Shown one piece after another: positions 1 to 64,000 of a stretch of 64,000 bases of DNA. Position 1 is the stretch's first letter, and every line of letters starts with the position of its first letter. Origin of the DNA: Bacteroidetes bacterium OLB11 (GTDB taxonomy: Bacteria > Bacteroidota > Bacteroidia > Chitinophagales > Chitinophagaceae); contig LNFQ01000044.1 in the NCBI GenBank assembly GCA_001567165.1, forward strand, positions 1 through 64,000. Reading direction: 5' to 3'. Below the pieces are notes generated by a model that saw only the letters and a list, made by a program, of their open reading frames with translations, was not told where the DNA came from and ran no database searches. Made by a program: the position numbers and the translations under genes.

Positions 1-140
1 TGATGGCCGCAGTCCAAGCGGCCGCGAAGGCTAAAAAATTTGGTCAAGCGCAACCGATGGCCGCACGTTGTGTAAAGACCGGGAGTTCGCCCATCTGGCG
101 AACGAAGGGATTTACAGGCGTGGGATTGAGGCCAACGCAC
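1..140. repeat. GC-rich structured intergenic segment
   Basis: The first ~140 bases are clearly richer in G+C than the rest of the window. They contain a perfect 7-bp hairpin (85-91 with 97-103, loop CATCT), nested inside a TGTAAA/TTTACA pair. A 10-base direct repeat, GATGGCCGCA, occurs at 2-11 and 56-65. No convincing protein is encoded. The composition shift stops abruptly near 140. It may be the edge of a dispersed repeat, or an integron-like recombination site next to the decayed recombinase at 248-739; I do not recognise a specific family. Confidence 0.45.
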
Positions 141-247
141 AAATATACGAAACTCTCTCAAATTTCAAAAATTTTTATTGCTTTAATTCTCAATTAGATA
201 TGTTTTTTCTTTCTTTAAGATATAAATAATACGAAGCCTAACTGGAT

Positions 248-739
248 ATGCAAAATGCGAAGTTAATTTTCGATCCAAACTTATTTTAAATTTCTCTAGG
301 GAAGCATCATGACAAAAAAGTGATATGGGTAAAAATTTAATTACGATATAAACCTTATCCATCTCTTCCGCAGTCAAGCAAAAGCTTATTGGTCGGCTTC
401 GCAAAATGCATGGTATTTGATTGATAATTACCATCACCGCAATCTTTGTGGTATAGAATTAGATATTGTAGGAAAAGAGGTTTTATCGAAGATTTCGGAA
501 ACAAATATGCCCGAATTATTGGAATGTCAAAACATACTTACGCTCAAAAGTTATTCACAAAACACCATCCGCACTTATTCTATTGAGTTTGCTCAGTTGT
601 TGTATTTGCTTAAGGATTTTCCAGTTCAAGACCTTCTGCGGAGCGATTACAAAGCTATTTTTTGTATTGTCACAATGAATTAAAATTGTCTGAAAATCAG
701 AAGATCTTGTATGATGTTTATGTTTCTGGGAGTCTGTAA
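248..739 (+). pseudogene. decayed tyrosine recombinase, N-terminal part only
   Basis: Reading across breaks gives the N-terminal arm and SAM-like core-binding domain of a XerD/phage-integrase-type recombinase. Signatures are AYWSASQNAWYLIDN, then LKSYSQNTIRTYSIEFAQLL and HNELKLSENQ. The frame is broken by a TAA near 284, an extra A in the A run at 331-335 and a missing T in the T run at 658-663. After the SENQ motif the sequence ends at a stop, and the catalytic R-H-R-Y domain is absent, so it could not recombine DNA even if the frameshifts are sequencing errors. It is a relic of a mobile element, beside a GC-rich segment of different composition. Confidence 0.7.
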
Positions 740-962
740 AAAATTATTCGATTTTTTGAATGATAATTATTCAGTTTAAGTCCTGAAATGATTTTTCATT
801 TCTTGTCCATTTTTACATGTTTTAGAGTAAACTTATTTGATGACAAGGCAATCGGTTCAATAGCTTCTTGAATTTGTTCGATATTTTTCATCTTCTACAC
901 TTCATATAAAATTTATTTATAATCTACATTATTTGAAAATAGAACAGTTTGTAACCTCATTG

Positions 963-970
963 TATATTTG
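963..970 (+). promoter_or_regulatory. Bacteroidota -7 promoter element for glutathione peroxidase
   Basis: TATATTTG matches the Bacteroidota -7 consensus TAnnTTTG and lies 21 bases before the ATG at 992. No well-spaced -33 TTTG is present; the nearest TTTG (948-951) is only 11 bases away. Confidence 0.4.
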
Positions 971-991
971 CATTTATATAATTTTCATTCA

Positions 992-1535
992 ATGAAATAC
1001 TTTTTAGTTCTTTCAATTTTTTCATTTCTTATGACTTCAAAAAACGCTACAAGCTCAGTATCATTCTATTTATGACTTTAAGGTTGAATCATTAGAAGGA
1101 GGAACAATTGATTTTTCACAGTTTAAAGGGAAAAAAATATTGATTGTCAATACGGCTTCTAAATGTGGATACACTCCACAGTATGAGGGTTTGGAGGCTC
1201 TCTATAGAAAATATCATAACAAATTAGTCATCATAGGTTTTCCTGCTAATAACTTTTTAAGACAGGAGCCTGGCACAAATAGTGAAATCAAAACTTTTTG
1301 TCAAAAAAACTATGGTGTGAGTTTTCCAATGGCGGCTAAAATTAGTGTGAAAGGAAAAAATATGCACCCTCTATATATTTGGCTTACCGAAAAAAAATAT
1401 AACCAATATAGCAATAGTAGTGTGAAATGGAATTTTCAAAAATATCTTATTGATGAAAAAGGAAATTTGGTGCAAGTCTTTTCACCTGGTGTCAAACCTG
1501 ATAGCGAAGAAATTATAAATGCTATCGAAAAATAA
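992..1535 (+). CDS. glutathione peroxidase family protein, secreted (frameshifted)
   Basis: This is a thiol peroxidase of the glutathione-peroxidase fold that reduces H2O2 or lipid hydroperoxides with a catalytic cysteine. The Cys motif ASKCGYTPQYEGL sits near residue 58, FPANNF carries the conserved Asn, and KWNFQKYLID carries the catalytic Trp. The downstream frame is open only from 1140. Removing one A from the run at 1039-1044 joins it to an ATG at 992 and yields a signal peptide ending in TLQAQ, giving about 180 residues. The protein is therefore probably periplasmic. The usual Cys of FPCNQF is replaced by Ala. The electron donor is more likely thioredoxin than glutathione (inference). 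Its 3' end lies 19 bases before mqnC. Confidence 0.88.
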
Positions 1536-1554
1536 TCCTACCTTTAATAATATC

Positions 1555-2682
1555 ATGACTGCATTATCTACACTTTACGACAAAGCTTATCACTTTGAAT
1601 TTTTAACTGCTGAAGAAGGGCAATTTCTCTTTGAACATGCTCCTTTGACTGAGTTGATGCACATAGCAAATGAATTAAGAAAACAACAAGTGCCTCATGG
1701 GAAGGTCACTTGGCAAATTGACCGCAATGTCAACACCACCAATGTTTGTATTGCCAATTGTAAGTTCTGTAATTTTTATCGAATACCTGGACATTCTGAG
1801 GCTTACATTACAGACATGGATACTTACAAAACAAAAATTGAAGAAACCATTCGTTGGGGAGGCGATCAATTGCTTTTGCAAGGAGGGCATCATCCCGATT
1901 TAGGTTTAAAATATTATGTCGATACTTTCAAAGGAATAAAAGCACTTTATCCAAATATAAAGTTGCATGCTCTAGGTCCACCAGAAATTGCACATATCAC
2001 CAAACTAGAAAAAAGTACTCATGAAGAAGTGTTGAAAGAATTAATCAATGCCGGGATGGATAGCTTACCCGGTGCCGGTGCTGAGATTTTGAATGACCGA
2101 GTGAGAAGGTTGATTTCAAAAGGAAAATGTGGTGCACAAGAATGGCTTGATATTATGAGAGCTGCACACCGCTTGGGTCTTAACACATCAGCAACGATTA
2201 TGTTTGGTCATGTCGAAACACTTGAAGAGCGATTTCAACACCTAGTTGATATCAGACAAGTGCAAAGTGAAAAACCAGATAATGCGAATGGATTTTTGGC
2301 TTTTATCCCATGGACATTTCAAGATGTTGACACCATATTAGCCAAAATCAAACGAGCACAAAACAATACCACTTCAGAAGAATATATTCGCATGATTGCC
2401 ATGTGTAGGATCATGCTTCCTAATATTAAAAATATTCAAGCTTCTTGGTTAACTGTGGGCAAACAAGTCGCACAGATTAGTCTATATGCTGGGGCTAATG
2501 ATTTTGGAAGTATTATGCTGGAAGAAAACGTAGTGAGTGCCGCCGGTGCACCTCATCGTTTTACTTACAAAAGTATTCAAGATGCAATTAGAGAAGCTGG
2601 TTTTGAACCTCAACTCAGAGCTCAAAATTATCAATTTAGAGAACTGCCTGTGGATATCGAAGAGCAAGTTATTAATTATTGA
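1555..2682 (+). CDS. mqnC: cyclic dehypoxanthinyl futalosine synthase
   Basis: MqnC is the radical-SAM enzyme that cyclises dehypoxanthinyl futalosine in the futalosine route to menaquinone. The CX3CX2C cluster motif, CIANCKFCNFYR, is at residues 65-72, followed by the glycine-rich GGDQLLLQGG and a family-typical C-terminus with SAAGAPHRFTY. I chose the ATG at 1555 because an upstream in-frame start at 1519 would overlap the peroxidase gene and adds 12 non-conserved residues. Length from there is 375 residues, normal for the family. It indicates menaquinone-based respiration via futalosine. Other mqn genes are not in the window. Confidence 0.95.
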   Translation: MTALSTLYDKAYHFEFLTAEEGQFLFEHAPLTELMHIANELRKQQVPHGKVTWQIDRNVNTTNVCIANCKFCNFYRIPGHSEAYITDMDTYKTKIEETIRWGGDQLLLQGGHHPDLGLKYYVDTFKGIKALYPNIKLHALGPPEIAHITKLEKSTHEEVLKELINAGMDSLPGAGAEILNDRVRRLISKGKCGAQEWLDIMRAAHRLGLNTSATIMFGHVETLEERFQHLVDIRQVQSEKPDNANGFLAFIPWTFQDVDTILAKIKRAQNNTTSEEYIRMIAMCRIMLPNIKNIQASWLTVGKQVAQISLYAGANDFGSIMLEENVVSAAGAPHRFTYKSIQDAIREAGFEPQLRAQNYQFRELPVDIEEQVINY

Positions 2683-2731
2683 TTTTTTACGCAACAATCA
2701 ATTTTGAATTTTATTCCTTTTTAGAATTATT

Positions 2732-2739
2732 TACATTTG
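2732..2739 (+). promoter_or_regulatory. -7 promoter element upstream of alaS
   Basis: TACATTTG matches TAnnTTTG and lies 31 bases before the alaS ATG. A TTTTG at 2702-2706 is a possible -33 element, but the 25-base spacing is longer than usual. Confidence 0.4.
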
Positions 2740-2770
2740 CAATCCATTTTATTCAAACTAACGAAACACA

Positions 2771-5377
2771 ATGACTTCATCCAATATTCGAAAACAATTT
2801 CTTGATTTTTTTAAATCAAAAAATCACCTCATTGTTCCATCTGCACCGATTGTCATCAAAAATGATCCAACACTAATGTTTACCAATGCCGGTATGAATC
2901 AGTTTAAAAACTATTTTTTAGGCAATGAAACACCGGTTTCAAAAAGGGTAGCAGACACCCAAAAGTGTTTGCGAGTGAGTGGAAAGCATAACGATTTAGA
3001 GGAAGTAGGCGTTGATACTTATCATCACACCATGTTTGAAATGTTGGGGAATTGGAGTTTTGGAGATTATTTCAAAGCAGAAGCAATTGCATGGAGTTGG
3101 GAGTTGCTCACCGAAATTTATCAATTAGATAAAAGCCGTATCTATGTAACCATTTTTGAAGGAGATGAAAAAGAAAATATTCCAAAAGATGTGGAGGCCT
3201 ATAACGAATGGAAAAAAGTAATTTCAGAAGACCGCATTTTATTAGGGAATAAAAAAGATAATTTTTGGGAAATGGGAGATGTCGGTCCATGTGGTCCTTG
3301 CACTGAAATTCATTATGACAGTCGCAGTGAAAGCGAAAGAGCCAACATCGATGGAAAAATATTAGTCAATGCAGATCACCCGCAAGTCATTGAAATATGG
3401 AATAATGTATTCATTCAATATAACCGAAAAAAAGATGGATGCCTTGAAAACTTACCAGCTAAGCATGTTGACACTGGAATGGGTTTTGAACGATTAGTAA
3501 GAATTATTCAAAATAAAACTTCCAATTATGATACGGATATTTTTATCCCTATCATTGAACTTATCGAGCATATTACAAAACTGAAATATCATTTTTTAGA
3601 TAGCAAACAAGATATCGCTTTTAGAGTGTTAGCCGATCACATACGAGCAATTAGCTTCACTATTGCTGATGGTCAATTGCCTTCCAATACCAGTGCCGGC
3701 TATGTTATCAGAAGAATATTAAGAAGAGCTGTTCGATATTATTTTTCATTTTTAAATTATAAACAACCACTTCTCCACCAATTACTGCCGTTGATAGCAA
3801 ACCAATTTGAAGAAGTTTTCCCTGCGTTAAAAGCACAAGAAGAATTTGTCAAAAAAGTAATTTATGAAGAAGAACTTTCGTTTTTAAGAACGTTAGAAAA
3901 TGGACTCAAACGTATCGAAGAATTATCAATCAGTAATCAAACATTAAATGGAGATGACGCTTTTGAGTTATATGATACTTACGGATTTCCAATAGATTTG
4001 ACACAATTGATTGCAACAGAAAAAGGCTGGAATGTCGATATTGAAGGCTTTAAGCAAGAATTGCAAAAACAAAAAGATAGAAGTAGAAAAGCTGCAATTG
4101 TGGATACAGAAGATTGGATTGTGCTAGATGAGCATCCACAATTTCAATGGAGTGCATACACTAAAACCGAAGCTACAACTCATGTTGTAAAATATCGAAA
4201 AGTGAGTACAAAAGGAAAAACACAATATCAAATTGTATTAGCTGAAACACCTTTCTATGCTGAAAGTGGCGGACAAGTGGGCGATGCCGGTGAACTTTAT
4301 TTTGAATCAAGCAATCACAAAATTGCAATCACGGATACTAAAAAAGAAAACGACCTCATTATTCATTTTGCAATTGAGATTCCTGAAAACTTATCAGGAA
4401 ATGTGGTGGCAAAAATTGATGCAAGTCGAAGAAGAAAAATCACAAGACATCATAGTGTCACTCACTTGATGCATGCCGCATTGAGAGAAGTGTTGGGCAG
4501 TCATGTTGCACAAAAAGGAAGTATGTGTAATGATGAAAATTTGCGTTTTGATTTTTCACATTTTGCTAAATTAACAGATGATGAAATCGCAGCAGTAGAG
4601 CGAATCGTAAATCGAAAAATTAGACAAAATATACCAGTTATTATAAAAGAAATGCCAAAAGATGAAGCACTGCAATTGGGTGCTATGGCTTTGTTTGGCG
4701 AAAAATACGGAGATGTGGTTCGAGTAGTTATCATGGATGAAAACTTTAGCATAGAGCTATGCGGTGGCACTCATGTGATGAATACAGGTGAATTGAATAT
4801 TTTTAAAATTATATCTGAAACTGCTGTTGCGGCGGGTGTAAGAAGAGTAGAAGCCTTAGCAGGATGTAAAGCAGAAGGCTATATGATGAAACAACTAAAA
4901 GACTTGCATGAAGTAAAAACAATTCTAAAAAATCCAAAAGACATTATCCAAGCAGTTAAGCAATTGCAAGACGAAAAATCGAACCTACAAAAAGAGTTTG
5001 AACAATTAGAATCCAAACTACTATCAGGTGTCAAAACGCAGTTAGAATCTAAGTGGGAGACAGTTCATGATATTGCTTTTCTTGGTGAGCAAGTTGAAGT
5101 GTCAAGTGCAGATGCGTTGAAAAAATTAGCATTGAGTTTAAAAAGAGATGCAAATACATCTTATGTGATTGCGTTGGCAAGTCATATAGATGCAAAGGCT
5201 TTCGTTGTGGTTGTGTGTGATGAAAATTCCTCTTTGAATGCAAATCAAATTATCAAAGAAGTGGTGGCACCTATGATAAAAGGTGGAGGCGGAGGGCAAA
5301 AATCATTGGCTACTGCCGGCGGACAAGATGCTAGTCAGCTGAAGCAAGTGATTGCTAAAATCAAATCAAAACTATAA
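2771..5377 (+). CDS. alaS: alanyl-tRNA synthetase
   Basis: This cytoplasmic class II synthetase charges tRNA-Ala with alanine. The N-terminal catalytic core (about 1-240) begins with IRKQFLDFFKSKNH and contains NVFIQYNR and the VDTGMGFERL motif. The editing domain carries the zinc/hydrolysis motif HHSVTHLMH near residue 560 and CGGTHV near 663. A coiled coil and the C-Ala/DHHA1-like domain follow, ending in GGGGGGQKSLATAGG. At 868 residues it is full length and unbroken, a useful contrast to the many frameshifted neighbours. It converges with the adenosyltransferase gene, whose stop is only 4 bases away. Confidence 0.98.
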   Translation: MTSSNIRKQFLDFFKSKNHLIVPSAPIVIKNDPTLMFTNAGMNQFKNYFLGNETPVSKRVADTQKCLRVSGKHNDLEEVGVDTYHHTMFEMLGNWSFGDYFKAEAIAWSWELLTEIYQLDKSRIYVTIFEGDEKENIPKDVEAYNEWKKVISEDRILLGNKKDNFWEMGDVGPCGPCTEIHYDSRSESERANIDGKILVNADHPQVIEIWNNVFIQYNRKKDGCLENLPAKHVDTGMGFERLVRIIQNKTSNYDTDIFIPIIELIEHITKLKYHFLDSKQDIAFRVLADHIRAISFTIADGQLPSNTSAGYVIRRILRRAVRYYFSFLNYKQPLLHQLLPLIANQFEEVFPALKAQEEFVKKVIYEEELSFLRTLENGLKRIEELSISNQTLNGDDAFELYDTYGFPIDLTQLIATEKGWNVDIEGFKQELQKQKDRSRKAAIVDTEDWIVLDEHPQFQWSAYTKTEATTHVVKYRKVSTKGKTQYQIVLAETPFYAESGGQVGDAGELYFESSNHKIAITDTKKENDLIIHFAIEIPENLSGNVVAKIDASRRRKITRHHSVTHLMHAALREVLGSHVAQKGSMCNDENLRFDFSHFAKLTDDEIAAVERIVNRKIRQNIPVIIKEMPKDEALQLGAMALFGEKYGDVVRVVIMDENFSIELCGGTHVMNTGELNIFKIISETAVAAGVRRVEALAGCKAEGYMMKQLKDLHEVKTILKNPKDIIQAVKQLQDEKSNLQKEFEQLESKLLSGVKTQLESKWETVHDIAFLGEQVEVSSADALKKLALSLKRDANTSYVIALASHIDAKAFVVVVCDENSSLNANQIIKEVVAPMIKGGGGGQKSLATAGGQDASQLKQVIAKIKSKL

Positions 5378-5381
5378 AGGG

Positions 5382-5951
5382 TTATTTTCCTCTAGGTTGC
5401 CATAAAATTTCGTTACCCTTTTTTTGAAAAACAATAAATCGAGAAAGGGCAAATAAATAATCAGACAATCGATTTAAATACTGAATAATAATGGGTTCAA
5501 CGGGTTCATCACTCAAAGTCATTCCAACTGCAATTCGTTCTGCACGTCTGCAAACACATCTAGCAATGTGACAGTGAGAGGCAATGATATTTCCACCAGG
5601 CAAGATGAAATTTTTTAAAGGTGGCAAAACCTTATCCATATCGTCAATAGCGAGTTCGAGTTGGGTCACTTCATCATCATGCAACTCAGGTATGGGCATT
5701 TTTATTTTCTTGTTAGGGTCACAAGCTAAATGAGAGCCAATATCGAAAAGTTGATTTTGAATTTTAAATAATAAAAGTTTAGTGGATTTTAATTCATCAT
5801 CACACAAATCATTTATCAATCCTATCCAAGAGTTGAGCTCATCGATGGTGCCGTAGGCTTCAATGCGGATATGACTTTTAGGAACTCTAGAACCTCCAAT
5901 GAGTGCGGTACTCCCTTTGTCACCTGTTTTGGTATAAATTTTAAAACTCAT
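5382..5951 (-). CDS. PduO-type cob(I)alamin adenosyltransferase
   Basis: The enzyme transfers the adenosyl group of ATP to cob(I)alamin or a corrinoid precursor, making the B12 coenzyme. The ATP-binding N-terminus YTKTGDKGSTALIGG (residues 6-20), YGTIDELNSWIG, and CRRAERIAV in the C-terminal helices are diagnostic for the PduO family. The 189 residues are typical. It is the last gene of a minus-strand group (gaps of about 20 bases or less to the CNNM gene). No B12-dependent enzyme is nearby, so the user enzyme is unknown. Confidence 0.93.
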   Translation of the reverse strand: MSFKIYTKTGDKGSTALIGGSRVPKSHIRIEAYGTIDELNSWIGLINDLCDDELKSTKLLLFKIQNQLFDIGSHLACDPNKKIKMPIPELHDDEVTQLELAIDDMDKVLPPLKNFILPGGNIIASHCHIARCVCRRAERIAVGMTLSDEPVEPIIIQYLNRLSDYLFALSRFIVFQKKGNEILWQPRGK

Positions 5952-5971
5952 CTTCTTTGTTTAATTTGTTA

Positions 5972-6691
5972 TTAATAAAACCATTTTTCAGCTTCAATAA
6001 TACTTTCTGGCCTGCCCACATCAATGAGTAAAGATTCACTATGGTCAAAGTATTTGATATTTTTTGTTTTTGAAACTTCCAAATAGGTATCGATGATTGA
6101 AAATTTTTCTTCATCATTATTCATGTAGTTGAACAGTTCGGGATGAATGATATGTATTCCGCTAAATGATTTTTCAGAAAGGGGATCGCTATTTCGGCTC
6201 ATACGAAGCTCATTTGTTTTTTTATTTTTCCAACCACATAAATTTTTATTATCATCAAACAAAAGACTACGAGAACTTTCTCTGTTGCTGACTGCAAGCG
6301 TTACGATTGGGTGAAATTCAAAATGATTTTGTATTAAATTTTCCAAAGGGAGCGTGGTTAATATATCAACATTCATCACTAAAAATGGTCCTTGATTTTG
6401 AAAATACCAAGATGCTTTTTTGATTCCACCACCTGTTTCCAATATTTTGTTTGTTTCATCTGAAAGGGTTATGTCCATTCCAAAATATTGATTCGATTTG
6501 AGAAATTGAATAATTTGATCAGCGAAGTGATGTATATTAATGATGACTTCGTGGATATTAGCTGATTTTAAATATTCGAGATTATGTTGCAAAAGCGTTT
6601 TTTTATTTACAAGTGCTAATGCTTTAGGATGCTTATCTGTAAATGGTTTGAGCCTTGTTCCTAAACCTGCCGCTAATATCATTGCTTTCAT
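5972..6691 (-). CDS. sugar-phosphate nucleotidyltransferase (MurU/RmlA-like)
   Basis: This protein has an NTP-transferase fold and is expected to make a nucleotide-activated sugar. The signature loop AAGLGTRLKPFTDKHPKAL opens the protein, followed by MNVDILT (metal-binding Asp) and SGIHIIHPELF. At 239 residues with no C-terminal hexapeptide domain it resembles the short MurNAc-1-phosphate uridylyltransferase (MurU) class more than GlmU. The exact sugar cannot be told. It starts 3 bases after the stop of the CNNM protein gene, so translation is probably coupled. Confidence 0.85.
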   Translation of the reverse strand: MKAMILAAGLGTRLKPFTDKHPKALALVNKKTLLQHNLEYLKSANIHEVIINIHHFADQIIQFLKSNQYFGMDITLSDETNKILETGGGIKKASWYFQNQGPFLVMNVDILTTLPLENLIQNHFEFHPIVTLAVSNRESSRSLLFDDNKNLCGWKNKKTNELRMSRNSDPLSEKSFSGIHIIHPELFNYMNNDEEKFSIIDTYLEVSKTKNIKYFDHSESLLIDVGRPESIIEAEKWFY

Positions 6692-6694
6692 TTC

Positions 6695-7969
6695 TTATTC
6701 TTTTTTCTTAAAAGGTTTTAATGACTTTACTTTGACAGTTTCGATTCGAGTGTCGCTCACGAGTAAAATGATAAATTCATAATCCCCTAAAATAATTTTT
6801 TCATTTTGTTTTGGAATTGATTCATGGTTGTCAATGATGTATCCAGAGAGGGTTTCAGCGTCTTCAATGGGTAAAGAGAGATTGTATTTTTCATTGATAT
6901 ACTCAACTTCTAGCCGTCCTGAAAAAATAAACTCAGTAGTAGATAATTGTTTTTCGACATATTCATCTGTATCGTACTCATCTTCTATTTCTCCAAAAAT
7001 TTCTTCTAAAATATCTTCTAAAGTTACGATGCCGGCAGTTCCTCCAAATTCGTCAATGACCCATGCAATGCTTTTTCGTTCTTTAGTGAATTGGTTTAGC
7101 AAGTCAACGGTATTCATTGCTTCAGGAACAACAGGAATTTTGTGCATCATATTTTTGATGCTAGTCGGGTTTTTGTAAAAATCGATATGATGAACATAAC
7201 CCAAGATATTATCAATATTATTATCATAAACGATGATTTTAGAAATTTTGGATTCTAAAAAATATTTCCTCAATTCATTGATGTCAGCATTTATGGATAT
7301 GGCTTCGATTTCATTTCGAGGTACTAAACATTCTCTGACTCTGATATGTGAAAGGTGTAGGGCGTTTTCAAAAAGTTCGGTATTCAAATCGTTGGAATCG
7401 CTGTCTTGTCCGGTTCTTAATTGTTTGACAAATTGTTCTAAATCGATTTTTGAATATACTGTTTTCTCAACTGCGATACGAACATTGAATAGATATTTTA
7501 AAATAAATTCGGAGATGCCTACAAAAAATTGAGCGATAGGATATAAGAAAAAATAGAAAAATCGAATAGGATATGTGAAGAATGTTAAGGTGCTTTCGGG
7601 TTTGGAACGAAACATCGCTTTCGGCAAAAATTCTCCTAAAAATAATACAGTGATGGTGGCAATCAACGTGTCTAAAAACAAACGTAAATATTCATTTTCG
7701 GGCAATCCGATTGCATTAAAAAAGGTGTTTGTCAATTGGGTCATCAAAAGACCATACACAATTAAAACAATATTGATTCCTACTAAATTTGCTCCTATAA
7801 ATGTGGCGGGTTTTTCCATAAATCCCACGATGATTTTAGCTACGGTTGACCCTTGTTTCTTTTTTAATTCAAAGTTTAATTTGTTAGATGAAATGAAAGC
7901 AATTTCGATTCCTGAAAAAAAGGCTATGAGGAGTAAGCAAAGTAATATGTATATGAAAGTTGATAACAT
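6695..7969 (-). CDS. CNNM/CBS-domain membrane protein (CorC/HlyC type, GldE-like)
   Basis: Four N-terminal hydrophobic segments form a CNNM (DUF21) domain within about 1-190. A CBS pair follows (about 200-330, with FENALHLSHIRVRECLVPR and WVIDEFGGTAGIVTLEDILEEIFGEI), then a C-terminal CorC/HlyC domain. The family exports or senses Mg2+/Co2+; in gliding Bacteroidota the relative GldE is a motility accessory protein. At 424 residues it has the length of both. The window also holds gldC, but it is not adjacent, so I cannot choose between an ion-transport and a GldE role. Confidence 0.88.
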   Translation of the reverse strand: MLSTFIYILLCLLLIAFFSGIEIAFISSNKLNFELKKKQGSTVAKIIVGFMEKPATFIGANLVGINIVLIVYGLLMTQLTNTFFNAIGLPENEYLRLFLDTLIATITVLFLGEFLPKAMFRSKPESTLTFFTYPIRFFYFFLYPIAQFFVGISEFILKYLFNVRIAVEKTVYSKIDLEQFVKQLRTGQDSDSNDLNTELFENALHLSHIRVRECLVPRNEIEAISINADINELRKYFLESKISKIIVYDNNIDNILGYVHHIDFYKNPTSIKNMMHKIPVVPEAMNTVDLLNQFTKERKSIAWVIDEFGGTAGIVTLEDILEEIFGEIEDEYDTDEYVEKQLSTTEFIFSGRLEVEYINEKYNLSLPIEDAETLSGYIIDNHESIPKQNEKIILGDYEFIILLVSDTRIETVKVKSLKPFKKKE

Positions 7970-7994
7970 GAGTGTTACAAAAGTACTTTTTTTA

Positions 7995-8570
7995 TTATTG
8001 ATTCAAAAATTCTTTGATATAGTTTGCACATTCATCAACTGCAGTGTGTAAAACATCATTCACCACGATTTTGTCAAAATGATGAATATAGCTAAGCTCA
8101 TTATTTGCTTTGGCAATTCGCTCTTGTATAGATTGTTCGGTGTCGGTACCTCTATTTTTCAAGCGTTTTTCAAGCTCTTCAATTGATGGAGCTTTTATAA
8201 AAATCGATAAGGCATTTTGTTGATAATATTTTTTGATTCTCATGGCACCAAACACATCAATATCGACTAAAGGAAATTTTTCTGTATTCCAAATGGCTTG
8301 TAATTCTGACTTGAGTGTACCATAATATTTCCCTTCATATACCATTTCATATTCTGCAAATTCTTGATTTTTTATTTTCTCAATAAATTCATCGGTTGAA
8401 ATAAAATAATACTGCACACCGTTGACCTCACCAGCTCTTGGGGCTCTTGTGCAAGCACTAATACTAAAAGTTAATTGAGGAAAGTGTTTTAGTAAAAGGT
8501 TTACGATGGTGGTTTTGCCAGACCCTGATGGTGCGGTGATGATGATAAGCTTTTGCTTGTCGTTATCCAT
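7995..8570 (-). CDS. gmk: guanylate kinase
   Basis: This cytoplasmic enzyme phosphorylates GMP (or dGMP) to GDP using ATP. The P-loop TAPSGSGKTT (residues 12-21), the GMP-binding stretch STRAPR-like SACTRAPRAGEVNGVQYYF, and EYEMVYEGKYYGT are all present. The 191 residues match the family. It lies 25 bases upstream of the CNNM gene and 35 bases downstream of the thioredoxin-like gene, in one minus-strand group. Confidence 0.97.
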   Translation of the reverse strand: MDNDKQKLIIITAPSGSGKTTIVNLLLKHFPQLTFSISACTRAPRAGEVNGVQYYFISTDEFIEKIKNQEFAEYEMVYEGKYYGTLKSELQAIWNTEKFPLVDIDVFGAMRIKKYYQQNALSIFIKAPSIEELEKRLKNRGTDTEQSIQERIAKANNELSYIHHFDKIVVNDVLHTAVDECANYIKEFLNQ

Positions 8571-8605
8571 TTACTTTAGAAATTTTTTTTTAAAAACGAA
8601 ATGAA

Positions 8606-9134
8606 TTATTTCATTATTAATTTTTCTAAATCGGGAATACACTCTTCGGCACTCATATATTTTCCGATAATGATTCCATTGGCATCCACTAGCATACATT
8701 GTGGCACAAATTGTACTCCATATTCCGCAGCGGCTTTACTTTGCCAGCCTCCTAAATCACTGATATGATAATCCCATGATAGTTTATCTTTTTCGATAGC
8801 TTGTATCCATGGTTCTTTTGATTTGTCAAGAGATACGCTCAAAATAGTAAATCCATTTTTTGCATTTTTATATTTTAGTTTACTGTATTTATTATAAAAA
8901 TTAACTAATCCGGGATTTGCCATACGACAAGGACCACACCAACTTGCCCAAAAGTCAATAAGCACTACTCTTTTGTTATTAATTTCAGATAGTTTTAATA
9001 TTTTGCCTTTTGGATTTTCATAAGCCAACTCAGGTGCTTTTTTGCCCGACTTGAATTTTAGTATTCGAGTATTGAGCATTTGTCAATTGGAAACTCAATA
9101 TCGTAATCAGTAATAATAACAAGCTTTTTTTCAT
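8606..9134 (-). CDS. TlpA-like thioredoxin-fold protein, exported (frameshifted)
   Basis: This is a periplasmic thiol-disulfide oxidoreductase. The redox motif WASWCGPCRM is followed by GVQFVPQCMLVD, where the cis-Pro of VP is conserved. The uninterrupted frame begins at 9079 without a leader. Removing one base from the six-base run at 9038-9043 connects it to an ATG at 9134 and gives a signal peptide ending in LTNAQ, followed by VGQKAPEL, the normal TlpA start. The result is about 175 residues. The broken signal peptide is best read as a sequencing error. Substrate unknown; cytochrome c maturation or general reduction are the usual roles. Confidence 0.87.
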
Positions 9135-9287
9135 TTTTATATTTATTTTTTTAGATTATCAAATATATATCATTTATGATAAAAATAGAGTTCTATAAGT
9201 TAATGTTTCGTTTTTCCTAATATCACAAAACATATTTCCTTTTATAATTAGTTTCAAAAATAAAAATGATTCAATTTTGCAAACTCT

Positions 9288-10519
9288 ATGCGAAGTAAGC
9301 TGTTAATTCTATTTTTAAATTTTTAATTACTCAAATATCAAAGCCCAAATTCTCACTTCCGAAGATTCATTAGCAGCGGGAGTGGTTAGAGGAGATGCGA
9401 AAACTTTATTATCAGGATATGGAGAGGCAAAATTTCAATATGATTTAAAACAAAAAGATGCGTTGGCAAATTTGAAACGGGTTGTGCTTTTTGTAGGTCA
9501 TAAATTTAATAATAAAATTTCTCTTTTTACAGAAATGGAATTGGAAGATGCTTTGGTAGCTGGAGAGATTGAAGGACATAGTGGAGGTGGAAGTATCGGA
9601 ATGGAACAAGCTGTGTTGAAATTTAATATGAAATCAAATGATTATATCGTCGCTGGTTTGTTTCTACCTCGTGTCGGTATTATTAATGAAAATCATTTGC
9701 CATCTTCCTATAATGGAACTGAACGCCCATTTGTTGAACAATTTGTGATACCCTCTACTTGGCGAAGTTTAGGTGTTGGTTATTATGGTTTTGTCAATAG
9801 GTTGCCGGGCTTGCATTATAGCGTATCTATCACAAATGGTTTAAATTCGTCTCGATTTGAAAACGGAACAGGAATCGTAGAAGGAAGACAACAAGGTTCC
9901 AATGCAAAGGGATTAGGTCTTGGATTGAATGCATCCCTTCTCTATTATTATAAAGATTTTAGAATGCAATATTCGACTTATGTTGGAGGTTCCACTGCTG
10001 TTGAAAAACGCATTGCAGATAGTTTGAGTTTGAACAGTGGATTTTTTGCAAATCCAGTATATTTGAATGAGGCAAATGTACAATATCGTAAAGATGGAAT
10101 TGAGATAAAATTACTAGGTGCTTTTGTTCACATTCCAAATGCAGATAATATAAATAAAGTATATGCTAACAACACCCCCGAAAGTATTTTAGGTGCTTAT
10201 GCTGAAATTGGGTATCAATTTTTACATAAAAAAGAAATCCAAAATCATCAAGCATTGATTGCATTTCTTAGAGCAGAATATATGGATTTAAATTTTCAAA
10301 CTGCAAGCAATGGAATTGAAAATGATGCTAATAAAAAAGCATTTTTAATTGGAGGTTTCACCTATAAACCAATCAATAGCATATCTATAAAAATGGATTA
10401 CACCCATCGCTTGACCGGTGAGCCAAATAAGCTATTAGTTGTCACTCCATTTCCTCAATTAGTGCCTTACTATAAGAGCAAAGGGTTTTTGAATTTTGGT
10501 ATTGGATATAATTTTTTAA
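9288..10519 (+). CDS. outer-membrane beta-barrel protein (porin-like; frameshifted)
   Basis: The protein is a repeat of amphipathic strands rich in G, Y and N and, once corrected, ends in the outer-membrane motif GIGYNF. Two A/T-tract errors are needed. One T is removed at 9320-9324 to join the ATG at 9288 (leader ending in IKAQ) to the body. One T is removed at 10512-10517, which creates the stop right after YNF. Uncorrected, the frame runs through into the Rieske gene. The corrected length is about 409 residues. It may let iron or small anions through the outer membrane for the downstream imelysin and Rieske proteins, but no substrate can be read from the sequence. Confidence 0.75.
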
Positions 10520-10524
10520 TCATG

Positions 10525-10938
10525 ATGCAGCGAAGAGATTTTATTAAACATACTTGTTTTGCTTGTGTTGGACTTGCAACGATTTCATCTTTGCTTGAAT
10601 CATGCGGAGCTCCAAAATCTATTTTAAAAACAAACATAGAGAATAATAAAATTAAAGTACCATTAGAATCTTTTGCCGATACAAAAAGTCAAATTATTCA
10701 AAACAAACAATTACCCTATCAAATTTTACTTGTTAAAAATAATGACCAATTTAATGCAATCCAACTTCGCTGCACTCACAACGAATTTGCACTCAGTTTT
10801 GTGGGAAATAAAATTGTATGTAACGCCCATGGGAGCGAGTTTAATTTAAATGGAAAAGTCATCAAGCCACCTGCAGAAACTAACCTCACTCAATACAAAA
10901 CAACCGTAGAAAATAACTTTGTAATTATAAACCTTTAA
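10525..10938 (+). CDS. Tat-exported Rieske [2Fe-2S] lipoprotein
   Basis: The N-terminus MQRRDFIKH is a twin-arginine motif followed by a hydrophobic stretch and a lipobox ending in SLLESC. The mature domain has the Rieske ligands as CTH (about residue 83) and CNAH about 19 residues later, each supplying one Cys and one His. The 137-residue protein is a minimal Rieske domain, probably anchored in a membrane as a one-electron carrier. It overlaps in raw frame with the upstream barrel gene, apparently through a T-tract error that removes the barrel's stop. It sits upstream of imelysin and a di-heme oxidoreductase, so an electron-transfer role in that cluster is likely. Confidence 0.87.
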   Translation: MQRRDFIKHTCFACVGLATISSLLESCGAPKSILKTNIENNKIKVPLESFADTKSQIIQNKQLPYQILLVKNNDQFNAIQLRCTHNEFALSFVGNKIVCNAHGSEFNLNGKVIKPPAETNLTQYKTTVENNFVIINL

Positions 10939-10960
10939 CATCTAAAGCTTAATATTCAAA

Positions 10961-12013
10961 ATGACAAAAACAAAAAACATCCTAATTTTATTCGCAATTC
11001 TATTTGCATTCTCATGTAAAAAATCAACAAATAATTCTCAAAATTCAGATGACTTAACATCAAGCGTTTTACAAAGCATTGCTCTCAATGTTTGCACGGC
11101 TTCTTATGAAGATTTATACTCTCAATCTCTTTCTCTACAAAGTGCAATCGCTGATTTGCAAGCTAATCCTAGTCAACAAAATTTAATTGTATGTAAAGAG
11201 GCTTGGAAAAAAGTGCGAATTACTTGGGAAACTTCTGAAAGTTGGTTGTTTGGTCCTATTAGCACAAGTAATATTGATCCTCGAATTGATACTTGGCCTG
11301 TTGATTTTAATGAAATTGATAGTGTGCTTAATTCAGGAAATGTATTAAGTGAGGCTTATGTCGATCAACTAGAAGATGCACTTAAAGGATTTCACCCGAT
11401 TGAATATTTCTTGTGGGGGCAAAACGGAAATAAACTGTATAGCGATATAACACCAAGAGAATATGAATATCTAATTGCACTATCTTTAAACTTAACCAAA
11501 TTATCAAAAGAAGCAAGAGATAGTTGGAAAAATCAGTTTGCTAGTGAAGTAAGCAATGCAGGAAATAGCTCTGCAACATATACAACTCAACAACAAGCCT
11601 TCGTTGAAATCGTAGATGCTATGAGTGGTATTTGTGACGAAGTTGCCAACGGAAAAATGAATGAACCATTTATAAACCAAGATGCATCACTAGAAGAAAG
11701 CCCTTATGCTCAAAATTCTTTAATTGATTTTACCAACAATATCAAAGGCGTGTTGACTATATATAACGGCGATTATAATGGAAGCTATATCGGTTTGGAA
11801 GATTTAGTTAGAACTTATAATACTTCTTTAGATCTTGAAATTAAAAATGGAGTTGCTGAGGCAATTGCAGCTTTAAACACCATCACACTCCCTTACGGAC
11901 AAGCTATTTTTTCTCAAGCAACTCAAATCCAAAATGCAATTGATAAAATCAATGCACTTGAACAAATTCTTGATACAAAATTAAAACCATTCATTCTTCA
12001 ATATACAAAATAA
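10961..12013 (+). CDS. imelysin-family lipoprotein (iron-regulated IrpA-like)
   Basis: The leader ends at a lipobox, LFAFSC, so this is a secreted lipoprotein of about 350 residues. The imelysin fold markers are visible: AWKKVRITWETSESWLFGP in the first helical half, and the GxHxxE motif as GFHPIEYFLWG. The family is related to EfeO and is linked to iron or heme acquisition, though no enzymatic activity is agreed. Proteobacterial imelysin genes commonly neighbour a di-heme oxidoreductase, and that pairing occurs here with the next gene. Confidence 0.92.
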   Translation: MTKTKNILILFAILFAFSCKKSTNNSQNSDDLTSSVLQSIALNVCTASYEDLYSQSLSLQSAIADLQANPSQQNLIVCKEAWKKVRITWETSESWLFGPISTSNIDPRIDTWPVDFNEIDSVLNSGNVLSEAYVDQLEDALKGFHPIEYFLWGQNGNKLYSDITPREYEYLIALSLNLTKLSKEARDSWKNQFASEVSNAGNSSATYTTQQQAFVEIVDAMSGICDEVANGKMNEPFINQDASLEESPYAQNSLIDFTNNIKGVLTIYNGDYNGSYIGLEDLVRTYNTSLDLEIKNGVAEAIAALNTITLPYGQAIFSQATQIQNAIDKINALEQILDTKLKPFILQYTK

Positions 12014-12025
12014 TAATGCACTGCT

Positions 12026-13417
12026 TTGTTTCCTAAAAATAAAATACTCGTCTTTTCTACAATTGTCGCTTTCATTATTATTACCTCAAATGCTTGTAAA
12101 AAAACAAAATTTGAAGATCTAGAATTAAATAATGAAATGCTCAGTGGTGGTATGCAAACTGTGTTTGACGAAGGCAACGGAGCTTATGGGCACTCTTTTG
12201 CAAATATGTCTGCTCAGCACGAGAGAGTGCATGAAATTGGAGATATAGCCTTTGAACAAACATTTGTTTCAAATCCTGCTCCTTTAAATGGAGGTTTAGG
12301 TCCAATTTATAATAATGTTTCCTGTATCTCTTGTCATATTGGTGATGGGCGAGGTAAAGCACCCGAAGTGGGGCAACCCATTTCCTCCATTTTATTTAGA
12401 ATTAGTCAATCCAATCGAGTGGATATGCACAATGGACCTTTAGGCGTAATTGGCTATGGCGATCAAATTCAAAATCGAAGTGTGGCAGGTAGTGTAAAAG
12501 AAGCCGATATTGAAATAAGCTATATCGAAAAAACATTTCAATTTGATGATGGCACTCCGTACAGTTTACGATTCCCAACCTATACGCTAACGAATATGTA
12601 TATGCCTATAACTTCCTCCTATGACTTGTCGCCGAGGGTAGCCTCCCCAGTGTTTGGATTAGGACTTTTGGAGGCTGTAAGCGAACAAGATATTTTAGCT
12701 AATGCAGACGAGTTTGACATGAATAATGATGGAATTAGTGGGAAGGCAAATTATGTATGGAATGTTTTAGAAAATAAAACTACGTTGGGTAGATTTGGAT
12801 GGAAAGCAAACCAGCCAACGGTGATGCAACAAAGTGCAGGAGCCATCAATAGCGACATGGGACTTACATCGTTTGTATTTCCTCAAGAAAATTCTTTTGG
12901 TCAAATTCAATATGATCATTTGGATGATGACGTAGAAGTGTCGGATAGTTTGATGCATGCGATTGCTTTTTATATTAAAACCTTGGCAGTGCCAGCAAGA
13001 CGGAATATAACGGATCCTAAGGTCGCAAGAGGCAAACAACTTTTCATAGAATCGAATTGTAGTGCTTGTCATTTACCAACTTTAAAAACGGCTGTGAATG
13101 TGGCTTTTCCTGCATTGAGTAATCAAACAATCAGACCATATACCGACTTGCTATTGCATGATATGGGGGCTGAGTTGGCTGATAATCGTCCTGACTTTTT
13201 AGCGAATGGTTATGAATGGCGAACTCCTCCTCTTTGGGGCATTGGACTAACCTATAAAGTGAATGGACATACAAACTTTTTACATGATGGAAGAGCACGA
13301 AATTTGATGGAGGCTGTGATGTGGCATGGTGGAGAGGCGGAGGCATCTAAAAATAAAGTAAAGTCATTGAATAAAGCAGATAGAGAAGCATTGATAAAAT
13401 TCTTAGAATCTTTATAA
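12026..13417 (+). CDS. di-heme oxidoreductase (DHOR/putative thiol oxidoreductase family)
   Basis: This is a secreted c-type cytochrome with two CxxCH heme sites: CISCHIGDGRG near residue 100 and CSACHLPT near 350. The N-terminus is hydrophobic and ends in a lipobox-like ITSNAC. The family, found with imelysins, is presumed to oxidise or reduce an iron or thiol substrate outside the cytoplasm. The start is uncertain. The frame opens with a TTG at 12026; an ATG at 12016 is one base out of phase and reaches a stop within seven codons, so an undetected indel is possible. The C-terminus, WHGGEAEASK followed by LNKADREALIKFLESL, is family-typical. Confidence 0.93.
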   Translation: MFPKNKILVFSTIVAFIIITSNACKKTKFEDLELNNEMLSGGMQTVFDEGNGAYGHSFANMSAQHERVHEIGDIAFEQTFVSNPAPLNGGLGPIYNNVSCISCHIGDGRGKAPEVGQPISSILFRISQSNRVDMHNGPLGVIGYGDQIQNRSVAGSVKEADIEISYIEKTFQFDDGTPYSLRFPTYTLTNMYMPITSSYDLSPRVASPVFGLGLLEAVSEQDILANADEFDMNNDGISGKANYVWNVLENKTTLGRFGWKANQPTVMQQSAGAINSDMGLTSFVFPQENSFGQIQYDHLDDDVEVSDSLMHAIAFYIKTLAVPARRNITDPKVARGKQLFIESNCSACHLPTLKTAVNVAFPALSNQTIRPYTDLLLHDMGAELADNRPDFLANGYEWRTPPLWGIGLTYKVNGHTNFLHDGRARNLMEAVMWHGGEAEASKNKVKSLNKADREALIKFLESL

Positions 13418-13435
13418 ATATTTTCAAATAAAAAA

Positions 13436-13465
13436 TTGGATATTTTATAAAATTATCTATTTTTG
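13436..13465 (+). promoter_or_regulatory. promoter of tRNA-Asn
   Basis: TTG at 13436-13438 (-33) and TATTTTTG at 13458-13465 (-7, TAnnTTTG) are separated by 19 bases. This is the expected Bacteroidota spacing, and the -7 element lies 13 bases before the mature tRNA. Confidence 0.72.
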
Positions 13466-13478
13466 CAACCCATTACAC

Positions 13479-13552
13479 TCCTTCTTAGCTCAGTTGGTTA
13501 GAGCATCTGACTGTTAATCAGAGGGTCACTGGTTCAAGTCCAGTAGAAGGAG
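13479..13552 (+). tRNA. tRNA-Asn (anticodon GTT)
   Basis: A complete 74-base cloverleaf. The acceptor TCCTTCT pairs with AGAAGGA, the D arm is GCTCAGTTGGTTAGAGC, the anticodon stem TCTGA/TCAGA encloses CTGTTAA with GTT at 13513-13515, and the T arm is ACTGG-TTCAAGT-CCAGT. The discriminator is G. CCA is not encoded. It stands alone between a promoter and a terminator. Confidence 0.97.
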
Positions 13553-13554
13553 CT

Positions 13555-13588
13555 AAGAACAGCTACATGATTGTAGCTGTTCTTTTTT
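13555..13588 (+). terminator. intrinsic terminator after tRNA-Asn
   Basis: A perfect 12-bp stem (AAGAACAGCTAC with GTAGCTGTTCTT), a 6-base loop and a T tract ending at 13588 follow the tRNA directly. Confidence 0.92.
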
Positions 13589-13746
13589 GGGGAGGGAGTA
13601 TAAATATGACAACTAGTTGTTTAGTATAAAATTCTAATTATTTGCAACAAAAGATAAAAGGTAGTTTATTGAAAAAGAATTCCTATTTGTAGGCCGAAAG
13701 TTCATCAATTAGCTATTCATAGCACATAGCACATTCTATTTTTTGC

Positions 13747-13774
13747 TATTAAATTGAGTATATTAAATTGAGTA
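13747..13774. repeat. 14-bp tandem duplication
   Basis: TATTAAATTGAGTA is repeated twice without a gap in the spacer between the tRNA terminator and gldC, with a partial third copy (AGTATTGAG) following. No function is suggested; it looks like a local replication-slippage product. Confidence 0.7.
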
Positions 13775-13815
13775 GTATTGAGGAAAATGAAGTTAATGAA
13801 AATCCCATCAACTAA

Positions 13816-14163
13816 CTAGAGTTGATTTTTTTTCATTTCTGCTTCCATTTTTGTTTTGAAAGATTTTGAGAAAGTGCGTATCTCCTCTGCAAGCGCTGGT
13901 TGATTTGTAGCACGGTCATAAGTGTCAGCCATGGTCATCAGGGTTTGAAAGAAAAAAGCATTCATATCATCGACCATCATTTTTTTAGTCCATAAATCTA
14001 TTCGCAAAGCCGCATCTTCATTGACATCCCAAATGCTTAGCATAAATGCTTTCGCTTCACGGGCTTCATCCACTCCGCCTTCTGCTGCTTCCCAGTAAAT
14101 ACGTTCTGGAATTTTATCTTCGTCTAAGATGACATTGATTCCGATTGTTGAGCCTTTCGTCAT
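13816..14163 (-). CDS. gldC: gliding motility protein GldC
   Basis: The 115-residue protein matches the small soluble GldC family, with KIPERIYWEAAEGG near residue 17, EAKAFMLSIWD, ALRIDLWTKKMMVDDM and FFFQTLMTMADTYDRAT. GldC is an accessory protein found with the gliding/T9SS machinery; its biochemical role is not well defined. It is a marker for the gliding-type Bacteroidota, although gldC also occurs in non-gliding members. It lies 11 bases downstream of the YqeY gene on the same strand. Confidence 0.9.
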   Translation of the reverse strand: MTKGSTIGINVILDEDKIPERIYWEAAEGGVDEAREAKAFMLSIWDVNEDAALRIDLWTKKMMVDDMNAFFFQTLMTMADTYDRATNQPALAEEIRTFSKSFKTKMEAEMKKNQL

Positions 14164-14174
14164 GAGTATGTTTT

Positions 14175-14625
14175 TTAATTTAATAATGCTTTTACTAATG
14201 CTGAAATGGTTTTCCCATCTGCTTTGCCGGCTAGTTGTTTGCTAGCTACGCCCATTACTTTTCCCATTTCGGCTGCAGAGTTTACTCCAAGGTTTTCGAT
14301 GATTTTTTTCAATTCTTCTTTCAATTCTTCTTCGCTCAAAGGTGTGGGTAAAAAAACGTTGAATGACATCCAATTCTTCAATTTCTTTTTTGGCTAAATC
14401 TTCTCTATTTTGTTTTGTGAATATTTCAATCGAATCTTTTCGCTGTTTGGCTAATTTTTGAAGGAGTTTTGTTTCGTCTTCATGGGTGAGGTCGCCCTGT
14501 TGTCCATCTGCTGTTTTGGCTAGTAATATGGCAGATTTAATAGCACGAAGAGCCCTCAACTCTGCTTCTTTTTTTGCTAGCATAGCGGCTTTTATTTCTT
14601 CGTTTATTTTATTTTCTAAAGGCAT
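14175..14625 (-). CDS. GatB/YqeY domain protein (frameshifted)
   Basis: Two overlapping frames together give a normal YqeY protein of about 149 residues. The first half has MPLENKINEEIKAAML and LRALRAIKSAILLAKT; the second has EELKEELKKIIENLG, MGKVMGVASKQLAGKADG and a C-terminus typical of the tRNA-binding GatB/YqeY domain. The switch is in the seven-base run at 14350-14356; with one base fewer, the join reads VIQRFLPTPLSEEEL. YqeY proteins are thought to bind tRNA or aid tRNA-dependent amidation, but the role is unproven. Confidence 0.85.
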
Positions 14626-14657
14626 TTTATTATTCTTTTAAAAGTGAAAATTTTTAT

Positions 14658-15255
14658 TTATTTCCTACTATTGATTTCATCTCTTATTTTGGCTGCTTTG
14701 ATATAGTCTTCTGTTTCGAGAGCTTCATTAAGTTTATTTTGAAGTTCGGCAACCGTCATTTTTTTAATATTAAATTCTTCTTTTTCTGATGGAGATAAAT
14801 TTGATAATTCGTTTTGAGGTAAATCTTTTTGAGTTGATTCTTTGTCTGGCTGAATACCGGCATTGTCGAGAATAGACGAATAGGTATATATAGGACAGTC
14901 AAACCGCACTGCTAATGCGAGGGCATCGGATGTGCGAGAGTCAATTTCAATATCGGTATGATTAAACTTACAAATGAGTTTTGCAATAAAAGACTCCTTC
15001 TTGAATTTTACTAATGATTACTTCTGTGAGTTGGATATGAGTTGAGTCCATCAGGTTTTTCATTAAGTCGTGAGTGAGAGGTCGCGTTGAACGCATGTTC
15101 TCTAATATCACTGCAATTGCTTGTGCTTCATTGACACCAATAACAATGGGTAATTTACGCACTCCGTTCACTTCACCTAATACGACAACGTATGTTTGTG
15201 ATTGAAGTGAGCTTGTAGAGAGTGCTACGATTTCTAATTCGATTCTGTTACTCAT
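14658..15255 (-). CDS. bifunctional nuclease (DUF151) protein with UVR motif (frameshifted)
   Basis: The N-terminal domain is the BFN/DUF151 fold: RIELEIVALSTSSLQSQTYV, then LPIVIGVNEAQAIAVILE and RPLTHDLM. The continuation in another frame reads IEIDSRTSDALALAVRF, the conserved acidic DSR-SDA motif, then a C-terminal UvrB/UvrC-like motif (ELQNKLNEALETEDYIKAAKIRDEI). One base fewer near 14984-14991 joins the parts into about 198 residues. Some family members have RNase/DNase activity; others act in stress responses. It sits between YqeY and etfA on the minus strand. Confidence 0.87.
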
Positions 15256-15302
15256 TATTAATAGTGTGGAGTGTTACAAAGGTACTAAATGAAAGTTGTT
15301 GA

Positions 15303-16268
15303 TTAAGAAGAATGGCTAGCTTTATATTTCTTTAAAGCTTCGGTGAATTTGGGTACAACTTCAAAAGCATCTCCTAAAATTCCATAATCGGCAGCTTTAA
15401 AAAAGGGAGCTTCGGGGTCTTTGTTGATGACCACAATTGTTTTAGAACTGTTGACACCAGCTAGATGTTGAATAGCACCACTGATACCTACTGCAATATA
15501 TAAATTAGGTCTGATAGTGCCTCCGGTTTGTCCTACGTGTTCATGATGGGGTCTCCAATGCGAGTCGGCTACGGGTCTAGAGCAGGCAAGTGTGGCTCCG
15601 ATTGTTGTGGCTAAATCTTCTAAGATATTCCAATTTTCAGGGCCTTTCATTCCTCTTCCTCCACTCACAACGAGTTCGGCTTCTGATAGAGGCACAATAC
15701 CTTGCACTTTATTTGTGCTTTGTACTTTCACTGTGAAGTCAGTATTATCAAAATTGATATTTTGTGCAATCACTTCTGCATTGTCAGCTGATTTTTGAAT
15801 AGAATAAGAATTAGGATTGAGTGCAATGATTTTGATAGGTGAATTTATTTTCATTTTTGCAAAAGCCTTACCAGAGAAAACAGATTTTTTTACGATAAAA
15901 TTTTCATCAGGAAGTGAAACGGCACCTACAACTAAGCCAGCTTTTAATTTTGCTGAAACTCTTGGTGCTACTGCTTTTGAAGTGCTATTGTTTGAGAAAA
16001 TAATAGCACCTGCGTTTTGTTCTTGTGTAATTTGAACAATGGCTTTTGTGTATGCTTTTGAGTCTAATTGATTCAGACGAGTATCATTGACATGAAATAC
16101 TTTTTGCACTCCATAATTTCCTAAGGCTTCCAGATTGTTTGCTTCGCCAAGTACGATGGCTGCTGTTGGTTGGGAAGTTTGTTTGCCAATTGCGGCTGCA
16201 TAGCTTATTATTTCTTGACTTGCTTTTTTAAATGTTCCGTTGTTTTGTTCTACAAATACAAGTATCAT
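15303..16268 (-). CDS. etfA: electron transfer flavoprotein alpha subunit
   Basis: EtfA (FixB) binds FAD and passes electrons from acyl-CoA dehydrogenases to the quinone pool. The C-terminal FAD-binding domain is intact, with VVSGGRGMKGPENW near residue 205, RPVADSHWRPHHEHVGQTGG and LYIAVGISGAIQHLAG. The 321 residues are typical. It follows etfB by 22 bases in the same direction. Confidence 0.97.
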   Translation of the reverse strand: MILVFVEQNNGTFKKASQEIISYAAAIGKQTSQPTAAIVLGEANNLEALGNYGVQKVFHVNDTRLNQLDSKAYTKAIVQITQEQNAGAIIFSNNSTSKAVAPRVSAKLKAGLVVGAVSLPDENFIVKKSVFSGKAFAKMKINSPIKIIALNPNSYSIQKSADNAEVIAQNINFDNTDFTVKVQSTNKVQGIVPLSEAELVVSGGRGMKGPENWNILEDLATTIGATLACSRPVADSHWRPHHEHVGQTGGTIRPNLYIAVGISGAIQHLAGVNSSKTIVVINKDPEAPFFKAADYGILGDAFEVVPKFTEALKKYKASHSS

Positions 16269-16290
16269 ATTTTTAATTTTTTAGAGTTAA

Positions 16291-17034
16291 TTAAATCACT
16301 TTTGCTTCTTCGTGCAAAAGTTTTACCAATTCATCCACATTATCTGGGCTTATCATTTTCACACCTGATTTTTGTGGAGGCATTTCATAAGAGATGATTT
16401 CAGTAAGAGGTTCAGAATTGCTTGCTGGCACTACTTTGAGCGGTTTGGTTCGAGAAGCCATAATCCCTCTCATATTAGGGATACGTTGCTCTGCAAGTCC
16501 TTTTTGACATGAAATAACAAGTGGCAAAGGACAAGTATCCGTTTCTTCACCTCCTTCAATTTCACGTACAGATGTTGTTTCACCATTTTGAATATTAAAA
16601 TTTAAAACATGACTAATAAAAGGACGGTCAAGCAATTCAGCAATCATGGCACCGATACTGGAATTATTGTAATCAATGCTTTCTTTTCCTGTCATGACTA
16701 ATTCATATTGATTGGCTTTTGCATATTCTGCAATTTGCGATGCTATAAAAAAGCTATCATTACTATCAGCATCAATTCGGATTGCTTCGTCTCCACCAAT
16801 AGCGAGTGCTTTACGAATAATAGGTTCTACATCGGCTTTTCCTACAGATATAATGTGGACATCGGTTGCTATGCCGGCTTCTTTTAATTCGAGGGCTCTC
16901 ACAAGTGAATACCATTCATCATAAGGGTTTATAATCCATTGCACGCCTGCTTCGTTCAGTTTTGAATCGTTTTCTGTAAACGAAATTTTTGTTGTTGTGT
17001 CGGGTGCTTTTGTAAGGCAAACAAGTATTTTCAT
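16291..17034 (-). CDS. etfB: electron transfer flavoprotein beta subunit
   Basis: EtfB (FixA) pairs with EtfA and binds AMP. The N-terminus MKILVCLTKAPDTTTKI, the motif YELVMTGKESIDYNNSSIG and the recognition-loop region QRIPNMRGIMASRTKP are visible. At 247 residues it is full length. First gene of the etfBA pair, with about 70 bases to the upstream tcdA. Confidence 0.97.
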   Translation of the reverse strand: MKILVCLTKAPDTTTKISFTENDSKLNEAGVQWIINPYDEWYSLVRALELKEAGIATDVHIISVGKADVEPIIRKALAIGGDEAIRIDADSNDSFFIASQIAEYAKANQYELVMTGKESIDYNNSSIGAMIAELLDRPFISHVLNFNIQNGETTSVREIEGGEETDTCPLPLVISCQKGLAEQRIPNMRGIMASRTKPLKVVPASNSEPLTEIISYEMPPQKSGVKMISPDNVDELVKLLHEEAKVI

Positions 17035-17102
17035 TTTAGATTAAAATTATTTTGGATTGCAAATATAAGACAGTATCGTTTTATTGTGATTAAAATTGAG
17101 GT

Positions 17103-17879
17103 TTAATCTGTATTCTTTGGTTTCTTTGGAATGCAAAGTTTTGTAGGTTTAAATAGGCCACAAGCATCTTGAATGACCCATGAAGCCATGTATAGTCCGA
17201 ACAGGGCAGGAATATAGGAACAAGTCCCATAATAGGAACGCTTAAAGTTAGTTCCATCCGTTTCTTTTGCAGAATTTTCAATCGGAGTTTCGTCAGAAAA
17301 AACAGCCATAATACCACTATGAATACCTTCATATCGCAATCGTTTACGAACGTAGTAGGCAAAGGGGCAAATGGAGGTTTTGGAAATGTCGGCATATTTG
17401 ATCATGGAAGGGTCTAGTTTTCCACCGGCTCCCATGCTACTAATGATTTTTATTCCCAATTTGGAAGCTGTTTTTATCAGCAAAAGTTTGGGTGTAATGG
17501 AGTCGATGCAATCGAGTATATAGTCATATTGATCGTTTGAAATAAGTTCTTCAGATTTTTCGGGAGTAATAAATTCATTGACTGAACGCAGTTGTATTTG
17601 AGGATTGATATCTTTAATTCTTTGCTCTAAAATAGCTGCTTTGCTTTGCCCAATCGTTGATTGCAATGCGGGAAGTTGTCGGTTGATATTGGATAAATCA
17701 ACTACATCACCATCTACAATGGTCATTTTTCCAATACCGGAACGAGCTAAAAATTCAACTGCAAAACTACCAACACCACCTAGTCCTACAATGAGCACAT
17801 TCGTGTTTTGAAGTTTTTCGATATTATCTTTTTTAATGAGTAATTCAGTACGTTCGAGCCATTTTGTATCCTTATTCAT
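17103..17879 (-). CDS. tcdA: tRNA threonylcarbamoyladenosine dehydratase
   Basis: TcdA uses ATP to cyclise t6A37 of tRNA to ct6A. The ThiF/E1-like nucleotide-binding motif VLIVGLGGVGSFAVEFLAR (about residues 28-46) is followed by DGDVVDLSNINRQL and DYILDCIDSITPK. The late motif GTCSYIPALFGL is typical of this class. It has 258 residues. The adenylating fold is shared with MoeB and ThiF, but length and motifs favour TcdA. Confidence 0.9.
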   Translation of the reverse strand: MNKDTKWLERTELLIKKDNIEKLQNTNVLIVGLGGVGSFAVEFLARSGIGKMTIVDGDVVDLSNINRQLPALQSTIGQSKAAILEQRIKDINPQIQLRSVNEFITPEKSEELISNDQYDYILDCIDSITPKLLLIKTASKLGIKIISSMGAGGKLDPSMIKYADISKTSICPFAYYVRKRLRYEGIHSGIMAVFSDETPIENSAKETDGTNFKRSYYGTCSYIPALFGLYMASWVIQDACGLFKPTKLCIPKKPKNTD

Positions 17880-17959
17880 TTGAGGCGAATCTTAAAATTT
17901 TCCAAATTTAGAAATTCGTATCAATACTTTTAATTTATAATTAAAAATAAATATGGAAT

Positions 17960-18487
17960 CTAGCGGCAGGCACCTCGTCTACTTCCTAAAATTATACTGC
18001 TACTATTAATATCACAAAGCACATGACAGTGGGCAGGATTGTTGATTACATATATTGAATTTGTATTTTCATTTTTATAAGAATCTAGTCCGGCTACTAT
18101 AAATTTCAAGTTATTAGTTTGTTCACTTAGACCATAGATGATTCTAAAATGAGTAGGAGGTGGTGATGACATATTGTTTTTTATGACATTGATTGTGGTT
18201 ACTAAGTCATAAATGGCTGAATCTGTTATTTCAAAAAAATCCGGCTTTTAAGCTATCACTTGTTGATGGGGTGTAGGAGGAGCTACATAGATTAGCTTCT
18301 TTTCGAAATGCAACAGACATCCTGTGTGCATCTTCTAGTGATTCTAGTGTAGATAATAATCTGTCGTTAGGGTTTGTAATTATAATACGATTTGCCGGTG
18401 GGGGAATAAATCTTTTTAGAAATAAAAAAATCCGATACCCAAAAAGGGAATAGCAATAACTGAAAATAATAATGGGGATGTTTTCAT
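17960..18487 (-). CDS. orphan membrane-anchored protein (frameshifted)
   Basis: I do not recognise this protein. Joining three frames gives about 175 residues starting at an ATG at 18485-18487. An N-terminal hydrophobic segment (MKTSPLLFSVIAIPFLGIG) is followed by a soluble region with PPPANRIIITNPND, DSAIYDLVTTINVIKNN, FRIIYGLSEQ and a Cys-containing tail (PAHCHVLCD). Missing or extra bases in the A runs at 18233-18239 and 18424-18430 cause the breaks. It is divergent from the decayed gene at 18563, 75 bases apart. Confidence 0.5.
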
Positions 18488-18562
18488 AAGTTTTTGATTG
18501 TGGATTTGGATTAAAAAAAAATTAATTTTTCAAAAAAAAAAGAGTATTTTTATTTTAACTAA

Positions 18563-19483
18563 ATGAACTTAAATGGTGAAAGTCTGTATATTTTTGCTCA
18601 AGAGTCTTTAACTAATAATCAAAAATCCAATCTATATATTCAGAAATGCAATTTATATTTAAAATATAATCTGATAGAAAAGGCAAATGATGCATCACAA
18701 AGTGCTTTCCGTTTTATTATCAGTAGTGACATCAACAAATCGAAATATCTTTTGAGTCTTTATGAATTAAATTATAGTCGAAATGAAAAGTTGAATACAT
18801 TTAAAAATCTGAATGATGCTATTTTATTTTCTGGAATGAATGATAATGATTCTTTGATGTTTTTGTGTTATAAAATAATGATTATATTTTATTATAATAT
18901 CGAAGAGTGAGAAAAAGCGAAAGCTTGTATTGACAAGTGTTTTGATGTGATGGAAAATTCAAAAAGTTATTTTAATTTTTATGATACGATCAGTATGAAA
19001 GGTGATTTAATGCTCATTTATGCAGGGAACAATGAGAATGATATGGCATATAAAATTTTGGAAGAATTATATCCGATTTGTAAAAAATATCAATTCGATA
19101 ATTTGAAAGAATATTTAATCGCCATTTTGAGAAAGTCATATTTTAACAATAATCGAATTAAGGAGTTGTGCAATTTTTATTGTTCGAAATATCCAGATGA
19201 ATTGCGAGTGTTGGAACAAAAAAATATTAATACGTATTATAAAGTAAAAGCACTCATTTTTGAAAATTAAAATGAAATGAATTCTGCAAAGCATTACTGG
19301 GGGTTATCTGAAATATTAATATTGGCACAAGATTCATACGTTTTCATCGCCAATTTTTATAATCGAAATGAATATGTTAGCATCAAAGAACAAATCAATT
19401 CAATTTGGCAAGTGATTAAGAAGTGGCTTCAGGTGCATGAAAATCATGATGCAGCACCAGATAGTATAAATAAAAATGAGTAG
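18563..19483 (+). pseudogene. decayed helical-repeat (TPR-like) protein with two nonsense codons
   Basis: One reading frame runs through 306 codons but is interrupted by TGA at 18908 and TAA at 19268. It is rich in Y, K, N and L and has helix-turn-helix spacing (EKANDASQSAFRF, EKAKACIDKCFDVMEN, NDMAYKILEELYPICKKY) as in tetratricopeptide proteins. There is no signal peptide or membrane segment. The interruptions are substitutions, not A/T-tract indels, so this looks like real decay. What the C-terminus did is not apparent. Confidence 0.6.
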
Positions 19484-19503
19484 CAATTTTGCTACTCATT
19501 TTT
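19472..19503. terminator. bidirectional terminator hairpin
   Basis: A 14-bp perfect stem (AAAAATGAGTAGCA with TGCTACTCATTTTT), loop ATTT, overlaps the last stop codon of the decayed gene and precedes the end of the convergent S46 peptidase gene. A and T tracts on both sides suit termination in both directions. Confidence 0.85.
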
Positions 19504-19574
19504 ATTTAAAAAAAAGATTTTTCTTTTAATATCTGATTGTCATCTCATCAATGAGTCTTCTTCCGTTGAGTACT

Positions 19575-21680
19575 TTATCGACTGTCCATAAAATATATCG
19601 AATATCTACGTTGATAGTGCGTTTGAAGCTGTTGGTCAAATGCAATATCTCCACTCATTGCCTCCCAGTTTCCATCAAAAGCACAACCAATCAACTCTCC
19701 ATCCCCATTGATAACCGGACTTCCTGAGTTGCCGCCTGTGATATCATTATTTGTGATGAAGCAGGTTACTAATCCACCTAGTTTTTTATCTTCGTAAGTG
19801 CCGTAATCTTTATTTTTTAGCAAGTCCACAATGGCAGGTTGTAAATCAAATTCACTATCACCTGCTTTGTATTTTTGAAGTAATCCATCAGCGAGTGTGT
19901 AGTAGTTATAAAACACAGCATCTTTTGGCGAATAAGAGCTAACTTTTCCGTATGATAATCTCATCGTTGAATTTGCATCAGGATACATCAATGTTCCATT
20001 ATTTTTTTCGAGGAGAGCTTCTTGATACAATCTGTTTAAGTCATTCATTTCTGTGTTAAATTCATTCACTTTTGGTTCATAATATTTTTTATAATTTTTC
20101 ACAATACTCATTGCATATTGAACAGCAGGGTCATCTAAAAGGGTTTCTATTTTATCAGGATTGCAATGATTTGAAAATTGTAAACTATCCAATAGGAGGG
20201 TATTACTAAATACGTAAGCTGCATAGTCATCAAATGTTTTTTGCCAGTTTTGGTCACCAAATTTTTTGAAAATTTCATTACTAAAAATATCTGGGTGTTG
20301 ACCTTTTGGAATATCTTGATAAAACATGAGATTCATTGCTGCGAATAAATTTTGATCAATTTCCAGATTGACGTTTGGCATCATCATGGCATGTATAGCT
20401 TTAAGTCGTGTGCAAAGTTTGCTTAGAGAATCATCACTCACATTGGCATCATAAGCGTTTACAATGGTTTCAAAAGATGCTGCAATTTTAGTTAGGTTGT
20501 TTGCAAAAAGGGCTTCCCGATAATACACTTGATGCTTTGCATAGGGTTGAAATTCGGAGTAGGCTTTTTGATAATCGGAAAGAATATTTTTATATTTTTT
20601 TTGATCGTTTACCCAGTTTTGAAATTTGCGTTCTTCATTTTGTTTTTGAGATAAAATATTTAAGTTTTTCAGTTGTTCTGTTTGTCCGATAAAGTATTTC
20701 CAATAGTTAGCAATTTGGGCATAAGTAGTTGCATATTTCAAATCGATTGCTGGATCTTTTTGCATTGCTTCTCTCATAATTGAAAGTCGTTTATCTCTAA
20801 TTTTTACGATGCTAGGATTTGTAAAATTGATTGCCAAATCAACACCATAAGAAGTTAAGTAGCGAGTGGTTCTGCCGGGGTAGCCCATAATCATGGCGTA
20901 GTCATTATCTCTCACTCCTTTCATCGAGATAGGCAGATGGTATTTTGGTACGTAGGGGCGATTGTTTTTAGAATAAGCAGCCGGCTTATTGTCGTTGTTT
21001 GAATACACACGAAACATTGAATAGTCGCATGTATGACGAGGCCACATCCAATTGTCAGTGTCACCCCCAAACTTACCTAAGTTTTCAGGTGGAGCTGATA
21101 CCAATCGAACGTCGGTGAATGTTTCATATACAAAAAGATAATAAGCATTGCCAGCATAAAATGATTTGACATCACATTCATAGGCTCCATTTTCACTTGC
21201 TGCTTTTGAAATTTCTTTTGAGATTTCGGATAGTTTTGTTTCATATTCTTTCCCTTTTTCGTTTCCAATATATTTCACAACTTGATTTGTGACATCTTCC
21301 ATTCTAACTAGAAATTTAACACTTAATCCGGGTGCTGGAATTTCATCTTGTAGCGAATTAGCCATAAATCCATTCATCAAATAGTTATTTTCAACGGAGC
21401 TCACTTTAGCAATTGAACCATAGCCACAGTGGTGATTGGTCAATAATAATCCATTGGATGAAATCATCTCGCCGGTGCAACCTCCACCAAAATGCACAAT
21501 AGCATCTTTCATAGAGCCTTTATTAATGTTGTAAATTTGCTCAGGAGTTAGCTTGAAACCTAAGCGTTGCATTGCGTCATAATTTTGAGAAATAAGCAAA
21601 GGCAACCACATCCCTTCATCAGCTTTACTGTTCAATTGCATTGAGATAATCAGCAGCAGTAATAAGAATTTCTTTATCAT
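19575..21680 (-). CDS. S46 family dipeptidyl peptidase (DPP7-like)
   Basis: This exported serine peptidase removes dipeptides from the N-terminus of peptides. It has a chymotrypsin-like fold with the His motif LLLTNHHCGYG and the Ser motif TGGNSGSPVING near the C-terminus. The residue after FD in FDGNWEAMSGD is Gly. DPP7 has Gly at this specificity site and DPP11 has Arg, so a DPP7-like hydrophobic preference is likely. I start at 21680 (MIKKFLL, signal peptide to SKADEGMW), which gives 701 residues. The longer TTG-initiated frame adds unrelated residues overlapping wbqC. It suggests growth on peptides. Confidence 0.93.
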   Translation of the reverse strand: MIKKFLLLLLIISMQLNSKADEGMWLPLLISQNYDAMQRLGFKLTPEQIYNINKGSMKDAIVHFGGGCTGEMISSNGLLLTNHHCGYGSIAKVSSVENNYLMNGFMANSLQDEIPAPGLSVKFLVRMEDVTNQVVKYIGNEKGKEYETKLSEISKEISKAASENGAYECDVKSFYAGNAYYLFVYETFTDVRLVSAPPENLGKFGGDTDNWMWPRHTCDYSMFRVYSNNDNKPAAYSKNNRPYVPKYHLPISMKGVRDNDYAMIMGYPGRTTRYLTSYGVDLAINFTNPSIVKIRDKRLSIMREAMQKDPAIDLKYATTYAQIANYWKYFIGQTEQLKNLNILSQKQNEERKFQNWVNDQKKYKNILSDYQKAYSEFQPYAKHQVYYREALFANNLTKIAASFETIVNAYDANVSDDSLSKLCTRLKAIHAMMMPNVNLEIDQNLFAAMNLMFYQDIPKGQHPDIFSNEIFKKFGDQNWQKTFDDYAAYVFSNTLLLDSLQFSNHCNPDKIETLLDDPAVQYAMSIVKNYKKYYEPKVNEFNTEMNDLNRLYQEALLEKNNGTLMYPDANSTMRLSYGKVSSYSPKDAVFYNYYTLADGLLQKYKAGDSEFDLQPAIVDLLKNKDYGTYEDKKLGGLVTCFITNNDITGGNSGSPVINGDGELIGCAFDGNWEAMSGDIAFDQQLQTHYQRRYSIYFMDSR

Positions 21681-21787
21681 ATTTTTTACATTTATATATG
21701 GGTGCAAAGTTAATGAGAAAGCCCTAAGTATGTAGCTTTCTAGGCGAATATTTTTACAACAGAATATTTGCGAATGCCGTGTGTTAT

Positions 21788-22405
21788 CTATGATTTTAAT
21801 AATCCTTCTGATTGAGGACCACAACTAAAAATCAAATCTAGAATACTTAAATTTTCTAGAAAGCCATGTCGCTCTTCAAAATTTTGAATATACTTGATGT
21901 AAGTGCTTTCTGGACTGTGTTTAGGACTAAACGCACTTCGCATATCAATCCATTCAGGACTCACATTTTTTTCATATTGAGAATTCAAAGCATTTTCTTT
22001 TTTTATTTTCAAAAGTTGATTGATTAATTCAATACTTTCAAGATTTAAATCAAGTAAATATGCAAATTTCTTTTTGAAATAGTCATTAAAATATTCTTCA
22101 TAATATTCAAAATATGGAGCTCGACGATAGCTTGCACATAAGGTTTTCCAGTGTAATTGTTGCCATTGTTCTTTGTTGCAAATTTTCACATTTTTCATAT
22201 TGCTTCTTTGGTTACGTCCTTTTTCGAGAGGAACACTCAGCGTGATTTTTCCGTTAGGACCTGTCACCTCACAACGATTCCTAAAGGTAGCCTTTTCAAA
22301 ATGCTCATATTGTTCTATCAACACTTCTTCACTTTTGACATAAGCACGATACCATTCAATGCAAGGAAAATATTCACAATCTAATAAGGTTCTATTTGTT
22401 TTCAT
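21788..22405 (-). CDS. WbqC-like family protein
   Basis: A 205-residue soluble protein with WbqC features: an EYFPCIEWYRAYVKS opening near residue 11, KITLSVPLEKGRNQ, and WKTLCASYRRAPYFEYYEEYF. Members are found in polysaccharide gene clusters and are suspected to act in sugar modification, but their reaction is unknown. Here it lies between the S46 peptidase and the divergent GWxTD gene, with no polysaccharide cluster nearby. Only 17 bases separate its ATG from that of the GWxTD gene. Confidence 0.85.
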   Translation of the reverse strand: MKTNRTLLDCEYFPCIEWYRAYVKSEEVLIEQYEHFEKATFRNRCEVTGPNGKITLSVPLEKGRNQRSNMKNVKICNKEQWQQLHWKTLCASYRRAPYFEYYEEYFNDYFKKKFAYLLDLNLESIELINQLLKIKKENALNSQYEKNVSPEWIDMRSAFSPKHSPESTYIKYIQNFEERHGFLENLSILDLIFSCGPQSEGLLKS

Positions 22406-22422
22406 CTTTGTACTTTTACTTT

Positions 22423-23502
22423 ATGCTTTTAAAAACATTGGCGGCAAATATAGTATTCTTGTTCTTGATGCAATGGGGATATGCTCAAAATAAAGATAGT
22501 ATTATTACAGTAAAAGTTTCGGATAAGCTAGAACGAGGCAATCTGCATTATCAATTACAGGAAATGGATTATCCCTTTTTTGATATGGATAAAAAATGGA
22601 TTTATTATGAAATAAAATTAACTGAAAATAAAAGCGAACGTGAGAATGATTTTTGTTTTTTGGAGATAAAAAAGAAATCGAATATTCAATATAAATTAAA
22701 ACCACTCTATCAGAAAAAGATTGATATGAGCGAGTTTAAACAGGCTACGTTCATTGATAGTGTGTCAGTTGATCAAGCTCAATTGATGTCAGGAACTTAT
22801 GAATTTTTAGTATATTGGATGGCTGATTCGAGTCGAGTTTTGCATCTTAAAAAAGCCGAGTTTCAATTGATGAGTGATGTGAAAGAAAAATCAGATGATG
22901 AGTCTTATTATCATTTAAATATTCAAGAAAAAGGAACTGAAATTGATTTTAGTAAAACCTTCGTTTCTAAATATACGATGGAGCAATTGAAACGCAATAT
23001 TCTTGCGTTGAAACCAATATCTGTGGGAGTGGAAGAAAAAGTTCTCTTGGGAATTGTGGATGTGAATGACTTAAAATTTTTACAACAATTCTTTTATAAT
23101 TTTTGGTATAATCGGAATGCTTCTGCACCGGAAGAAGAATGGAAAAAGTATGCTTTGAAATTAAATGAAGTTGCTAAATTATATGGCACCGCAAGTAGCC
23201 CAGGTCATCAAACCGACAGAGGTCGAATTTATTTAAAATATGGTGAGCCAGATAAAAAAGAAAGAATGCCAAATGAGAAAGATGCGTATCCTTATGAAAT
23301 TTGGTTTTACCGAACATTAGAAAACAAATCAAATGTTTCGTTTTTATTCTATCAACCTGGAACCGTTGGCACACCTTATTATTTACTTCATTCTAATTTT
23401 GAACAAGAAGTTATAAATCCTTATTGGGCTCAAGAATTGTTTTTAGAGCCTGATAATCCTGATAATAAATTAATGCATCGAGTGTATGAATTTTTTAAAT
23501 AA
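22423..23502 (+). CDS. GWxTD domain-containing protein, exported
   Basis: A secreted protein of 359 residues from the ATG at 22423; an earlier TTG at 22396 is less likely because it would extend into the wbqC start. A signal peptide ends at WGYAQ. The C-terminal GWxTD region is recognisable by FWYNRNASAPEEEWKKYALK, then TDRGRIYLKYGEPDKKE and PYEIWFYR. The domain is common in Bacteroidota and has no settled function. The last 17 bases overlap the frame upstream of the LEA-like gene start, so the two are probably co-transcribed. Confidence 0.88.
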   Translation: MLLKTLAANIVFLFLMQWGYAQNKDSIITVKVSDKLERGNLHYQLQEMDYPFFDMDKKWIYYEIKLTENKSERENDFCFLEIKKKSNIQYKLKPLYQKKIDMSEFKQATFIDSVSVDQAQLMSGTYEFLVYWMADSSRVLHLKKAEFQLMSDVKEKSDDESYYHLNIQEKGTEIDFSKTFVSKYTMEQLKRNILALKPISVGVEEKVLLGIVDVNDLKFLQQFFYNFWYNRNASAPEEEWKKYALKLNEVAKLYGTASSPGHQTDRGRIYLKYGEPDKKERMPNEKDAYPYEIWFYRTLENKSNVSFLFYQPGTVGTPYYLLHSNFEQEVINPYWAQELFLEPDNPDNKLMHRVYEFFK

Positions 23503-23509
23503 TGATGAT

Positions 23510-23971
23510 ATGAAACATACTATTTATATTCAATTTATATTCGTTTTTTTATTTTTCATATTGCAAAGTAGTGGTTGCAATGATGTGAAAGAGCCCGAAT
23601 ACAAAGGTATTTTGAATACAAAACTAGAAACACTCAATTTAAGTAATGCGGGATTAAGAGTTGACTTGGGTTTTTACAATCCGAACGATTTTGCGTTGGA
23701 TATAAAAGGAACTGATTTAAGTGTTTATATCAATGACCGATTTATTGCTTTTGCTGAGCAACCGACAAAGACAAAAATTCCTAAAAAATCAGATTTTATT
23801 TTTCCGGTCACTACACATTTTAATCCGATAGATGTGCTTGGTGTGGCTTTCAAAAATATTCTTTCTAAGAGTGTCAAAATTTCTGTTCAGGGTAGTGCCA
23901 AAGTTGGGAAGGGAGGCGTTTATATACGTATTCCTATTAATTATAGCGATAATGTTCCTGTTAAGTTTTAA
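23510..23971 (+). CDS. LEA type 2-like lipoprotein
   Basis: The 153-residue protein begins MKHTIYIQFIFVFLFF and has a lipobox ending in LQSSGC. The mature part contains LSNAGLRVDLGFYNPNDFAL, the pattern of the water-stress/LEA14 fold (conserved NPN), and IPKKSDFIFPVTTHFNPID. The family is structural and substrate-free as far as known; a role in envelope stability is a guess. It starts 7 bases after the GWxTD stop. Its end overlaps the convergent GH3 gene by 4 bases. Confidence 0.75.
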   Translation: MKHTIYIQFIFVFLFFILQSSGCNDVKEPEYKGILNTKLETLNLSNAGLRVDLGFYNPNDFALDIKGTDLSVYINDRFIAFAEQPTKTKIPKKSDFIFPVTTHFNPIDVLGVAFKNILSKSVKISVQGSAKVGKGGVYIRIPINYSDNVPVKF

Positions 23972-25431
23972 GCTAAATATTTCCTTAATTTATCTGCTAT
24001 GATTCGATTGTTGCTAAGGCGGGGTACTTTATTTTGACCTCCTAATTTTCCTTCCGATTTCATATAGTTGATAAAAGAATTTTTTGGTAATACATTCATT
24101 TTAAGTGGTGACAAAATACCTCCTTGAATAAGGTCATTATAGTAAATATTTTTAGCACAAAGATTTTTATCTACCTCCATCGAAAATTGGGAAATGTCAG
24201 TTGGGGCTTGCTCAAATTCGACAAACCATTCATGGTAGCTCAATTCTTGATTGTCTGATACAAATGGGGCAACTGTAAATTCGGCGATGGCGATATTATA
24301 TTTTTGGGCAGTTTGCATCAAAGCATATTCAACTTCTTCGGCGATTACATGCTCTCCAAAGGCAGAAATGAAATGTTTTATTCGGCCGGTAACAACAATT
24401 TTATATGGATTTAAAGAAACAAACTTGACTGTATCACCAATATTATAAGCCCACAATCCGGCATTGCTACTCACGATGAGTGCGTAGTTTTCATCGAGGG
24501 CCACATCGGCAAGTGATAGGCGTGTAGGATGTTTGTTGTCAATTTCATGCACAGGAATAAATTCAAAAAACATTCCTGCATTGGTATTTAATAAAAGCCC
24601 TTTTTCTTTTTGAGAATTTTGATATGCAAAAAATCCTTCACTTGCCGGATAGGTTTCAATCGTATCGAGGTGTCGCCCGATACTATCAAATAATTTTTTC
24701 TTATAAGGCTCAAATGCAACACCACCATGCACAATCACTGAAAGGTTTTTGAAAAGAGTACCAATTTTTTGATTTGATTTTTCTTCAAGTCGATCAAAAT
24801 ACATTTGTATCCATGGTGGTATGCCGCTTATCAAAGTCATGTCGAGATGAATAGTTTCATTGACGATAGCGTCTAATTTTTTTTCCCAATCTTCGATGCA
24901 ATTTGTTTGATAAGTAGGAGTTCTATTCTGGGTGAGATAAGCCGGCACGTGATGATTGACTATTCCACTCAAACGCCCTATTAAGATGTCATTTTTATTA
25001 TCTAATTCGGGAGAACCAGTAAGAAATATCATTTTTCCTTCGGTGAACTGCACGTTGCCACTCTCTGTAATATAGCACAGTAGGGCATTTTTGGCTGCTT
25101 TGATGTGTTCTTTGATACTTTCTTTCGAGATTGGAATATATTTGACGCCACTTGTTGTCCCACTCGTTTTGGCTAAGTAAACCGGCTTTCCTTTCCACAA
25201 AATATCAGTTTTCCCATTTTTTATTTTTTCGATATAGGGTTTGAAAGATTCATAATCTCGAATGGGAACATGTTGTATAAATCCTTGATGGTTGTGTATT
25301 TGATGAAATTGATGTTCTTTTCCAAATTGAGTGTGAGAGGCATTTTGGATAAGTTTTTTCAGAATGAGTTCTTGATGCTTTACGGCATTAGTGGCATCTT
25401 TTTTTGATTTGATGTGTAATAAATGATGCAT
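23968..25431 (-). CDS. GH3-family adenylate-forming enzyme
   Basis: This 487-residue protein belongs to the GH3/auxin-responsive promoter family. The ATP-binding signature LAKTSGTTSGVKYIPIS is near residue 87, and FAYQNSQKEKGLLLNTN, YALIVSSNAGLWAYNIGD and VTGRIKHFISAFGEHV follow. Plant members conjugate amino acids to acyl acids through acyl-AMP. Bacterial substrates are unknown; an acyl-amidation or acyl-CoA-like role is possible. It converges on the LEA lipoprotein gene with a 4-base overlap, and no biosynthetic partners are beside it. Confidence 0.9.
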   Translation of the reverse strand: MHHLLHIKSKKDATNAVKHQELILKKLIQNASHTQFGKEHQFHQIHNHQGFIQHVPIRDYESFKPYIEKIKNGKTDILWKGKPVYLAKTSGTTSGVKYIPISKESIKEHIKAAKNALLCYITESGNVQFTEGKMIFLTGSPELDNKNDILIGRLSGIVNHHVPAYLTQNRTPTYQTNCIEDWEKKLDAIVNETIHLDMTLISGIPPWIQMYFDRLEEKSNQKIGTLFKNLSVIVHGGVAFEPYKKKLFDSIGRHLDTIETYPASEGFFAYQNSQKEKGLLLNTNAGMFFEFIPVHEIDNKHPTRLSLADVALDENYALIVSSNAGLWAYNIGDTVKFVSLNPYKIVVTGRIKHFISAFGEHVIAEEVEYALMQTAQKYNIAIAEFTVAPFVSDNQELSYHEWFVEFEQAPTDISQFSMEVDKNLCAKNIYYNDLIQGGILSPLKMNVLPKNSFINYMKSEGKLGGQNKVPRLSNNRIIADKLRKYLA

Positions 25432-25580
25432 ACTTTTTTTGCTATGAAAGACTTAAACCCCATTATATTTATTAACACGCAAATATAATTTTATAAAGAT
25501 AGTTTCACTAAAATATTAAATGAAACTTTACACTCATTAGCTTTGAATTTTAAAAACTAGTTTTAATTTTAATTTTAAAA

Positions 25581-26598
25581 ATGACACTCGATACAATTCC
25601 TCATAATAAAATAAGGCAATTGATTTTTCTATCTCTTTTAATCATCATTTTTCTTATATTATTTAAAGAGCTTTATTTTTTTGCTTCCTCCTTATTAGGA
25701 GCAATCACGTTATATGTTATCATGCGAAATTGGATGATTCATTTGTGTGTCAAAATGAAATTAAAAAGATGGTTTTCGGCGTTGCTTCTTTTGTTACTTT
25801 CCTTTTTACTTCTTGTGTTGCCCACGATTTGGGGGTTTTTATTTATTTTTAATTCAGTAAAACCCGTCATTCAAAATCCTGAAATCGCAACTAAAATTTT
25901 GAATGAAATTAATAATTTTATCATTCAAACGATTCATGTTGATATAGCGAACACTACCACACTTTCTAAAGTCAGTTCGTATATTCTTTCACTCACTCAA
26001 GTCCTCATTGGCAATACATTCAATGTAGTCAGTAATATTTTAATGATGTATGTGATTCTTTATTTTATGCTTTATGAAAGTTTGAAAATTGAGTTGTGGT
26101 TGCAGAAAAGTCTTCCATTTAAGAAAGGGAATTCTAAAAAATTCATCTCATCATTTAAGAGTTTAGTTTATAGCAATGCAATTGGAATACCCATTGTTGC
26201 TATCATTCAAGGGATTGTCGGATTGATTGGATATTTGATATTTGGTGTTCAAAACTTTTTATTAATGAGTATTTTGACTGCTATTTGTTCTGTAATTCCA
26301 ATGGTGGGGGCAATGCTGGTATGGCTTCCATTAGGGATTTACACAATAGCAATAGGGCATGTAGGAGCAGGAATTGGTATTATTATATGGGGGGCTCTTG
26401 CGGTGGGCTCTGCTGATAATGTGGCTCGTTTTTTTATTACAAAAGAAAATGGCAGATGTGCATCCATTAACTACTATTTTTGGCGTGATAGTTGGTATAA
26501 ATTTATTTGGATTTATTGGATTAGTTTTTGGCCCGCTTTTGCTTTCAATGTTCTTTTTACTGGTTACAATCTATGGTGATGAATTTGGAACGCAGTGA
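25581..26598 (+). CDS. AI-2E family transporter (PerM-like; frameshifted)
   Basis: The multi-pass inner-membrane protein has about eight hydrophobic segments, with the family loop KKMADVHPLTTIFG and GFIGLVFGPLLLS at the C-terminus. The frame shifts in the T run at 26429-26435; removing one T joins VARFL with LQKKMADVHP and gives about 338 residues. Named for a possible role in autoinducer-2 export, the family is better thought of as a permease or antiporter of unclear substrate. It has its own start far from neighbours on both sides. Confidence 0.88.
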
Positions 26599-26621
26599 TT
26601 AATTTTATTCTAAAAAATTAA

Positions 26622-26652
26622 TTGAGATTAATACGCATTCATAGTATTTTTG
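26622..26652 (+). promoter_or_regulatory. promoter of the secreted-protein/purQ/DsbD run
   Basis: TTG at 26622-26624 and TATTTTTG at 26645-26652 are separated by 20 bases, in the expected -33/-7 geometry. The -7 element lies 16 bases before the ATG at 26669. Confidence 0.65.
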
Positions 26653-26668
26653 CGATTCAAGTAATGAC

Positions 26669-28108
26669 ATGCTGAAGCAACTCTTTATACTCCTTTTTTG
26701 TCTAATTGGTTATCATTCTTTTTCACAAAATCTATTTATTTCAGATAGTGAAGATTTGAATTTACGAACCGATGATTTTAGTGTTGTAGGCGTATATAAT
26801 AATCGTGTCGTATGTTTTGTCCAAAAAGGAAATGAAGTCACACTATTGTTTTATTCGTCTTTTATGCAAAAAGAAAATGAATTAAAACTTTCAATTTTGC
26901 CAAATCGGTTTTCCAATCTTCAATTTTTTACAAATAATCAAAATGAATTAATAGTATTGTATGAAGTGAATGAATCAAAATCGAATAAACTTTATGCCAG
27001 CAAATTGATTGATGGGGTTGAACCAAGATGGGATCAACCTTCTTTGATTAGCAAAATGCCGATAGGTAGCGGCAAAGGAGGTTTTTCTTATACTGTGAAT
27101 GTAAGTGAAAATAAAGAAACTTTTTTTGCATATACTCTTTTTAATAACGATGGAGGTTTGCAATTACAATCTGTTGTTTTTGATATACACTTAAATATCA
27201 AACAAAATATTTCTCAAACCTTATCACCTTCCGAAATGAACTATCCTGCTAAGTCTGCGGTGACAGATGATGGTACTTGCTTTATCATCATGGCAGATAA
27301 ATTGGGGAATAGAGATGTCTTTGAAAATATAAAACTGTTTGAATCTAACCCATACTCCACCGCTTTTTTAGCATATACAATCACAAATGAAAGTAGAGCC
27401 TTTAGTGATTTGCAAATGAATATCGACAATCAAAATCAATTATTGCATATCAATTCTTTTTTCTATCAAAATCGAAATTCCTCTCTGAACGGAATTTTCT
27501 TATCGACATTTGATATGAAAAATCATACTTTTCCTAAAAAATATTTTTCAAGAATTGCAGTACAAAATTCAGTGAATCATTCCAACTTAAAAGATTTGAA
27601 TATCCGAAAAGTTTTGATTAAAGAAAATGGAGCTGTAACGATTATTGCTGAAAAATATTATCAATCAACTCGAGTGCTAAACACAATCAATCCCATGATG
27701 GGCACATCTTTCATGATGGCCAATGATAACTCTCGAAGAGTGACAGAATTTAATTATAACGAAATTGATTTGTTTCATTTTAAAATTGATGGCAGTTTAT
27801 TATGGAGTCAAACAGTATTGAAGGAACAATTCACGTCGGAGGATGGTGGTATCTTTTCATCATTCTATGTATTTGAACATCCATTAGGGCAAGCGATTTT
27901 ATTTAATGATTTAAGCAATCGCACACCAAGGCTGCTAGTGGCTTATATTGGAACGGATGGAAAACTGACCATGAAGCAAATCCAAACGAATGAACAAATT
28001 GATGAATGGAATTTAATGCCTCGCTCTGCAATCCAGATTTCAAAGTCTGCATTGATAATGCCTTGTATTATGAAAAACCATCTTAGCTTTTTAAAAATAA
28101 ACTTTTAA
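26669..28108 (+). CDS. secreted protein of unknown function
   Basis: I do not recognise a family. The 479-residue protein has a signal peptide (MLKQLFILLFCLIGYHSFSQ) and then beta-strand-rich sequence with repeated short hydrophobic strands and turn residues, as in a propeller or barrel. There are no cysteine pairs or T9SS sorting domain. Motifs include VVGVYNNRVVCFVQKGNE and ELIVLYEVNESKS. It starts a tight run with DUF6427, purQ and two DsbD-type genes (gaps of 4-12 bases), so it may be surface- or periplasm-associated. Function unknown. Confidence 0.7.
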   Translation: MLKQLFILLFCLIGYHSFSQNLFISDSEDLNLRTDDFSVVGVYNNRVVCFVQKGNEVTLLFYSSFMQKENELKLSILPNRFSNLQFFTNNQNELIVLYEVNESKSNKLYASKLIDGVEPRWDQPSLISKMPIGSGKGGFSYTVNVSENKETFFAYTLFNNDGGLQLQSVVFDIHLNIKQNISQTLSPSEMNYPAKSAVTDDGTCFIIMADKLGNRDVFENIKLFESNPYSTAFLAYTITNESRAFSDLQMNIDNQNQLLHINSFFYQNRNSSLNGIFLSTFDMKNHTFPKKYFSRIAVQNSVNHSNLKDLNIRKVLIKENGAVTIIAEKYYQSTRVLNTINPMMGTSFMMANDNSRRVTEFNYNEIDLFHFKIDGSLLWSQTVLKEQFTSEDGGIFSSFYVFEHPLGQAILFNDLSNRTPRLLVAYIGTDGKLTMKQIQTNEQIDEWNLMPRSAIQISKSALIMPCIMKNHLSFLKINF

Positions 28109-28120
28109 ATTAAAATTAAC

Positions 28121-29106
28121 TTGCTCAAAACACTCAAAAGAAATGACATTTCATCATACATCGTATTGCTTGTATGGGCTTTGCTATTCAGGGTTTATAT
28201 TTTTATTCATCCAAACAAAACTGATTTATCCTCACTTGACTTTTCAGGAAGTTTTGCATCACTATCATTTTTAAATCATTTCTTTCAAACAAGCCCCTTT
28301 TTGTTTGTATTGGTCAGTTTCATCATACAAATTGTTTTTGCGATTTATTTGAATTTTCAAGTAAATAGACAAAAGTTTAATTCCCAAAAAGATGTATTAA
28401 CAGCCTTTTTATATCTCTTGCTTACTTCTTTTTTACCGAGCTTGTCAGTCATGTCGGTTCCTTTTTTGTGTCTATTTTTTTAATGATTTCATTTTGGATT
28501 ATTGTCAACTATAATCATGCTAAGCAAGACAGTGCACAAAGTTTTAATATCGGAATTTTAATCGGATTAGCCACCTTTCTTTATGTTCCTTCGATATTGT
28601 TTTTATTCCTCTTTTTATTTTTATTATATCAAGTACACACATACGAGCTCAAAGATTTTGTAGCTAAACTATTAGGCTTTTTCACTCCCTTTGTCTTATT
28701 TTTTGCATTCGCATATTTGAATGATTCGTTTGATACAATTCTCTCAAAAATTAATTTAAACATCCATTTTCCTATTACGATTGATAATAAAATTTCAACA
28801 GTAGTTTACCTTCTATCAATGGGCGTTCTATTTGCCTTTTCCCTTATTTCATATTATATGAATTTGATGAAGTATTCAACAATTTCTAAAATGAAAATTC
28901 AAATGAATTTTTTATTCCTAATTCTTGCTATTTTCATTTCATTGTTTCATAAAGAAATGCCAAATTCTGCAATTTTATTTATAATTCCTTCTTTTTCGAT
29001 TTTAATAAGACAAACTTTTCATGTTGGTAAGGAAAAAATGAATAATTTTACATTTTGGACGCTTATTCTTTTTTTAATAAGTTTTCAATGGTTTATAATA
29101 AGATAA
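28121..29106 (+). CDS. DUF6427-like multi-pass membrane protein (frameshifted)
   Basis: Two frames joined across the T run at 28475-28481 (one T missing) give about 328 residues with roughly ten hydrophobic segments. It opens with a TTG (LLKTLKRNDISSY) and carries FAIYLNFQVNRQKF and NYNHAKQDSAQSFNIGILIG, the pattern of DUF6427 membrane proteins of Bacteroidota. Function is unknown. The stop lies 10 bases before purQ and the start is 12 bases after the secreted protein. Confidence 0.65.
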
Positions 29107-29116
29107 AAGAATCATT

Positions 29117-29806
29117 ATGAAGTTTGGTATAGTCGTATTTCCCGGTTCAAATTGCGATAGAGATATGCAACATGCATTAGAACAAGATTTGAAACAAGAA
29201 GTCATCATGCTGTGGCACAAAGACAAAGATTTATCAATGTTTTCGAAAGAAGATTGCATTGTATTGCCCGGCGGTTTTTCCTATGGAGATTATTTGAGAT
29301 GTGGTGCCTTAGCAAGATTCAGCCCAATGATGGAGAGCGTTATTGAATTTGCAAATCAAGGAGGCAAGGTATTAGGAGTGTGCAACGGATTTCAAATTTT
29401 GTGTGAAGCCGGTTTGTTACCCGGAGCATTATTACAAAACGATCATCAAAAATTTATTTGCAAAAACACCTATATTATCAGTGAGAACACAGCAGCTTCT
29501 ATTTCAAAAGATATTGTGAATACTACACTTCAAATACCAATAGCTCACGGTGAGGGGCGATATTACGCATCTGCTGAAATAATTCAACAGCTTGAGAAAA
29601 ACAACCAAATCATTTTTAAATATTGTGATAAAAATGGAAATGTGGGAGTTGAAAATCCAAATGGAACCACTGATTTTATTGCAGGAATTTGTAATGAAAA
29701 TCGAAACGTATTTGGAATGATGCCTCACCCTGAAAGAGCCTGTAGCAGCATATTGGGAAATATAGACGGTCAAAAAATATTTAGGAGTATAATTAATAAT
29801 AATTAA
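29117..29806 (+). CDS. purQ: phosphoribosylformylglycinamidine synthase, glutaminase subunit
   Basis: PurQ releases ammonia from glutamine for PurL in purine synthesis. The class I amidotransferase nucleophile is in VLGVCNGFQILCEAGLLP (about residue 86), and the catalytic His-Glu is in MMPHPERA. FPGSNCDRDM opens the protein. The 229 residues are normal. Its position in a run with membrane and Dsb genes looks incidental. Confidence 0.96.
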   Translation: MKFGIVVFPGSNCDRDMQHALEQDLKQEVIMLWHKDKDLSMFSKEDCIVLPGGFSYGDYLRCGALARFSPMMESVIEFANQGGKVLGVCNGFQILCEAGLLPGALLQNDHQKFICKNTYIISENTAASISKDIVNTTLQIPIAHGEGRYYASAEIIQQLEKNNQIIFKYCDKNGNVGVENPNGTTDFIAGICNENRNVFGMMPHPERACSSILGNIDGQKIFRSIINNN

Positions 29807-29810
29807 TGTA

Positions 29811-30275
29811 ATGAAATATCTATTTTTATTCTTTACGATGCTTTTATTAGGACAAAATGCAAAATCACAAATTTCAATTTCAAGTAATGAAAGCGAATTG
29901 GTCCAATGGAATTTTGAAATCAAAAAAGAAAATAATAAAGTAATAATCATTGCAAATTGCCAATTGAAAGATGATTGGCATATCTTTTCTTCAAAAGAAT
30001 TTGGCGACGGAAGTATTAGTCCGACACAGCTTAGTATCGAAGAAATTTCAGATGAAATGAATCATCCAATTTACACAGAAAAAGGAAATTTAATTGATAG
30101 CGAAATAGAAGGAATAGGACCCGTAAAATACTTTTTAGGAAAAGCTAGTTATCAAATCGAATTTGCAGCACCTCAAAATTCCAAAACATTCAAAGGAGAA
30201 ATAGCCTATCAAATATGCAATGAAGTCATGTGTCAGGCTCCCACAACAAAATCATTTACAGTAACATTAAAATAA
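29811..30275 (+). CDS. stand-alone DsbD N-terminal-domain protein
   Basis: A 154-residue secreted protein with a signal peptide (LLLGQNAKSQ) and an immunoglobulin-like DsbD-alpha domain. The DWHIFS strand, GIGPVKYFLGKASYQ, and the redox pair in YQICNEVMCQAP are visible. It is a partner-type domain that passes electrons from a DsbD membrane channel to periplasmic thiols. It directly precedes DsbD (5 bases), which has a homologous N-domain of its own, with matching GKLID.E/GNLIDSE and Y.Q.C....C motifs. This is probably a tandem duplication. Confidence 0.8.
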   Translation: MKYLFLFFTMLLLGQNAKSQISISSNESELVQWNFEIKKENNKVIIIANCQLKDDWHIFSSKEFGDGSISPTQLSIEEISDEMNHPIYTEKGNLIDSEIEGIGPVKYFLGKASYQIEFAAPQNSKTFKGEIAYQICNEVMCQAPTTKSFTVTLK

Positions 30276-30280
30276 TTTGC

Positions 30281-32322
30281 ATGAAAAGATTTCTTTTACT
30301 TTTTATAGCCCTCTTTCTTATAAATATCGGATTTTCACAAAATCTCAAAAAGGTACATATTTCAACATGCACCAAAATTATTAGTGAAACCGAAGCCGAA
30401 CTCACTCTAATCGCTAAAATGGATAAAGGTTGGCATTTATATTCTTTCAACCCTGGTGGCGATGGAATGTTAATAGCACCAGAAGTGACTTTTGAAAAAA
30501 ATAATCAAATCACACCGATTGGTAAAGTAACTGAACATGGAAAGCTGATAGATGAAGATATCAAAGGAGTAGGTGTGGTGCATTATTTTAAAGATGAAGT
30601 TCGATATGTGCAAAAAAGTTCAATATAAAAAAATTAGATAAAATCAAAGGGAATTTTTACTATCAAACTTGCGACGATGAAGGCTGTCTGCCTCCTACCG
30701 ATGAAGGCTTTGAAATGGACATGAACCAAGCTTGTGATGGTGCAACTGCCCAAAATGCCGATGCAAACAAAAATCTTTCTACTGACACTCAATCAAGCAA
30801 TGTCGCAGCAGATATGAACAATCAAGAGCAAACGAATGATGCAGCGATTACAACAGATAATTCTAATTCAACAGCTTCAAATTCCTATGGCTCATTTGGT
30901 ACTCCCATCGGCGATTGCGGTGGAGCCAAGCAAGAAGAACTATCAATATTCACCGCATTATTTTATGGGATTTTAGGTGGCTTTGCAGCCTTATTTTTCC
31001 CATGCACCCTACCAATGATTCCAATGACAATCAGCTTTTTCTTAAAAGGTTCGAGCGATAAAAAAACAGGAATCAAGCGAGGAATTTTATATGGCTTTAG
31101 TATATTTTTAGTTTACTTTTTACTCAGTTTACCTTTCTTGTTTTTAGGGTGGGGAGGAAATGTATTGAACTCATTTTCTACAAACGTATGGGTCAATCTT
31201 GCCTTCTTTGCTATTTTTATTTTCTTTGCCTTTTCTCTTTTCGGATATTATGATATTAGCTTGCCATCATCCATTAGCAGTAAAATAGATTCTAAAAGCG
31301 GAATCGGAAGTTTTGGTGGGATATTCTTTATGGCATTGACTTTGGCTATAGTTTCCTTTTCATGCACCGGGCCCATTTTAGGTTTAGTGTTAGGCAATAT
31401 TGAAAACGCAAAATTAATCACACCAGCTATGGCTGGCTTTGGTATTGGATTAGGAACGCCTTTTGCATTGTTTGCTATGTTTCCTAATTTATTAAAAGCA
31501 ATGCCAAAATCAGGCGGGTGGCTCAATACACTTAAAGTAGTTTTTGGATTTATTGAGCTTGCATTTGCCTTAAAATTCCTTTCAAATGCAGATTTAGTGA
31601 AGCAATGGGGTTTCTTAAAAAGAGAATTATTCATTGGTCTTTGGATACTCGTTTTAATCTTAATTGCACTTTATCTTTTAGGTATTTTCCAAATAAAAAA
31701 AGATGCTACTTTTAAAAGCACCATGACAATGAAAGTGTTAGCTGTTTTTTCAATCGTCTTTGCCGGCTATCTTTCTTTAGATTTTTTCGGTAAAGATATT
31801 CGTCTTGTGAGTGGTTTTCCACCACCCAAATTTTATAGCTTTTTTCATAAAGAAGAAAAACTTACTAAAGGAAGTAATGAAAGAACACATGATTTAAAAG
31901 GGCTGAAAGTTTACCTATATCTCGAAGATGCCATGAAAGAAGCCGAAAAGCAAAACAAACCTTTAATGATTGACTTTACAGGATGGGCTTGTGTGAACTG
32001 TCGAAAAATGGAAGAAAATGTTTGGACAAATCCCGAAGTGAATAAGCTACTTAGCGACCATTTTATAATTGCCTCTTTATATGTAGATGAGCAAATTGCT
32101 CTTCCTGAAAACGAGCAATTCGAAACACCCTATTTAGATAAAAAAGTGGCTAAAACAGTTGGTGATAAATGGTTTGATTTGTCATTGCGTGATTTTAAAT
32201 CGGCAACACAACCTTTCTATGCACTTATTGACCCAGTAGAGCATCGAATCCTTAATACTCCTCGTGGATACACTCCAGATGATAAAGATTATGTCAAATT
32301 TTTTAGAATGTGGCATAAGTAA
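30281..32322 (+). CDS. dsbD: thiol:disulfide interchange protein DsbD (frameshifted)
   Basis: DsbD carries electrons from cytoplasmic thioredoxin to the periplasm. The N-terminal alpha domain (after signal peptide GFSQ) has GWHLYSF, GVGVVHYFKDEVRY and the pair YQTCDDEGC. An eight-helix beta domain follows with the membrane cysteines in FFPCTLPMIPM and SFSCTGPILG. A C-terminal thioredoxin domain ends the protein, with DFTGWACVNCRKME. An A missing from the run at 30612-30617 breaks the frame between the alpha-domain strands; with it restored the protein is about 680 residues. It forms a pair with the preceding alpha-domain protein. Confidence 0.93.
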
Positions 32323-32375
32323 TTATAAAAATCTTCGATAAAACATTTTTTTTTAACACCTCTTCTTAAATAAAA

Positions 32376-32401
32376 ATTATGACCTAACTATCAGTCATAA
32401 T
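32376..32401. repeat. 8-bp inverted repeat upstream of DUF4175 gene
   Basis: ATTATGAC and GTCATAAT frame a 10-base spacer between the dsbD stop and the DUF4175 start. It could be a regulator site or a weak hairpin; without a T tract it is not a good terminator. Confidence 0.4.
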
Positions 32402-32429
32402 GCTGATGTTGATTTATATTGCATAATGT

Positions 32430-35400
32430 ATGAATAACTATGAATTGTTAATAGCTAAGTTAGACGAATTTATAAGGAAGTTTTATGCAAATAAACTCAT
32501 CAAAGGGTTTTTGATTTTTTCAGCAGCAGCTATCGCTTTCTATTTATTAGCAAGTGTTGGAGAGTATTATTTTTATTTTCCTTCATGGCTGAGGTATCTT
32601 CTATTATTTATATTTATTGGCATTGGTAGTTTCGCACTTGTTTATCTCATTATGATACCCCTCCTCAAAATGCAAAAATTGGGGACTACTATCACACACG
32701 AACAAGCAGCACATATTGTCGGTACTCATTTTGCAAATGTGCAAGATAAATTATTGAATGTACTTCAGCTCAAACAAGGCTTACACAATACCATTAGCAA
32801 AGAATTGATAGAAGCAAGTATTGAACAAAAAACAAAAGAACTCACACCTATTCATTTTAAATCCGCAATTGATTTTGCCAGTAATAAAAAATATATTCCT
32901 TATGCCATCTTACCTATTTTAGTATTTTTATTTTTACTATTTGCTGCCCCAAATGTGTTGAAAGAATCGGCTGAACGCTTGTTGGCTCCATCAGAAAAAT
33001 TTACACCCAAATCACCTTTTACTTTTCATTTGACAAATAAAAATTTGAAAATCCCACAATTCGAAGATATAGAAATATCCTTACTAATTGAAGGTAACTC
33101 CATACCGGAAAATGTGACATTAAAATCAAATGGACAAGAAATGATGATGCAGAAGAAAGATAAAAATATTTTTACCCATACGTTTTTTAAAGTCTCAAAA
33201 GACATTCCTTTCTCGTTTTCTGCTGCCGGATTTGAAAGTGAAACTTATACCATTAAAATATTAAAAAACCCAAGCATTCGTCAATTTAAAATACAAGTCA
33301 ATTACCCTGCTTATACAGGAAGAAAAAACGAAACTCTCGATAATATTGGCGACATCACTGCACCACAAGGCACTACTATCAGTTGGATTTTCAATACAGA
33401 AAATACCGATAATCTAGCATTTTCATTAGGAAATGGGACTCCAGTCAATATGAACAAAAACGGAAATGAATACACCCACACTTATCGTTTTATGCACGAT
33501 ACAACCTACCATATTATTTTATCAAACAAACAAATAGCACGAAAAGATACCATGCATTATTCAGTGTCTATCATTCCAGATATGTCGCCCTCAATTAATG
33601 TGCAACAGTATAATGATTCTCTCACAGATAGCTATGTTCTCTTTGTGGGTGATGCAAGTGACGACTATGGTATCAAAAGTATTTCGCTGAACTACTCTAT
33701 TCAAAAAGTCAATGATAAAGGACAAGCAATCGGTCAAATAAAATCTGGAGCAATGCCTATCCCTTTTAATGGAGGAACAAGTACTCAATTTAATCATTTT
33801 TTTGATATCGAACAGCTACATCTCGAAGCCGGAAATAAACTCACATACTACTTTACCGTTTGTGATAATGATGCAGTCAATGGAAGTAAATGTGTGAAAA
33901 GTGCAGTCTTTAATTATGAAAAATTAAGTGGGAAAAAGCTAGATTCCTTAATCCAAAAAAATCAAGAACACATCACAAAAGAAGTGGATAATGCAGCAAA
34001 ACAAAATGAAAAATTAGATAAGGAAATCAAACAAATGCAAGACCGCCTTTTGCAAAAAAATGACCTAGACTGGCAAGACAAAAAAGCTTTGGAAGAAATG
34101 ATGCAACGAAATGAAAATATGCAAAAACAAATCGAAAATATTGCCAAAAAATTTGAACAAAATAATAAACAATCCAAAGACAAAGACTATTCAGACGAGT
34201 TGAAAGAAAAGCAAGAAAACATGGAAAAGCTTTTAGACCAACTTAAAAATAATGAACTGAATGAACGAATGAAAAAAATGGAAGAATTAATGAAGATGCT
34301 CAATAAAGACAAGTTGATGGAACAACTCAAACAAGTGGAACAAGATAATGACCTAATGGAAAAAGATTTAGACCGAGTTGTGGAAATGATGAAACAATTA
34401 GAACGAGATATGAGGATGGAAGATATTGCTAAAAAAGCGAGCGACCTAGCCGAAAAACAAGACGAACTTAACAAGCAAATGGACAATGGATCGCTTTCAA
34501 ACGATGAATTGAAAAAGAAACAAGACGAACTAAATAAGCAAATGGATGAACTCAAAAAGGATATGGCAGAAATGGAAAAAGTGAATGAATCAATGGAAAA
34601 TAAAATGGACTTATCGGATATAAAAAAAGAAGAACAAAATGCCGATAATAATATGCAAAGTAGCTCAAACCAACTAAAAAGCGGAAATAAATCTGGTGCT
34701 TCCAAATCAGGAAAACAAGCAAAAGAAAGTTTAGAAAAATTAGCGCAACAAATGCAAGATGCAGCCAACGGAGGCAGTGAAGACCAAATTGAGCAAGACC
34801 TTAAATCAACTAGACAATTATTGCAAAACCTAATCAGAATGTCTTTTGCACAAGAAGACTTAATCAACGATGTGAAAAACACTTCCATTGCTGACCCAAA
34901 ATATATACTTAATACTCAAAAACAAAATAAGCTAAAACAAGACTCAAAAATGATTGCCGACAGTTTATTTTCGCTCAGTAAAAGACAACCCAAACTATCC
35001 TCTTTAGTCAACAAAGAAATAGATGGAGTCAACCGAAATATGGACAATGCCATACTCTATCTTGAAGAGCGTATTCCACAACAAGCCAATATGCACCAAC
35101 AATATGTCATGATGGGGGCAAATAATTTAGCATTAATGCTCAATGAAATATTACAACAACTTTTACAACAACAAGCACAGCAGCAAGAAGGAATGGCAAA
35201 CGCATCTTGTAATAAACCAGGAAGCAAATCGGGTAAAAAACCGGGTAAAAAACCCGGACAAGGAGTGGGTATGCAATTAGGTGATATTATCACTCAACAG
35301 CAAAAATTAGGAGATGCTATGAAACAATTGATGGATAAGGCAGGAAAAAAAACAGGACAAAGCGGTAAAGAAGGACAACAAGGAGAAAAAGGGGAAAAAC

Positions 35401-35882
35401 AAGGACAGCGTGGAGGTGCAGGTGGTGGAAATGGACAAGGTGAGGGTGAGCAATCACAAGGCGAATCAGAACAAATGGCTAGAATCGCAGCTCAACAAGC
35501 CGCTTTGAGAAATCAACTTAATGATATCAACAAACAATTACTTAAAGAAGGAAAAAGCAATCCTAATCTAAATAAAATTCAGCAAGACATGGATCGCAAT
35601 GAAACCGACATCGTCAATAAACGATTGACAAATGAGATTTTAAAACGACAATCCGATATTCTTACTCGATTGCTTGAAGCGAAAGAGGCTCTACGCCAAC
35701 AAGACCAAGGTGAAGAAAGAGAATCAAACTCTGCAAAAGATTTAAATAGAGATGTGCCTCAGCAATTAAAAGATATATTGAAAAGCAAACAATCGGTTAT
35801 AGAATATTATAAAACTGTACCAGCTGAATTGAAACCTCAATATAAAAAGATGGTTGAAGATTATTATCAGTTGATTAAATAA
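32430..35882 (+). CDS. DUF4175 family giant membrane/coiled-coil protein
   Basis: The 1150-residue protein opens with two transmembrane segments (about residues 24-80, IKGFLIFSAAAIAFYLLAS and the following YLLLFIFIGIG) and another near 155-175. An extracytoplasmic region with Ig-like strands follows (about 190-500). A long, highly charged KQE/M-rich coiled coil (about 510-800) and a Gly/Lys/Gln-rich low-complexity stretch (GKKPGKKPGQG, then GQRGGAGGGNGQGEG) end in a helical C-terminus. DUF4175 proteins of Bacteroidota have no known function. The large coiled coil suggests scaffolding at the envelope. It stands alone on its strand. Confidence 0.82.
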   Translation: MNNYELLIAKLDEFIRKFYANKLIKGFLIFSAAAIAFYLLASVGEYYFYFPSWLRYLLLFIFIGIGSFALVYLIMIPLLKMQKLGTTITHEQAAHIVGTHFANVQDKLLNVLQLKQGLHNTISKELIEASIEQKTKELTPIHFKSAIDFASNKKYIPYAILPILVFLFLLFAAPNVLKESAERLLAPSEKFTPKSPFTFHLTNKNLKIPQFEDIEISLLIEGNSIPENVTLKSNGQEMMMQKKDKNIFTHTFFKVSKDIPFSFSAAGFESETYTIKILKNPSIRQFKIQVNYPAYTGRKNETLDNIGDITAPQGTTISWIFNTENTDNLAFSLGNGTPVNMNKNGNEYTHTYRFMHDTTYHIILSNKQIARKDTMHYSVSIIPDMSPSINVQQYNDSLTDSYVLFVGDASDDYGIKSISLNYSIQKVNDKGQAIGQIKSGAMPIPFNGGTSTQFNHFFDIEQLHLEAGNKLTYYFTVCDNDAVNGSKCVKSAVFNYEKLSGKKLDSLIQKNQEHITKEVDNAAKQNEKLDKEIKQMQDRLLQKNDLDWQDKKALEEMMQRNENMQKQIENIAKKFEQNNKQSKDKDYSDELKEKQENMEKLLDQLKNNELNERMKKMEELMKMLNKDKLMEQLKQVEQDNDLMEKDLDRVVEMMKQLERDMRMEDIAKKASDLAEKQDELNKQMDNGSLSNDELKKKQDELNKQMDELKKDMAEMEKVNESMENKMDLSDIKKEEQNADNNMQSSSNQLKSGNKSGASKSGKQAKESLEKLAQQMQDAANGGSEDQIEQDLKSTRQLLQNLIRMSFAQEDLINDVKNTSIADPKYILNTQKQNKLKQDSKMIADSLFSLSKRQPKLSSLVNKEIDGVNRNMDNAILYLEERIPQQANMHQQYVMMGANNLALMLNEILQQLLQQQAQQQEGMANASCNKPGSKSGKKPGKKPGQGVGMQLGDIITQQQKLGDAMKQLMDKAGKKTGQSGKEGQQGEKGEKQGQRGGAGGGNGQGEGEQSQGESEQMARIAAQQAALRNQLNDINKQLLKEGKSNPNLNKIQQDMDRNETDIVNKRLTNEILKRQSDILTRLLEAKEALRQQDQGEERESNSAKDLNRDVPQQLKDILKSKQSVIEYYKTVPAELKPQYKKMVEDYYQLIK

Positions 35883-36246
35883 TAACAAGCTCCTATTAAA
35901 TAGGAACATGACGACTTTGCGATAGAGTGACAATAGTGAACCGTCAGTTGAATTTTGTTCTGAAGTTAAATTAAACTACCGAAGTTGAGCTTATCGCTTT
36001 CAACCGCTATCTTATATACCAAACTACGAGTAGTAAATTGATAATTGTTTATGATAAAGGGCTAATGAAGGAATTATATAATATTTAAGGTCAAATTATT
36101 TCAGCACAAAAGAAAATAAAATTGATTTGAACAGATGCATCAAATGAGTGTATTATGCACGGTACTATGGGCTAGCTAGGAAAGTGGTGATTGAGGTGAA
36201 TAATAAATTACACTGTCATTAATATCAGCAAAGTTGGGTTTAATGT
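35883..36246. other. gene-free spacer with possible relic of a T9SS sorting domain
   Basis: No intact gene. A 6-bp hairpin (TCCTAT-TAA-ATAGGA, around 35891-35905) lies just after the DUF4175 stop. In one plus-strand frame, positions 36017-36160 read like a decayed C-terminal sorting domain: KLIIVYDKGLMKELYNI, a stop, then GQIISAQKKIKLI. This pattern resembles the strand-loop-strand end of type A sorting domains but contains stops, so it is at most a remnant. Confidence 0.3.
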
Positions 36247-37434
36247 TTATTGAATAATTCCAAGTTCTTTACCTACTTTTTTAAAAGCATTGATGGCTTT
36301 ATCTAAGTGTTCGCGTTCATGTCCTGCACTGATTTGCACACGAATACGAGCATTTCCTTTTGCAACTACCGGATAAAAGAATCCAATGACATAAATACCT
36401 TCTTCTAGCATACGTGCAGCCATTTTTTGAGCAATCACAGCATCATAAAGCATAATCGGAATAATAGGATGAATGCCGGGTTTAATATCGAAGCCGGCTT
36501 CCGTTATTTTTTCTCTAAAATATTTTGTATTTTCTTCTAGCTTATCTCTTAATGCAGTTGTTTCACTGAGCATATCCAACACAGCAATGGATGCTCCTAC
36601 AACACTTGGAGCTAGGGTGTTTGAAAATAAATAAGGTCTGCTTTTTTGGCGAAGCATTTCAATGACCTCTTTTCGTGCACTAGTAAATCCACCACTTGCA
36701 CCTCCTAATGCTTTTCCAAGAGTGCCTGTGATAATATCTACTCGATTCATTACACCACAAAGCTCATGTACTCCACGTCCAGTTTTTCCCATAAATCCAC
36801 TAGAATGAGATTCGTCAATCATCACAATTGCATCATATTTATCTGCCAAATCACAAATTTTATCCAGTTGAGCGATGGTACCATCCATACTAAATACACT
36901 GTCAGTTGCAATCATTCGGCTTCTGCAATGTTGGGTTTCTTTTAGTTTTTCCTCTAAATCATTTAAGTCATTATGTTTATATCGTTTTCTTTCTGCTTTG
37001 CAAAGTCTTACTCCGTCAATAATAGAGGCATGGTTAAGCTCGTCAGAGATAATGGCATCCTGCTCGTTTAGTAGGGGTTCAAAAAGGCCTCCATTGGCAT
37101 CAAAAGCCGCACAATATAAAATGGTATCTTCTGTTCCTAAAAAAGCGGATAGTTTTTTTTCAAGTTCTTTATGGATATCTTGAGTGCCACAAATAAAACG
37201 CACACTACTCATTCCATACCCACGCTCATCAATGGTTTTATGTGCAGCCTCAATGGTTTTAGGGTGTGAAGACAATCCTAAATAATTATTTGCACAAAAG
37301 TTTAAAACATTTTTGCCATTGGCTATAATATGAGCGGATTGTTCCGAACTAATGATGCGTTCTTTTTTGTATAATCCGGCATTTTCAATTTCGGAGAGTT
37401 CATTTTGCAGGCGTTGGATTAAATTTTGGTTCAT
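36247..37434 (-). CDS. kbl: glycine C-acetyltransferase (2-amino-3-ketobutyrate CoA ligase)
   Basis: This PLP enzyme of the alpha-oxoamine synthase family cleaves 2-amino-3-ketobutyrate with CoA to glycine and acetyl-CoA, in threonine breakdown. The PLP lysine is in [15 protein letters not shown], with [15 protein letters not shown] (Asp and His) before it. [13 protein letters not shown] near residue 48 and the C-terminal [12 protein letters not shown] are typical. At 395 residues it is full length. No threonine dehydrogenase gene is seen nearby, and the family also includes serine palmitoyltransferase-like enzymes, but the match to Kbl is strong. Confidence 0.94.
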
Positions 37435-37601
37435 TGTAATTAATAATTTATTGAATGATGTTGATGAATATTTTTATGAAAATAAAATAGACTGCTAAAG
37501 TAAGAAAAATCTTTACGATAAATTGGTTTATTGAAAAATTTCCTTTTTTGTCAAGGTTTACAAAAATGTGAAAAGTATATGAGATTTTTTGTTAAAAGAA
37601 A

Positions 37602-38300
37602 TTAGTACACAAAAGCATTATCAGTTAATTTTCCATTTTCTGTTCGAATGATACGAGAGCGAAATTTTTGAATGATATTATAATCATGAGTTGCCATTAA
37701 GATTGAAGTTTCATAGTCTTTACAAATTGAAAATAGGAGATGCATGATTTCATCAGAAGTGTCAGGGTCAAGGTTTCCAGTGGGTTCATCTGCTAAAATT
37801 AATTTGGGATTGTTGAGCAAAGAGCGTGCAATATCCACCCGTTGTTGCTCGCCACCACTCATTTCAAAAGGCATTTTGTTTCCTCTTCCTTTTAGTCCGA
37901 CTTTGGCTAATACCGAGTCAATTTTTTCTTGCATCAAGTGCTTGTCTGTCCAGCCGGTTGCCTTTAATACAAACAGTAGATTTTCATTAATATTTCGATC
38001 TGTCAATAGTTGGAAATCCTGAAATACAATACCTAAATTTCTTCTTAAAAAAGGGACATTTTTCCATGTTAAGTTTCTCAAATTAAAACCGCATACTTCG
38101 CCTTCTCCTTTTTGAAGTGGAATGTTTCCATAAAGTGTTTTGAGTAAACTTGATTTGCCGGTTCCAGTTTTCCCGATTAAATAAACAAACTCCCCTTTTT
38201 GTATCGTCAAATTCACATCGGCTAAGATGAGTGAGTTGCCTTGATATATTTGAACATTTTTTAATGAAACCAATTCTGAATTTTCTTGCTTATTTGACAT
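37602..38300 (-). CDS. ftsE: cell division ATP-binding protein FtsE
   Basis: FtsE is the ABC ATPase of the FtsEX complex that activates septal peptidoglycan hydrolases. Walker A is LIGKTGTGKSSLL near residue 42. The ABC signature is MSGGEQQRVDIARSLL, and Walker B is KLILADEPTGNLDPDTS. FtsE is distinguished from general LolD-type ATPases by its 232-residue length and by FLRRNLGIVFQDFQLL. The partner ftsX is not in the window, so a LolD-like assignment is not fully excluded. Confidence 0.85.
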   Translation of the reverse strand: MSNKQENSELVSLKNVQIYQGNSLILADVNLTIQKGEFVYLIGKTGTGKSSLLKTLYGNIPLQKGEGEVCGFNLRNLTWKNVPFLRRNLGIVFQDFQLLTDRNINENLLFVLKATGWTDKHLMQEKIDSVLAKVGLKGRGNKMPFEMSGGEQQRVDIARSLLNNPKLILADEPTGNLDPDTSDEIMHLLFSICKDYETSILMATHDYNIIQKFRSRIIRTENGKLTDNAFVY

Positions 38301-38315
38301 AGTTAATTTTTAAAA

Positions 38316-38723
38316 TTATAAATTTACTTTTATGGTATCCTTTCCGTTTATTTTTTGCACATGGCAGCAATCGGCTTTTGCTGTAAGGGTATCAATACTC
38401 ACAATAGTATTATTATGGTATGTTTTCACGATGATTGTATTATCGATATTGACTCCCAGTTTGTCTTTTAGCTCATCGCCATACAATAACCAACTGTTTT
38501 CTAAAACTTGAATCGGTGAAGTGCTAATATTGACAATTTCTCCATCTAAAATGGTTTCTATTTTTTGAGGAACGAATGGAAGTAAATTGCTATCAACCAC
38601 AGCAGCTGTAATCATCCTATATTCATTTGTGCAAGCAATGTTTACACAAGAGTCGGGTAGATTTCGCCGATAACATGCTGAGAGAAGAATGGTTATAAAA
38701 ATGATGATGAGTAGTTGCTTCAT
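38316..38723 (-). CDS. small secreted lipoprotein of unknown function
   Basis: A 135-residue lipoprotein starting at MKQLLIIIFITILLSAC; the Cys follows a good lipobox. An upstream in-frame extension is possible but has no conserved content. The mature part has Cys residues in NIACTNEY and KADCCHVQKI that could form disulfides. I know no family for it. Its 3' end is 15 bases before the ftsE start on the same strand, so co-transcription with asd and ftsE is likely. Confidence 0.65.
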   Translation of the reverse strand: MKQLLIIIFITILLSACYRRNLPDSCVNIACTNEYRMITAAVVDSNLLPFVPQKIETILDGEIVNISTSPIQVLENSWLLYGDELKDKLGVNIDNTIIVKTYHNNTIVSIDTLTAKADCCHVQKINGKDTIKVNL

Positions 38724-38841
38724 GGGATGGAAAGGTTTTGTTGTAAATTTCGTAAAAAAAATGAGTTTGAAAAAAGAAAATGAAAACTTTAAGAAATAAA
38801 TATCATTTTTCGTTTTGTAAAAATGGGAGTTGTTATTTGTG

Positions 38842-39831
38842 TTAAATAATTCCTTTCTGTTGGAGTGTTTCTGCAATTTGGACAGCATTGACAGCTGCTC
38901 CTTTTCTTAAATTATCTGAAACAATCCAGCAGTTGAGCGTTTTAGACTGGGTTTCATCTCTACGAATTCTACCAACAAATACTTCATTTTTTTCGTGAGC
39001 CAATAAGGGCATCGGGTATTGCAAATGATGGATATCGTCTTGAACGATAACTCCTTTGGTATTAGTTAATATTTTACGCACTTCTTGCAAGTCAAATTCA
39101 TTTTCAAATTCAATATTGACACTCTCGCTATGCCCACCAATCACTGGAATGCGAACGCAGGTGGCAGTCAGTTGAATGGAATAGTCGTTTAATATTTTCT
39201 TTGTTTCATTTGTCATTTTCATTTCTTCTTTGGTGTATAAATTTTCGGTAAATACATCAATTTGCGGAATCACATTAAGGTCGATTGGATAGGGGTAAGC
39301 CTTTTCGCCATGCTTGTTTTTTCTTTCGTCAAACAATTGTGTGACAGCTTTCACTCCTGTTCCTGTCACAGATTGGTAGGTGGAAACGACAACTCTTTTC
39401 ACACGATATTTTTCATGTAAGGGTTTTAGTACTACAACGAGTTGGATGGTGGAGCAATTGGGGTTGGCGATAATCAAATCTTTTTCTGTTAGGGAATCCC
39501 CATTCACTTCGGGTACGATGAGTTTAATATTTTCATTCATTCTCCATGCGGATGAATTGTCTATGACGCGAATCCCTTCATGAGCAAAAAGGGGAGCAAT
39601 TTCGAGAGATACCTTGCCACCAGCAGAAAACAAGGCTATGTCGGGCTTTGATTCTATTGCTTTTTGATATGAAATAATAGGATATTTTTTATTTAGGAAA
39701 TTGATGGTTTTTCCAATTGATTTTTCGGAGGCAACCGGAATGATATTTTTAACCGGAAATTTTCTTTCTGCTAATACTTCTAACATTTTGGACCCCACTA
39801 ATCCGCTCGCTCCGACTACGCAAACATTCAT
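38842..39831 (-). CDS. asd: aspartate-semialdehyde dehydrogenase
   Basis: Asd reduces aspartyl phosphate to aspartate semialdehyde, at the branch to lysine, diaminopimelate, threonine and methionine. The NADP-binding loop VVGASGLVGSKMLEVL opens the protein, and the catalytic Cys is in IANPNCSTIQLVV near residue 128. The C-terminal SDNLRKGAAVNAVQIAE matches the family. At 329 residues it is complete. It is upstream of the lipoprotein and ftsE. Confidence 0.96.
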   Translation of the reverse strand: MNVCVVGASGLVGSKMLEVLAERKFPVKNIIPVASEKSIGKTINFLNKKYPIISYQKAIESKPDIALFSAGGKVSLEIAPLFAHEGIRVIDNSSAWRMNENIKLIVPEVNGDSLTEKDLIIANPNCSTIQLVVVLKPLHEKYRVKRVVVSTYQSVTGTGVKAVTQLFDERKNKHGEKAYPYPIDLNVIPQIDVFTENLYTKEEMKMTNETKKILNDYSIQLTATCVRIPVIGGHSESVNIEFENEFDLQEVRKILTNTKGVIVQDDIHHLQYPMPLLAHEKNEVFVGRIRRDETQSKTLNCWIVSDNLRKGAAVNAVQIAETLQQKGII

Positions 39832-39861
39832 TTGTTTTATGTTTTAAATTTTTATTAATTT

Positions 39862-40569
39862 TTATTGATTAGAAATCAATTCATTTACATCAGAATCAGA
39901 TGCTAAGTTATTCATTTGTGACAAAATCCAAAGATGTTTTTTTGTCAATTGTGGGCTTGGATTTTTTAAATCATACTTGATTGGGTTTGGCAAAATAGTA
40001 GCAATCCAAGCGGCTTCGCTCTTTGTTAAATCTATTGCTCTTTTTTTAAAATAATATTGAGAGGCGGCTTCGATACCAAATATTCCTTTCCCCATTTCTG
40101 CAATATTGAGATATACTTCCAAAATTCTTTTTTTGCCCCAAATCCACTCTATCAGTAATGTGTGATATACTTCTAGTCCTTTTCTGAACCAGTTACGTCC
40201 ATTCCAAAGGAATACGTTTTTAGCTGTTTGTTGTGAAATTGTACTGGCTCCTTTTATTTTTTTGAAATCTGATTTTTGATTAAACTGTATGGCTTTTTGA
40301 ATAGCATCAAAATCAAACCCATTGTGGTTTGGAAAGAGTTGATCTTCTGAACTCAGCACAGCTAGTTGTATATTTTTTCCCATTGCTGCTTTTGAAATGG
40401 ATGTTCGTTTTAGGCCATTTCCTTTTATCAAGGATTGAATCATGATGGTGGTGATGGGTGGATTTATCCATTTACAAACGACAAGGTATGTGAGATTTGA
40501 TAAAAATAGAAATAGAATAAACAATTTGATTGTTCTCCAAATAGAGTTTTGTTTTTTCTTCTTTGCCAT
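39862..40569 (-). CDS. mtgA: monofunctional biosynthetic peptidoglycan transglycosylase
   Basis: MtgA polymerises lipid II glycans at the inner membrane. One N-terminal transmembrane segment (about residues 12-28) precedes the GT51 domain, with the catalytic Glu in LSSEDQLFPNHNGFD, then KGASTISQQTAKNVFLW, KRILEVYLNIAEMG and GIEAASQYYFKK. The 235 residues contain no transpeptidase domain. It starts the minus-strand group with asd and ftsE, separated from asd by 30 bases. Confidence 0.95.
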   Translation of the reverse strand: MAKKKKQNSIWRTIKLFILFLFLSNLTYLVVCKWINPPITTIMIQSLIKGNGLKRTSISKAAMGKNIQLAVLSSEDQLFPNHNGFDFDAIQKAIQFNQKSDFKKIKGASTISQQTAKNVFLWNGRNWFRKGLEVYHTLLIEWIWGKKRILEVYLNIAEMGKGIFGIEAASQYYFKKRAIDLTKSEAAWIATILPNPIKYDLKNPSPQLTKKHLWILSQMNNLASDSDVNELISNQ

Positions 40570-41128
40570 GAAAAGTAAATGTATAAAGTTTTCAATAGAT
40601 TTAAATTAGGATAGGGATAAATATTTTTTTCTTATGAATAATCTATATTCCTTTTGTCTATATTATTTAATCTAAGTTGAGATGTAATACAAAGGAAGAA
40701 GCTTATGTATTTAAACCTTTATATTTATGAAGAAATAGGGACTCTCTTTTTATCTGAGATAGAAGATGATTATTCATAAATGGAAATTTTGTTTTCACAA
40801 TAACTTTTGGTTTCACTTTTAAAAATAGAGGAGTCTAAAATTAATAATTGATTATTTGCAATGTTATTTTTCTTCCAACATCGCAATGTTCATCTGGTTT
40901 TATGTATATAAGGAAATCCTTTTTTTTTCAATCAATTTGTCTTGTCCATTTTCTCATTAGAGAATATGTCATAATGGAATTTAAACAGCGATCACTATTG
41001 TAATCAATACGCATTGCAATAAGGTAGGTATAGTAAGCAGTGTTCGCCATCAAAAGGGCATTTTCTCACAATTTATACCCGTATCCATCTATATAAATCT
41101 ATTCTTCTTCTTTACATGAATAAAAGAC
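40570..41128. other. gene-free spacer (559 bases)
   Basis: No supported gene, RNA or strong hairpin. It is the longest gene-free stretch of the window, between mtgA and the trans-sulfuration enzyme, both on the minus strand. A 39-codon stretch on the minus strand (40770-40889) is open but has no start, and I do not call it a gene. Confidence 0.6.
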
Positions 41129-42364
41129 TTAAAGCTTTTCTAACGCTTGTTGAATATCACTGATAATATCTTCGTCATTTTCTACTCCTATCGAAAGGCG
41201 TATCATTTTTTCGGTAATATGAAATTTCTCTTTGTCCTCTTTGCTTACGTCACAGTGAGTCATTGCGGCGGGGTGTTCAGCTAAGCTTTCTGTGCTTCCT
41301 AAGCTGACAGCTAGTTTGATTAATTTGAGAGAATTGAGAAAAAGAAATGCTTCCCGTTCTCCACCTTTCACATCAAATGAAATCATTGCTCCATTTGTTA
41401 AACATTGTTTTTCTTTAATTGCAAATTGGATATCTTCTTCTTTTATATTTCCAATATAATAAACCTTTTCTACTTTAGGATGGCTGGATAAAAAAGCAGC
41501 AACTTGAGAGGCATTTTTAGCTTGCAAATCCATTCGAGCTTTTAGCGTTTCTAGGCTTCGTAATAAGAGCCAACCAGTATGAGGGCTTGCCATATTTCCT
41601 AAAAAAGTCCTCATCCCTTTCACTCTTTGCATCAGTTCTTTTGAGCCTAAGCAAGCACCTGCAATCAAATCACTATGCCCACCGATATATTTTGTGGCGG
41701 AGTATAACACTAAATCGGCACCATGCTTTAATGGATGTTGCCAGAGTGGTCCCATGTATGTATTGTCAACAGCGAGAGGGATGGTTTTTTCTGGACTTGA
41801 AAATTGCAATGCAATTTCTTTTATAGCTTCAATATCAATCAAATCGTTTGTTGGGTTTGCCGGAGTTTCAATATAGATTAATGCAATTTTTGCAGCTAAG
41901 CCACTGTTTTCAACAAGTAGAGCCACTTCTTCTTTGCTCTGTCCTGCCCCAAATTCTAATACTTGAATATTAAATTTAGGTAATATTTTTTTTATGAAAT
42001 GATCGCTACCTCCATACAAAGGATTGCTTATTAAAATAACATCATTGGGTTTTAAAAATTCTAATAAAACAGTAGTGATGGCTGCCATTCCACTTTCAAA
42101 CACTGCACAGTCTTCCGCTTTGTCCCATAAGCATAAACGGTTTTCCAAAATTTCTAAATCAGGGTTGTTAATCCGACTGTATATCAACCCGAGTTCTTCA
42201 TTCTCCTTTTTTTCTCGATGCCCATAAGCAATTTCAAAAAAGGCTTTTCCTTCTTCTGCATTTTTAAATACAAAGGTTGAGGTCATAAAAATAGGGCACT
42301 TAATCGCACCCTCTGATAACTCAGGCTTGAAGCCGTAAGACATCATTAAACTTTCTGGTTTCAT
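41129..42364 (-). CDS. PLP-dependent trans-sulfuration enzyme (cystathionine/methionine gamma-lyase family)
   Basis: The 411-residue protein is a Cys/Met metabolism PLP enzyme. It has PLP-binding motifs AVFESGMAAITT, IALIYIETPANPTN and the Schiff-base lysine in LYSATKYIGGHSDLIAG. The SLGSTESLAEHPAAMTH motif near the C-terminus and RLSIGVENDEDIISD complete the pattern. Specificity (cystathionine gamma-synthase, gamma-lyase or methionine gamma-lyase) cannot be decided from motifs; the insert EIAYGHREKKENEELGLIYS in the N-terminal part fits the 'cystathionine gamma-synthase family' subgroup seen in Bacteroidota. Confidence 0.87.
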   Translation of the reverse strand: MKPESLMMSYGFKPELSEGAIKCPIFMTSTFVFKNAEEGKAFFEIAYGHREKKENEELGLIYSRINNPDLEILENRLCLWDKAEDCAVFESGMAAITTVLLEFLKPNDVILISNPLYGGSDHFIKKILPKFNIQVLEFGAGQSKEEVALLVENSGLAAKIALIYIETPANPTNDLIDIEAIKEIALQFSSPEKTIPLAVDNTYMGPLWQHPLKHGADLVLYSATKYIGGHSDLIAGACLGSKELMQRVKGMRTFLGNMASPHTGWLLLRSLETLKARMDLQAKNASQVAAFLSSHPKVEKVYYIGNIKEEDIQFAIKEKQCLTNGAMISFDVKGGEREAFLFLNSLKLIKLAVSLGSTESLAEHPAAMTHCDVSKEDKEKFHITEKMIRLSIGVENDEDIISDIQQALEKL

Positions 42365-42504
42365 AAAAATAGAAATTAGGTTTCTTTAGCTGTAAAGTTA
42401 CTTGATTTTGTATGACAATCACTATTTATATGTTATAATCTTTTTTAGAAAGGAGCCAATCTAATCGTGACATGAAGGTTCTATTTAAAATAAATACAAG
42501 AAAA

Positions 42505-42524
42505 AAAAGTACTTTAATACTTTT
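42505..42524. promoter_or_regulatory. inverted repeat, candidate operator of the RIC gene
   Basis: AAAAGTA and TACTTTT frame a 6-base spacer. The 3' arm ends 17 bases upstream of the -7 element, in the position where a repressor would block RNA polymerase. A Rrf2-type regulator is encoded 4 kb downstream, which makes this a candidate operator. The AT-rich composition means chance is not excluded. Confidence 0.35.
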
Positions 42525-42541
42525 ATATTTAAAGCTATCCT

Positions 42542-42549
42542 TATCTTTG
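42542..42549 (+). promoter_or_regulatory. -7 promoter element of the RIC gene
   Basis: TATCTTTG matches TAnnTTTG 28 bases before the ATG at 42578. A recognisable -33 TTTG is not seen; the inverted repeat overlaps that region. Confidence 0.5.
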
Positions 42550-42577
42550 CATTATATCTTAATTAAAAAATAAAAAT

Positions 42578-43792
42578 ATGGAACCAATACAAGAAATCAT
42601 CATTAATGTGCAAGAAATTGAACCAAAGTATAGACATAATACTATCTTTGAAACATTTGACAAGCTTAAAGAAGGCGAATACTTAATTATTCATAATAAC
42701 CATGATCCTCAACCGGTATATTATCAACTTCAACAGATTAGAGGAGAAGTGTTTAAATGGGAATATTTGCAACAAGGTCCTGAATGGTGGGATATTAAGT
42801 TGAGCAAAAAATATTTACATGAACATAATATTCCGATTACCATTATTGATAACGATTTTGTCATTAATGTTCCAGAAATTGAACCTCGTTTAAAACATGC
42901 AACCATTTTTCAAGTATTTGATAGCTTAGCTCCGGGAGAAAGCCTGATTATCCATAATGACCACGACCCTAAACCGGTGTATTACCAATTGCTCAGCGAA
43001 AGAGGCGATATTTTCACTTGGGAATATTTAGAACAAGGCCCGCAATGGTGGGATATTCAAGTGACTATAAAAGGGGAAGATGAGAAAGAAACCATTGGAC
43101 AAATAGCAGCAAAAGATTTAAGAAAAGCAGAAGTATTTAAAAAACACGGAATCGATTTTTGTTGTGGAGGAAAAAAAACAGTGAAACAAGCATGTGAAGA
43201 AAAAGGAATTGATGTGATAAAATTAGAGCAAGAGCTTCTGCAAGCCGCTACTACAGTGACTCACGGGAATGCAAATTATAATGATTGGAATATTGATTTC
43301 TTAGCTGATTTTATCGTCAATACGCATCATAATTACGTAAGAAAATATCTCCCTGAAATAAAAGCCTATGCTACTAAAGTCGCCCAAGTGCATGGAGCAA
43401 ATCATCCTGAATTAAAATCGATTCTTGAAAATGTGCTTGAAATGAGCGAAGATTTGACTGAGCATATTGAGTATGAAGAAAAACAATTATTTCCTTTGAT
43501 TAAGAAAATTGCAAATGCAAAAACCAATGATGTTCCTTACACCCCTCAAGCAAATGAAAAATTTGAAATCGTTGTGAAAGATGCCGAAAATGAACACGAA
43601 GCTGTCGGTCAACAATTGGTTGAAATACGCACACTGAGCAAAGATTATGCAACACCAGAAGACGCTTGTGCAAGTTACAAATTACTTTACAAAATGCTAG
43701 ATGAATTTGAAAATGATTTGCATATTCATATCCATCTTGAAAACAATATTTTATTTCCTAAAACAATTGAAATAGAAAAATCTTTGGCTTAA
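42578..43792 (+). CDS. ric: RIC (ScdA/YtfE) di-iron Fe-S repair protein with two DUF2249 domains
   Basis: Two tandem DUF2249 modules (about residues 7-80 and 93-165) share LIIHNNHDP/LIIHNDHDP, PVYYQL and the ending QGPEWWDI/QGPQWWDI. An ScdA_N domain with GIDFCCGG follows (about 205). The C-terminus is a hemerythrin-like di-iron domain: NTHHNYVRKYLPE, LTEHIEYEEKQLFP, then NEHEAVG and HIHIHLENNILFP. RIC proteins repair iron-sulfur clusters damaged by nitric oxide or oxidants. The double DUF2249 fusion (404 residues) is longer than the usual 220-240 residue RIC. It has its own terminator, but the following genes carry related domains. Confidence 0.92.
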   Translation: MEPIQEIIINVQEIEPKYRHNTIFETFDKLKEGEYLIIHNNHDPQPVYYQLQQIRGEVFKWEYLQQGPEWWDIKLSKKYLHEHNIPITIIDNDFVINVPEIEPRLKHATIFQVFDSLAPGESLIIHNDHDPKPVYYQLLSERGDIFTWEYLEQGPQWWDIQVTIKGEDEKETIGQIAAKDLRKAEVFKKHGIDFCCGGKKTVKQACEEKGIDVIKLEQELLQAATTVTHGNANYNDWNIDFLADFIVNTHHNYVRKYLPEIKAYATKVAQVHGANHPELKSILENVLEMSEDLTEHIEYEEKQLFPLIKKIANAKTNDVPYTPQANEKFEIVVKDAENEHEAVGQQLVEIRTLSKDYATPEDACASYKLLYKMLDEFENDLHIHIHLENNILFPKTIEIEKSLA

Positions 43793-43804
43793 TTTCGAAT
43801 CATT

Positions 43805-43843
43805 CTTTAAGGCACTTTTCATTATTTATAAAGTGCCTTAAAG
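43805..43843 (+). terminator. hairpin terminator after ric
   Basis: A 14-bp perfect stem (43805-43818 with 43830-43843), 11-base loop, followed by TTATTTT. It lies 13 bases after the ric stop. It could allow partial read-through into the next genes. Confidence 0.72.
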
Positions 43844-43897
43844 TTATTTTAAAAATAAAATCTGATAAAAACTATTTTAAATAAAATCAATTGTAGC

Positions 43898-44725
43898 ATG
43901 TTAATTAACGAGCAAACTAAAATTTCTACTCTCTTAAAACATAATGCAGATTCTTTAGAGGCACTTATTACATTGAGTAGTGATTTTAAAAAACTAAGAA
44001 ATCCTTTGTTAAGAAAAATTATGGCAAGTAGAACAACGATTTCTATGGCATCGAAAATTGGGAAGTGCACACCAGAAGATTTTTATAGAGTGTTGAAGCC
44101 ATTGGGGTTTGTGCATGATACCGATCCTGTAGATACACAAGAAGATATTGCACCTCAAAAACCAATGCCCGATTATTTGAAACAAGTCGATAAAGGATTG
44201 ATAATCGAATTGGATGTGCGTGCAATGTTGGCTGAAGGAAATGACCCACTAAGACTGATTCAACAAAAAGTGAAAGTCTTAAATGAAGGGGAGGTTCTGA
44301 AAATCATCAATACTTTTGAACCAACTCCACTTATTATGCTATTAGCAAAACAGGGTTTTCAATCTTTTGTGAATGAAATTTCAAAAGATGAAATTGAAAC
44401 CTATTTTTATAAAATTGATAACGCAACGAAAGTTCAACTGAATGAAGATAGCGGCACCTCCAGCGATTGGGATAATATTTTTGAACAATATTCAAATCAA
44501 TTAGTAGAAATTGATGTGCGACATTTAGAAATGCCCATGCCGATGATGACTATTTTAGAAACCTTGGAAACACTACCTCAAGACAAGGCATTGTATGTGC
44601 ATCATAAACGAATTCCCGTTTTTTTATTGACAGAACTCAAAGATCGAAATTTTGAATATCGGATTAAAGAAGTTCAAGAAGGAGAAGTGTATCTGTTGAT
44701 TTTTCATAACGGGTTTATTTCTTAA
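43898..44725 (+). CDS. DUF1858-DUF2249 protein
   Basis: The 275-residue protein has an N-terminal DUF1858-like helical domain (STLLKHNADSLEALITLS, then RNPLLRKIMASRTTISMASK). Two DUF2249 modules follow, at about 105-170 (IIELDVRAMLAEGNDPLRLI, KIINTFEPTPLIMLLAKQGF) and about 205-275 (LVEIDVRHLEMPMPMMTILE, VHHKRIPVFLLTEL). No Fe-S ligand pattern is evident. It is likely a partner or regulator of the RIC protein in nitrosative stress. Three bases separate its stop from the membrane-protein gene, suggesting translational coupling. Confidence 0.78.
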   Translation: MLINEQTKISTLLKHNADSLEALITLSSDFKKLRNPLLRKIMASRTTISMASKIGKCTPEDFYRVLKPLGFVHDTDPVDTQEDIAPQKPMPDYLKQVDKGLIIELDVRAMLAEGNDPLRLIQQKVKVLNEGEVLKIINTFEPTPLIMLLAKQGFQSFVNEISKDEIETYFYKIDNATKVQLNEDSGTSSDWDNIFEQYSNQLVEIDVRHLEMPMPMMTILETLETLPQDKALYVHHKRIPVFLLTELKDRNFEYRIKEVQEGEVYLLIFHNGFIS

Positions 44726-44728
44726 AAA

Positions 44729-46024
44729 ATGAATTTATTATCAGGAAACGGATTGCAACAAACGACAAATTACAGAGTCGTGTTTTGCCTTTTTATATTT
44801 ATGCTGCTTTTGCATTTTTTTTTAGGGAGTCTTCTGCTGCTTATTCACTCTGATATTTATGATATTAAAACGCACTATTTTCATCCCTACACATTAACCA
44901 TCGTGCATACGATGGCGTTAGGCTGGGCTACGATGATCATTTTTGGGGCATCTCATCAGCTATTGCCTGTGTTGATTGAGGGTAAATTAGATAGTAATCT
45001 ATTGGCCTATTTGACTTTTGGTTTTACATCAATTGGGATACCATTTATAGCTTATGCCTTTTATAATTGGCAAGTGGGTTTCCCTATGAAAATAGGTGCA
45101 GTGCTAATCAACTTAGGAGTTATCTGTTATCTAGTTAATATCATCAGTAGTATTTATTATAGCACTAAAAAAAGATGTACACACGTGGTATATTTTTGCG
45201 GCATCTATTTGGCTTTTTTTCAACAACGTTTTTTTGGTCTATTATTAGTTTTCAATTTTTCATACCCATTATTGCCTGATAATTCATTGGACTATCTCAC
45301 ACTTCATTCACACTTAGGCATTATCGGATGGTTTTTGCTATTAGTGATAGGAGTTGGTTCTCGGCTCATTCCCATGTTTTTGATTTCAAAATATACGAAT
45401 GTAAAACAGTTATGGATTATCTTCACACTTGTCAATATTAGCTTACTAAGTTTTATTGTTTTGAGAATATTGCAGTTTGAATCAGTCTATTATTTTATTT
45501 CAATATTTCTATCATTACTTGCTATCGTTTTTTTTGTTCAATACTGCTTGCGAGCATACAAAGTGCGTATTCGAAAATCAGTCGATGAGCAAATGAAAAT
45601 TTCATTATTATCTGTGTTGTTGATGTTAGCACCATTGCTTGTTTTATTAATTGTATTGCTGATGATACCAGTTGATAAAAATTATAACATGGCAACGCTT
45701 TACGGTTTCTGTATTTTCTTTGGATGGCTTACAGCTATTATATTAGGCATGACTTTTAAAACGCTGCCATTTATAGTTTGGAATAAAGTATATCGACGAA
45801 TTTCACATGCTGGCAAAACACCGGTTCCTAAAGATTTATTTAAAGAATCTATTTTTAATTGGATGGCGATTACATATATCTTCGGATTTATTATTTTCGT
45901 TTTAGGACTTGTTTTTTCGATTAGTATAATTTTAAAAATTGGAGCATTTTCATTATTTGCTTCTTCAATACTCTATATCTTAAATGTAATAATTATTTTA
46001 ACACACCAATCCAAAGTATCATGA
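44729..46024 (+). CDS. NnrS / heme-copper-oxidase-subunit-I-like membrane protein
   Basis: This polytopic membrane protein of 431 residues has about twelve helices. The first conserved helix has IVHTMALGWATMIIFGASHQ. A second conserved histidine is in LTLHSHLGIIGWFLLLVIGV, and GSRLIPMFLISKY follows. These resemble the heme-ligand histidines in NnrS-type and cbb3-related proteins that respond to nitric oxide; the exact subfamily is uncertain. The stop overlaps the SufT-like start by 4 bases. Together with RIC and DUF2249 genes, a role in NO handling is the leading hypothesis. Confidence 0.65.
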   Translation: MNLLSGNGLQQTTNYRVVFCLFIFMLLLHFFLGSLLLLIHSDIYDIKTHYFHPYTLTIVHTMALGWATMIIFGASHQLLPVLIEGKLDSNLLAYLTFGFTSIGIPFIAYAFYNWQVGFPMKIGAVLINLGVICYLVNIISSIYYSTKKRCTHVVYFCGIYLAFFQQRFFGLLLVFNFSYPLLPDNSLDYLTLHSHLGIIGWFLLLVIGVGSRLIPMFLISKYTNVKQLWIIFTLVNISLLSFIVLRILQFESVYYFISIFLSLLAIVFFVQYCLRAYKVRIRKSVDEQMKISLLSVLLMLAPLLVLLIVLLMIPVDKNYNMATLYGFCIFFGWLTAIILGMTFKTLPFIVWNKVYRRISHAGKTPVPKDLFKESIFNWMAITYIFGFIIFVLGLVFSISIILKIGAFSLFASSILYILNVIIILTHQSKVS

Positions 46025-46344
46025 ATGAAATAACAAACGACAACATCAAATGCAACATTGCACTCACTGCTTTATATGATGTGATAGACCCGGAAATTGG
46101 GCTGAACGTAGTGGATTTAGGATTGATTTATGAAATCAATTTTGACGAAACAGCTCAACGAATTAAAACCGATATGACTTTGACAACACAATTTTGTCCA
46201 ATGGGCGATAGTATTGTAGGAAATGTCACACAGTCATTACAAGACGCATTTCCAGCATGGGAAATTGTAGTGAATCTCACCTTTGACCCGCCATGGAATT
46301 ATTCGAGAATTTCACCTGATGGTCAAGAATTTTTAGGGAGATAA
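46021..46344 (+). CDS. SufT-like metal-sulfur cluster assembly factor (DUF59/MIP18)
   Basis: The 107-residue protein has the MIP18/DUF59 fold: ALYDVIDPEIGLNVVDLGLIYEI, LTLTTQFCPMGDSIVGNV with the conserved Cys, and VNLTFDPPWNYSRISPDG near the end. Relatives (SufT, PaaD) aid maturation or transfer of Fe-S clusters. It overlaps the preceding membrane protein by 4 bases and is 3 bases before the Rrf2 gene, clearly in one operon. Confidence 0.88.
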   Translation: MNEITNDNIKCNIALTALYDVIDPEIGLNVVDLGLIYEINFDETAQRIKTDMTLTTQFCPMGDSIVGNVTQSLQDAFPAWEIVVNLTFDPPWNYSRISPDGQEFLGR

Positions 46345-46347
46345 GCT

Positions 46348-46743
46348 ATGTTAAGTAATACATGTAAAACAGCAATAAAGGCAGTTGTATATTTGTCAAG
46401 TAAAGGAGTAGATGGTGAAAAAGTAGGGATTAAAGAAATTGCAGAGCAAATTAATGCCAGCGAACATACTATTGGCAAAATACTGCAAACACTCGTCCGG
46501 CAAAGAATTATCAATAGTACAAAAGGGCCTACTGGTGGTTTTTATATTGACAAAAAACAATTAACTCAACCTATTTTGAAAATTGTAGAAACGATAGAAG
46601 GGAAAGATATTTTTCAAGAATGTGGGCTAGGTTTGAGCAAGTGTTCAGCATTGCATCCATGTCCTATTCATAATGAATATAAAGTGGCAAGGGAGATGAT
46701 TGAAAAGATATTTAGGGAGAAAAAAAATAAAAGATCTTTGTGA
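46348..46743 (+). CDS. Rrf2-family regulator, NsrR-like
   Basis: The 131-residue protein has a winged-helix Rrf2 domain (IKEIAEQINASEHTIGKILQTLVRQRIINSTKG in the DNA-binding part). The C-terminal third has three cysteines in ECGLGLSKCSALHPCPIHNEY, with spacing CX6CX5C, the arrangement of Fe-S-binding Rrf2 sensors such as NsrR and IscR. An NO-sensing role over this operon is the natural guess, because RIC, DUF2249 and NnrS-like genes precede it. The genes are spaced 3 bases apart, so it is probably autoregulated. Confidence 0.85.
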   Translation: MLSNTCKTAIKAVVYLSSKGVDGEKVGIKEIAEQINASEHTIGKILQTLVRQRIINSTKGPTGGFYIDKKQLTQPILKIVETIEGKDIFQECGLGLSKCSALHPCPIHNEYKVAREMIEKIFREKKNKRSL

Positions 46744-46768
46744 TAATGTAGCCAATGGAATTGCTTAT

Positions 46769-48049
46769 TTAATTGGATAGTTTCTTGTAAGTATTGAATT
46801 TATAAGTAATAAAAAGAACGGTTATAATATAAGAAACTACACTTGACCATGCAGCCCCTTCAATGCTATATTTTGGAATTAAAATCGCATTTAAAATCAA
46901 GCAAACGACAAAGCCAATCAAGGAACCATATAAGTTAAATTCGATTTTTTTTATTCCTGCAAAGTAAGCACTGATACCAAAACTATACACAAAAGGAATA
47001 ATACCTATAATTAAAATTTTAATAATTTGAATACTCCTCGAAAATGCTTCTCCAAATAAAATTGGAATCAAATAAATCGAAATAAGATAGCCACCAATAC
47101 CAACAATCAATGCATATAATAAAGCCCAATTACTCACCCTTTTTGTTTTGGAAACTTTATCCTGCATTGCGTTTTCGTTAGATGAAACATAAGTATAAAG
47201 CACTGCTTGCACAGCATTTGGAAGCAACCACACGAGCTGAGCTAGGCTAACACCTAAGGAATAAATACCAATTAAATTAGAGTCATTTTGAAAATAATTT
47301 AAAAACCAAATATCCATTTTGTAGTTTAAAAACTGAATAATATTTGCCATATAAGTCAAAGCAGAAAAGGCAATCATCGGCTTAACATCATTGAAAGAAA
47401 TAGATAAAAATTTCAAATAAAATGGATTCGTATTTCGGATATGAATGAAGTAGAAAATGTATTGAATCATCGCAACCAAGAGCATAGATCCAACCACCCA
47501 AAATAAAGGCTCAATATTTGAAGAAACGAAGTTGAAAAATTTCAAGCTATATAAGAACAAAAGAGCCAGACTTCCAATGATGGTAATATATCCCGACTTA
47601 CTAAATTTATTTTCTGCAATTAAAATCGATTGTAAATATTGATTCATGCTCATCATCGATAATTGCATAAACATTACAAATGTCCAAGTGTAATTTGATT
47701 GAATAAAGTGAGGTAAAAACACTTGAATAAACTGTAAGTATCCACCAAGAATATAAAATAAAATCAGAATAGAAAACGAAACAAGTGTCACACTAAACAT
47801 GATTGGAATTGCCTTTTGAACATTCATCTTTTTGCTTGCTAAAAAATAGACAAATGCAGAAGGAATACCAAGTCCGCTAATTAATAATACAACTGCGATG
47901 AATGTATTATACAATGCGAGGTCGCCTTGCCCAAATGTCCCCAAGATTCGAGCCGTCATAATCATACAGAGAAGATTGCTGATAGTCGAAATGACTTGAG
48001 TAGAATGATTGATGATTATATTTTTTCGAAACAATGACACAAGTATCAA
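46769..48049 (-). CDS. polysaccharide flippase (MATE/MurJ-like oligosaccharide exporter)
   Basis: This protein of 426 residues has about twelve to fourteen transmembrane helices and the lipid-linked-oligosaccharide flippase pattern: ILGTFGQGDLALYNTF near residue 36, GLGIPSAFVYFLASKKM, and IYSLGVSLAQLVWLLPNAVQ. Such proteins move undecaprenyl-linked sugars across the inner membrane. No glycosyltransferase genes are next to it, which is unusual for a cluster gene. It is divergent from the deoxynucleoside kinase gene. Confidence 0.87.
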   Translation of the reverse strand: MILVSLFRKNIIINHSTQVISTISNLLCMIMTARILGTFGQGDLALYNTFIAVVLLISGLGIPSAFVYFLASKKMNVQKAIPIMFSVTLVSFSILILFYILGGYLQFIQVFLPHFIQSNYTWTFVMFMQLSMMSMNQYLQSILIAENKFSKSGYITIIGSLALLFLYSLKFFNFVSSNIEPLFWVVGSMLLVAMIQYIFYFIHIRNTNPFYLKFLSISFNDVKPMIAFSALTYMANIIQFLNYKMDIWFLNYFQNDSNLIGIYSLGVSLAQLVWLLPNAVQAVLYTYVSSNENAMQDKVSKTKRVSNWALLYALIVGIGGYLISIYLIPILFGEAFSRSIQIIKILIIGIIPFVYSFGISAYFAGIKKIEFNLYGSLIGFVVCLILNAILIPKYSIEGAAWSSVVSYIITVLFITYKFNTYKKLSN

Positions 48050-48122
48050 AATTAAAATGATAGTTTGTAATAAAAAATTAAGTATTCAAATATTCATTCA
48101 TCTTATCTTTACAAACTTCAAG

Positions 48123-48753
48123 ATGCAACATAAATTTATAACAATCGAAGGAAATATTGGTGCTGGAAAAACGACGCTTTCTCACTTATTGCAAAAGCAA
48201 CTTCAAGCAAAATTGATATTAGAGCAATTCGCTGAAAATCCCTTCTTGCCTAAGTTCTATGAAGATAAAGAAAAGTATGCCTTCCCATTAGAGCTTTCTT
48301 TTTTGGCAGACAGATACAAGCAATTAAAATCATTATTACTCAATCGCGATTTATTTTCAGAATACATAATTTCGGATTATTTATTTATTAAAAGTAAAAT
48401 GTTTGCCAAAGTCAATTTGAATGAAGATGAGTATCAACTATATGAAACGATGTTTGATATTATTTATCCCAATTTGCCAGAGCCAGACATCGTCATTTAT
48501 CTATATGCTCCCATTTCAAAACTTCAAGAAAACATAAAGAATCGAAATCGTACTTATGAGCAAAAAATACCAGAGGAATATTTGCATAATCTACACGAAG
48601 CCTATCAAACACTATTGTTAAATGGTGATTATAAAACCCTCATCGTTGATACTACCACCACCGACTTTTTTAAACAATAAAAACGATTTTGATAAGCTAC
48701 TCAAATACTTGGAAAACGATTATCCAAAAGGGAACACCTATCTTTCATTTTAA
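48123..48753 (+). CDS. deoxynucleoside kinase (frameshifted near the end)
   Basis: This salvage enzyme phosphorylates deoxynucleosides. The P-loop is EGNIGAGKTTLSHLL near residue 8, and the family motif with Glu and Arg is LSFLADRYKQLK. RNRTYEQKIPEEYL is the lid-like region. The start at 48123 (MQHKFITIEG) is chosen over an in-frame start at 48009 because the added residues are not conserved. Removing one T from the run at 48666-48671 extends the C-terminus by about 24 residues (DFDKLLKYLENDYPKG) to about 209 residues, closer to the family. Confidence 0.9.
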
Positions 48754-48795
48754 TTTTTTGAAAAACTTTAACTCATAAAAATAAACTCAAGTTTA

Positions 48796-48803
48796 TAATT
48801 TTG
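48796..48803 (+). promoter_or_regulatory. -7 promoter element of the MoxR/Bat genes
   Basis: TAATTTTG matches TAnnTTTG 19 bases before the ATG of the MoxR-type ATPase at 48823. No well-spaced -33 TTTG was seen. Confidence 0.4.
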
Positions 48804-48822
48804 GGCTTTCAATTTTTTCATT

Positions 48823-49824
48823 ATGGAAAATACATCCGTTGACATCAGACTGCTTAATGAACGCATTCATCAGAAAAGTAGCTTTATTGAACTATTAAAT
48901 TTAGAATTAAGCAAATCAATCGTTGGACAAAAATATATGATAGAAAGGTTGCTTATTGGGCTACTTTCTCAAGGTCATGTATTGTTGGAAGGGGTACCAG
49001 GGCTTGCCAAAACTTTAGCCATCAAATCACTGTCACAAGCTATTCAAGGGAAATTTTCAAGAATACAATTTACACCTGATTTGTTGCCTGCCGATGTGAT
49101 AGGAACGATGATTTACAATCAACAGGCTAACCAATTTCAGGTAAAAAAAGGACCTATTTTTGCAAATTTTATTTTGGCTGATGAAATCAATCGTGCCCCA
49201 GCAAAAGTGCAAAGTGCTTTATTGGAAGCCATGCAAGAAAAGCAAATTACCATTGGCGAAAATACGTTTAAACTAGATGAACCTTTTCTTGTATTAGCAA
49301 CTCAAAATCCAATTGAGCAAGAAGGCACCTACACATTGCCAGAAGCACAAGTCGATCGATTTATGTTGAAAGTAATCATAAACTATCCTCAAATGGAAGA
49401 GGAACGTATGATTATTCGACAAAATATAAATCCTCAAGCACAATCAAAAATAAATCCAATAGTCAGCCCGCAAGAAATATTAGAAGCCAGAGAACTAGTG
49501 AGAGAAGTTTATATGGATGAAAAAATCGAAAAGTATATTTTAGATATTGTCTTTGCTTCTCGTGAACCGGAAAAATATAAACTAGCAAAACTGAAACCAT
49601 TGATTAGCTATGGTGCTTCTCCGAGAGCTAGCATCAATTTAGCAATGGCATCCAAAGCATATGCATTTATCAAGCGACGTGGCTATGTCATTCCCGAAGA
49701 TGTGCGAGCTATTTGCATGGATGTGATGCGTCATCGTATTGGCATCACCTACGAAGCGGAGGCTGAAAATATGAATAGCGAAATGATTGTCAATGAAATT
49801 CTCAATGCAGTAGAAGTTCCTTAA
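48823..49824 (+). CDS. MoxR-family AAA+ ATPase
   Basis: The 333-residue AAA_3 ATPase has Walker A GVPGLAKTLAIKSL near residue 60, Walker B FILADEINRAPAKVQSAL, and the sensor motif LVLATQNPIEQEGTYTLPEAQ, all hallmarks of the MoxR family. MoxR proteins act as chaperones that mature or insert metal cofactors with VWA partners. It heads the operon with DUF58, BatD-like and BatA genes. The gap of 45 bases to DUF58 is short. Confidence 0.95.
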   Translation: MENTSVDIRLLNERIHQKSSFIELLNLELSKSIVGQKYMIERLLIGLLSQGHVLLEGVPGLAKTLAIKSLSQAIQGKFSRIQFTPDLLPADVIGTMIYNQQANQFQVKKGPIFANFILADEINRAPAKVQSALLEAMQEKQITIGENTFKLDEPFLVLATQNPIEQEGTYTLPEAQVDRFMLKVIINYPQMEEERMIIRQNINPQAQSKINPIVSPQEILEARELVREVYMDEKIEKYILDIVFASREPEKYKLAKLKPLISYGASPRASINLAMASKAYAFIKRRGYVIPEDVRAICMDVMRHRIGITYEAEAENMNSEMIVNEILNAVEVP

Positions 49825-49869
49825 TCAATTTCGGCAGAAGCCACTTTGAAATGAATCAAATTAGACTAA

Positions 49870-50746
49870 ATGACAACAAACGATATTTTCAAAAAAGTAA
49901 GAGCAATCGAAATCAAAACCAGAGGTCTGACAAACCATATCTTTGGTGGTGAGTATCATAGTGCTTTCAAGGGAAGAGGAATGAACTTTAGTGAAGTAAG
50001 AGAATACTCTTTTGGGGATGATGTGCGGAATATCGATTGGAATGTTACTGCCCGTTTTCGCTCACCCTATATTAAAATTTTTGAAGAAGAAAGAGAGTTG
50101 GTTTTGATGCTGGTTGTTGACATTAGTTCCAGTACTTTATTTGGAGTCAATGAGCGAACTAAAAGAGATTTAATGACAGAACTGTCGGCTGTTTTAGCTT
50201 TTAGTGCTATTTCCAATAATGATAAAGTGGGCATTCTATTTTTTAGTGATAAAAATTGAAAAATACATACCACCTAAAAAAGGAAAATCGCATATATTAC
50301 TAATAATTCGTGAGCTGTTGATGATAAAGCCGGTTCAAAATGCACAAACAGATATTAGTGTTGCATTAAAATTTTTGAACAATATTATGAAAAAAAGGAC
50401 TATCACCTTTTTGATGTCTGACTTTGTTGACAAAGGCTATGAATCAGCACTTCAGCTGGCTTCTAAAAAGCATGATATTGTGGGGATACATGTATATGAT
50501 AAAGCCGATTGTCTGTTGGAAAATGTAGGACTCATTTATTTAGAAGACAGTGAAACGCATGAAATGAAATGGATAGATACTTCTTCTACTTCTTTTCAAA
50601 AAAAATATAAAGGGCAGTTTGATGAAATAGAAAATCAAACAAAAGGATATTTTTCAAAAAGCAATGCATCTTATATGCCCATTCGCACTGATGAAAATTA
50701 TGTCAAATCATTAAAAATATTTTTTAAATCAAGAACCAAAAAGTAA
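49870..50746 (+). CDS. DUF58 domain protein (frameshifted)
   Basis: DUF58 proteins are VWA-like partners of MoxR. The N-terminus contains GGEYHSAFKGRGMNFSEV, DDVRNIDWNVTARF and LMLVVDISSSTLFG, the DUF58 core. The frame breaks in the A run at 50251-50255; removing one base joins SDK with IEKYIPPKKGK and the remainder (RTITFLMSDFVDKGYESAL) to give about 291 residues. The stop overlaps the BatD-like start (TAATG) by 1 base, so the genes are coupled. Confidence 0.9.
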
Positions 50747-51687
50747 TGAAAAGAAAGCTGCTTTTATCGATTTTTCTTGTTTTGACAAAAAATGGTATTT
50801 TCTCAAAATGTAAATATCAAAAACGACGATTGATACAGCACAAATCATCATTGGAGACCCTATTCAACTCACGCTCAAAGCAACTTTTGACCCACAAAAT
50901 TTTATCATCCATCTACCTCATATCGATGATACCTTCAATCATTTTGAAGTCGTGGAAATTCAAAAAAACAGACACCACGCAAGCTGGAAATCTTTCAACG
51001 ATAATTCAAAAAATAACCATTACAAATTTTGATTCAGGTGCTTGGTACATTCCCGTTTTAGAATATAAAATTTCTCCTTTGAATGGCACGAATCCTTACA
51101 TAATGCATTCTGATTCTATTCGAGTACAAGTGCAAACGATTGCTGCTGATACTAGCAAACCTTTTAAACCCATTTTTGGCATTCGTGAGGTCAATCGTCC
51201 CATTGCACAAATCATTCAATACATTTTGATTGGACTCATTGCATTAGCCACTATTTTATTTTTGATTTATTATTTAAGAAAAAAAGCAAAACAAAAAGGA
51301 CCCAAACCAAAACCACTTGAGCCAACATTGCTTCCTCATGAAAAAGCATTGAAACAGATAAATCATTTGAAAGCAGAAAATGCATGGCAAAACCAAAATC
51401 AAAAACAATATTTTACTGATTTGACCGATGTCGTAAGAACCTATTTGGAAGAACAATTTCAAATTGATAGTTTTGAAAAAACGAGTGCTGAAATCATTTC
51501 ACAAGTTAAAAAAGTCAAAGCACTATCCACTAGCAGACAAGCATTGAGAAATTTATTAGAACTAGCTGATGTCGTGAAATTTGCAAAAGGAAAACCAACT
51601 GAAGATGAGTGTTTGCAGACATTAGAGCAAAGCATACAAATCATTATTGAATCATATAAAAAAGTAAAACCCATTGAAGAACCTTAA
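50746..51687 (+). CDS. BatD-like membrane protein (three compensating indels)
   Basis: This membrane protein belongs to the aerotolerance (Bat) module. The raw frame looks open, but residues about 15-73 are out of frame. Removing one A each at 50787-50792, 50819-50823 and 50962-50968 restores a leader ending in KMVFSQ and an Ig-like N-domain (NVNIKTTIDTAQIIIGDPIQ). A stable region with FDSGAWYIPVLEY, one transmembrane segment (about residues 160-180) and a cytoplasmic tail follow. Length is about 312. Three net insertions hide the break, so ORF finders would accept the wrong N-terminus. Confidence 0.75.
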   Translation: MKRKLLLSIFLVLTKNGIFSKCKYQKRRLIQHKSSLETLFNSRSKQLLTHKILSSIYLISMIPSIILKSWKFKKTDTTQAGNLSTIIQKITITNFDSGAWYIPVLEYKISPLNGTNPYIMHSDSIRVQVQTIAADTSKPFKPIFGIREVNRPIAQIIQYILIGLIALATILFLIYYLRKKAKQKGPKPKPLEPTLLPHEKALKQINHLKAENAWQNQNQKQYFTDLTDVVRTYLEEQFQIDSFEKTSAEIISQVKKVKALSTSRQALRNLLELADVVKFAKGKPTEDECLQTLEQSIQIIIESYKKVKPIEEP

Positions 51688-52701
51688 ATGAATTATTTTG
51701 ATTTTGCCCATATAACTTTTGCACAACCGCATTTTTTTTGGCTGCTTTTGCTGCTTCCGGTCATGCTTTATTGGACATATTTTTCTAAACGAAAAAAAGA
51801 AAATTCCTTCACCGTCACTTCAATTCATTCTTTGGGAAAAATAAATGAAACTTTTAAAATTAAAGTCAGAAAATTTCTACCAATCTTAAGAGTTTTAGCT
51901 ATCCTTTTTTTGATTATTGCACTCGCAAGACCACAAAGTAGTAATATCAATGAAACTATCCATAATGAAGGGATTGATATTGTTTTAAGTATGGATATTT
52001 CGGGGAGTATGTTGGCACAGGACTTTAAACCAAATCGCATCGAAGCTGCCAAAAAAGTAGCTTCTGATTTTGTAATCAATCGCCCTACTGATCGAATAGG
52101 ATTAGTGATTTTTTCTGGAGAAAGTTTCACACAATGCCCTCTCACTACTGACCAAAATACATTGCTCGAACAAATCAAACATGTGAAAAGTGGTTTGCTC
52201 GAAGATGGTACTGCCATTGGAATGGGTTTAGCAACAGCAGTGGAACGATTAAGAAATAGCAAGGCAAAAAGTAAAATTATTATTCTAATGACTGATGGTG
52301 TCAATAACACCGGATTGATTGACCCTATCACAGCATTGGAAATCGCCAAAGCCTTTAAAATAAGAGTTTACACCATTGGAATTGGTACTATGGGAACAGC
52401 ACCATATCCTATTCAAGATCAATTTGGAAATACAACACTGCAACAAATGCCGGTGCAAATTGATGAAGCTCTCATGCAAAAAATTTCTAAAGAAACTGCC
52501 GGAAAATATTTTCGAGCAACCGACAATAAATCACTCGAAAAAATTTATCAAGAAATTGATAAATTGGAAAAAACAAAAATTGAAATGAATACGTTCAAAC
52601 GTTATGTGGACTTATATTTTCCCTACCTCATTTTTGGTTTATGCTTGTTAGTAACTGAGCAACTGTTAAAATATTTGTATGTGAAATCAATTCATGATTA
52701 A
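51688..52701 (+). CDS. batA: BatA VWA-domain membrane protein
   Basis: The 337-residue protein has two N-terminal membrane segments and a VWA domain with the MIDAS motif DISGSM near residue 103, then TDRIGLVIFSGESFTQCPLT and ILMTDGVNNTG. A C-terminal transmembrane segment ends it. In Bacteroides fragilis the Bat proteins were named for aerotolerance. It starts immediately after the BatD-like stop. The usual next genes (batB, batC) are missing downstream. Confidence 0.93.
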   Translation: MNYFDFAHITFAQPHFFWLLLLLPVMLYWTYFSKRKKENSFTVTSIHSLGKINETFKIKVRKFLPILRVLAILFLIIALARPQSSNINETIHNEGIDIVLSMDISGSMLAQDFKPNRIEAAKKVASDFVINRPTDRIGLVIFSGESFTQCPLTTDQNTLLEQIKHVKSGLLEDGTAIGMGLATAVERLRNSKAKSKIIILMTDGVNNTGLIDPITALEIAKAFKIRVYTIGIGTMGTAPYPIQDQFGNTTLQQMPVQIDEALMQKISKETAGKYFRATDNKSLEKIYQEIDKLEKTKIEMNTFKRYVDLYFPYLIFGLCLLVTEQLLKYLYVKSIHD

Positions 52702-52813
52702 ATTTATTTATCAGCCATTCTAACCTTTCGCAATATTTAGATACCTCTTAACAATTTGACCGCTCTGTTTTGAATTGATGTATATTGATATTTGTAACTT
52801 TGCTAGAATTTTT

Positions 52814-55296
52814 ATGAAATATTATTTAAGCATTTTTTATTCTTTTCTTTACTTATTCTCTCTTTGCACAAACAGCAACAATTCAAGGAGTCATTTTAGA
52901 TAATCAATCAAATCAGCCCATTGATTTTGCAACTATTACTTTAAAAGAAAATAAACAAAACGGAAAACTAATTGGAACTAAATCAAACTCGGATGGAAAA
53001 TTTCAGATTCAACAAGTTCCTTATGGCACATACACGCTCAATGCAACATCAATCGGTTATACACCCAAAACAATCAATAAAATTGTAGTGGATAAACCAA
53101 CCATTCAATTAGGAAATTTGATTTTAACATCAAAAAGCAAAGAGCTGAAAGATGTGGTGATAACAGCAACGAAAAAAGAGATTGAAATGAGTATTGATAA
53201 AAAAAACGTTCAATGTTGACAAAAACATAACAGCGGTTGGAGGCACAGCAGAAGATATCCTTAGAAATGTACCTTCGGTAAGTGTGGATCTTGACGGAAA
53301 TGTGAGCTTGAGAGGAAAAGACGGAGTGAATTTACTAGTGGACGGGAAACCATCTTCTATGTTTGGAAATGATGTCGCCACTGCTTTACAAAATATACCG
53401 GCTGCTAGTATTGAAAGTGTTGAAGTCATTACAAATCCTTCTTCCAAATACGAAGCACAAGGAATGAATGGAATCGTCAATATTATTTTGAAAAAAGATA
53501 GGAAAGCAGGCTATAATGGAATGATAACTTTGGGTGCTGCTACGCCTTTTCGTATCAATGGTGGAATCAATCTAAATGCAAATGTTGGAAAGTGGAATGT
53601 GTTTTTTAATGCAAATGGGAGATATTCAAACACATGGGAGGAAACCAAAAATGACAGAGATAATTATAGCAATGATTATACATTTAGTTCATTTATTCAT
53701 AACGATCGAGTTCCAAAAAGTGGCTTTGGGAATTTTGGAATCGAATATAATATGAATAAAAATGATAAGATTTCTTTTTCTCAAAGTGTATTTTATGCTA
53801 GTAGAGATGGAAATCAAAAAATGACGATATTAGAACAAAGAAATTTTGAAGATATAATTTCAAAACAAATTAGAGATAATCAATACACTGGAAGCCCTTT
53901 GAATGGAACTAGTAACTTACAATATAAACACCTTGGCAAAAATCCAAATGAAGAGTTAAATATCGAGCTCAATTACAGTCAAGGAAGATATCTAAGGTCA
54001 AGTCATTTTGAAACTTCATTGTATGATAGTAGTTTGAATTTTATAAATAGTTATACTCAAAAAAATCCAATCAATGGGCACAATTGGAATGGAACTTTTC
54101 AAATAGATTATACTCGCTCAATTTCTAAAAATATGAGACTTGATATTGGTGAAAAAAGCTATTACAATAACTTCAAATCAGAAAATAATCCAACAATTCA
54201 ATACTTAAATCAACCTGAAATCGTAGAAAACATATTAGTCAATCATTACAATTTTAACCAACAAGTTCATGGAATATATACCAACATTGCTTCTCAATTT
54301 AAAAATACTGGAATCCAATTAGGTTTGCGTGGTGAATACTTCGATTTGAAAGGGACCGTTTATCAATATAATGCGAACGTGAGTAATAGCTATTTAGGGC
54401 TATTTCCAACATTATTCTTAACTCAAAAACTATCATCAAACCAAGATATAAATTTCAATTATTCAAGAAGAGTTAACAGGCCTAGTTTCTTTCAGTTAAT
54501 ACCATATATTGATGTGTCAAATCCACAAGATACGAGTGCGGGTAACCCCAATTTAAAACAAGAATATATTCATTCATTTGAATTAGGATACAGCCAACAA
54601 TATAATAAAAATGATATGTTGATGGTGAATGTATATTTTCAAAAAACAGATAATCTCATTCAGCGTTATCGAAGATTTAATAATGATGGAACAACATTTT
54701 CGCAAAACCAAAATGTCGCTTTTGGAAATACATACGGGTTAGAAATCACTAATAGAGTGAATATATTGCCTTGGTGGGATGCCACTGCAAACGTGAATAT
54801 ATTTCGAAATATTATTGAAGGAAAAAATATTGACGCCAACTTGAATACAAAAGGGTTTGGAGGCTTTATCAAATTGATAAATAATGCAAAATTACCTTAT
54901 GGAATCAGCACGCAGCTTATCACAAATTATTATGCAACGACTATCGTTTCACAAGGCACAATTGAGCCTTATGGAAATATTGACTTAGCAATTAAAAGAA
55001 ATTTTTTTAAAAATATGATTAGCCTCACCATAAATGCAAATGATATTCTAAACACGCTTAAAACAAAAACAATTTATAACTTATATCCACTCTATAATCA
55101 AGAAGTTTTAAGAAAAAATCAAACAAGAAGTTTGGGGGTAAACTTGCAAATCCGATTCGGAAATAAATCTCAAAAACCATTATTAGATAATTTTAAAAAG
55201 AGTGGAAAAAAAGATAAGCTAATTGAAAAAAATAGAGAAGAAAACTTGAAAAAGGAGATGGTGGAGATGATAGTCAGTAATATTTATCAACGTTAA
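52814..55296 (+). CDS. TonB-dependent receptor with CarboxypepD_reg domain (frameshifted)
   Basis: Reconstructed, the protein of about 826 residues has a leader (LFAQ), a CarboxypepD_reg-like domain (IQGVILDNQSNQPIDFATI, then VPYGTYTLNATSIGYTP), a plug (GTAEDILRNVPSVSVDLDGN, LLVDGKPSSMFG) and an outer-membrane beta-barrel. The breaks are an extra T in the run at 52833-52838 and an extra A at 53199-53206. The barrel frame alone begins inside the plug. Receptors of this type take up large substrates; the substrate is not predictable. The DUF5686 gene follows 13 bases later. Confidence 0.87.
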
Positions 55297-55309
55297 GTGA
55301 ATGCGTTTT

Positions 55310-57760
55310 ATGAAAATTTATATTGTCATTTTTATTACCACATTTGTATTTGTTTTAAATATAAATGCTCAGCAATATATTCTAAAAGGCAAGGTGACTG
55401 ATGCAAATATGGACCCTTTAAGTTTTGTCACAGTTCAAGTCAAAGGTTTACAAATAGGCACTCACACAGATGATAAAGGAAATTATCAATTTCAATTAGA
55501 GGAGGGTGAATATGAGTTAGTATTTTCGATGTTAGGGTATCAAAAGGTGAGTATTAAAACAATTTTAAAAAAAAGACACCAGACCTCAAAAATGTTATTT
55601 TGGCTAATCATGACAATAGTTTGAATGAAGTCAAAATTATTACATTTAGAAAAGATAAAGCAGAGGATCTGATTAAAAAATGTTATCAAACAAAAAGAAA
55701 ATTTTTTAAAGCAAGCTAACACCTATTCAACCAATGTTTACATCAGAGCTACTGAAGAAAATGAGGTCACAATGAAGAGGAAAAAGAAAATGAATTTATC
55801 AGATTCTGCTATGGCGATATTGGAAAGCAAACTGCCACAAATGGCTATGACAGAGGTTTACCTAAAGCTAGATTATGCCTATCCCAACAAAATAAAAGAA
55901 AAAAGAATGGGCGTGAAAAATAGAGGCAATACAGAAAATTTATTTTTTTTGAGCACTACTAATGGCGATTTTAGTTTGTATCATAACTTGATTAAATTGC
56001 CTGCTCTATCCCAAGTTCCAATGCTTTCTCCAATAAGCTACAGCGGACTGGTTGCTTATAAATACAAAACCTTGTCTATCCAAAAAAAGGATAATTATAC
56101 CCTTTATCGAATTTCATTTACACCTACTAAAATGAGTAATGCCACTATTGAAGGAGAAGTGCAAATAGTGGATACAAGCTGGGCTATTATTGAATCTCGA
56201 TTCACGATTCCTAAATATCACATGCCGGAATATGATTATTTTGAAGCCAATATAAAATATGATTTTGTGGATGAAAAAGCGTGGTTGCCTACTCGTCAAG
56301 AATTTAATTATCTTACTAAAGTAGGAAATAATAAATCTTCAGGAAGAACAGTTGCTATTTATGAGAACTATGTCATCGACACTACATTCTCTAAAAAATA
56401 TTTCAACAATGAAATCAGTAGCACCACTTTAGAAGCCTATCATCAAGATTCTAACTTCTGGAATCAGTCGAGGAAAGAGCCTTTCACAGAAAATGAAATT
56501 CGATTTATTCAAAAAAATGATAGTATTTTAAGTGTTCAAAATTCTAAAGAATATTTAGACTCGATTGACAAAGCAAGAAATAAAGTGACAATCATGCGTG
56601 TGCTGTTTTTAGGTGTTGAAAATTATTATCGAAAAAAAGAAAGGAGCTGGTATTTTGCTCCATTGATCTCTACTTACCGCCCCTTGCTTCCTGGCGGATC
56701 TAGAGTAGGAGGCACTTTTGGATTTACAAAGCGTTTTGAAAATAAAACAAGTGTCAGAACAAATGTTGATTTGACTTATGGTTGGAATAATCAAGATATT
56801 ATGGGAACCATCAACTTTCAACATATATACAATCCTTTTTCTCAAGGATATTATGTGGTGAATTTTGGTAAAACTTTCGACTTGGTTTTTTCTGGAGATG
56901 CATGGGTCAATCTTTTTAGAAGAAGTAATTTTTATATTAAAAAAACACTTGAAGTTGAGCATGGACTTGAACTAATGAATGGATTGGTTTTGCGTAATAA
57001 TCTTGAGTTTTCAAGACGTGAACCTTTGACTTCTCTTAACCTGACTCGCAAGTATGATTCATTACTCAATTTCGATAATGATCCGATTGATTTTGACCCA
57101 TATAATGCCCTGTATGCTTCTATTCAATTAGAGTACACTCCTTTCCAACTCTATATTCGAGAGCCTCGTCAAAAAATTATTTTAGGTTCAAAATACCCTA
57201 CTTTTTATTTAAAATGGAGAAAGGGTATTCCTAATATTTTTAACAGTAGTATCCAATTTGATTATCTAGAATTTGGATTGTTTCAAAAGCTGAAACTCGG
57301 GCTGGCTGGCATTTCGCAGTATCAATTGTATTCGGGAGAGTTTGTTAATTATGCTCAATTGAAATATATTGATTATAAATTTATCAGCAGAGGAAACCCC
57401 TTTTTCTTTAATAATCCTTTGCGAAGTTTTCAAGCATTAGATTCTACTTTCCCAATTTTCAAACGATATTATGAAGGCCATTATTTACATCAGTTCAATG
57501 GAGCTATTATCAATAAAATTCCTTTCATTAAGCAATTGAATATTTTAGAAGTTGCAGGTGGAGGAATCTTGTTTGTTCCTGAAAGAAAATTGAATTATGT
57601 GGAAGCCTATGTTGGTATAGAAAAAATTATTAGAATATGGAGAGAACGTTTTAAGATTGGTTTTTATGCTGTTGGAAGTTTAGCCAATAAATATAATAAT
57701 CCATATCAATTTAAAATCGGATTAGACCAATTTAATAAACGAACGAATAGTTGGTATTAA
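55310..57760 (+). CDS. DUF5686 outer-membrane protein with CarboxypepD_reg domain (frameshifted)
   Basis: About 816 residues in the reconstructed frame: a signal peptide (VLNINAQ), a CarboxypepD_reg-like domain (LKGKVTDANMDPLSFVTVQV, GDYQF-like GNYQFQLEEGEYEL), a linker, and the DUF5686 beta-barrel domain with RGNTENLFFLST, STYRPLLPGGSRVGGTFGFT and the C-terminal region. The breaks are a missing A at 55567-55574 and an extra A at 55675-55680, which cancel in frame. It is co-oriented with the TonB receptor and probably acts with it in the outer membrane. Confidence 0.85.
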
Positions 57761-57766
57761 AGTTAT

Positions 57767-58996
57767 TTAAATTTGCTTTAAGATAAAAGTGATTAAAAAA
57801 TCTATCGCTAATTCGCTTGCCAATTCAGTATTCAATTTACGATTACCCTTTAAGAAAATTTGATGAGCTGCATTTTTATTTTTGCTTGAAACGCCTATCC
57901 ATACTTCATTTTGATGATCTCCGTCTTCAAGATAACCACTGATAGATAAACTAAAATCGGTTTGGAATTTCATTCTACAATGATTGGCCATTTCAATTAC
58001 TGTTTTTTCACTTACAACTGTAAATTGAGATATCGTTTCACTTGAAACATCTAACATATTTTTTTTCGCAAATTCAGAATAAGCAACAATTCCACCTTTA
58101 AAATATTGTGATGCTCCACTCACTGAAGTTAATCGAGATGAAATCATTCCTCCCGTGCAGCTTTCGGCTGTTGATACACTCAGCTGATGCTTACTTAAAA
58201 TATGAGCTAATATTTTTTCTAATGGATGATGGCCTTCTAAAATAATAATATCTTTCAATTCACTTTTTAGAATATCAATAATGTCATTCAATTTATATTC
58301 TGCTAAAGCTGTAGTTGATAATTTTACATGCGAATTATGAAGGTTTGATGTATAAGAAAGATGAATGGATGGAGATAGTATTTTTGCAAAATGATTTAAT
58401 TGGATTTCAAATTCATTTTCAGATAAGCCATATATAGTAAGGGTTCTATGTAGTAGTTTTTTTGCAATTTGGTTTTTCACAATCATAGAAGATGTTATTC
58501 GAAATGCCCTTTTTGTAATGTCAAAAGAATGAGGAGGTAATAAAATGAAAATATTTTTCCCATCATAAAATAGAAGTCCAGAAGTATTTCCAATCTTTTG
58601 AATTAGGGAAGTACAGTTAGTTGCAAGAAATTCTTCAATATCATTTGTTATTTTTTTTGCATTATTTTCTTGATTAATTATTTTTAAAATGGCATTTAAT
58701 TTTTGAGATGGTTCATTTAAACATGAATGAAAATAATAACACATCAAAGGCTGTATGATGCTTTGGTAAATGGTTTCATCGGTACTTGTTAAAATGAGAA
58801 TGTTCGAATAATCTTTTTCATCATCTACTAATTGCAAAATATCATTGGTCGCATTTTCAACAATTAATTGCTTATTTATTTGAATTCCAATTGATACCAA
58901 TTCGTTTGTTATCCATGTTGAATTTTGATTGGCTTGATGTTGATTGAGCCAATCATTTTCGATAAAGAAAATGCTACTGTTTGCTGCTTGATTCAT
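57767..58996 (-). CDS. CinA-like protein with degenerate N-terminal domain
   Basis: The C-terminal half is the CinA nicotinamide-nucleotide amidase domain: VSTAESCTGGMISSRLTSVSGAS near residue 275, YFKGGIVAYSEFAKKNML, VVSEKTVIEMANHCR and SISGYLEDGD. The N-terminal half follows the COG1058 layout, with WITNELVSIGIQINKQLIV, but its signatures are altered: TIGDELL is replaced by FIENDWL, and the GGLGPTxDD loop by LTSTDETIYQ. The amidase is probably active while the ADP-ribose pyrophosphatase half is probably not. At 409 residues it is family length. Confidence 0.83.
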   Translation of the reverse strand: MNQAANSSIFFIENDWLNQHQANQNSTWITNELVSIGIQINKQLIVENATNDILQLVDDEKDYSNILILTSTDETIYQSIIQPLMCYYFHSCLNEPSQKLNAILKIINQENNAKKITNDIEEFLATNCTSLIQKIGNTSGLLFYDGKNIFILLPPHSFDITKRAFRITSSMIVKNQIAKKLLHRTLTIYGLSENEFEIQLNHFAKILSPSIHLSYTSNLHNSHVKLSTTALAEYKLNDIIDILKSELKDIIILEGHHPLEKILAHILSKHQLSVSTAESCTGGMISSRLTSVSGASQYFKGGIVAYSEFAKKNMLDVSSETISQFTVVSEKTVIEMANHCRMKFQTDFSLSISGYLEDGDHQNEVWIGVSSKNKNAAHQIFLKGNRKLNTELASELAIDFLITFILKQI

Positions 58997-59044
58997 TTGT
59001 ATAAAATTAATGAATCAAGTGCTTATTAGATTGCATATCGCAAT

Positions 59045-59800
59045 TTAATTTTTGATAACAGAAAGTTTTTGAATATTATTTCGATTGCTGATATCATAGA
59101 ATGCTACTCCATCTGAAAGCATACAAATCATATAATTGCCCATTGGAATAACATCTACAAAGTTTTCACCAGTAATGATGGATAGGCTTTTGGGCTCTGA
59201 AGGGTTACTGACATCAAACACTTTAATACCCACGCCATTATCACATACAAAAAGAGTGTTGTTCTGCAAACCTAAACCAAAAGGATTAATCATCGGAACA
59301 CGAGTAAGCAATTGAGGATAGAATAAATTTTTGATACTATATACTTGCAATTCATTAATTGTAGAACCACAACGAGTGCCACCATGAACAGTCAAAAATG
59401 CGTATAAATCATTTGCTACAATAGGATCACAGCCTGTGAAATGCCCAATATTCGATTCCATCGTTGGTGATTCAGGATTGTTGAGCGAAAAGATATACAT
59501 GGCTGAGTTTGATGCAATGAATAATTTATTTTTGAAAGGGAACAAGGCTTCGATATCAAAATTGATTTTTTGTTTTGATTTTAAAATCGGATTGGAAGAG
59601 TTTGAAATATCGAATGTACTCAAGTATTCACCATCTATGGTGTATAAATATTGATTGACTATTGTGAATTTAGCCAATGAGCCTCCCTTTCCGCTAAAGC
59701 CTGAGTTGGTTGGCGAATTAGTTGTGGTGCTGTCTTTTTCGCAGGATGTAAAAAACAAAAAAGCAAATAATCCAATCAGATGAAGAAATTGTTTATTCAT
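59045..59800 (-). CDS. LVIVD-repeat lipoprotein
   Basis: A 251-residue lipoprotein (lipobox LFFTSC) with LVIVD-type repeats: STFDISNSSNPILKSKQKI, MYIFSLNNPESPTM, IKVFDVSNPSEPKSLSI and FYDISNRNNIQKLSV. The repeats form a beta-propeller used in surface or periplasmic binding. No specific ligand is known. Six bases separate it from the related lipoprotein gene upstream (59807-60346), a tandem pair. Confidence 0.85.
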   Translation of the reverse strand: MNKQFLHLIGLFAFLFFTSCEKDSTTTNSPTNSGFSGKGGSLAKFTIVNQYLYTIDGEYLSTFDISNSSNPILKSKQKINFDIEALFPFKNKLFIASNSAMYIFSLNNPESPTMESNIGHFTGCDPIVANDLYAFLTVHGGTRCGSTINELQVYSIKNLFYPQLLTRVPMINPFGLGLQNNTLFVCDNGVGIKVFDVSNPSEPKSLSIITGENFVDVIPMGNYMICMLSDGVAFYDISNRNNIQKLSVIKN

Positions 59801-59806
59801 TATTTT

Positions 59807-60346
59807 CTACATTTTGGGTTTAATAAATTTTTTTTGACTCCAAGCAATCACCATTCCTTTATCTTTATCAACACATTCAAAGTAAACTCCTTGTTCATCG
59901 GGGGCGTCTTGATCAATCATTTGAAATGTTTTTTCTAGTCGAGAAGCTATTTTAGCTGTTTGCAAATTACTCAGGTCAATACCCACCAAATCGGTATAAT
60001 TATTGGTATAAAGGATATTGTTTCGAATCGAAATTTCACTACATCCAGGTACGCTAATAAATGCTACTTTGGTTGGGTTACTCAAATCACTAGCCTCAAT
60101 GACGTGGATACCGACACCCACTTCTACTTGAAAGGTATAATTTTGAAAAGCATAAATCTTTCCACCATTCACAATGGGTCTGGGGGCTTGAGATTCGATT
60201 TTGTACATTTCTGTTTTATCTGCATAGACGGGGGCATAGCCTTGCACTTCTAAATCTTTCTTTTTACAGGCAACAATGGTGAAAATTGTAAGCGTAACCA
60301 AAGCTGTAATCAGTATTGTGACACGATTTGTTATTTTCTTTTTCAT
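59807..60346 (-). CDS. LVIVD-repeat-like lipoprotein
   Basis: The 179-residue protein starts at MKKKITNRVTILITAL, has a lipobox ending IFTIVAC, and contains repeat elements like GVGIHVIEASDLSNPTKVAFI and LVGIDLSNLQTAKIAS. It is shorter than typical propellers and may work with, or be a truncated duplicate of, the downstream LVIVD protein. Function unknown. Confidence 0.75.
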   Translation of the reverse strand: MKKKITNRVTILITALVTLTIFTIVACKKKDLEVQGYAPVYADKTEMYKIESQAPRPIVNGGKIYAFQNYTFQVEVGVGIHVIEASDLSNPTKVAFISVPGCSEISIRNNILYTNNYTDLVGIDLSNLQTAKIASRLEKTFQMIDQDAPDEQGVYFECVDKDKGMVIAWSQKKFIKPKM

Positions 60347-60470
60347 GTGGTAAAGATTGTTTGTATATATAAATTTAGAATGAAATATTAAGATAACCAA
60401 TTATTTCTTTCATCGCGAAATATATAATGGGTAGAATTTAAATCGAATTGTCTTCTTTTTTTAGCTTGTT

Positions 60471-60776
60471 TTATTTAGCAATTTGATTCCAAGCTAAAAT
60501 ACCACCTTCTAAATTTTTAGTATTACTAAATCCATACTGTTCTAATACCAAACAAGCTTGAGCACTTCTCACACCGCTTCTACAATGGACGATAACCTCT
60601 TTGTCTTTCCAATCTAAAATTTCATCAATATCTTCAGCCATAATTTTTCCTAGCGGAATTAATTTGGCTCCCATATTGGTTTCTTCATATTCAAAAGGTT
60701 CTCTAACATCTATTATATATAAATCTTCGTGGGCATCAACCCTCTTTTTTAAATCTTGAACTGTTATGGTTTGCAT
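60471..60776 (-). CDS. rhodanese-like domain protein
   Basis: The 101-residue cytoplasmic protein has the rhodanese fold: LYIIDVREPFEYEETNM, then the active-site loop VIVHCRSGVRSAQACLVL with the catalytic Cys, and LEGGILAWNQIA at the end. Such single-domain proteins transfer sulfane sulfur. In the raw frame it is fused to the sorting domain of the upstream T9SS cargo. An A missing at 60782-60786 removes the cargo's stop, so I annotate it separately with its own ATG at 60776. Confidence 0.9.
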   Translation of the reverse strand: MQTITVQDLKKRVDAHEDLYIIDVREPFEYEETNMGAKLIPLGKIMAEDIDEILDWKDKEVIVHCRSGVRSAQACLVLEQYGFSNTKNLEGGILAWNQIAK

Positions 60777-60777
60777 A

Positions 60778-62616
60778 TTAATTTTTATTATTTTATGATA
60801 TGAATTTTGTTTTTGATTGTCTTCTAATTTTAAAATATAGACTCCTATTGGTAAATCTTCGCAGGATACAAAATGATTTATTATTTGAAAATCCTTTATC
60901 AGTCGCCCTTGCATGTCAATAGCTGTTGCTTTTATCCAATTATTTTTTGATTGAATATAAAAATAATTATAAATAGGATTTGGAAAAATGAAAGTGGATT
61001 CATTCACTGTGTCAAAAGAATTAGGAAGGGTTGAAGCTGTAAAAGGAAGTCCTACAATGGGGCGCATCATCACACAACCTTGAGCTCCTGAGGCATACCA
61101 ATCGCCATCAACATTGTAATATAATTTTTGAGTATTTATATTGTTATTGACATCTAAACCATAATAAATACTATCACTCCCAAAGTTTGAGGGTTGAGTG
61201 ATTCCAATATAATACTTGCCGGCATCTAGATATTTTACAGTGTCAAAAGCATAAGTTGTGAAGCCATTTTGACTTGGTTCATACATGACTTGATATAGGT
61301 CTTGCTTATAAATAATTTCATCACTATTATTTGCATCGTGTAATTTTTTTATACAAAACGATAGAAAAATATTTATCTAAGGCGGTAGGTACTTGTGCGC
61401 CAAAATGAACCATTAATCCTCTTAAAGAATCGGCTTGATTGAGTGTAAATTCCAATGCTGTTTTTGCAGGATAGTTTGGTGCTGCTAAAAGGAAATATGA
61501 TTTTTCAGCAGTGCCATCATCATAGGCAAAGTAATTGTCAAAAACATTGGTGCGTGTGATTGTATCATTTTGAGTTCGATCTCCCGGTAATGCCTCAAAG
61601 TAATATTTGTTTTCAATCAAAACAGGGGTATACATATTGGGTGCATTATAATTGATTGGGTAGGATGGAATATTTTGAAAGATGGTTGATTTTGCACCGA
61701 TAGTAAAAGGTGTTAATGAAAAGGCACTGATTGGGGTAGCACTGTTGAGTTCGGTTGCTACATGGTGAATCGCAACGCTTTGGTTGTTGTTATAATAGTT
61801 TGCAACTTCAATCATTTGATTGCTAGAAAGCTCTTGTGCCATGTTGATTTTAAAGTGACGATAAGGCATGGCAGTATAGTTTTTTAAAATTGAAGTGGGC
61901 TCTTGTGTGAAGCCGATATCGTTCATGATGCTATCAGCTAAGGAACGGTTTTTATCTATTTTGATATAATCAATATTCCAAATATCGTCATTGGTATTTA
62001 ATGATGCAATGTTGACAAATCGAAATTGAAAGCTATTGTGTAAATATTGATTGTCGGTAATCGGCAAGACTACAATTTTGAATGCTTGAAGTGGAGTGCC
62101 TCGTGTTTCCCATACTCTTATCCATTGATTATTGTTATTTTTAAAATAGAGAAAAAGGCTATCATCGGTTTCTGGAGCAAATCCTAACCCCTGAGGCTGA
62201 TAATAAAAACTCAAAAAAATATTGTCAGCAGGCGTGAAGGTTGAAAAGTTGAATGTGGTGCTGGTGAGGCTGTCAGCTAGTCCTGAAGCTATTTGATCTT
62301 TAAAATAAGGTCTCCCAAATTCGTTGAGTCCATCTAATGTGGCCACTCCTCTGTTGATTGGGTTTTGACACATTGTGTTATTGATAAATGCTTGTTTATC
62401 GAGCCAAATATTTTGGTCGGGATAAGGGCCTTCATAGGAGAAGTCTTCGATAAAAGGAAGTGTTGCTCTGGTTTTTTTATGATTGTTTTTTTGTAAAGGG
62501 TTTTGTTGGATGGTTTTATTTTCGCTTAATGGCAAAATGATTTCTTGTGCTTTCATTTGATTGAAAGCAAAGAGAATTATGCACATCCATAATATTTTAA
62601 AAGAATTTTTTTTCAA
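60778..62616 (-). CDS. T9SS-secreted protein with type A sorting domain (frameshifted)
   Basis: The protein has a signal peptide (FAFNQMKAQ), an N-terminal beta-rich domain with LPFIEDFSYEGPYPDQNIW and IWNIDYIKIDKN, and a second region (DNYFAYDDGTAEKSYFL). It ends in a type A sorting domain (FIFPNPIYNYFYIQS, then LPIGVYILKLEDN). The breaks are an extra base in the T run at 61344-61350 and a missing one at 60782-60786, which when corrected gives a stop after KIIKN and about 612 residues. It is a surface or secreted T9SS cargo of unknown substrate. Confidence 0.85.
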
Positions 62617-62618
62617 AA

Positions 62619-63653
62619 TTATTCGTATTCGTTTCCGATTTTATTATCACTATGTTTAAGAGGTGAATTATCTTCACTTTTCTTTTTATGAGGTTTAGAT
62701 ACTTCGTTTTCACTTTTTGGAATTTTCACCGTACCAATAACTTCGTTTTTATTTTGAATTTGAGTTTTTGTTTTATTGCTGTCGATACGATTCATTTTTA
62801 CTTTTGGTGATGTTGCATTTGCAATCGAATCAGTCATTTCTTCATTTTCGATTTCTCCTAGTAATTTTTTCGAACCGGGTTGATTTTTTTGAATTAAATC
62901 GGGCGATGGATTTTGCATAATGCGTAAATCAATCAAGTCTCCTTTAAGTATTCTGTTGACAAAGTCTAATTCATTAATTGCCTCTGGGTCTTGCATAAAG
63001 ACAATTGCATTCATAGAGTCTGTAATAGCTCCTTCCCACATGATGTTGGCAGTGAGCTGCAAGTCACTCAATATTTTTTGAGCTTCAATCCATCTTAATC
63101 CAATTAAATTTGGTACATCCACTTCGTCTTTCAGTCCTTCGCCAACAACAAGCGATACAATACTCCCAAAAGGAATTGGGTCGCCGGCTGCAATAGTTCT
63201 TCCTTTATATAATTGATCAAGAATAGCACCTGCGGCCACATCAGGACGATAAAGAGTATCACCCATCACTAAACGATAGCTTTGCATGACTAGCAGTGCA
63301 TTTCGAAAAGATAGCCCCACCAAGTTTGGCATTTTGATGGTAGGCGGTTTTTGCCTATTGACAGTTAAAAAGATAGTTCGACCTATTTTGACGATTGCTC
63401 CCACTTCGGGTTCTTGATATAGAACTTCTAATGGTTTTTTATATGAAATAAAGGTGGAGTCGATTTGTATGTGAAATCCTTGACTTTCTAATGTTTTGAT
63501 TGCTTCTTTCATATTTTTGCCTTCTAATTTTGGCACTTTCGTTTCTTGACCATGATTGGTGAGCCAATTTAACGAATTGAAAAAAGTGTATAGTAAACCT
63601 ATCAGCACAATAAAAACAAGAAACAGGTTAAATATAAATGATCGTTTAAGCAC
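62619..63653 (-). CDS. PASTA-domain membrane protein
   Basis: A 344-residue protein with one N-terminal transmembrane segment (FNLFLVFIVLIGLLYTFF) and three PASTA repeats: VPKLEGKNMKEAIKTLESQG, MPNLVGLSFRNALLVMQSY and VPNLIGLRWIEAQKILSD. A charged low-complexity tail follows. PASTA domains bind peptidoglycan or muropeptides. There is no kinase domain. It lies 2 bases upstream of the T9SS cargo gene and 115 bases downstream of ddl, fitting a cell-wall group. Confidence 0.92.
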   Translation of the reverse strand: MLKRSFIFNLFLVFIVLIGLLYTFFNSLNWLTNHGQETKVPKLEGKNMKEAIKTLESQGFHIQIDSTFISYKKPLEVLYQEPEVGAIVKIGRTIFLTVNRQKPPTIKMPNLVGLSFRNALLVMQSYRLVMGDTLYRPDVAAGAILDQLYKGRTIAAGDPIPFGSIVSLVVGEGLKDEVDVPNLIGLRWIEAQKILSDLQLTANIMWEGAITDSMNAIVFMQDPEAINELDFVNRILKGDLIDLRIMQNPSPDLIQKNQPGSKKLLGEIENEEMTDSIANATSPKVKMNRIDSNKTKTQIQNKNEVIGTVKIPKSENEVSKPHKKKSEDNSPLKHSDNKIGNEYE

Positions 63654-63768
63654 TTTGTCTAAAATATAAGAAACGTAAAAGTAAGTATTTTATGTATGTA
63701 AAAGGGAAGATTTTTTATTTTTTACATGATTTTAGATTTAAAATCGGATAGCGTTTTATTCTCTAATC

Positions 63769-64000
63769 TTATTTATGAGAATTTATTGCGTCTTCTATTA
63801 AGTCTTCATAAAACTGAGCTAAGGTGTTGCCGCTACACCTGATTTGCTGTGGCACAATGCTGTTTTCGCTTTGCCCAGGAATGGTATTAATTTCCAGAAA
63901 GTACAAATTTTGTGTAGATTCTTCTAATATAAAATCAATTCGGCATATTCCTTTGCAATTTAAAATGTCATATATTTTTTTTGCAGCGGCATTGACTTTT
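63769..64000 (-). CDS. ddl: D-alanine--D-alanine ligase, C-terminal part (runs off the window)
   Basis: The last 76 residues of an ATP-grasp ligase that joins two D-Ala for peptidoglycan. The C-terminal metal site is seen as CRIDFILEE, then FLEINTIPGQSENSIVPQQ, which supplies the Asp, Glu and Asn ligands. The rest lies beyond position 64000. It is upstream of the PASTA gene on the same strand. Confidence 0.93.
   Translation of the reverse strand, partial: KVNAAAKKIYDILNCKGICRIDFILEESTQNLYFLEINTIPGQSENSIVPQQIRCSGNTLAQFYEDLIEDAINSHK

Follow-up and report, generated by a model that had tools for sequence, protein, structure and literature searches.

A conserved RIC-DrpB operon of Bacteroidota with its own Rrf2 regulator gene and a link to denitrification genes

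Thermus requires DrpA and DrpB both for nitrate-dependent control and for an active reductase (PMC6282519). The drpA/drpB mutants lose nitrate-dependent control of the nar and dnr promoters, and double drpAB mutants show little nitrate reductase activity though the subunits are made; DrpB is cytoplasmic and partly membrane-bound, and the host of these drp experiments was a nitrate-only respirer (PMC6282519). On the Thermus plasmid pTTJL1801, the gene order is nar operon-DrpA-DrpB-hypothetical-protoglobin-HCOH-MIP18, where HCOH denotes a heme-copper-oxidase (HCO) homologue. The HCOH class, which includes NnrS, is credited to Pei et al. 2014, as cited in PMC11218638. DUF2249 genes are upregulated by 3.2-8.7 log2 in denitrifying Haloferax (PMC11218638). 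The repair role of the di-iron protein RIC is disputed in E. coli, where the protein makes NO from nitrite and an activity as NO-generating nitrite reductase has been proposed instead (PMC9052748). Oxidative stress, too, elicits a response of RIC proteins (PMC9268430).

Related genes lie together in a 64,000-nucleotide stretch of the genome of Bacteroidetes bacterium OLB11, referred to here as the window. Five adjacent open reading frames on the forward strand are separated by 105, 3, -4 and 3 bases (Table 1) and encode four DUF2249 domains according to Pfam, two each in genes 1 and 2, which confirms the layout described in the first-pass annotation, including the tight spacing of the last four genes. 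The genes within the proposed extent of the locus stood, while both of its boundaries had to be moved: promoter and operator elements reach upstream to about 42503, and the end of gene 5 is a frameshift. The flanking genes (41129-42364 and 46769-48049, both on the reverse strand) are not nar genes, and a nar operon is consequently absent from both flanks.

Table 1. Features of the operon (positions in the window)
Feature	Position	Strand	Remark
Palindromic operator (24 bp)	42503..42526	+	Probable target of the operon's own Rrf2 regulator
Bacteroidota-type -7 box TATCTTTG (TAnnTTTG)	42542..42549	+	
Gene 1: (DUF2249)2-ScdA_N-hemerythrin, RIC/YtfE/ScdA-type di-iron protein	42578..43792	+	PF10006 x2, PF04405, PF01814
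14-bp perfect hairpin, gene 1-gene 2 gap	43805..43843	+	
Gene 2: DrpB-type, DUF1858-DUF2249-DUF2249, 275 aa	43898..44725	+	Pfam
Gene 3: heme-copper-oxidase superfamily membrane protein (HCOH)	44729..46024	+	
Gene 4: short MIP18/PF01883 Fe-S (metal-sulfur cluster) assembly factor	46021..46344	+	PF01883 1.5e-11
Gene 5: Rrf2-family regulator	46348..46780 (intact frame); ORF stop 46743	+	Rrf2 1.1e-20

The proposed assignment of gene 1 to RIC with a double DUF2249 is borne out by Pfam and by a score of 233 bits against TIGR03652, above the equivalog cut-off of 204.7. In alignments to ScdA (9r7j; E=7.5e-33) and YtfE (5fnn), the DFCCGG motif and the conserved di-iron His/Glu positions are present. 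The DUF2249 repeats are of the DrpA sequence type, and a DrpA-type domain therefore precedes drpB in the window as a fusion to RIC; in other Bacteroidota (loci L165-L171), it is a separate small gene directly before drpB. Among relatives, the RIC N-terminus carries between one and five DUF2249 copies. Gene 2, likewise predicted correctly as a DUF1858-DUF2249-DUF2249 protein, has by its sequence the architecture of Thermus DrpB and shares 33.5% identity at 99% coverage with the DrpB protein of Thermus plasmids. The idea that DUF2249 domains in two genes mark related parts of one system is thus supported, as they match Thermus DrpA and DrpB. DUF2249 adopts the TusA fold, and sulfur transfer by these domains is unlikely because Asp, Glu or Met occupies the position of the TusA catalytic Cys. 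The gap between genes 1 and 2 contains a hairpin with a predicted folding energy of -18.4 kcal/mol (z = -3.4 against dinucleotide shuffles), and hairpins of differing sequence occur in 16 of 34 relatives' gaps. No intrinsic terminator was found in this gap by a scanner that permits short loops only.

Taken on its own, gene 3 has no Pfam match. Its profile matches that of cbb3 CcoN (8smr_E, E=2e-7), with H60 aligned to a His that serves as heme ligand in CcoN, and the best Foldseek matches of its AlphaFold2 model (pLDDT 88.8) are NO reductase (NOR) and cbb3 oxidase (E about 1e-5, TM 0.6-0.76). Only two His, H60 and H193, are invariant among relatives, the helix corresponding to TMH10 carries none, and the six heme- and metal-binding His of an HCO/NOR catalytic subunit are accordingly not found. 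The original label, an NnrS/heme-copper-like membrane protein, holds for its heme-copper half, given the fold and the CcoN profile. An identity as NnrS is rejected: the NnrS profile (PF05940) does not match gene 3 and gives weak matches in only 3 of 54 relatives, and hhalign to Mesorhizobium NnrS yields a probability of 0.5%. Gene 3 is therefore an HCO homologue and neither NnrS nor a catalytic NO reductase. A second membrane gene (c12) of nos-linked relatives was also considered as an HCOH homologue and rejected by hhalign.

Two further names from the first-pass annotation did not survive comparison with curated models. Gene 4, called SufT-like, scores 74.3 bits against SufT (TIGR03406; cut-off 202.6) and likewise misses the SUF_assoc equivalog cut-off; on profile scores, it is a member of the PF01883 superfamily only. 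Gene 5, called NsrR-like, reaches 23.6 bits against the NsrR model (cut-off 182) and 34.8 bits against the IscR model (cut-off 207.6). It shares with both the Rrf2 fold and three Cys, and a His completes the set as in IscR. The invariant residues among orthologues are C92, C99, C105 and H108 with a spacing of 6-5-2, and the Cys spacing of 6 and 5 differs from that of NsrR and IscR. In a hand alignment to the start of NsrR, Lys7 of gene 5 appears to lie opposite NsrR Asp8, a cluster ligand according to PMC5411485. The open reading frame ends at 46743 through a frameshift relative to all orthologues, located at a run of eight A (46720-46727). In the orthologous frame (KIKDLCDNVANGIAYLIG), translation would run on to a stop codon that ends at 46780, and the early stop therefore probably reflects an assembly error or a recent mutation.

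Upstream of gene 1 lies a 24-bp palindrome (AAAAAAGTACTTTAATACTTTTAT) with the core AAAAGTA-N6-TACTTTT at 42505-42524. About 29 of 49 relatives have the same dyad ahead of the operon's first gene, compared with at most 5 in shuffles, and TAnnTTTG follows the core at 14-17 bases in 23 of these 29 sites; in shuffles with a similar range of distances, the rate is about 1.7%. This conserved palindrome at a fixed distance from a Bacteroidota -7 box is new, and the Rrf2 regulator encoded in the operon probably binds there. Pattern searches of the window's genome and 16 relatives for a wide Rrf2 regulon returned one strong site, that of the operon itself, which is the genome's best site in nearly all 17 genomes. 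Other matches with one or two mismatches do not exceed a reversed-pattern control; a wide regulon is thus rejected and there is essentially one operator per genome. A second exact match in the window's own genome falls inside or next to genes of the cytochrome oxidase subunit III type.

The order RIC-DrpB-HCOH-MIP18-Rrf2 is kept in nearly all relatives and recurs across Bacteroidota, in dozens of genomes from several families, and the DrpB-HCOH-MIP18 core is kept in essentially all full-length loci of the phylum. A search for this order in other Bacteroidota had been named beforehand as a check of the locus, with the lack of a conserved neighborhood as part of what would refute it; no such lack was seen, and together with the shared operator its outcome supports a self-contained module with its own regulator. 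The core trio also adjoins the nitrate reductase operon on Thermus plasmids, and a Mesorhizobium nos cluster contains an HCOH protein, DUF2249 proteins, DUF1858, Rrf2 and MIP18. In the window's family, genomes with the operon carry nosZ in 31 of 34 cases (45 of 113 without it), nirK in 19 of 34 (6 of 113) and NOR in 18 of 34 (21 of 113), in statistics that ignore phylogeny. Across the phylum, again ignoring phylogeny, nosZ is present in 18 of 19 genomes with full-length DrpB and in 98 of 336 without it (p=1e-8), while nirK does not track DrpB (5/19 versus 64/336, p=0.39). The role of a nirK companion, which holds in the family, thus fails in the phylum sample, and DrpB therefore does not just accompany NO formation by NirK. 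In many relatives, the operon lies within 3-8 kb of nosZ, nirK(-like) or norB. The window's genome contains nirK, norCB and nosZ with a nos cluster, all on contigs other than that of the operon, and the operon is missing from G082, a congeneric genome that does contain nirK and norB. No NirS was found in a search that lacked a positive control. Bacteroidota thus carry the operon almost only alongside a capacity for nitrogen-oxide respiration, and co-occurrence and gene neighborhood uphold the suspected tie to nitrogen-oxide metabolism.

We consider it fairly probable that the operon is autoregulated and plays an accessory part in denitrification and nitrogen-oxide (NO/nitrite) stress. The observed basis is the Cys3-His set of the Rrf2 protein, the operator just 5' of the -7 box and a gene set that tracks denitrification genes. 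An accessory role is also suggested because the same core (DrpA, DrpB, HCOH, MIP18) adjoins the Thermus nitrate reductase operon. In this model, the Rrf2 protein would bind an Fe-S cluster and its intact form would sit on the -33 region and so repress the operon, until NO or nitrite (or cluster loss) damages the cluster and relieves repression. The RIC protein would then carry out cytoplasmic chemistry of nitrite/NO or iron; the DrpA-type repeats and DrpB, as TusA-fold partner domains without sulfurtransferase activity, may connect it with the membrane-located, heme-binding HCOH and with MIP18. The whole set might keep metal-cofactor enzymes working during the production or respiration of NO and N2O. 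The 'repair' of the first-pass annotation is a putative function. More speculatively, DrpB, the two-His HCO homologue and MIP18 could form one membrane-linked machine that protects or matures the metal-cofactor enzymes of nitrogen-oxide respiration in Bacteroidota, Thermus and partly Alphaproteobacteria, with DUF2249 as a Cys-less TusA-fold module for docking or small ligands and, in Bacteroidota, the RIC fusion and a dedicated Fe-S switch as additions; we regard this as a tentative proposal.

The Thermus promoter phenotype, the partly membrane-bound DrpB (PMC6282519) and NO production from nitrite by E. coli RIC (PMC9052748) could instead indicate a sensor of nitrate, nitrite or NO made up of DrpA-type DUF2249, DrpB and a heme-bearing HCOH. 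It would adjust the expression of denitrification genes, and RIC would contribute a further module for sensing or for producing a signal. This reading is rather unlikely, as the operator is local with no wider regulon above the control, DrpB has no DNA-binding domain and MIP18 is hard to fit into a pure sensor. A maturation role, in which DrpB, HCOH and MIP18 help to load metal-sulfur or heme cofactors into nitrogen-oxide reductases, would agree with a MIP18-family gene in the invariant core, the TusA fold, the near-exclusive co-occurrence with nosZ in Bacteroidota and the low reductase activity of Thermus double mutants that still make the subunits (PMC6282519). It appears improbable in view of the replaced catalytic Cys, the absence of full-length DrpB from 98 of 116 nosZ genomes and the nitrate-only respirer of the Thermus work (PMC6282519). 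The more specific idea of a CuZ-sulfur supply for NosZ, prompted by the TusA fold together with the association with nosZ, was set aside for the missing Cys and because nitrate-only Thermus strains have the core.

The nosZ association and the nos, nirK and nor neighborhood also make a general operon for Fe-S, iron or oxidative stress, without specificity for nitrogen oxides, very improbable; no suf or isc genes were noticed among the recurrent neighbors, although the IscR-like Cys3-His pattern, the MIP18 factor and the oxidative stress response of RIC proteins (PMC9268430) would fit it. A chance grouping of unrelated genes, to which only the 105-base gap after gene 1 could point, deserves practically no weight against the same order in dozens of genomes from several families and one common operator: the five genes are a real conserved operon.

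DUF2249 proteins, DrpB and HCO homologues are widespread in denitrifiers and have almost no assigned function. Here one operon combines them with an already known di-iron protein, a factor for cluster assembly and a putative sensor with its probable operator, and their function is therefore directly testable in cultured hosts; Sphingobacterium sp. SGG-5 and Arachidicoccus ginsenosidivorans (loci L038 and L049) are cultured relatives that carry the operon. The co-occurrence with nosZ also makes such an accessory system relevant to N2O control, as Bacteroidota that carry clade II nosZ count as N2O sinks.

Compared with described systems, gene 1 agrees with RIC/YtfE/ScdA/DnrN (TIGR03652) in ScdA_N with DFCCGG, the hemerythrin di-iron domain and a score above the equivalog cut-off, and differs by its extra N-terminal DUF2249 repeats. 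Gene 3 shares the heme-copper-oxidase fold, two invariant His and the DUF2249 association with HCOH proteins, but profile comparison detects no relation to true NnrS, and its family is distinct, without a Pfam model that matches the window protein. As in the NsrR, DNR and HcpR regulons, where an Rrf2 or Crp regulator is tied to dnrN (RIC), nnrS, hcp, nir and nor, a regulator accompanies RIC, but the operon here has one local operator, and its AAAAGTA-N6-TACTTTT core differs from the NsrR motif gATGyAT-N5-ATrCATc; the accessible part of that work makes no mention of a DrpB-HCOH-MIP18 core (PMC1274295). The Thermus plasmid locus has hypothetical and protoglobin genes between DrpB and HCOH, whereas the window duplicates the DrpA-type domains, fuses them to RIC and adds an Rrf2 gene and operator without an adjoining nar operon. 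Both share the DrpB architecture with 33% full-length identity, the DrpA-type NDHDPKPLYYQ domain and, after DrpB in the same order, a homologous HCOH protein (E=3e-27) and a MIP18 factor.

Genes 1-5 are five adjacent open reading frames (ORFs) on the forward strand, at the coordinates proposed in the first-pass annotation, and are separated by 105, 3, -4 and 3 bases in order, so that the tight spacing claimed for the last four genes holds, as do the four DUF2249 domains, two in gene 1 and two in gene 2. Since both flanking genes lie on the reverse strand, genes 1-5 constitute a closed unit. The proposed end of the locus at 46743 is correct as an ORF stop but not as the end of an orthologous Rrf2 protein: in the alignment, nearly all orthologues continue with a tail like ...KIKDLCDPVTNGLAYLMD, which is intact in another frame of the window, past an A8 run (46720-46727) and up to 46780. 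As the tail is kept in this other frame, the stop at 46743 probably stems from faulty sequence or assembly, or else from a recent mutation. A perfect 14-bp hairpin (z = -3.4) lies between RIC and drpB; many relatives also have a hairpin in this gap, differing in sequence, and it perhaps plays a role in unequal expression of the two parts.

Features of the operon and of related loci (positions in the window unless a locus is named)
Feature	Position	Strand	Pfam domains or remark
Flanking gene, gene 1 side	41129-42364	-	
Operator-like palindrome	42503-42526		before gene 1
Gene 1 (RIC)	42578-43792	+	DUF2249 x2, ScdA_N, Hemerythrin
Hairpin	43805-43843		RIC-drpB gap
Gene 2 (DrpB-type)	43898-44725	+	DUF1858, DUF2249 x2
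Gene 3 (HCO homologue)	44729-46024	+	no match as single sequence
Gene 4 (MIP18-type)	46021-46344	+	PF01883
Gene 5 (Rrf2)	46348-46743	+	Rrf2
Rrf2 frameshift region	46717-46780		A8 run; ORF truncated relative to orthologues, C-terminal frame intact downstream
Flanking gene, Rrf2 side	46769-48049	-	
DUF2249-repeat protein, L033	12906-13664		
DUF2249-repeat protein, L047	12927-13688		
DUF2249-repeat protein, L048	12907-13659		
DUF2249-repeat protein, L034	9720-10481		
Protoglobin-domain gene, L071 (Thermus plasmid)	10235-11074		between drpB and gene 3 homologue

A search identified gene 2 in 34 of the 147 genomes of the window's family. Conserved gene order, which the first-pass annotation had proposed looking for in other Bacteroidota, was found among the dozens of loci compared, which comprised the family loci and 38 more taken from named genomes of Bacteroidota. 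RIC-gene 2-gene 3-gene 4-Rrf2 is the almost universal arrangement, with RIC absent or reduced to its DUF2249 part in a few Sphingobacterium-type loci, and the trio of genes 2-4 occurs in essentially all full-length loci of the phylum sample, across several families. A separate protein of ~250 aa with two to three divergent DUF2249 repeats is often encoded directly after Rrf2 or close by (four examples in the table, among others).

Counted per genome and ignoring shared ancestry, nosZ is present in 31 of 34 family genomes with gene 2 vs. 45 of 113 without, nirK or a nirK-like gene in 19/34 vs. 6/113, and NOR in 18/34 vs. 21/113. In the phylum sample, with kinship likewise ignored, nosZ accompanies full-length gene 2 in 18 of 19 genomes (98 of 336 otherwise; p = 1e-8) and any gene 2 match in 32 of 38 (84 of 317 otherwise), while an association with nirK is absent (5/19 vs. 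64/336; p = 0.39). In many genomes nosZ lies 3-8 kb from the operon, and several relatives carry a single island of nosZ...nosY, the operon, hemerythrin, norB and norC. A qNorB gene is situated near the Rrf2 end in L079, and nirK-like genes near the operon in L076, L077 and L086. The window's genome (2.19 Mb, 92% complete) contains nirK, a nosZDFY-type cluster and norC-norB, each on another contig (C13, C20, C24; loci L075, L074, L176), as would fit a member of the Bacteroidota that denitrifies from nitrite to N2.

The palindrome upstream of the first gene has the consensus ATAAAAGTACTTnAATACTTTTAT. Its dyad AAGTA-N6-TACTT occurs in ~29 of 49 upstream regions, compared to at most 5 in shuffles, and most sites (23 of 29) have a -7 box, TAnnTTTG, at 14-17 bases past the operator core. 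The palindrome therefore spans the -33 region, which would be the expected position of a repressor site. In 17 genomes searched, the strongest match nearly always preceded this operon, and weaker matches were not above control; in genome G141, the operator precedes a nirK-like gene at the operon's head. In L082, L087 and, less exactly, L088, AAAAGAC-N6-GTCTTTT or a similar element replaces the usual palindrome. As the Rrf2 protein of L082 is also divergent, these very few cases suggest co-evolution of operator and regulator. The label NsrR-like is not supported for gene 5, which falls below both the NsrR and IscR cut-offs; C92, C99, C105 and H108 are invariant among orthologues, a set that resembles that of IscR but differs in spacing. 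Gene 4, annotated as SufT-like, scores far under the SufT cut-off and retains only its PF01883 membership.

For gene 3, described as NnrS/heme-copper-like, the second half of the label stands. A profile built from 54 relatives hits CcoN, a subunit of the cbb3 oxidase, at E = 2e-7 and places window H60 opposite a histidine of the CcoN heme-ligand HxH motif; the nearest PDB structures to the model (pLDDT 88.8) are NOR and cbb3 or other oxidases. Pfam detects COX1 in 25 and NnrS in 3 of the 54 members; profile comparison rejects NnrS. Because H60 and H193 are the only invariant histidines, gene 3 cannot encode a catalytic oxidase or NO reductase of the six-His type. Homologues are the Thermus plasmid protein flanked by protoglobin and MIP18 (E = 3e-27) and a membrane protein encoded next to a nos cluster in Mesorhizobium (E = 2e-22). 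A second polytopic membrane protein (~420 aa, AHSHFAFGGW motif), found near nos/operon islands (L083, L084, L085, L081, L078, L080, L086), looks like another oxidase-type relative; hhalign detected no homology to the HCO homologue gene. Gene 3, with its two invariant histidines, agrees with the families with HCO homology that Pei et al. reportedly published in 2014 (cited in PMC11218638). The DUF2249-HCO link is already cited in the literature.

Gene 1 is RIC by curated cut-off and carries DFCCGG and the conserved ligand positions. Both Fe-S cluster repair and reduction of nitrite to NO have been proposed for RIC (PMC9052748), and the same two roles are debated for ScdA (PMC12412097). Relatives carry one to five DUF2249 copies per RIC, nearly all with [DN]HDPxP; three to five repeats occur in L058, L037, L060, L031 and others, and their number varies even among related genomes. 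The motif of Thermus DrpA (MELDVRAIPPRERHPKIFGVFDALAPGESFVLVNDHDPKPLYYQ...) is identical to that of these repeats, and a separate DrpA-type gene lies immediately 5' of drpB in L165-L171 from other Bacteroidota families; sequence and position thus point to a DrpA-RIC fusion in the window. The AlphaFold2 model of gene 2 (mean pLDDT 90; pTM 0.46, domain packing uncertain) resembles TusA/SirA-fold chains and, in its DUF1858 part, 2fi0, at weak Foldseek E-values (0.007 and above; rmsd ~2 A over single domains). As Asp, Glu or Met replaces the catalytic Cys of TusA, the DUF2249 domains are probably not TusA-type sulfurtransferases.

With its gene set, order, operator-like palindrome and association with denitrification genes, the operon is best read as an accessory unit for denitrification and NO/nitrite stress. 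In this model, the local Fe-S-type Rrf2 protein would sense via a cluster and switch an operon held under repression, whose proteins would cooperate. In the literature searched, which included few subscription journals, no description was found of the Bacteroidota operon as a whole, of the DrpA-RIC fusion, of MIP18 as a core member or of the operator. All component types are already known, and the DrpA/DrpB pair has been published for Thermus, where the data support a part both in control and in the formation of active nitrate reductase (PMC6282519). Denitrifying Haloferax induces DUF2249 genes (PMC11218638). Gene 2 shares the domain architecture of Thermus DrpB (PMC6282519), and DUF2249 proteins from Thermus, which are ~33% identical to it across 99% of the length, are its best plasmid matches.
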